From a virus: 21,205 nucleotides of DNA. The position numbers and the translations under genes were made by a program. Location: positions 1 to 21,205 of IMG/VR virus record IMGVR_UViG_3300030333_006065; one strand, given 5' to 3'. Within the stretch, counting starts at the first letter, position 1. Each line of letters opens with the position of its first letter. The notes beneath the pieces are model-generated. The model was not told the DNA's origin and made no database searches. It saw nothing but the letters and a program-made list of their open reading frames with translations. This document shows positions 1 through 21,205 of this stretch, one piece after another.

Positions 1-1680
1 TATGGGTGCTGCTGCTGCAAAGAAAGGCATCTTATTAAGCATCCCTTGTATCCCCCTTTGTAAAAACATACTTGCCAAACTTTTCGCTACATCTGCTAAT
101 GCTTGTCCTAATGTTTTAGTCCCACTAATCAATCCTTCGATAGCACTTTGCATCCCTTGAGCAAGAATATCTTTTATTTCTAATCTTAATTGTTTTTCTT
201 TTTCTGTTAATTCAATTATTTTCTTTTGTCCTTCAATTTCTGGTCTTGTTCCTCCTAATGATTTATCAATATTGCCAGAATAAAATGAAGACCATTCTTC
301 CTCTTTTCTAATATCATCTCTATCTTTATCAGTCATAAGTTTGTCAGCTATTTCTTTTCTAAGCCCTAATTCTTTCTCTAATTGTTTAATTCTTTTTTCT
401 ACTTTTGTTGCATTTCCATCCATTATATCCCCACTATTTATCCTTGCTAACGTCTCCTTTTCTATAGCCAAAGTTGTTTCTAATGTTTTTCGAGATTCTT
501 CTTTTAATAAAGTATTCCATTCTTTTTTATCTTTTCTCCAATTAAAAAACTTATTACCTAGCCAAGTAAGAATCCTAACAACTCCAGCAACAGCCGCAGC
601 AAGTAGCCAATATTTAGCAGTTAAAACTGCTACTGCTCCTGCTGCTAATTTTAAAGCAGGCATAAGAGCAGTTACGGCAGCGACAAGAGAAAGAACAGCA
701 GGCACAACAATTAACAAGCCAGCAGCAGCCGCCGTTATCCCTATTGCTATTTTCTTAACGGTAGGATTTAACTCTGAAAATCCTTTAACAAGCTTTGTCA
801 CTACTTTCACTAAAGGCGTTATCGCTGGCATTAATTCATCCCCTACTGTCCTTGATAAGTCTTCCATTGCATTTTGAAAATCTTTGAATCTCTGCAATGA
901 ACTCTCTTCAATAATTGACCCTATCTTCCCGGCTCCTTCAGCTTCTATTTTCTTTAATGCCCTTAAAACAACATCAGAAGTTATTTTGCCTTGAGCCCCA
1001 AATTCTTTCAGCTTGCCAACTGTTGTCCCTAATTCATTTGCTATAGGTAATAACAGCGTTGGAACTTGCTCCGCTAAACTTCTAAATTCATCCCCTTGCA
1101 ATCTTCCAGAACCTAAAGCTTGTGCTAATTGTCTAAAAGCATTGGAGGCTTCCATTGATGAAACCCCTGCCAGCTTTGCCGCAGTATTAAATCCAAAATA
1201 AGTTGATTCAATATCTTTTAACGAAACGCCTAACGGCCTCAATCGACCAATAATATTTGTGATTCCTTCGGTTGCTTCTAAATTAGATAATCCGAATGTT
1301 TTTGCCGCTTTTGACGCTATAGCCTGTGCCTTTTCATATTCCCCATATTCTTGTGTTAATAACTTAAGCCTTAGCTCTAAAGCTTGAGCATTTCCCGCCG
1401 TCTGGATTGCATTCTTAGCAAAAAGCCCTAATCCTAAACCAGCAATTGCACCTTGAACATTTAAGCCAGAAAAGCTTCTTTTTATTTTTTCAAGATTAAC
1501 TTGAACTATTCTTCTTGTTTTTCTTACTTTATTTCCAAACTTATCCCAAGTACGGTCAGAAGTTCGTTGGAACTTCGTCATTGATTTTGCTAATTGATTT
1601 GTTCTGTCTTGGATTCTCTTCATTCCCTGAAGAGCCTTTGACGCAACAATATTTATACCAACATCAACAATTGCTGTCAC
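1..1680 (-). CDS. Tail tape measure protein, C-terminus cut by window edge
   Basis: Open minus-strand frame of 560 codons running off the left edge. It starts at GTG 1680, the only start-type codon after an in-frame TAA at 1699-1701, with AAGGAAG about 6 nt upstream. Residues about 180-240 hold the tape-measure N-terminal signature (FRQLAQALGSGRLQGDEFRS, then EQVPTLL and GKITSDVVLRAL). About 311-375 is strongly hydrophobic and Ala/Val/Leu-rich, as expected of a protein released into the host membrane during DNA ejection. A charged helical stretch follows. The last visible residues (SAIEGLISGTKTLGQALADV) resemble the distal part of short tape measures, so probably little is missing. It sits directly after the G/T chaperone genes, the standard siphovirus order. 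It sets tail length and acts as scaffold for tube assembly. Confidence 0.93.
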   Translation of the reverse strand, partial: MTAIVDVGINIVASKALQGMKRIQDRTNQLAKSMTKFQRTSDRTWDKFGNKVRKTRRIVQVNLEKIKRSFSGLNVQGAIAGLGLGLFAKNAIQTAGNAQALELRLKLLTQEYGEYEKAQAIASKAAKTFGLSNLEATEGITNIIGRLRPLGVSLKDIESTYFGFNTAAKLAGVSSMEASNAFRQLAQALGSGRLQGDEFRSLAEQVPTLLLPIANELGTTVGKLKEFGAQGKITSDVVLRALKKIEAEGAGKIGSIIEESSLQRFKDFQNAMEDLSRTVGDELMPAITPLVKVVTKLVKGFSELNPTVKKIAIGITAAAAGLLIVVPAVLSLVAAVTALMPALKLAAGAVAVLTAKYWLLAAAVAGVVRILTWLGNKFFNWRKDKKEWNTLLKEESRKTLETTLAIEKETLARINSGDIMDGNATKVEKRIKQLEKELGLRKEIADKLMTDKDRDDIRKEEEWSSFYSGNIDKSLGGTRPEIEGQKKIIELTEKEKQLRLEIKDILAQGMQSAIEGLISGTKTLGQALADVAKSLASMFLQRGIQGMLNKMPFFAAAAPI

Positions 1681-1706
1681 AACACTTCCTTGTGGCTTTT
1701 AACAGT

Positions 1707-1895
1707 CTAACGATACCTTGCCCTCTTTATTTTTGCATCTTGTTCCTCGTTATACACTTCAAAATAAATAGACCAAAGATTTAGCTCTTCTATCGTTATT
1801 TTTTGAACTAAATCTGACAATGTATAGCCCAATTCACGAGCAACGCTCATCTTTAACCTTAATAAATTATCTTTTTTAAATTCAGCTTTTAGCCC
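1707..1895 (-). CDS. Tail assembly chaperone T segment, expressed as a G-T frameshift fusion
   Basis: This frame lies -1 relative to the preceding G ORF and has no good start of its own. Entered from the slippery site at 1895-1901 it adds 62 residues (GLKAEFKK... to ...KIKRARYR), giving a fusion of about 194 aa. Its end contains the lambda gpT-like pattern of a short helical segment with ELNLWSIYFEVYNEEQ. An internal ATG at 1850 would give only 47 aa and has no convincing Shine-Dalgarno. By analogy with lambda, the minor G-T product bridges the tape measure and tail tube subunits during assembly. It lies immediately before the tape measure gene, which is where T is expected. Confidence 0.85.
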   Translation of the reverse strand, partial: GLKAEFKKDNLLRLKMSVARELGYTLSDLVQKITIEELNLWSIYFEVYNEEQDAKIKRARYR

Positions 1896-2272
1896 TTTGG
1901 GTCAAATTCTTCCTTGTCATCTTCTATTACTGCCAACATTAAAGACTGCAAATCTGCATCTCTGACTTCATTTTTTAACTCAGCAGTATGTCCAGCAGCA
2001 AAAAGTCTCTGTCCATTTTCATCTGTAGCTTTTTGAACAAATAAACGAAGAGCAAAAGCATTTAAGTCGTCTTTAGTTCCTTTTTGGGCTTGCTCTCTTT
2101 CTGCCATTGTTAAAGGCGTTGTCCAAAACTCAAAAACATCCCCATTTGAAAGAGTAACTTCTTTCTTTGATGGGGTTAGATTAGCTGCTTTTTTTAACCT
2201 TTCTAATGCAGACAACTTAGTTTTGGCAGTAGCCATAAATGGTAATTCTGTTTGTTTTATAACTGTACGCAT
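1889..2272 (-). CDS. Tail assembly chaperone G
   Basis: About 127 aa, between the tail tube and tape measure genes. I chose ATG 2272 (MRTVIKQTEL) because AGGGG lies 7 nt upstream. An upstream TTG at 2290 would lie inside a hairpin, and the next ATG at 2236 (MATAKTKLSALERL) lacks a Shine-Dalgarno but remains possible. The protein is small, charged and helical, with an acidic end (VIEDDKEEFDPKG). It is identified mainly by position and by the -1 slippery site overlapping its last codons. It would coat the tape measure before tube polymerisation and is absent from the finished virion. The level ratio to G-T is set by frameshifting. Confidence 0.85.
   Translation of the reverse strand: MRTVIKQTELPFMATAKTKLSALERLKKAANLTPSKKEVTLSNGDVFEFWTTPLTMAEREQAQKGTKDDLNAFALRLFVQKATDENGQRLFAAGHTAELKNEVRDADLQSLMLAVIEDDKEEFDPKG
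1895..1901 (-). promoter_or_regulatory. Programmed -1 ribosomal frameshift site CCCAAAG
   Basis: In the G frame the codons read GAC CCA AAG GGC TAA. The heptamer C CCA AAG fits the X XXY YYZ rule, and slipping back one base gives CCC AAA GGG CTA, which avoids the stop and enters the T frame. The heptamer lies two codons before the G stop. I see no strong downstream hairpin, which is also true of several lambda-like G/T sites. Confidence 0.87.
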
Positions 2273-2303
2273 AAAAAAACCCCTAAGCAACTAAGCAAAG
2301 GGG
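2273..2303 (-). terminator. Terminator-like hairpin abutting the start of G
   Basis: On the minus strand, CCCCTTTGC (2303-2295) and GCTTAGGGG (2288-2280) form a stem with two internal T-T mismatches, followed by seven Ts (2279-2273) and then the ATG of G. It comes just after the tail tube stop codon at 2314. It probably reduces transcription from the tube gene into the chaperone and tape measure genes. The AGGGG of the descending arm also serves as the Shine-Dalgarno of G. Confidence 0.6.
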
Positions 2304-2313
2304 TATAAACCGA

Positions 2314-3072
2314 CTATGAAGAGGTGCTTAAGTCGAATGTTGGAGCATTATTAGGTCTAAAATTGACTTCAACCATTTGAGCATCATCTGGATTAACAGA
2401 GAAACTAGCAGAAAGCAAAACAGCATCCATTGAGATACTTCTGCTTAAAGCTTCCGTTGCTTGTTTGTCTTGATAAAGCCTAAAAGCTGCTCCTACTTGC
2501 TGACGTTGTAAAACATCTTCTACAAGTCTGTTAGATAAAGCAGCATCTTCGTCTGTGACGTAAACACTTGCAGTTCCATTTCCATCAGCAAAACCAGAGA
2601 CGTAAGTTTTGAATGGTGCATATTGACCAACTGATTGACCAATTGTTGTTACGTCAATTTCACTTCTTGTTACTTCAAAAGACCAAGATTGAACTTGACC
2701 AACCGAGGCATAATCGTTGTAATAAACCTCAAATTCATTAGGAGCTGCTGCTGTTCCTACATCAGTTAGGTTTACAGCAGAACCTCCATTAGTAGCTGAA
2801 ACAGTCATTGCTCCAGTGCTTGCTGTATAAGTTTTAACGTAATAAGTGGTTCCAGCAGTTAATCCAGCAGGTAAAGTTCCTGTCCCTGATCCACCTGTAG
2901 AAGAATCAACTACTTGAAATTTAACTGGGTCGCCTACTTTTAAATTTAAGTAAGATTGAACAACCATAGTTTCAGTGCCTATGGTGACATCAGAGGGGCT
3001 GAAGGTTCCTGTAGTACCAGCAGGTTTGTAGTACAAGGCTCCAGACGTACCTGATAAAACAGTAACAGCCAT
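2314..3072 (-). CDS. Major tail (tube) protein with an inserted beta module
   Basis: 252 aa. The C-terminal half has the tail-tube pattern (VQSWSFEVTRSEIDVTTIGQ near residues 127-146, then a KTYVSGFADGNGTASVYV strand pair and a long SFSVNPDDAQMVEVNFRP tail). Residues about 41-112 look like an extra module (GLTAGTTYYVKTYTAS...GGSAVNLTD) of a type that recurs in unrelated phage structural proteins. It is placed between the tail terminator and the chaperone genes, as gpV is in lambda. It forms the stacked hexameric rings of the tail tube. Start ATG 3072; only 5 nt separate it from the upstream gene. The gene is followed by a terminator-like hairpin, consistent with high expression of this product. 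Confidence 0.88.
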   Translation of the reverse strand: MAVTVLSGTSGALYYKPAGTTGTFSPSDVTIGTETMVVQSYLNLKVGDPVKFQVVDSSTGGSGTGTLPAGLTAGTTYYVKTYTASTGAMTVSATNGGSAVNLTDVGTAAAPNEFEVYYNDYASVGQVQSWSFEVTRSEIDVTTIGQSVGQYAPFKTYVSGFADGNGTASVYVTDEDAALSNRLVEDVLQRQQVGAAFRLYQDKQATEALSRSISMDAVLLSASFSVNPDDAQMVEVNFRPNNAPTFDLSTSS

Positions 3073-3077
3073 TGGAT

Positions 3078-3503
3078 TTAGTCTAAGTATGCGTCAAATG
3101 TAGCCGATAATTGCGTTTGGAAAAACGATTCTTGCTCGGCTGGTCTTATTGTAGCTGGACCTTGAGAAGGGTCAAAGATAATACTACTAAATTTAGCCCT
3201 GTCAAACTTATCTTTTATCCTTTCCGCAATTGTAAAGTTGGCTCCTGCTCCCATTCCAATAGGTGTAAAAACATCAATTGTTAAGGTTCCCATTTGACGG
3301 TTAAACGATTTCCCTGTGGCCGGAGCCTGAAGAGTTGCGTAATTATTATTTCCAAATAAAAGATAGACAGCAATCCAAGGCGTATTGTTTGGGGGCGTAA
3401 AAGGGGCGTTTTGATAAGAGACTGGGTATGCAGGGCTTAAGGCCATTTCCGTCGCTATCCGGCCTTCTATCGCTGCTCTAACGTCGTTGTAAGTGCTGCT
3501 CAT
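3078..3503 (-). CDS. Tail terminator protein (DUF4128/gpU-like)
   Basis: 141 aa. Start ATG 3503 overlaps the stop of the preceding gene as ATGA, so translation is probably coupled. It opens with the helix YNDVRAAIEGRIATEM followed by PVSYQNAPFTPPNNTPWIAVYLL, the usual beginning of small tail-terminator proteins, and has a central strand (MGTLTIDVFTPIGMGAG) and a helix (FTIAERIKDKFD). The family caps the growing tail tube and joins it to the head. Position directly upstream of the tube gene supports the call. Identification is by pattern and synteny. Confidence 0.8.
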   Translation of the reverse strand: MSSTYNDVRAAIEGRIATEMALSPAYPVSYQNAPFTPPNNTPWIAVYLLFGNNNYATLQAPATGKSFNRQMGTLTIDVFTPIGMGAGANFTIAERIKDKFDRAKFSSIIFDPSQGPATIRPAEQESFFQTQLSATFDAYLD

Positions 3504-3943
3504 GAGCCTGTCCTGATTTTATTAGCATTATGTTCTATCTCTCTTTTAATTTCTTTAGCTAATGAATGAAACCAACCTTTAGGAACATTTTGTCTTGATC
3601 TATATTGACCTCCCCAAGATGGGGGCAAATTAGTACCTAAAACAACAGGTTCAGCGTAAGGAAGATTATTAATAATTGAATAATCATTTCCTATCTTTTC
3701 TGTTGAATAATTTACCTTCTCTATTGGAGGGATAGCATCCCCATATTTTCCGGGTAATAAAGATCTTGTTCCGCTTCTTGAATTTTGAGCTACTTGCCAA
3801 TTAAATCTCAGCCTTCCAGAATCAACGGGCGTTCCTTTCTTTACTAATATGTCTGCTTTAAGAACAGAAACTTGTAATAACTTATTGAATTTCTCCTCAA
3901 AATGATCGGCAATATCTCCGATATCTATTTTTACATTTGCCAT
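3500..3943 (-). CDS. HK97 gp10-like tail completion (neck) protein
   Basis: 147 aa. Start ATG 3943 overlaps the upstream stop as TAATG. The pattern of an N-terminal helix (HFEEKFNKLLQVSVLKADIL), then KKGTPVDSGRLRFNWQVA, and a C-terminal PYAEPVVLG...GWFHSLAKEIKREIEHN is typical of gp10-like proteins, where TPVDTGRLR is the hallmark. These proteins occur at the head-tail junction, and here the gene is between the head closure candidate and the tail terminator. It was probably acquired with the structural operon, as codon use looks like that of its neighbours. Confidence 0.8.
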   Translation of the reverse strand: MANVKIDIGDIADHFEEKFNKLLQVSVLKADILVKKGTPVDSGRLRFNWQVAQNSRSGTRSLLPGKYGDAIPPIEKVNYSTEKIGNDYSIINNLPYAEPVVLGTNLPPSWGGQYRSRQNVPKGWFHSLAKEIKREIEHNANKIRTGS

Positions 3944-4302
3944 TAGGACCTCAGAATTAATTCATAGCTAATAGCAGTATTAGCTTGTTCTGTTGTCTCA
4001 ACCCTAATAATTTGATGAACGACAGAACTAATAACAACCTTATCTGCAACAGTTGGCGTATAAGTTAAATCGGAGGCAGCAATAGTCAAACGCTTGTCAT
4101 CTGCTTTTATTAATTCGCCTACTTCTCTGCTAGTAACACCTTCTACAAAGCCTTTTACGACTGTGTCAGAAGCAGACTCACCAACGGTTCCTGTTGCTGT
4201 GTTATAAGCACCAGCCGTTATTTTACGAATTGTTACATCGCCACCGACAGCCTTCAATACTTTTTTAGCTGCCTTTCTGAAACCCTTTGGTTTAACTGGC
4301 AT
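3943..4302 (-). CDS. Probable head closure / head-tail joining protein
   Basis: 119 aa. Starts at ATG 4302 in a TAATG overlap. A basic N-terminus (KPKGFRKAAKKVLKAVGG) is followed by beta-strand-rich sequence (DVTIRKITAGAYNTATGTV..., GFVEGVTSREVGELIKADDKRLTIAASDL, VVHQIIRVETTEQANTAISYELILRS). Interpretation as a head closure (stopper) protein rests on size, predicted strands, the KADDKRLTIAASDL-type strand and position between the connector and the gp10-like gene. It could also be another neck component. Confidence 0.65.
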   Translation of the reverse strand: MPVKPKGFRKAAKKVLKAVGGDVTIRKITAGAYNTATGTVGESASDTVVKGFVEGVTSREVGELIKADDKRLTIAASDLTYTPTVADKVVISSVVHQIIRVETTEQANTAISYELILRS

Positions 4303-4541
4303 TACATGTAATAAGCAAGAATTGATCCGGCACTTGTCTGGGTGATGCTAGTAAAAACCCCTTCAACTTCAGCCGTTGCTTTTAAATCAATTCCTGAAAC
4401 TGTTGTTGACCCATTCTTTGTCACATTAGGTGAAACAAGCGTCACAGTTGAATCTGTCAGACAAACAATCTTTCCAAACCTCCCTGTATGGGCGTTTGTA
4501 TCTGTGATGATGATTGCTGCTGGATAAGAAGACATTCCCAT
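4302..4541 (-). CDS. Small beta-rich protein in the head-tail junction cluster
   Basis: 79 aa, not recognised. Start ATG 4541 overlaps the preceding stop as TAATG; a second ATG follows two codons later. The sequence alternates hydrophobic strands and Thr/Ser (AAIIITDTNAHTGRFGKIVC, STVTLVSPNVTKNGSTTVSG, LKATAEVEGVFTSITQTSAG), suggesting a compact beta barrel. There is no signal peptide or membrane segment. Lying between two connector genes and translationally coupled to both, it is probably a virion structural protein such as a small decoration or neck component. That role is inferred from context only. Confidence 0.65.
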   Translation of the reverse strand: MGMSSYPAAIIITDTNAHTGRFGKIVCLTDSTVTLVSPNVTKNGSTTVSGIDLKATAEVEGVFTSITQTSAGSILAYYM

Positions 4542-5107
4542 TAGCTCCGTTTTACTGCAATGTTACCTGGTCCGCTAATTCTAATCCCTGTGAAGTATCT
4601 TTCAAACATTGGTGGAACACGATCAGCACCAACAGCACCAAAAGAATTTGGAGTTGCATCCAAAGAACCGACCTTGATATTTTTATAATCTTCTAATCCA
4701 CTAAGCCCTAAACCATCTTTGTTGTTGTTTAAATAAGCAGCCAAAACAGCCTGTGCTTTCTTTATTTGATCAGGTATTTCTGTATCAGTAAAATAATCTG
4801 TTGTTATGCGAAAAGGAAAACCAACGGAATAAGTATTGATATAAGTATCAGGCTTTCTTACTCCAGTTCGAGGCCATTGCATTGATTGTGTATCTGTTGC
4901 TCTAGCCCCTAAAAACCTTTCACGGTCAATCCTTTGGGCTGCTGTATATAAAGCCCTATTTCTATAATCGTCGCTTGTTGAGCCAGCTTCCCAAGCAATA
5001 ACATCATCATCAGCAACTAAGCCTTCGATAATTTCATTTGCTTCTGTTAATGAGATGTAGCTGTTTGCGTTAGCTGCTCCCGCCGTGTGATGAATTGTTA
5101 TCGCCAT
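4541..5107 (-). CDS. Head-tail connector (DnaT-like family)
   Basis: 188 aa, start ATG 5107. It opens with NSYISLTEANEIIEGL, continues with RNRALYTAAQRIDRERFLG and MQWPRTGVR, and has a helical segment IPDQIKKAQAVLAAYLNNN. This set is typical of the phage family labelled 'DnaT-like ssDNA-binding protein', which in structural operons behaves as the first connector ring (adaptor, HK97 gp6-like) under the portal. A ssDNA-binding role is unlikely here: it sits between the capsid and neck genes. Its first 38 bases overlap the end of the small basic gene upstream. Confidence 0.8.
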   Translation of the reverse strand: MAITIHHTAGAANANSYISLTEANEIIEGLVADDDVIAWEAGSTSDDYRNRALYTAAQRIDRERFLGARATDTQSMQWPRTGVRKPDTYINTYSVGFPFRITTDYFTDTEIPDQIKKAQAVLAAYLNNNKDGLGLSGLEDYKNIKVGSLDATPNSFGAVGADRVPPMFERYFTGIRISGPGNIAVKRS

Positions 5108-5228
5108 CAGAAATTACTTTGGGTTTACGCTTTTTTTTTGTTTTGGGCTTTGGAGTATTAACAGGAATAGAGGCCACCTGTGCGGCAGCCTCCCTTTCCT
5201 TAGCTCGCCTGAATGCGAACATTCCCAT
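5070..5228 (-). CDS. Small basic protein between decoration protein and connector
   Basis: 52 aa. The start ATG 5228 overlaps the TGA of the decoration gene as TGATG, and the stop TAA at 5070-5072 lies inside the connector gene. The N-terminus is MGMFAFRRAKEREAAAQVAS, followed by Pro/Lys-rich KPKTKKKRKPK. No known domain is recognised. The tight coupling on both sides and a highly basic composition argue for a real gene whose product binds nucleic acid or an acidic virion surface. The function is unknown. Confidence 0.65.
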   Translation of the reverse strand: MGMFAFRRAKEREAAAQVASIPVNTPKPKTKKKRKPKVISDGDNNSSHGGSS

Positions 5229-5593
5229 CAGCTAGATGCACCTTTTATAAGGGCATAGTTAACAACAATTGCTTGGCTTAAAGAACCGCCGGAAAGATTT
5301 CCAACAGTAACTTTAAAAGAACCAGCAGCAACAGTAGAAACAACGAGCCAATAAGCACCCGCAGTTCCACCTGATCCGTGATTAACAACTACAACGTCAG
5401 TTGCAGCAACACGGTCATTATTAACTTGGAATGTAACTTCTGCTCCGTCAGCCAGAGCAGCATTGTTCATCGTGATCTGTCCTGACTCTGTATTTAGAGT
5501 CACAGCAGTCGACTTATTAGTTGCTTGAGTAACAGTTCCACCAGTTGTGTAACCAATAGCCTTACCAGCAACGGCTTCAAATTGTGATGCCAT
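5228..5593 (-). CDS. Putative head decoration protein
   Basis: 121 aa, start ATG 5593. The sequence is almost entirely beta-strand (STAVTLNTESGQITMNN, GAEVTFQVNN, ATDVVVVNHGSGGTAGAYWL, GSFKVTVGNLSGG, QAIVVNYALIKG). Proteins with the STAVTLNT...GQITM...VNHGSGGTAGAY pattern are frequent in aquatic tailed phages and are usually annotated as hypothetical or structural. Position immediately downstream of the major capsid gene suggests a capsid decoration or stabilisation protein. Recognition is from pattern memory and synteny, so the role is not certain. Confidence 0.68.
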   Translation of the reverse strand: MASQFEAVAGKAIGYTTGGTVTQATNKSTAVTLNTESGQITMNNAALADGAEVTFQVNNDRVAATDVVVVNHGSGGTAGAYWLVVSTVAAGSFKVTVGNLSGGSLSQAIVVNYALIKGASS

Positions 5594-5605
5594 AATTAGT
5601 TACCT

Positions 5606-6634
5606 CTAATCCTGACTGGATACGTTAGTTGCTCTAACGATTCCGATGTTCTTTTGCTCGTAGACTTTCGACCAGTTGCCTACGGTTTCAAGCTGCGCAC
5701 GAGTTGGGTTAACAGTAGTTACTGCCCACTTAGTACCAACAGGGTGATATGTGTAATGAAGATCAACAGCCATTGCATCAGATTTTGCAAGGATGTCTCT
5801 ATCTGTCTCCATTGTTAAACCAGCTTGCTCGCCTGAAGCGATTGCGCCTGGTGTGAAGAAGTATGTGCTGTATTCAGTAGAAGCACCAGATCCAGTTGTT
5901 GCGACATCATCAGAAACAATGACTCTTAATCCGCAATAAGTAGGAACTGTGTTATTACCAGCAGCATAAGCAGGAGCAATTGATCCTCCTGATGCAGTTG
6001 CACCCTGATTAGTATCACCAGCCACAACGTAATCCACAAGCTTACGCTCAACCAAGTCGTAATAAACCTTTGAGTGCATAGCAACAGCAGTTAACTGATC
6101 GCCAGCATCGCCGAGAATTGACTTAGCTTTTGCTACATGCTTAGGGCTTAAAGATGTAGGGGTGTCACCGCTTTCTGAATCAATACAGTTTGCAAATAAA
6201 GCTGAATTGCTGTCATTTGCATTAATTGAACCAAAAACACCAGAAAGTGCAGAAAGTAAATCTTTCTGACGCTGGTTAGCAATGTAAGCACCAATCTTTG
6301 CACCAATCGCAGCCATAGGATCAGAGCCAGCAGCTAAAGCAGCTAAGTCTCTTGATTCAAAAGCACGACCTCTGTGAAGAATTACAGAAATCTGCTTGTC
6401 TGCTGTGATTTTTCCAGGTGTTAAAGAAGTGCTATCTGTTAGAACCTCAAAATCCCCTGAAAGATTTGCTTTCCAGAATGGGACATTAACAAAATCACCG
6501 CCTTCAGTCGCATTTAATTCCGCCAAAGGTTGAACCACACCGCTTGCCAAAAAGGCGTCACGCTGAGTTGTTTGTTCAATAACGTATGGCGTAAAGACCT
6601 CTGGGATGATTATGTCCGACCTTACGGTGGCCAT
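5606..6634 (-). CDS. Major capsid protein (HK97 fold, gp13-like family)
   Basis: 342 aa, start ATG 6634 with TTTAGG about 9 nt upstream. Residues about 44-135 carry the family signature: EGGDFVNVPFWKANLSGDFE, VLTDSTSLTPGKITADKQ, ILHRGRAFESRDLAALAAGS, DPMAAIGAKIGAYIANQRQK and LSGVFG. The pattern continues with a YYDLVERKLVDY segment and a C-terminal DLHYTYHPVGTKWAV strand. It forms the icosahedral shell. There is no N-terminal delta domain or protease gene, and a separate scaffold gene lies just upstream, so assembly is scaffold-assisted. The call also fits the order scaffold, capsid, decoration, connector. Confidence 0.9.
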   Translation of the reverse strand: MATVRSDIIIPEVFTPYVIEQTTQRDAFLASGVVQPLAELNATEGGDFVNVPFWKANLSGDFEVLTDSTSLTPGKITADKQISVILHRGRAFESRDLAALAAGSDPMAAIGAKIGAYIANQRQKDLLSALSGVFGSINANDSNSALFANCIDSESGDTPTSLSPKHVAKAKSILGDAGDQLTAVAMHSKVYYDLVERKLVDYVVAGDTNQGATASGGSIAPAYAAGNNTVPTYCGLRVIVSDDVATTGSGASTEYSTYFFTPGAIASGEQAGLTMETDRDILAKSDAMAVDLHYTYHPVGTKWAVTTVNPTRAQLETVGNWSKVYEQKNIGIVRATNVSSQD

Positions 6635-6713
6635 AAAAATTACCTAAAGAATGGTTTTACGATGTGGGTCACAAACCCGTTGACGCAGCACAGCCTTGTC
6701 TTATTTAGTTATA

Positions 6714-7394
6714 TTAACGCTTTGCCGCAGCTTGCAACCGATCATACAGATTTTTATCTGTTCTATATAACCTCATCTGCTCTGTAATATTAAAGTTTTC
6801 AGAGGTGAATGGGTTTTTAGTTCCAGCAGGAATTTCCCCTCCGCCCCCTGATCTACCAGCAGGAGCACCGCCACCTTGAGGCTTTGGCTGCTTCAAAATG
6901 TAATCAGGTAATTTTGTTTTAGCCCAATCAGAGACAGGCGTTCTTTCATATCCATCAACAACAACAGGTACGCCATTATCAACCTCTATTTTGTCTTTTG
7001 GTAAGAAATTATTTAAAACCAAAGAAGGATCGTGAACGATTTCAGCTAAAGATTGAACGGCTGGAGAAATAAGCTCTAATTCTCTAACTTTGGCTTCAAG
7101 TTCTGTAATTTTTTTATCTTTTTCAGCCGATCTTTCTCTGTATTGATCCTCAAGCTTTGTCCTTGCTTCTGTGTATTTTCCTTGTTTTTCAAGCTCCGCT
7201 TGCTCAGCGTTATTTTTAAAATCAATTAAAGCTTGAACATCCACATCAGGAACAGCTTTCGCTTTTGCTTTTGCTTTTTTTGTTTCATCTAATAGCTCTG
7301 CGTTTTTTTTACGCATTGCTTCTAGTTCAGCTTTTAGATTCTCTTTCTCGGAATCAACAGCTTGCTCCACAGGAGCAGTTGTTTCGTCAGGCAT
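6714..7394 (-). CDS. Capsid scaffolding protein
   Basis: 226 aa, start ATG 7394. It is acidic at the N-terminus and has a long charged coiled coil (residues about 15-115: EKENLKAELEAMRKKNAELL, then KKITELEAKVRELE). A Gly/Pro linker (QGGGAPAGRSGGGGEIPAG) leads to a short basic helical tail (LYRTDKNLYDRLQAAAKR) that probably binds the inner face of the coat protein. Placement immediately upstream of the capsid gene is standard. It directs procapsid assembly and leaves before DNA packaging. Confidence 0.85.
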   Translation of the reverse strand: MPDETTAPVEQAVDSEKENLKAELEAMRKKNAELLDETKKAKAKAKAVPDVDVQALIDFKNNAEQAELEKQGKYTEARTKLEDQYRERSAEKDKKITELEAKVRELELISPAVQSLAEIVHDPSLVLNNFLPKDKIEVDNGVPVVVDGYERTPVSDWAKTKLPDYILKQPKPQGGGAPAGRSGGGGEIPAGTKNPFTSENFNITEQMRLYRTDKNLYDRLQAAAKR

Positions 7395-7421
7395 AAAAAC
7401 CCACAGGGTTATAAAGGCAGT

Positions 7422-7472
7422 TTAACAATATCCTTTTTTCTTGCCTTTGCCCTTTTTTTTCTTTTTAGTCAT
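7422..7472 (-). CDS. Lysine-rich micro-ORF (16 aa)
   Basis: Encodes MTKKKKKGKGKKKGYC, in the 94-nt gap between the 56-aa gene and the scaffold gene. It begins at ATG 7472 and ends at TAA 7422-7424. Ten of 16 residues are lysine. There is no clear Shine-Dalgarno. It could be a DNA- or RNA-binding micropeptide packed with the genome, or chance in A-rich DNA. Confidence 0.3.
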   Translation of the reverse strand: MTKKKKKGKGKKKGYC

Positions 7473-7487
7473 AACCGTAATGTTTTT

Positions 7488-7658
7488 TTAAATATAAGCT
7501 AAAGCTTCTAATTCTTCATCAGAAACTTCTCCCCTTTCAATCATTAATCTTGCTTGTTTAAATAATTTTGCAGCTTCTTTATCATTGCCCTCCCAATTAG
7601 CCTGTTTTCTTTTTTGCATGACAGTAATAAATTCTGAATTAGTAATTAGTTCTGCCAT
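7488..7658 (-). CDS. Small helical protein coupled to the MuF-kinase gene
   Basis: 56 aa. Start ATG 7658 overlaps the MuF-kinase stop as TAATG. The sequence (MAELITNSEFITVMQKRKQA, then NWEGNDKEAAKLFKQARLMI, ending EELEALAYI) is charged and helical with no known domain. It lies between the MuF protein and the scaffold, so it is probably a head assembly accessory. Because it is coupled to a gene with a kinase domain, it could also be a partner or regulator of that domain. That second idea is speculation. Confidence 0.72.
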   Translation of the reverse strand: MAELITNSEFITVMQKRKQANWEGNDKEAAKLFKQARLMIERGEVSDEELEALAYI

Positions 7659-9688
7659 TAGATTCCCTCATAGAGCATTTCTAAGAATTTTAGTGCCTTA
7701 GCATCTGATATTCCCGGCAAATTATCAGTCCGTCCTCTTATTTCACGACTCATTAATTCAGGGCCATCAAGCTCTTCCTTCAAAAGTTTTTTTACCTTTG
7801 TTCTATTAGCAATTAACTTTTTATATTTAGTGCTTTCACGTTTTAAAAAACCGGGATCTCCAATTAATTCAATATCCCTAATAAAATCCAAAGATTGCCA
7901 GTCTTTAGACGTCCCCGTTCCTAGTGCCTCTATTAATGCAGCTTTAGGATTGTTTTTTCCTAAGCCAAAATCTATCGCCATTCCTTTTTTTGTCTTTCGA
8001 TCATAAAAGAAATTTAAAACGTGCATATCATTATGAGCGATGCCTTTTAAGTGAATAGCTTTTCTAACGTCGATATACGAATCCATGTAGGATTTTGCAT
8101 CTTCTAAAGAAGGTCTTCCATCTAATAATTCTTCTAAGAAAGGCTTTCCCCTAGCCTTTCCCATTGTTAAATATCCCGACTTGATCGTGACCTTTGAAGT
8201 CGTAGATATTGCCGCCTGCCTTTCTATCGTTTTAAACCCGTAATAAGCAGGAGAAACACCCGTATCATTTAGCTTTTTAAGAATTGCAGGCTCCGTTTCT
8301 GCGATGCGACCTTGCTTAACAACAACGCCTCCTGCCCTGCTAGATACAAGTTTTGCTTCTCCATAAGCACCCTTTCCAAGGCTTTTAGAGCTTGCTTTCT
8401 TAAAGGCTTTATCAGGATTAGCAACAGTTTTCTTTATAACATCAGGCACTTCAGTCTTTGGAGGCTTAAAGGCCGGAGGCTTTCCATAAGTTGCCTGTAA
8501 TTGCTTTAGCGTTTTTTCTGAGCCGTCCTTTTTAATTATTTTTCTTAAAGCAGATTGTGGCCCACCTTTTTGTTTTGACAGCTTTGTAAAATATTGCGTT
8601 TTCCATTTGCCAAAGACCTTTTCTTGAACGCTTAAAGGCTGCTTCGCTAACCAATCAGCATAAGTTGTGTCGCCTGGCACCATTCCGCTTTCTGATGGCC
8701 TTTGACCTTTTGCTATGTCATCAAAATCAAAGCCTTCTTTTTTTAGCCCTTCATAATCAATAACAGGAACGGTAGTTGAACGACAATTAAAATGCTGAGG
8801 AGGCGTTGGACCTTTGCCATAAGCAAAGGTTTGTCCATCAAGGCGACCACATATTGCAGAAGTCCGAGAATCTAAAGTCGCAACATATTCATATTTCTTA
8901 GTTATATCTTCATTAGCGTTATAAACCCCTTGTGCTGCTGCATTTGAAACCTGATTAACGCTTGTCCTTACTATTGTCATCACTTGATGGTTTGCCATCC
9001 TTGTCATTGCACCGCCTTGTTCTGCTATTTGTCTAACGGAGCCTGCCTGCCCAAAATTCAATCGGCCTTTTAATTTCCTAGCTATTTGTTGAGTTGTTTC
9101 TCCAGCTAATAAACCACTTCGAACAGTCTTAGTAAAAAGATCAGCTTGAGAGGAAGCTAATCCTCTAAAAGCTTTTTCTACTGTCATGCCATTAGGCAAA
9201 GTTATTACTGATCCCCTTTGAGCCGTCAAATTATAAAGAGGGCTTCCTCCTTGCAGGACGGAATCTTCCAGTTCCCTCGGCAAAGCAAAAACATTAATCT
9301 TTGTCGGGTCTGTTGTGACAACGGATTTGGCGAATTTAGGACTAACCTCAACCGTCCTAACTCTGACATCACCTTTTGGCCCTGATGGCACAACTTTTTT
9401 TAATTCCTCGGCTACAAACTCACTTTGCAATAGGGCCAACCCCTGCAATTCATCAGTCATAAAAGCTGAACTATCAACAGTCCAATTTGCAAGGCTTTCT
9501 TTTAATTGGGCCAATAAAGACCTCAACCTTTTTGCTGTTTGAGGTGCCGTTAATTCATCAATTGAACGCAAACGCTCAACTGTATTTAAAACAATATCGT
9601 TATATGAAACGACAATTTTTTTAGCGACGCTATTGCTATACCGATTTAGGTCAATAGCGTTCCGATAGAAGGCTTCTGGGGTGCTCAT
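7658..9688 (-). CDS. MuF-type minor head protein fused to a protein-kinase-like domain
   Basis: 676 aa, start ATG 9688, 3 nt after the portal gene. Residues about 180-312 form the phage Mu F-like head morphogenesis domain, ending in the signature TLDSRTSAICGRLDGQTF then PPQHFNCRS (C280, H299, C302). After a linker rich in Lys/Pro (about 370-430), residues about 432-610 match a kinase fold. They show a glycine loop GKGAYG (438-443), VVVK with K458, a helix-C candidate E466, a hinge-like GYLTMGKARG (505-514), a catalytic loop HNDMHVLN (H552, D554, N559) and AIDFG (573-575). All catalytic positions are present. MuF proteins sit near the portal and some carry C-terminal toxins, so an injected kinase is plausible. 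The kinase assignment is by motif; its activity and substrate are unknown. Confidence 0.85.
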   Translation of the reverse strand: MSTPEAFYRNAIDLNRYSNSVAKKIVVSYNDIVLNTVERLRSIDELTAPQTAKRLRSLLAQLKESLANWTVDSSAFMTDELQGLALLQSEFVAEELKKVVPSGPKGDVRVRTVEVSPKFAKSVVTTDPTKINVFALPRELEDSVLQGGSPLYNLTAQRGSVITLPNGMTVEKAFRGLASSQADLFTKTVRSGLLAGETTQQIARKLKGRLNFGQAGSVRQIAEQGGAMTRMANHQVMTIVRTSVNQVSNAAAQGVYNANEDITKKYEYVATLDSRTSAICGRLDGQTFAYGKGPTPPQHFNCRSTTVPVIDYEGLKKEGFDFDDIAKGQRPSESGMVPGDTTYADWLAKQPLSVQEKVFGKWKTQYFTKLSKQKGGPQSALRKIIKKDGSEKTLKQLQATYGKPPAFKPPKTEVPDVIKKTVANPDKAFKKASSKSLGKGAYGEAKLVSSRAGGVVVKQGRIAETEPAILKKLNDTGVSPAYYGFKTIERQAAISTTSKVTIKSGYLTMGKARGKPFLEELLDGRPSLEDAKSYMDSYIDVRKAIHLKGIAHNDMHVLNFFYDRKTKKGMAIDFGLGKNNPKAALIEALGTGTSKDWQSLDFIRDIELIGDPGFLKRESTKYKKLIANRTKVKKLLKEELDGPELMSREIRGRTDNLPGISDAKALKFLEMLYEGI

Positions 9689-9691
9689 TCA

Positions 9692-11140
9692 TTATGCTGC
9701 TGTTTTTCCTTCGTCTTCTGGCTCGGCTGATTCTTCTGGCATTGTTTTCCTAGCCTTTATTTCTGGTTGATCCATTTCAATTAAACCAGCTTTTTCTGTT
9801 GATTCAATTTCTTCTTCTATATCAAATTCATCCCCTAAGACCTCCCCTTCATGCAACAGTTTCAACAAGGTTTCTTGAGTGATTTCGTTTTGCGCTCTAA
9901 TTTGTAATAAGGCGTTTATTTCTTGAGGGTCAAGTCTTGACGCTAAGAAATCTCTATTAATAAAACAGCTACCAGCCTCGTTGCTGCCTAAATAATTTGC
10001 ATGAAACAAAAGGCAATTGTCAATCATGTCCTGCATCTGTTGGGCTACGACTTGCATCGTGCTATCTCCCTGAGATCGGTCTATTCGTTTTGCTTCTGCT
10101 GTCTCTGCGGATAGTTTTTGTCCTAACACCGCTGCTAAACCAAGCTCATTAATCTGTCGGGCTATTTCTTCAAGCCTTGCAGATTGAGCATTGTAGCTGG
10201 TTCCTTTGCTTTCTATATATTCTGCTCGACCTTCAGCAGGAAAGGCAATGGCTTCTCCAGGTCCAGCACTTACTTCTTCACTGCTTTGGGGAAAGCCAAA
10301 GAAAGCAAGCATTGGCACCGCCGATATATGTAATTGATTGTCAAGGTCAGATGCTATTTGATATGACTTAAGATTTAGCTCGGCGATGTCTTCCATTGGA
10401 GGCCGAGATTCCATAACATTTACCCTATTGGCATAAGCAATTGAGAAAGGTATTTCATCTAAGCTTGTTGTTCCTGATTCTGCTAATTGATATTCGCCTT
10501 GCTTGTCCTTTTTATGCACTTCAAAAGTACCGGGTGTTAACAGTCGGACTTGCTCGACAGCTTTTTCACCATAATCGCCCTCAGGCTCAAAGACCTTTTC
10601 AAGCAATCGAAGCTGGACTAGTTTTTGCTTACCATCAACTAATTCAGTTCTCCAACCTAATATTTCTCGGGGCGTATAAGTGACCCAATAAGGCCGACCA
10701 TTTTCACCAGCAGCAGGGGCATCAACTAAAACACCAACATGACCGTAACGAATCATTTTTCGTGCGGTTTCGTATGTCCAGACGTTTAAATCATTTCCTT
10801 GCAGATCGACATCAAATAATTGCTCTCTAATTAAATCAGCGACATCATTTAGCCTTACAGGTTTACGAGTAAGCATCCCTGCCAGCATGCGTTCAAGCCT
10901 TTGGTAATAAGGGGGGCAAACTGAACGGGCTAATCTATTGTCATAGCTTTCATCTAATTCTCTGGGTTCTTGTGGGAGGTAGCGTCTATGTTTAGAACGC
11001 ATCTCAAAAGTGCCGCCCATTAAATCTTCAATCAAGATCCAATGAGGCTCCTGTGCTAACCATGCAGTATTAGGGTCATTAATGTCTGCATCCTTAACGG
11101 CAGTTTTCTCTCGGTTGTAATAGTTGTAGCCGCTATACAC
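9692..11140 (-). CDS. Portal protein (DUF4055 family)
   Basis: 482 aa. It starts at GTG 11140 with GAGGG 8 nt upstream. The N-terminus fits DUF4055 portal proteins: WILIEDLMGGTFEMRSKHRR, YLPQEPRELDESYDNRLARS, then ERMLAGMLTRKPVRL. The middle contains MIRYGHVGVLVDAP and YTPREILGW, and a long helix (AVLGQKLSAETAEAKRIDRS) precedes the crown region. The C-terminus is acidic (EIESTEKAGLIEMDQPEIKA). The dodecameric ring forms the unique capsid vertex and binds TerL and the connector. It lies next to the MuF gene, as usual. Confidence 0.9.
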   Translation of the reverse strand: MYSGYNYYNREKTAVKDADINDPNTAWLAQEPHWILIEDLMGGTFEMRSKHRRYLPQEPRELDESYDNRLARSVCPPYYQRLERMLAGMLTRKPVRLNDVADLIREQLFDVDLQGNDLNVWTYETARKMIRYGHVGVLVDAPAAGENGRPYWVTYTPREILGWRTELVDGKQKLVQLRLLEKVFEPEGDYGEKAVEQVRLLTPGTFEVHKKDKQGEYQLAESGTTSLDEIPFSIAYANRVNVMESRPPMEDIAELNLKSYQIASDLDNQLHISAVPMLAFFGFPQSSEEVSAGPGEAIAFPAEGRAEYIESKGTSYNAQSARLEEIARQINELGLAAVLGQKLSAETAEAKRIDRSQGDSTMQVVAQQMQDMIDNCLLFHANYLGSNEAGSCFINRDFLASRLDPQEINALLQIRAQNEITQETLLKLLHEGEVLGDEFDIEEEIESTEKAGLIEMDQPEIKARKTMPEESAEPEDEGKTAA

Positions 11141-11179
11141 GATGAACCCTCATTTTTTAATTAGTTTAGTTTATTCTTT

Positions 11180-11575
11180 TTATAGATAATTGATTTTGCT
11201 TGGTCCAAAGTTAGGTCTTTTCCCAGTTTTGAGATACGACTTCATCTGCTTATCTGTCATTCTTCTTATTGATTTTTTTATAGCTGCTGAATAATCTTTC
11301 TGTGTTGTTTGTTTTTGTAATTGGAAATTAGAGACAATTCTTCTAGATGTCGCTGATGTTTGTTGTTTATAAGCTGGTCCATCTTGAAAAGCTAGCCGAC
11401 TATGTTTTCTCACTAACTCTTGTTTTTTAGCGTCCGTTTTAGGAGTTGTGCCTCCTCCACTTGCTCCAGACCTTGCCCTTCTTCTTTTATTGCGGGTACT
11501 TCCTGCTCCACCATGAGCGTGAACCTCTTTGGCTGGTAATGCCTTAAATAAAAAACCAAGAAAAGAATTGAACAT
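11180..11575 (-). CDS. Hypothetical basic protein, N-terminal motif copy 1
   Basis: 131 aa, start ATG 11575 with AAAGG 9 nt upstream. Residues 1-22 (MFNSFLGFLFKALPAKEVHA plus HG) closely match the N-terminus of the next upstream gene, and a Gly-rich turn follows in both. The rest is very basic and unrelated: NKRRRARSGASGGG, RKHSRLAFQDGPAYKQQ and IRRMTDKQMKSYLKTGKRP. No domain is recognised. One nucleotide separates it from its paralogue's stop. Location between TerL and portal suggests a virion or packaging accessory, perhaps DNA-binding. The function is unknown. Confidence 0.7.
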   Translation of the reverse strand: MFNSFLGFLFKALPAKEVHAHGGAGSTRNKRRRARSGASGGGTTPKTDAKKQELVRKHSRLAFQDGPAYKQQTSATSRRIVSNFQLQKQTTQKDYSAAIKKSIRRMTDKQMKSYLKTGKRPNFGPSKINYL

Positions 11576-11576
11576 T

Positions 11577-11852
11577 TTAAATACCTTTTTTGAGTTTGCT
11601 AGAGACTTTACTATTCGATTTTAAATGTAATTCTCTTGTATAACTTAATTGCTTTAAACTTCTTTTCCCCGGTTTATATAAAGGATTATCTGCATTTCTA
11701 AAATCAGAAATCGCTTCTCTTTTCTGCTCTGCTGTTAAACCTCCCCCACCTTTAACAGCATAAGGGCTTTTTTTCCCTTTTCCCCCTCCGTGAGCATGGA
11801 CTTCTTTAGCTGGAAGTTGCTTAAATAAAAGACCAAGAATAGAACTAAACAT
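11577..11852 (-). CDS. Hypothetical basic protein, N-terminal motif copy 2
   Basis: 91 aa from ATG 11852. A TTG at 11870 overlapping the TerL stop as TTGA would add six residues, but the ATG aligns exactly with the paralogue's start. It begins MFSSILGLLFKQLPAKEVHA plus HGG, nearly the same as the neighbouring gene. It then diverges into a shorter basic sequence (GKGKKSPYAVKGGGGLTAEQ, PLYKPGKRSLKQLSYTRELH). The shared block suggests a partial tandem duplication or a common targeting peptide. No known domain. Confidence 0.68.
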   Translation of the reverse strand: MFSSILGLLFKQLPAKEVHAHGGGKGKKSPYAVKGGGGLTAEQKREAISDFRNADNPLYKPGKRSLKQLSYTRELHLKSNSKVSSKLKKGI

Positions 11853-11866
11853 TTCCTTTGAGCTTT

Positions 11867-13213
11867 TCAATACACTCTAATGCCTGTACCACGACCTGCC
11901 CGAGCAAATAACGGATTAAATTCACGCCAAACTAAATACCCCAACGCATCATTGACATGGTCATACCCTGATTCCTTGTCAGGATCACCGTTCTCGTTAT
12001 AAGACTGCAATTCCAAGCATTCAATCAAGCGTCTGCAACAGGCAGCAACCTCCAATCGTACTTTTCCTTGTCCGTTCTCAAGAAGAGCTTGGACAGCCGA
12101 GATTCGATCTCGGACTGGCGGGTTAGCTTTCGGGCTTTGATTTGAGAATCCATAACTTTCGAGTATGGATATATCGGTTTGTGCTGCATTAGTTGAACGG
12201 TTCCCTCCTGACGAGTCAGGGTAAACAAATATCCTTCGATGAGGATAGCGGCGAATGACTTCTTTGGCTAAAGCATCTGTATCATGAGCTTTAATTATTT
12301 CGTCAATTATTGTTAGTTTTTCACCTATTTTTACACCTATAACCGCAGACATATTCCCGACGTTAAAGTCAATTCCAATCCTTAATGGCTCCTCATCAAA
12401 AGAAAAAGGTCCATTAACAACATGTAAAGATCTTTTGAAACGATCATAAATCTGACCCGTTGTCAGGTTGGTAAATTCCCCGTTTAAATACGCTTGTAAA
12501 AGGCTGCTGTCATAGTTGGCCTCAAGCCTTGAAATAAAGTCGGAAGGCAAATGAGGATTATCAACTGTTTTCATTTTTATTAAGCGGCGGTCCTCTCTTT
12601 TTTGGGCTTCATCGCTTCCGAATGTTTGCCACATCCACCTAAAGCCTTCAGGCGTTGATGCTGCTCCAAACTGCCTAACATTTCCTGATCTAAGACGACC
12701 GAGAATTTTAGGAAAGGCTCTTGATGCAATCGTTGGCGTAACCGTATCTATTTCATCAGCTAAAACAAAAGCCAAGTTCAAACCAATAATCCTTGACCAG
12801 TTCTCAAAGGATCGACAAAGGATTTTGGTGTCACCCTTTGGCAAATGCAAAACATATTCAGGCAAAGGGGATGCTCTAAAGGTGTAAGGAATTTCATAAT
12901 CCTCTAAAAAAGTTTCAAAGTCCGTTTGCCAAATATCACGAATCAAAGGTCCAGTTGGCTCCATAACGCATCCCGTAAAGCCTTGGTTAAGGCACGCCAG
13001 ATTGACTGTTTTAGCACAAAGCGACCTTGTCTTTCCGGCTCCATAACCAGCCGATAAGCCTAATATTTCAGTAGAAGAATCATTGACAAAATCAAGCTGA
13101 CCTGGATGAAGATCTGACTTTATCTTTTGTAATAAATTATCGACATTTAAACCATCGCCCCCTGCTGCCTGATAGCAAACCTTTCCTTCTTTGGCAGTAT
13201 CTAAAAAACTCAC
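11867..13213 (-). CDS. terL: Terminase large subunit
   Basis: About 448 aa. GTG 13213 overlaps the TerS stop as GTGA; a TTG at 13219 in frame is less likely. Using the numbering from 13219, the ATPase has Walker A AGYGAGKT (57-64), Walker B FVLADEID (151-158) and the coupling motif AAST (186-189). The nuclease is RNase H-like with IDFNVG (D284), YPDSSGG (D335) and HVNDALGYLVW (D424), so all three acidic metal ligands are visible. It translocates DNA through the portal and cuts concatemers. The packaging type (cos or pac) cannot be told from this. Confidence 0.96.
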   Translation of the reverse strand: MSFLDTAKEGKVCYQAAGGDGLNVDNLLQKIKSDLHPGQLDFVNDSSTEILGLSAGYGAGKTRSLCAKTVNLACLNQGFTGCVMEPTGPLIRDIWQTDFETFLEDYEIPYTFRASPLPEYVLHLPKGDTKILCRSFENWSRIIGLNLAFVLADEIDTVTPTIASRAFPKILGRLRSGNVRQFGAASTPEGFRWMWQTFGSDEAQKREDRRLIKMKTVDNPHLPSDFISRLEANYDSSLLQAYLNGEFTNLTTGQIYDRFKRSLHVVNGPFSFDEEPLRIGIDFNVGNMSAVIGVKIGEKLTIIDEIIKAHDTDALAKEVIRRYPHRRIFVYPDSSGGNRSTNAAQTDISILESYGFSNQSPKANPPVRDRISAVQALLENGQGKVRLEVAACCRRLIECLELQSYNENGDPDKESGYDHVNDALGYLVWREFNPLFARAGRGTGIRVY

Positions 13214-13533
13214 GAGCAAAGGGAAGCTAATTTTGCTGCTGTATTAATTGCACCCAAGGCGATGTGATATTGGCCCGACCTTCTGGCTTCCATTTGTAAG
13301 GTGCTGCATTGGGCCAATAAGTCGGCGATCATCTGGGGTCGCTCTATATCCCAATCGGCCCTGATTTGAGCCCTAGCCTTGTTTAGATAGCTGTCTACAG
13401 TCCTTTCCTTCACCCCCCAGTTCTCGGCGGCGTACCGCACGCAATCTGACCGCCTACCACCAGTCGCAATGATGCGAGCAAGGCGAGCGACCCTTAATTC
13501 TATTTCTGCTTTTGTGGATTCTTTAGCTGCCAC
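13210..13533 (-). CDS. terS: Terminase small subunit
   Basis: 107 aa, GTG start at 13533. It is helical with an N-terminal DNA-binding helix-turn-helix (RSDCVRYAAENWGVKERTVD then SYLNKARAQIR, about residues 28-58) and a C-terminal oligomerisation helix (QYHIALGAINTAAKLASLCS). It ends four bases into TerL, so translation is coupled. It recognises the packaging site and hands DNA to TerL. The coding sequence looks richer in GC than flanking genes, perhaps recent exchange. The identity is mostly from HTH plus synteny. Confidence 0.82.
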   Translation of the reverse strand: MAAKESTKAEIELRVARLARIIATGGRRSDCVRYAAENWGVKERTVDSYLNKARAQIRADWDIERPQMIADLLAQCSTLQMEARRSGQYHIALGAINTAAKLASLCS

Positions 13534-13549
13534 TTATTTATTAATTTGT

Positions 13550-15058
13550 TTATAGGGTAGTAGAAACGTCGTCAAACTCTAAACTTTCAGGGTTTTTAAA
13601 TTCACAGGTGCCACATTTTTCGGTTGCTTTTTTGGGATCTCCTTTGACGAAGACAAGTACATTTTGGTGGGTTTTGCCTAGCTTTCTTGATGTTTCAAAA
13701 GGCCGTCCGCATCTAATAGCAAGGGTGCCAATCGCTGTAATTAAAATTGCTTCATTGTAATAATCAAGACCAGCTTCTATAAAAGCATTGATTGTATCGC
13801 CCACGAAATTACGATAAATGCCTTTTTTGTCACGCACTTCACCAACGACAAAGCAGGCAAAAGAATTGTCTTTTAAGAGGGTGCAGGCTTTAAAGATTAT
13901 TTCTTTATAAGCAGCGACAAAGTCTTCGTAAGAAAGGGTTGAAATGTCCCTTTCGTCATCGCTATAAACTTCGAGGTCAGCATAGGGAGGGCAACTAAAA
14001 ATCATGTCAGCATTAAAGCCGTCGCAAATTTGATGAATGTCTCTGCTGTCGCCTACATGCCAAGAAGGTTTGTTTTGGGTGCAAATGTTTTCCGCTTGTC
14101 TTTCATTTGCTTCTACTTGCTCTGGCCTTAAATCAACGCCTATATAATCCCGACCTGTTTTTGAAGCGACAATACCTCGAACAGAACCACCAGCAAAAGG
14201 ATCAATGATTGTGCCGCCAACTGGACTAAACCATGTATAAGCAAGCTCAGCGAGAACAGGGTCAAAGATTGAGGTGCCTGTTGCCACTTGTGAACCTTTA
14301 GCAAGAAATTCTTGAGCTATTTCTTCATCGGTCATTCCTTGGTCTTTTTTTGTGTAGTACTGAGGAACAGCCGAAACCATTGTTGATCCTATTGACTTGA
14401 TATTTGTATTTTCTAAGGTCTTTTTGAGAGTTCTTAAGGCTTCGTCAGGCTGAAGAATTGTGTCTGACATTTTCAAAAGATTACCTTCCCTACCAATATC
14501 GGACTGAATGCCTAAAGCAATCCAAGCTCTTTTTCTTTCTTGCCACCAACCTTCACGAGCATTAAGAACGGAAAAGGGAACGACGCCAAAAATATCAGAA
14601 AGTTTTCTAGGGTCGCCCTCCGGCCTGCCAGTAGAAAATTCTTCTTGATTGGAATCGCCTAAAAGCTCATTAAGTTCATCTTTTTCAAACCAAGGTGAAA
14701 TGTCCTGTTCATCTGAAAGCTGCTGGAGCATTTCTTTATCCCAATCGGACAGGTCGGAAGTTCTGTTATCAGCTAAAGCGAGCCCGACCTTGTCTTCTTC
14801 TGATAAATCAGTTCTTTTAACAGCAATAATTTCTTGACCGTCAGTTTCTATAACCCGAACATTCTTAATCCCTGCCGACTTAGCACCTTCAACGGTTCCA
14901 TTGCCTGCAAGGATTCTGTTGTCTTCATCTATGACAATGGAGCGTGCTGCACCAAAGCGTTCTAGAGATTCTTTAATTAAGGAAGTTGATCTGTCGGTTC
15001 TTTTTCTTGCGTTTTTATGATCAGATTTAAGAGCTTTGATTGATGTTTGGTCTGCCAT
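13550..15058 (-). CDS. ParB-like domain fused to an N6-adenine or N4-cytosine DNA methyltransferase
   Basis: 502 aa, start ATG 15058. Residues about 1-125 form a ParB/Srx-like domain (RILAGNGTVEGAKSAGIKNV, then ALADNRTSDLSDWDKEML). The catalytic part has motif I DPFAGGSVRG (286-295), an acidic strand DYIGVDLRPEQ (304-314) and motif IV SCPPY (355-359), which marks an amino-methyltransferase. The order I then IV is that of the alpha/gamma groups. ParB-methyltransferase fusions are common in phages and protect DNA against host restriction. No cognate endonuclease is visible. A C-terminal CGTCEF pair of cysteines might bind metal. The gene heads the packaging operon. Confidence 0.87.
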   Translation of the reverse strand: MADQTSIKALKSDHKNARKRTDRSTSLIKESLERFGAARSIVIDEDNRILAGNGTVEGAKSAGIKNVRVIETDGQEIIAVKRTDLSEEDKVGLALADNRTSDLSDWDKEMLQQLSDEQDISPWFEKDELNELLGDSNQEEFSTGRPEGDPRKLSDIFGVVPFSVLNAREGWWQERKRAWIALGIQSDIGREGNLLKMSDTILQPDEALRTLKKTLENTNIKSIGSTMVSAVPQYYTKKDQGMTDEEIAQEFLAKGSQVATGTSIFDPVLAELAYTWFSPVGGTIIDPFAGGSVRGIVASKTGRDYIGVDLRPEQVEANERQAENICTQNKPSWHVGDSRDIHQICDGFNADMIFSCPPYADLEVYSDDERDISTLSYEDFVAAYKEIIFKACTLLKDNSFACFVVGEVRDKKGIYRNFVGDTINAFIEAGLDYYNEAILITAIGTLAIRCGRPFETSRKLGKTHQNVLVFVKGDPKKATEKCGTCEFKNPESLEFDDVSTTL

Positions 15059-15082
15059 ACAGAAGTGTTTTTTTCAATAATA

Positions 15083-15185
15083 GTTGAGGGGATGGATCGG
15101 GCACACCCCGCTTTGGCTTCCCGTCATGCTCAGCACGGTTATACCTTTCAGCCCACTTCGACAAAAGGCGTCAAGCTCCCTCAAC
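15083..15185 (-). ncRNA. Candidate structured RNA upstream of the methyltransferase
   Basis: A perfect 8-bp closing stem (GTTGAGGG on the minus strand at 15185-15178 against CCCTCAAC at 15090-15083) encloses 87 nt with three further possible hairpins. One is a GAC/GTC arm with loop GCCTTTT. A second is GGCT...AGCC with an inner CCG TGC TGA GCA TGA CGG arm. The third is CGGG-GTGTG-CCCG at 15110-15098. The stem ends about 24 nt before the methyltransferase ATG. I do not recognise it as a tRNA or a known riboswitch. Confidence 0.4.
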
Positions 15186-15194
15186 AATTCAAGG

Positions 15195-15458
15195 CTAGTA
15201 AGTTTCGCCTTGAATGTGTTCAGAACATGAGAATTTGAGATTATCTTTTTTAGCAAGGTCGATAAACTCTTGTTTTTCTTCTTCAGTATTTGCATATTCA
15301 TACCAATCTGAAGTTGAGATTAACCAATATTTTTTAGGGTTTTGTTCCCTTTCGAGCTCTTCTCTGTGAAGTTGGTCTTGCTCTTCTTCGTATTTAAGAA
15401 GTGCGGTTTCATGGAAATCAGACATTTTTTTATGGAGGTAAGTTTTAATAAGGGACAT
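15195..15458 (-). CDS. Hypothetical acidic helical protein
   Basis: 87 aa, start ATG 15458 with GGAGG about 8 nt upstream. That GGAGG belongs to the descending arm of the terminator next to it. An alternative ATG at 15425 (MSDFHETALL) has no Shine-Dalgarno. The protein is Glu-rich and helical (FHETALLKYEEEQDQLHREE) with a conserved-looking core PKKYWLISTSDWYEYANTEE. No domain, signal peptide or membrane segment is recognised. Its expression would rely on read-through of the terminator or on transcription from the cassette promoter upstream. Confidence 0.65.
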   Translation of the reverse strand: MSLIKTYLHKKMSDFHETALLKYEEEQDQLHREELEREQNPKKYWLISTSDWYEYANTEEEKQEFIDLAKKDNLKFSCSEHIQGETY

Positions 15459-15482
15459 AAAAAAAGCCTCCCGAAGGAGGCT
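15459..15482 (-). terminator. Strong rho-independent terminator (TTCG loop)
   Basis: On the minus strand, GCCTCC-TTCG-GGAGGC (15481-15466, extended by a T-A pair) is followed by seven Ts (15465-15459). The stem is perfect with a UUCG tetraloop. It ends the 51-aa cassette whose stop is at 15490. The next start ATG (15458) follows the last T directly. Confidence 0.92.
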
Positions 15483-15489
15483 AGTAGGG

Positions 15490-15645
15490 TTAAAAAATAA
15501 AAGCAGCAGCGATAGCAGTTGCAGTTAAATAGAAAAGAGTCATAGTCGCTTTTTCTTGTGCGGCTAATCGCTTGTCTAATCCTTTAGCAGTTTGTAAAAG
15601 CTCAGGCTTGAGCATTTTGCTAAGGATGCGTGTCGAAGAAGTCAT
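15490..15645 (-). CDS. Small C-tail-anchored membrane protein, promoter-terminator cassette 3
   Basis: 51 aa from ATG 15645, preceded by ACGAGG 4 nt upstream. A longer reading from 15684 would cover the promoter stem-loop and is rejected. Residues 1-33 are soluble and basic (TSSTRILSKMLKPELLQTAK, GLDKRLAAQEK), and 34-51 form one hydrophobic segment ending the protein (TMTLFYLTATAIAAAFIF). It has its own promoter (15663-15712) and terminator (15459-15482), which is the layout of a phage moron. A role in host membrane modification or superinfection exclusion is possible. It is too isolated from lysis genes to call a holin. Confidence 0.75.
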   Translation of the reverse strand: MTSSTRILSKMLKPELLQTAKGLDKRLAAQEKATMTLFYLTATAIAAAFIF

Positions 15646-15662
15646 AAAACCTCGTAAAGTGT

Positions 15663-15712
15663 GGGGTCGCCCCCGTAAATACATTATGGCATGCCATTTG
15701 CTATTTTGGCAA
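15663..15712 (-). promoter_or_regulatory. Cassette promoter 3 with palindrome and 5' stem-loop
   Basis: On the minus strand: -35 TTGCCA (15712-15707), 18-bp spacer, extended -10 TGCCATAAT with CATAAT at 15688-15683. The palindrome TGGCATGCCA (15687-15696) overlaps the -10. Downstream, GGGGGCGACCCC (15674-15663) forms a 4-bp stem with a GCGA tetraloop, followed by ACAC. The -10 is 37 nt from the ATG. Confidence 0.83.
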
Positions 15713-15874
15713 GAAGATCCCCAAATGATCGGAATGAATGCCTTGGGCTTCTAATGCTTCTTTGTACTTTTGAAGGATGTCATCTTCAAGCTTTTGGCAA
15801 ATTGCTTCTAGCTTTTTGTTGTCTTGGGCTTTTGCCTTCTTGATGCTTTCTTCGTAGTTGTCTTTAAAAATCAT
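15701..15874 (-). CDS. Hypothetical small helical protein
   Basis: 57 aa from ATG 15874, with AGAGG 6 nt upstream inside the end of the ATPase gene. ATG 15880 is in frame but too close to that site. The start overlaps the ATPase stop (15864-15866) by 11 nt, so it belongs to the same operon. The product is Lys/Glu-rich and helical (MIFKDNYEESIKKAKAQDNK, then CQKLEDDILQKYKEALEAQG) with a hydrophobic end (LGIFLPK). No domain is recognised. The -35 of cassette promoter 3 overlaps its last codons. Confidence 0.68.
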   Translation of the reverse strand: MIFKDNYEESIKKAKAQDNKKLEAICQKLEDDILQKYKEALEAQGIHSDHLGIFLPK

Positions 15875-17489
15875 ATTCATCCTCTTGGGCGAAAGGTCCA
15901 GCTAAACATTCACGAACGTCGATCCCCCAACGCTGACGTCTGATTTTGACTTGGGCATTTCCTAAAGGTTGGATTGTCATGTCATGTGGGTTAGTGCCGT
16001 CCCAAACGACCCAACCATTTTTCCATTTGCCGTCAGGCATAAGACGCTGAATGGGGGTTCCTTTAATTATAGCGATCTTTTTTTCGCCTCCCCCAGATTC
16101 GGGGGGTAAAGGGGGTAAAGGGGATAAATTATCTATTTCATGTGTGCGCGAGGGGGTTTCTTCCCTTTTTCCCCTTAATCCCCCACTTTTTGGGGCATAG
16201 GAAAAGTCCTTTTTAGTTGGCTTAAAAAGTAAAGCGGGTCTTCCTCCTAAAGCAGAATCAACTGTCGTTTTAGTTCCATCTTGAATTAATAGACCTTTTC
16301 TTTCTAAAGCCCTAAGTGCTCGGTGGGCTTTTTCATTATTGATATTGAATTGGGAAGCGACCTCAGCAGCAGTTGCATGAACTTGATTTTCCCAAAGCTT
16401 GCAAACATGATCGTAAATATCACCCTGTCTTCCTTGCAGGTTCATTTCTGCATCAGCTAAAGATTCAGCAGCCATAGCATCCTCACCGCTGCCATGAGAA
16501 ATCCAACCATCATCTTTTAGTTCTACAACCAGACTGGTCGCTTTACTTCTTCCCATAGGCTTACAAGCAATTCTGTGATCAGTTTGCATTTGCCCTTCAA
16601 GTGGAACTCTTAACCAATTAAGTAAAACCGACCAACTAACTGCTCCAGCCAAGCTATTATTTCCTCGGGAGGCCGAGATGGCATTTCCACCCGAAACAGA
16701 TTTATTCGTGTGGTGAATCAAGACGGTAGTTGATCCCGTCCCCGCCAACATCATTTCTAATTGACGAGCAGGTATATCAAAATCGGAGTTTGATTCTTCA
16801 ATTCCAAGTTGGCTGATGCAAGCGTGATAGGTGTCGATGATAATTAAAGACCCAGGATTTTCAGCCGCTAGTTTTGAGATCGCTTCAATCCCTGCATCGT
16901 TAAGTTGGACATTGTCTTCGAGGCTCCAAAAAATAACTTTCTCGCTTAACTCATGGATTGTTTGTCCAGAAGAATCAAGGGTCTTTTTCCCAAGCCCTTC
17001 CCTTTCAAACAAAACCCACCAGTCGGAGACGTTTTGATCGGTGCCTACGATGATCAGATGATTGATCGTTCCACATATTGGGAGATTCAAAAATTCCTCC
17101 CGCCCCCTTATGGCAGCAGAAGCCATTGCCACCATGAGGGCAGATTTTCCGATCTTCGGAGGTGCCACTAAAAGGTTTTGACGACCACGCATAATGACCC
17201 CCTCCCAAAGCCAAGGTAAAGGTGAAACGTCAAGTTTTGCTCCACCTCTTTTTGGCTCAGGGATGCCAACATTTCTACCCGCCGCTTGTGCTAAATAATG
17301 TGCCGCCTCAGTTCTTGAAATAGGCAGGCCAATTTCTTCAGCATGCTCACGCAACAGCAACAAACGATCTTGACTATCAGAAGTAGAGCCAACGACTTTT
17401 TCGGCGGCTCTTTTTAGGTTTTGAACTCGTTGTTGAGCGTCCTCTAAGGTTGCTTTCGAACTCTCGGAGTCTTCTTGTGTAATGTCCAT
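15864..17489 (-). CDS. RepA/KaiC-like hexameric ATPase, probable replicative helicase
   Basis: About 541 aa from ATG 17489; a TTG at 17537 in frame would add 16 residues. Numbered from 17537, a RecA-type core shows Walker A APPKIGKS (125-132), Walker B LIIIDT (231-236) and HHTNKS (275-280), followed by a GNNSLAGAVSW stretch typical of AAA_25/RepA proteins. Residues about 372-440 look like a winged helix (ATAAEVASQFNINNEKAHRA, then ERKGLLIQDG). The C-terminus is Pro/Gly-rich (LSPLPPLPPESGGGEKK) and ends acidic. It probably unwinds DNA or loads the replication machinery. No primase motif is visible. It overlaps the preceding hypothetical gene by 113 nt. Confidence 0.83.
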   Translation of the reverse strand: MDITQEDSESSKATLEDAQQRVQNLKRAAEKVVGSTSDSQDRLLLLREHAEEIGLPISRTEAAHYLAQAAGRNVGIPEPKRGGAKLDVSPLPWLWEGVIMRGRQNLLVAPPKIGKSALMVAMASAAIRGREEFLNLPICGTINHLIIVGTDQNVSDWWVLFEREGLGKKTLDSSGQTIHELSEKVIFWSLEDNVQLNDAGIEAISKLAAENPGSLIIIDTYHACISQLGIEESNSDFDIPARQLEMMLAGTGSTTVLIHHTNKSVSGGNAISASRGNNSLAGAVSWSVLLNWLRVPLEGQMQTDHRIACKPMGRSKATSLVVELKDDGWISHGSGEDAMAAESLADAEMNLQGRQGDIYDHVCKLWENQVHATAAEVASQFNINNEKAHRALRALERKGLLIQDGTKTTVDSALGGRPALLFKPTKKDFSYAPKSGGLRGKREETPSRTHEIDNLSPLPPLPPESGGGEKKIAIIKGTPIQRLMPDGKWKNGWVVWDGTNPHDMTIQPLGNAQVKIRRQRWGIDVRECLAGPFAQEDEYDF

Positions 17490-17766
17490 TCGCTGCTTTA
17501 CATGGTGAGAAACAATCGCTTTGTGTATAAATTCCAAGTTTTTCCAGCTTTCTAAAAGCGATTAGTTCTTCGCTGGATTGGTAAGGATGATCTTTTTCAA
17601 ATTGATCTAGTGCCGCATCGCTGCGTTCTTTTTGCATCTTGCTGTAGAAATTTTTTTTAGCGAGAGCAATATCAAAAGGTGCAGGTTTCATTGAGTAGGG
17701 AACCCATTGGAGCATCTCATAGGCCCACCGCTCCTTTTCTATATCAAACGTCACAAGCAACAGCAT
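17377..17766 (-). CDS. Hypothetical protein overlapping both neighbours
   Basis: 129 aa from ATG 17766; TTG 17787 would give 136 aa. It overlaps the RHH gene by 23 nt and the ATPase gene by 113 nt. Residues to about 85 look coding (KERWAYEMLQWVPYSMKPAP, KKNFYSKMQKERSDAALDQF, HPYQSSEELIAFRKLEKLG). The last 40 or so (RRLREFESNLRGRSTTSSKP) lie over the ATPase N-terminus in another frame and have a less protein-like composition. Either the ATPase overprints this end or its true start is further downstream. No domain recognised. Confidence 0.5.
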   Translation of the reverse strand: MLLLVTFDIEKERWAYEMLQWVPYSMKPAPFDIALAKKNFYSKMQKERSDAALDQFEKDHPYQSSEELIAFRKLEKLGIYTQSDCFSPCKAANGHYTRRLREFESNLRGRSTTSSKPKKSRRKSRWLYF

Positions 17767-17920
17767 CAATTCTTTCAGGCTGCTCAACTATCGACTGCTG
17801 TAAAAGTAAATTAATCCAAGCGGTGCGACTTAATCCGATAGGACGCTTTCGGTCTAAAGCTTCCATAATGCGTTCATCAATGGTGACTCTGTAGTCAGAT
17901 CTGAGTTGTTCTTCAGGCAT
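17744..17920 (-). CDS. Ribbon-helix-helix (CopG/Arc-like) regulator
   Basis: 58 aa, first gene of the leftward unit. Residues about 8-42 match a ribbon-helix-helix fold: beta strand DYRVTIDERI, helix 1 MEALDRKRPIG, the turn LSRTAW, then helix 2 INLLLQQSI. Proteins of this size bind DNA as dimers and often repress their own promoter. The intergenic region just upstream holds an 8-bp inverted repeat (17937-17964) with several GCCA/TGGC half-sites. The cassette palindrome TGGC-AT-GCCA uses the same half-site, so it may be part of this protein's regulon (inference). The start ATG 17920 has no strong Shine-Dalgarno. Confidence 0.76.
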   Translation of the reverse strand: MPEEQLRSDYRVTIDERIMEALDRKRPIGLSRTAWINLLLQQSIVEQPERIDAVACDV

Positions 17921-17936
17921 TGCCGAAAAATGAGGT

Positions 17937-17964
17937 TGGCTTATAGTGTGCCATAAATAAGCCA
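17937..17964. promoter_or_regulatory. Divergent control region with perfect inverted repeat
   Basis: TGGCTTAT (17937-17944) and ATAAGCCA (17957-17964) are perfect 8-bp arms with a 12-nt spacer. Another GCCA occurs in the spacer (17950-17953) and at 17969-17972. The repeat lies between the start of the RHH gene (17920, minus) and the nuclease (17982, plus). Promoter-like boxes are TTGCCG (17919-17924) with 17-bp-type spacing to TATAGT for the plus strand, and TATAAG within the left arm on the minus strand. It is a likely operator for the RHH protein. Confidence 0.6.
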
Positions 17965-17981
17965 GTTTGCCACCCCTAAAT

Positions 17982-18608
17982 ATGCTCCCAACTATAAAGG
18001 AATTACAATATTACCCAGAACAGCACCGTTATAGATATAAAGGCGATTGGCTTTTGAATAATGTTTCTTCTGTTATTGGATATTTTATTGACGAGGCTTC
18101 AATGGCTTTTATAGAAAAATACAGAGAAGGGCCAAAGGGGTGGGAAAAGAGGGGCAAAGATATTCACGCTTATACCGATGATTTCTTACAAAAGAAAAAC
18201 CCAAAAGATTTACCAGATTGGGAAGATTGGACAAAAGCGATCAGGGAGCAAGATTTTTTTAAAGGGTCAATTCTTTTTGCTACTGAATATGCTTTATGCG
18301 ATGAAGGGAGATCATTAGGTGGGTCATTTGATTTTTTATTGCAGGATCAAGAAGGCCGGACACTTTTGGGCGACCTTAAAACATGCTCATCCTTAAAAGC
18401 TGCCAAAAGCAGAAAGCCAGCAACAGAACAATTAGGTGCTTACGCTTCGATGATTAAGCTGCATCATCCAGAGGTCGTTATTGATAAATGCTGCACGGTG
18501 ATTTCAGGCCCAAAGCTATGTCGAGTTATTGAGCAAGATGTAGATGAATGTATAGAAAAATGGGAAGAGACATGGCTGGAATATGACATATTAAATAACG
18601 ACTTTTAG
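17982..18608 (+). CDS. PD-(D/E)XK nuclease (RecB/Cas4-like)
   Basis: About 208 aa from ATG 17982; an in-frame TTG at 17967 lies in the operator region and is rejected. The nuclease core is visible: a motif with GGSFDFLLQDQEGRTLLGDL then KT, giving the acidic residue in FDF and the D-L-K triad, and a downstream helix ATEQLGAYASMI with the conserved Gln. An N-terminal region (YYPEQHRYRYKGDWLLNNVS, SVIGYF) resembles the start of phage exonucleases, and HAYTDDFLQ contributes a His. Four cysteines near the C-terminus do not form a clear cluster. It probably acts in recombination or genome degradation. It is the first gene rightward. Confidence 0.8.
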   Translation: MLPTIKELQYYPEQHRYRYKGDWLLNNVSSVIGYFIDEASMAFIEKYREGPKGWEKRGKDIHAYTDDFLQKKNPKDLPDWEDWTKAIREQDFFKGSILFATEYALCDEGRSLGGSFDFLLQDQEGRTLLGDLKTCSSLKAAKSRKPATEQLGAYASMIKLHHPEVVIDKCCTVISGPKLCRVIEQDVDECIEKWEETWLEYDILNNDF

Positions 18609-18610
18609 GC

Positions 18611-18663
18611 TTGCTTTTAGTCTATTGGCATGCCATAATACAAGTAAGGGGGAGACTCCACAC
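18611..18663 (+). promoter_or_regulatory. Cassette promoter 1 with palindrome and 5' stem-loop
   Basis: -35 TTGCTT (18611-18616), 17-bp spacer, extended -10 TGCCATAAT with CATAAT at 18634-18639. The palindrome TGGCATGCCA is at 18626-18635. GGGGGAGACTCC (18648-18659) forms a 4-bp stem (one G-T pair) with a GAGA loop, followed by ACAC. The likely RNA start is about 18646, so the loop is at the extreme 5' end. ATG follows 38 nt after the -10. Confidence 0.85.
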
Positions 18664-18677
18664 TAAAGGACTTTAAA

Positions 18678-18827
18678 ATGAAACTTCACGAGTTCATCCA
18701 GCAGGTAGAAGAAAGCTTAGGCGGCAAGCTAACTGCAAAGCAGCAATATCAGATCGGCAAGATCTTTCGCTCTAATCCACAGGATGACGACCTAGTTCAA
18801 AAAACAGTTGAGCTTTTCATTACATAA
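18678..18827 (+). CDS. Small protein, promoter-terminator cassette 1
   Basis: 49 aa from ATG 18678, with AAAGGA about 8 nt upstream. The product (MKLHEFIQQVEESLGGKLTA, KQQYQIGKIFRSNPQDDD, then LVQKTVELFIT) is amphipathic and helical. It has no cysteines, signal peptide or membrane segment. It has a dedicated promoter and is followed after 20 nt by a terminator, so it forms a self-contained transcription unit between the nuclease and the DUF2958 gene. The function is unknown; small helical phage proteins of this size often bind and inhibit host enzymes. Confidence 0.75.
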   Translation: MKLHEFIQQVEESLGGKLTAKQQYQIGKIFRSNPQDDDLVQKTVELFIT

Positions 18828-18847
18828 AGCGAAACAATAAATTTTTA

Positions 18848-18875
18848 CCCCTTGGCTTTTGTCAGGGGGTTTTTT
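18848..18875 (+). terminator. Rho-independent terminator of cassette 1
   Basis: CCCCT (18848-18852) pairs with AGGGG in the run at 18864-18868, with an inner GGC/GTC part and a TTTT loop, followed by TTTTTT (18870-18875). It ends cassette 1. A GTG start (18878) for the next gene would use the GGGGG run as its Shine-Dalgarno. Confidence 0.75.
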
Positions 18876-18901
18876 AGGTGAAACCCTTTGTTTGCTACCC
18901 A

Positions 18902-19216
18902 ATGAAATTACTAACAAAAGAGCTTTTAAAAAAGCTTCCTAAACTTGGAGAGAATGAAAAAGAGGGGAGAGTTAATGAAAAGGACGTAACCGCTTGGGTC
19001 AAACTTTTTACACCTGACTCTTCTTGGACTTGGTGGATTACAGAATATGACCCTGAAACACAAAAATGCTTTGGTTTTATCCAAGGGCTAGAACGTGAAC
19101 TGGGAGAATTTAATCTCAAGGAACTTGAAGAGGTAAGAGGCCCTTTAGGTTTGCCAATTGAAAGAGATCTACATTTTGATCCAACCCCATTAAACAAAAT
19201 CATGGAGACTGACTAA
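18902..19216 (+). CDS. DUF2958 family protein
   Basis: 104 aa from ATG 18902. A GTG at 18878 would add eight residues (MKPFVCYP), but family members usually begin like MKLLTKELLKKLPKL. The domain continues with VTAWVKLFTPDSSWTWWITE, YDPETQKCFGFIQGLERELG, FNLKELEEV and GLPIERDLHFDP, covering the whole protein. The family is of unknown function and common on plasmids and phages. The gene is co-transcribed with the next two by TAATG overlaps. A cassette terminator lies immediately before it, so its own promoter or read-through must drive it. Confidence 0.85.
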   Translation: MKLLTKELLKKLPKLGENEKEGRVNEKDVTAWVKLFTPDSSWTWWITEYDPETQKCFGFIQGLERELGEFNLKELEEVRGPLGLPIERDLHFDPTPLNKIMETD

Positions 19217-19659
19217 TGCCAAAAGCAAGAAAAAAAAAGCAAGAGCCATTAGGCCCAGTTGCTGCACGCTTTTCTGAATATTTAGATACAGGCTTGCATG
19301 AATTTGATAAATGTTTCCAGGATTATGCACCTTATTATGTGCAGCACCCAGATCTAGGAAAAGGACTTTTATTTAGCCAATCGCCAGTAGATAAAGATGC
19401 TGATCAAGCTTTAAAAGATTCTCTGATTGTCTGCGAAGACGGAATTGCTTTTACCACTTCTATGGATAAAAGCAAAGAAGCAAAGGTCGGGATTCTTTTT
19501 AATAATGAGCAGCCACCAGAAAAAGTAGTGCTTTTAGTTTTGGCGGCAATGGTCAGAAAGAAGCCGCTTCAACCTTATTTTTGCGATTGCTGCAAAGAAG
19601 AGGAAGAAGAAGACAGACCCATTTTTGGAGATTTCACCACTACCTGTGAGCCTGATTAA
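19216..19659 (+). CDS. Hypothetical protein with a C-terminal cysteine cluster
   Basis: 147 aa. Start ATG 19216 overlaps the DUF2958 stop as TAATG. It has a basic N-terminus (PKARKKKQEPLGPVAARFSE), a mixed core with GIAFTTSMDKSKEAKVGILF and PPEKVVLLVLAAMVRKK, and an acidic tail. Near the end, YFCDCCKEEEEE plus a later TTTCEPD puts four cysteines together, which might bind one zinc. No family is recognised. It is part of the three-gene rightward unit. Confidence 0.72.
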   Translation: MPKARKKKQEPLGPVAARFSEYLDTGLHEFDKCFQDYAPYYVQHPDLGKGLLFSQSPVDKDADQALKDSLIVCEDGIAFTTSMDKSKEAKVGILFNNEQPPEKVVLLVLAAMVRKKPLQPYFCDCCKEEEEEDRPIFGDFTTTCEPD

Positions 19660-19970
19660 TGACAAAAAACCTTAAAGGCTTAACAGCCAAAGAAAACGTT
19701 AACCTAAGTGCTGATCAAAACGCAGTCCTTGACGCTCTCAACGCAAGAATTGATGCTCTTAATGCGTTAGAAAGTGCCATTAGAAGAAAAAATCAGGCTG
19801 AAGGTTTTGAGCAAATAATGGAATATACAGATGTTTTATGCTATTTAGCAGAAAATTTAGTAGAAAAGCACCACGACTTTGAAAGAAAATGGAGCAAACT
19901 TGACGAGACAAACGGAGACAAAAAAGAGGCTAAACCTGTTGCAGCAGCTACAAAAACAAAAGAAGATTAA
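19659..19970 (+). CDS. Hypothetical coiled-coil protein
   Basis: 103 aa. ATG 19659 overlaps the preceding stop as TAATG. The middle is helical and heptad-like (NAVLDALNARIDALNALESA, IRRKNQAEGFEQIMEY) with LCYLAENLVEKHHDFERKWS, and the C-terminus is Lys/Ala-rich (DKKEAKPVAAATKTKED). There is no catalytic motif. It is the last gene of its unit; cassette promoter 2 begins 14 nt after its stop. Confidence 0.7.
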   Translation: MTKNLKGLTAKENVNLSADQNAVLDALNARIDALNALESAIRRKNQAEGFEQIMEYTDVLCYLAENLVEKHHDFERKWSKLDETNGDKKEAKPVAAATKTKED

Positions 19971-19983
19971 TTATCTTTTTCTC

Positions 19984-20037
19984 TTGCTTTTTATTGCTTG
20001 GCATGCCATAATACATTCATAGGGCGAGATCCCACAC
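19984..20037 (+). promoter_or_regulatory. Cassette promoter 2 with palindrome and 5' stem-loop
   Basis: -35 TTGCTT (19984-19989), 17-bp spacer, extended -10 TGCCATAAT with CATAAT at 20007-20012. The palindrome TGGCATGCCA is at 19999-20008. GGGCGAGATCCC (20022-20033) gives a 3-bp stem plus one mismatch beside a GAGA loop, followed by ACAC. The -10 is 36 nt from the ATG. Confidence 0.85.
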
Positions 20038-20048
20038 TTTTTAATTTC

Positions 20049-20249
20049 ATGATTTCTGCAAAACTTTCGGCACTAGCAATTGAGTTAGACCATGCCAAAA
20101 CCAGCTTTCATAAAGCCAATGAAGATTACCAATTTGCAATCGCAAGAGGAAATCTTTTAGAGGTCAAAGAAGCAAAACGCCAACTTACTTATTACAAAGG
20201 CTTAGTTGGACGTTTGATCAAAATCAAGATCAAATTACAAGGGGCTTAA
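20049..20249 (+). CDS. Small helical protein, promoter-terminator cassette 2
   Basis: 66 aa from ATG 20049. A longer reading from TTG 19998 lies over the promoter and is rejected. It has no clear Shine-Dalgarno. The product is helical with a basic C-terminus (MISAKLSALAIELDHAKTSF, HKANEDYQFAIARGNLLEVK, EAKRQLTYYKGLVGRLIKIK then IKLQGA), resembling a two-helix antiparallel hairpin. The stop codon lies inside the terminator loop. It shows no sequence similarity to the other two cassette products. The function is unknown. Confidence 0.78.
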   Translation: MISAKLSALAIELDHAKTSFHKANEDYQFAIARGNLLEVKEAKRQLTYYKGLVGRLIKIKIKLQGA

Positions 20250-20264
20250 TCAAGCCTCTTTTTT
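20240..20264 (+). terminator. Rho-independent terminator of cassette 2
   Basis: AGGGGCTT (20240-20247), loop AATC, AAGCCTCT (20252-20259) form 8 bp with one G-T pair, followed by Ts to 20264. The loop holds part of the TAA of the 66-aa gene. Confidence 0.88.
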
Positions 20265-20293
20265 ATTGGGGGATAACAGAGCGATAACCAATA
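20264..20293. repeat. Inverted repeat with internal GATAAC direct repeat
   Basis: TATTGG (20264-20269) and CCAATA (20288-20293) are inverted, and GATAAC occurs twice between them. It lies upstream of the RAMP-like gene and could be an operator; 20294-20340 shows only A/T-rich DNA, with no clear Shine-Dalgarno. Confidence 0.4.
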
Positions 20294-20340
20294 GGCCAAA
20301 GCGGAAAACCCTCTTTTTTTAAAACTAAATTGTTTTCATC

Positions 20341-20982
20341 ATGGCTACAAAAGCTGCTACAAAAACAACTGCTACAACAGTTGCAATTTCACCGCCAGAT
20401 TTTAGGCGGATCAATTTGACCTTAAAAGGCATTGCACCACTTGTTATTAACAGGTTTAGTGCTAAAGCAATGGATCAAATGAGGCAAACGCAAGAAGCCG
20501 GAAGCACTTCCCGCAGTCGAAAGATTCGTGAGGCTAAAGACTTCGATGCTCTTTTTGAAGGGGCAAAGCATATTTCACATGAAGGTTGGGAAGGCATCCA
20601 CGCCGCCGCCTTTAGGAATGCAGCTATTAGTGCGTGCCGAGCTTGTGGCTTTAAAATGACCCACGCAAAACTAGCCTTTTCCGTAATAGAAGATGGCTTT
20701 GACAAAGTTGACGGAGCCCCTTTAGTGAAAATTACAAACGGGGAAGCCGAGCAATGGGTCGCACCAACAAGAAATGCAACAGGCGTTATTGATTTAAGAA
20801 GCCGCCCTATGTATAGAGAATGGGGAGCTACTTTGAGAATCAGATATGACGCTGGAATGCTAACGGAAGCCGACATTGCGAATTTAATTGCAAGGGTTGG
20901 TCTACAAGTTGGGATTGGAGAAGGGCGACCTGATTCAAAGCAATCGGCGGGATTAGGCTTTGGATTATTTGAGATTGTTTAA
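20341..20982 (+). CDS. Phage protein with a RAMP-like glycine-rich C-terminus
   Basis: 213 aa, start ATG 20341. A Thr/Ala-rich leader (TKAATKTTATTVAIS) precedes FRRINLTLKGIAPLVINRFS. The middle has FRNAAISACRACGFKMTHAK and a strand pair TGVIDLRSRPMYREWGATLR, IRYDAGMLTEADIANLIARV. It closes with GIGEGRPDSKQSAGLGFGLF (191-210). The order strand, helix, strand, then a GxGxxxP...GxGF loop recalls the glycine-rich loop of RAMP/Cas7-type RNA-recognition folds and of a broad phage hypothetical family with ...GLGDYRP... ends. It may bind single-stranded nucleic acid in replication or recombination. No CRISPR genes are nearby, so a CRISPR role is not implied. Confidence 0.6.
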   Translation: MATKAATKTTATTVAISPPDFRRINLTLKGIAPLVINRFSAKAMDQMRQTQEAGSTSRSRKIREAKDFDALFEGAKHISHEGWEGIHAAAFRNAAISACRACGFKMTHAKLAFSVIEDGFDKVDGAPLVKITNGEAEQWVAPTRNATGVIDLRSRPMYREWGATLRIRYDAGMLTEADIANLIARVGLQVGIGEGRPDSKQSAGLGFGLFEIV

Positions 20983-20990
20983 TTAGACAA

Positions 20991-21205
20991 ATGGCTTGGA
21001 ATTGCAGGAAAGGAGTGACGAGGTTCGACATGTACCGGATCGGTGGGAAGCGGTTGGGAGCGAATTGGAAATCTAAGGCCGGAGAGGATGGGACTGTCGG
21101 GGACCGGATCGGCACGACGTGGAGCGTGGAGGCAGGAGAGGAGCGGTAGTTGAGGCAGACAGCGTATTGGCACGGTAAGTTGCGACGGGTCGAGGCAGGA
21201 ATGGA
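20991..21205 (+). other. G-rich, GC-shifted terminal stretch of unknown nature
   Basis: By hand count 127 of 215 bases are G or C (59%), with 94 G and 33 C, very unlike the AT-rich DNA before it. ACCGGATCGG appears twice (21034, 21103), and GCAGGA(A/G)(A/T)GGA-like words three times. A plus-strand frame from ATG 20991 runs 52 codons (MAWNCRKGVTRFDMYRIGGK...) to TAG 21147-21149 and stays open after it in the same frame to the edge. Minus-strand frames look like Pro-rich shadows. It could be a noncoding origin or packaging region, imported DNA, or an assembly join. Confidence 0.45.

Follow-up and report, generated by a model that had tools for sequence, protein, structure and literature searches.

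Synechococcus and Prochlorococcus, which rank with Earth's most abundant photosynthetic cells, carry small RNAs of the Yfr type (Yfr1, Yfr2 and others), some of them in multiple copies per genome. Among phage RNAs, some ribozymes sit between cistrons. The manA (RF01745), wcaG (RF01761) and PhotoRC-II (RF01717) RNAs are found in marine cyanophages (Weinberg et al. 2010, PMC2864571). The manA RNA is reported mostly from the 5'UTRs of metabolic genes, wcaG from the vicinity of exopolysaccharide or high-light genes, and PhotoRC-II together with psbA (PMC2864571).

The element described here is 103 bases long and intergenic in a marine cyanobacterial virus (IMG/VR record IMGVR_UViG_3300030333_006065). 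The window is the whole stretch analysed, 21,205 nucleotides. A sequence-only reading had proposed a multibranched RNA at this position, acting either as a riboswitch or attenuator for the downstream methyltransferase or as a free RNA. Comparison across its relatives shows an RNA that is widespread and independent of the DNA-methyltransferase gene beside it, for which it is no dedicated switch.

Location and gene surroundings

The phage in the window is cyanosiphovirus-like, and its terminase shares 74-77% identity with the terminases of KBS-S-2A, MED4-117, MED4-184 and S-H1. The gap that holds the element measures 136-137 nt up to the upstream stop codon (TAG at 15195-15197), and 24 nt separate the end of the element from the methyltransferase ATG. 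Both distances agree with those of the sequence-only reading (137 and 24 nt), as does the higher GC content of the element (57%, compared with 34-38% in the flanks and 41% in the window). Its statement that the element has no long frame of its own does not hold, because open reading frames of 75 codons (minus strand) and 63 codons (plus strand) cross it. Both look like chance frames.

The 87-aa reading frame upstream gave no match in Pfam and PHROG searches. The methyltransferase gene downstream is counted as a neighbour of the element and not as its target. An intrinsic terminator is located at 15465-15482 on the minus strand, just ahead of the 87-aa gene. Transcription of the element and the methyltransferase gene therefore needs either a promoter downstream of this terminator or read-through. 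No promoter was recognised in the window between the terminator and the element or methyltransferase gene. The terminator scan found this one only and none between the element and the methyltransferase gene, and no Shine-Dalgarno switch is seen between the element and the start codon.

Table 1. Coordinates of the element, its helices and the adjoining genes in the window
Feature	Position	Strand	Support
Whole structured RNA element, picocyanobacterial/cyanophage family	15083..15185	-	Independent model R3; kept in twins L001 and L002
P1 5' strand GUUGAGGG, closing helix	15178..15185	-	Compensatory changes UA/CG and GC/AU across family
P6 5' strand CUU	15173..15175	-	Pairing with AAG; double change from C-G to U-A, window-type versus other members
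P2 5' strand GCCU	15166..15169	-	Double changes at all five P2 pairs in family
P2 3' strand GGGC	15151..15154	-	Family covariation
P5 5' strand GGU	15143..15145	-	Middle pair, GC/CG/UA double changes; third pair, U.G/C.A alternation
P3 5' strand CCGU (CCGUC in twins)	15135..15138	-	Twin and family alignments
P3 3' strand ACGG	15121..15124	-	Twin and family alignments
P5 3' strand GCC	15115..15117	-	Family covariation
P6 3' strand AAG	15111..15113	-	Family alignment
P4 5' strand CGGG	15107..15110	-	100% paired in 39 sequences; both-side changes at all four pairs
P4 3' strand CCCG	15098..15101	-	Family covariation
Near-invariant junction AUCCAUC, between P4 and P1	15091..15097	-	Kept in alignments A3, A4 and A5
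P1 3' strand CCCUCAAC, perfect complement of GUUGAGGG	15083..15090	-	Compensatory changes in family
87-aa ORF, upstream	15195..15458	-	Typical layout, with 9 nt from the end of the stop codon to P1
ParB-N6/N4 methyltransferase gene, 502 aa, downstream	13550..15058	-	Pfam PF01555; phrog_498 and ParB phrogs

Secondary structure

Comparative analysis has shown the element to be a conserved, fully nested six-helix RNA on the minus strand, with the arrangement P1(P6(P2,P5(P3)),P4). This is congruent with the multibranched fold proposed from the single sequence. The closing helix P1 is the perfect 8-bp helix of that proposal, and its three internal hairpins are P2, P3 and P4; two more short helices, P5 and P6, lay beyond its view. 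The variation in the 35-sequence alignment is explained by these six nested helices. The third pair of P5 alternates between U.G and C.A, which are two near-isosteric wobbles. Some phage members lack P3, which is therefore optional. The junctions GCCUGA, UGAAAG, AUACAACA and GAUCYAUC are near-invariant in the family.

Earlier versions of the fold were corrected. The comparative data give GCC/GGC as P2 and CUU/AAG as P6, in place of an early P2 stem CUUGAC/GUCGAAG, and they show no pseudoknot between a loop and GAAAGG. A four-pair P6 was trimmed to three pairs because C93-G133 (A3 columns) covaries as part of P4.

Statistical evidence

Folded singly, the window element is not significantly stable (z -1.27; 22 of 200 shuffles are as good), and with its flanks included the z-score is -0.31. 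The minimum-energy fold of the window sequence differs from the fold supported by covariation. One sequence is thus no more stable than chance, and the case for an RNA cannot rest on energy.

The comparative evidence is of a different kind. Model R3, built without the window and its twins, finds the window element with 61.4 bits (E 5.4e-11; E-values come from a shortened calibration). In a 39-sequence alignment that likewise excludes the window and its twins, 95.8% of pair cells are standard. Compensatory changes, on which the RNA reading depended, were sought among the relatives and are present: 17 of 26 pairs are changed on both sides, and 0 of 500 shuffles are as good. When the partners are slid by 1-3 bases, the covariation score of this alignment falls from 0.378 to 0.09 or less. 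When the 4560 column pairs of 83 sequences are ranked, every one of the top 12 belongs to a helix, and the 13th extends P4. On this comparative footing, independent homology and strong covariation together prove that the element stands above chance. Leaving consensus wobbles aside, the 83 sequences contain 97 G-U pairs and 15 A-C mismatches. Each G-U pair would be a mismatch on the other strand, so this excess identifies the molecule as RNA and its strand as the one co-directional with the methyltransferase gene.

Relatives and distribution

Two near twins of the window element (L001 and L002) were found with exact sequence pieces. A weak collinear match leads to a diverged element in five marine phage loci (L009, L012-L014 and L020), in which P1 is GUCGGGG/CCCCGAC and not GUUGAGGG/CCCUCAAC. 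A gapped pattern of conserved pieces (GAGCNTGA, GCTGARAG and GATCYATCCC) matches 109 stretches in viral contigs and 8 credible stretches in Synechococcus or Prochlorococcus genomes. Two pattern matches (L184 and L185) have no covariance-model score, look like chance and were rejected.

The family is shared by phages of the cyanosiphovirus type and by marine Synechococcus and Prochlorococcus genomes, and its phage members include about 110 contigs of uncultured phages. Two isolated Prochlorococcus phages, MED4-184 and MED4-117, carry diverged members according to covariance searches, which found no element in KBS-S-2A and S-H1. Nucleotide searches of isolated phages with the window copy or a typical member missed the family; the covariance model alone found MED4-184 and MED4-117. 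Each of the 13 phage records with a match, several of them 37-45 kb long, contains exactly one copy.

Among 300 genomes drawn from the family of Synechococcus UW140 (Synechococcus/Prochlorococcus), 48 contain matches, and a single genome has as many as 13 copies. Sampling 388 genomes across the class added none to those already found, and a search of plasmids with the UW140 host copy gave no match. Four identical copies in UW140 (L192, L197, L200 and L203) all lie within about 220 bases of contig ends, which suggests repeated genes that broke the assembly.

Genomic layout in phages and hosts

Of 110 phage loci, 90 have a co-directional stop codon 4-22 nt ahead of P1, in most cases at a distance of 5-7 nt. 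The genes upstream of phage copies belong to different families, and those downstream vary as well (among them ParB, methyltransferase and replication genes and a 175-aa family of unknown function). In MED4-184, the element (record positions 13798-13915) directly follows CPAG_00029 and shares bases with the end of a convergent RusA gene. The short distance between stop codon and P1 may only reflect compact genomes; host distances are looser. Stimulation of stop-codon readthrough or frameshifting, considered because of the 4-7 nt spacing, was rejected, since the frame after the stop codon is neither conserved nor open across members and host spacing is looser.

A different layout is seen in the 12 loci of the L083 group, in which a terminator is followed by a -10 box, and transcription would be expected to begin at the first base of P1. 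The -10 boxes are TATTAT, TATAAT or TACAAT, and one member is less clear. The terminator and -10 box of L083, L094, L099, L131, L137, L143 and others were also noted about 60 nt before the element, and the L083-group transcript would run antisense into a RusA-type resolvase gene. A few copies follow a terminator without an evident promoter.

Host copies lie in 3'UTRs, 30 of 43 at 26 nt or less after the stop codon. A strict terminator is found 9-23 nt after P1 in 12 of the 43, and terminator-like sequence is visible by eye in more. This placement between stop codon and terminator, which is that of 3'UTR-derived small RNAs, fits many host copies but not the mid-operon or promoter-driven phage copies. 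By sequence inspection, the genes upstream of host copies include small signal-peptide proteins and RTX-type proteins. Host copies are clustered in some regions. A mobile gene cassette was rejected as an explanation, as one copy per phage record means that arrays are not general.

Two other features recur near host copies. Runs of short genes starting with MSEEQLKAFLEKVKADTSLQEK occur among the element copies (L241, 2349-3921; L243, 6439-10438; L238, 4619-4879) and resemble prochlorosin (Nif11-leader) precursors. Many host genes with the 3' element also have a 5' leader that contains GATGGTGAAGAGGTCCAGGAGGGATGACCTCC and lies about 20-120 nt ahead of the start codon (L206, L208, L231, L233, L234, L235, L204, L198 and L242). 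This leader has no Rfam match; it may be another regulatory RNA or belong to a unit of leader, gene and element.

Discussion

The transcript position of the element is not conserved (first, middle or last) and its neighbours are interchangeable, which excludes a switch specific to the methyltransferase and makes a unitary RNA, acting either once released or as a recognised transcript module, the simplest reading. Of the two options in the sequence-only reading, the free RNA is the one that finds support. We lean towards a self-contained and probably trans-acting RNA, most likely with a protein partner, that would be released from an intercistronic or 3'UTR region. It would be made within whichever transcript carries the element, where it lies between a stop codon and a terminator, or be transcribed from a promoter of its own, and would fold into a compact unit closed by P1. 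The four near-invariant junctions would then be presented to the partner in picocyanobacteria, and the element would act as a small RNA after its release; the copy in the phage would make use of this host partner too. The conservation of these junctions suggests a specific partner. The single copy per phage record, compared with up to 13 per host genome, was counted for a self-contained RNA unit. It is counted against this reading that position-independent cis roles, such as mRNA stability or antitermination, predict the same layouts. Trans action is favoured over cis protection, self-cleavage and action on polymerase, although the sequence does not decide among them. A new functional RNA class is a tentative proposal: a ribozyme or the RNA core of a ribonucleoprotein that would be a multi-copy 3'UTR module of picocyanobacteria, captured by phages to use or counter host machinery.

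There is a modest chance that the element acts in cis, with a fold that shields or labels the end of the mRNA, or keeps adjoining cistrons apart, in the manner of a 3'UTR stability or decay-blocking structure. The host copies between stop codon and terminator and the phage copies between cistrons, at minimal distance from a stop codon, are congruent with this role. Promoter-driven copies begin a transcript, however, some copies directly follow a terminator, and simple barriers need no near-invariant junction sequences. A new ribozyme or RNA-processing site, with a cut near P1 that splits polycistronic phage mRNAs or trims 3'UTRs, is improbable. Its compact multi-junction fold with invariant unpaired bases and its placement between cistrons, which may be likened to that of some phage ribozymes, would fit, but no Rfam ribozyme family is matched and the bases flanking P1 are not conserved. 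It is more doubtful still that the RNA acts on polymerase in processive antitermination, as the put sites of phage HK022 do. Some copies do stand at the start of a phage transcript right after a promoter, or behind a terminator, but host copies immediately precede ordinary-looking gene-end terminators.

A riboswitch or attenuator for the ParB-methyltransferase, suggested by the 24-nt distance to its start codon in the window and two twins, is very unlikely. Most members adjoin other, unrelated genes, host copies lie in 3'UTRs, and close methyltransferase relatives (L007, L008, L010, L011 and L016-L019) have no element within the examined loci. The missing terminator and Shine-Dalgarno switch also count against it, and a GC hairpin with a U run is not found at the element. 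Least credible is a site acting in DNA, either an attC-like recombination site or an origin hairpin. The terminal inverted repeat, the location at the 3' ends of varied genes and the clustering in some host regions would agree with such a site. The G-U pairs kept on one strand, the multi-branch covariation, the promoter aligned to P1 and the single copy per phage do not, and the ends GTTGAGG...CCTCAAC stand in the opposite order to the attC core RYYYAAC...GTTRRRY.

That Rfam lacks an element found in many phages, and in as many as 13 copies in a host genome, points to a layer of host-phage biology that is based on RNA and has gone unrecognised. Carriers are available as isolates (MED4-184 or MED4-117 with the host Prochlorococcus MED4, and Synechococcus UW140), so this is testable now.

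Comparison with known RNA families

The Rfam search proposed in the sequence-only reading finds no Rfam 15 family at the gathering score in the whole window, typical members or host members. Relaxed searches give weak unrelated matches only, and among the known self-cleaving classes no Rfam ribozyme is matched. No description of the family was found in the open-access literature. The comparison of motifs covered those with an Rfam entry, which leaves aside Ocean-VI, for example, and also the IMES RNAs. Within this scope the RNA family is new, with no described relative in Rfam 15 or the open-access literature, and its function may be of a known kind.

The family resembles the Yfr RNAs in being a small cyanobacterial RNA, some of which have several copies per genome. 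Unlike them, it is also phage-borne, and it has no match to the cyanobacterial families with an Rfam model (Cyano-1 and Cyano-2), which are those that the sequence comparison covered. With manA, wcaG and PhotoRC-II it shares the character of a structured RNA common to marine cyanobacterial phages and environmental sequences (PMC2864571). It differs from these three in its usual location, behind stop codons and within the 3'UTRs of hosts, and it has no Rfam match. The L17 downstream element (RF01708; PMC2864571) is likewise a structured bacterial 3'UTR RNA whose strand is told by G-U pairs, and its Rfam model gives no match here either. That element is restricted to the ribosomal protein L17 gene in Lactobacillales and Listeria (PMC2864571), whereas the present family occurs with many unrelated genes.
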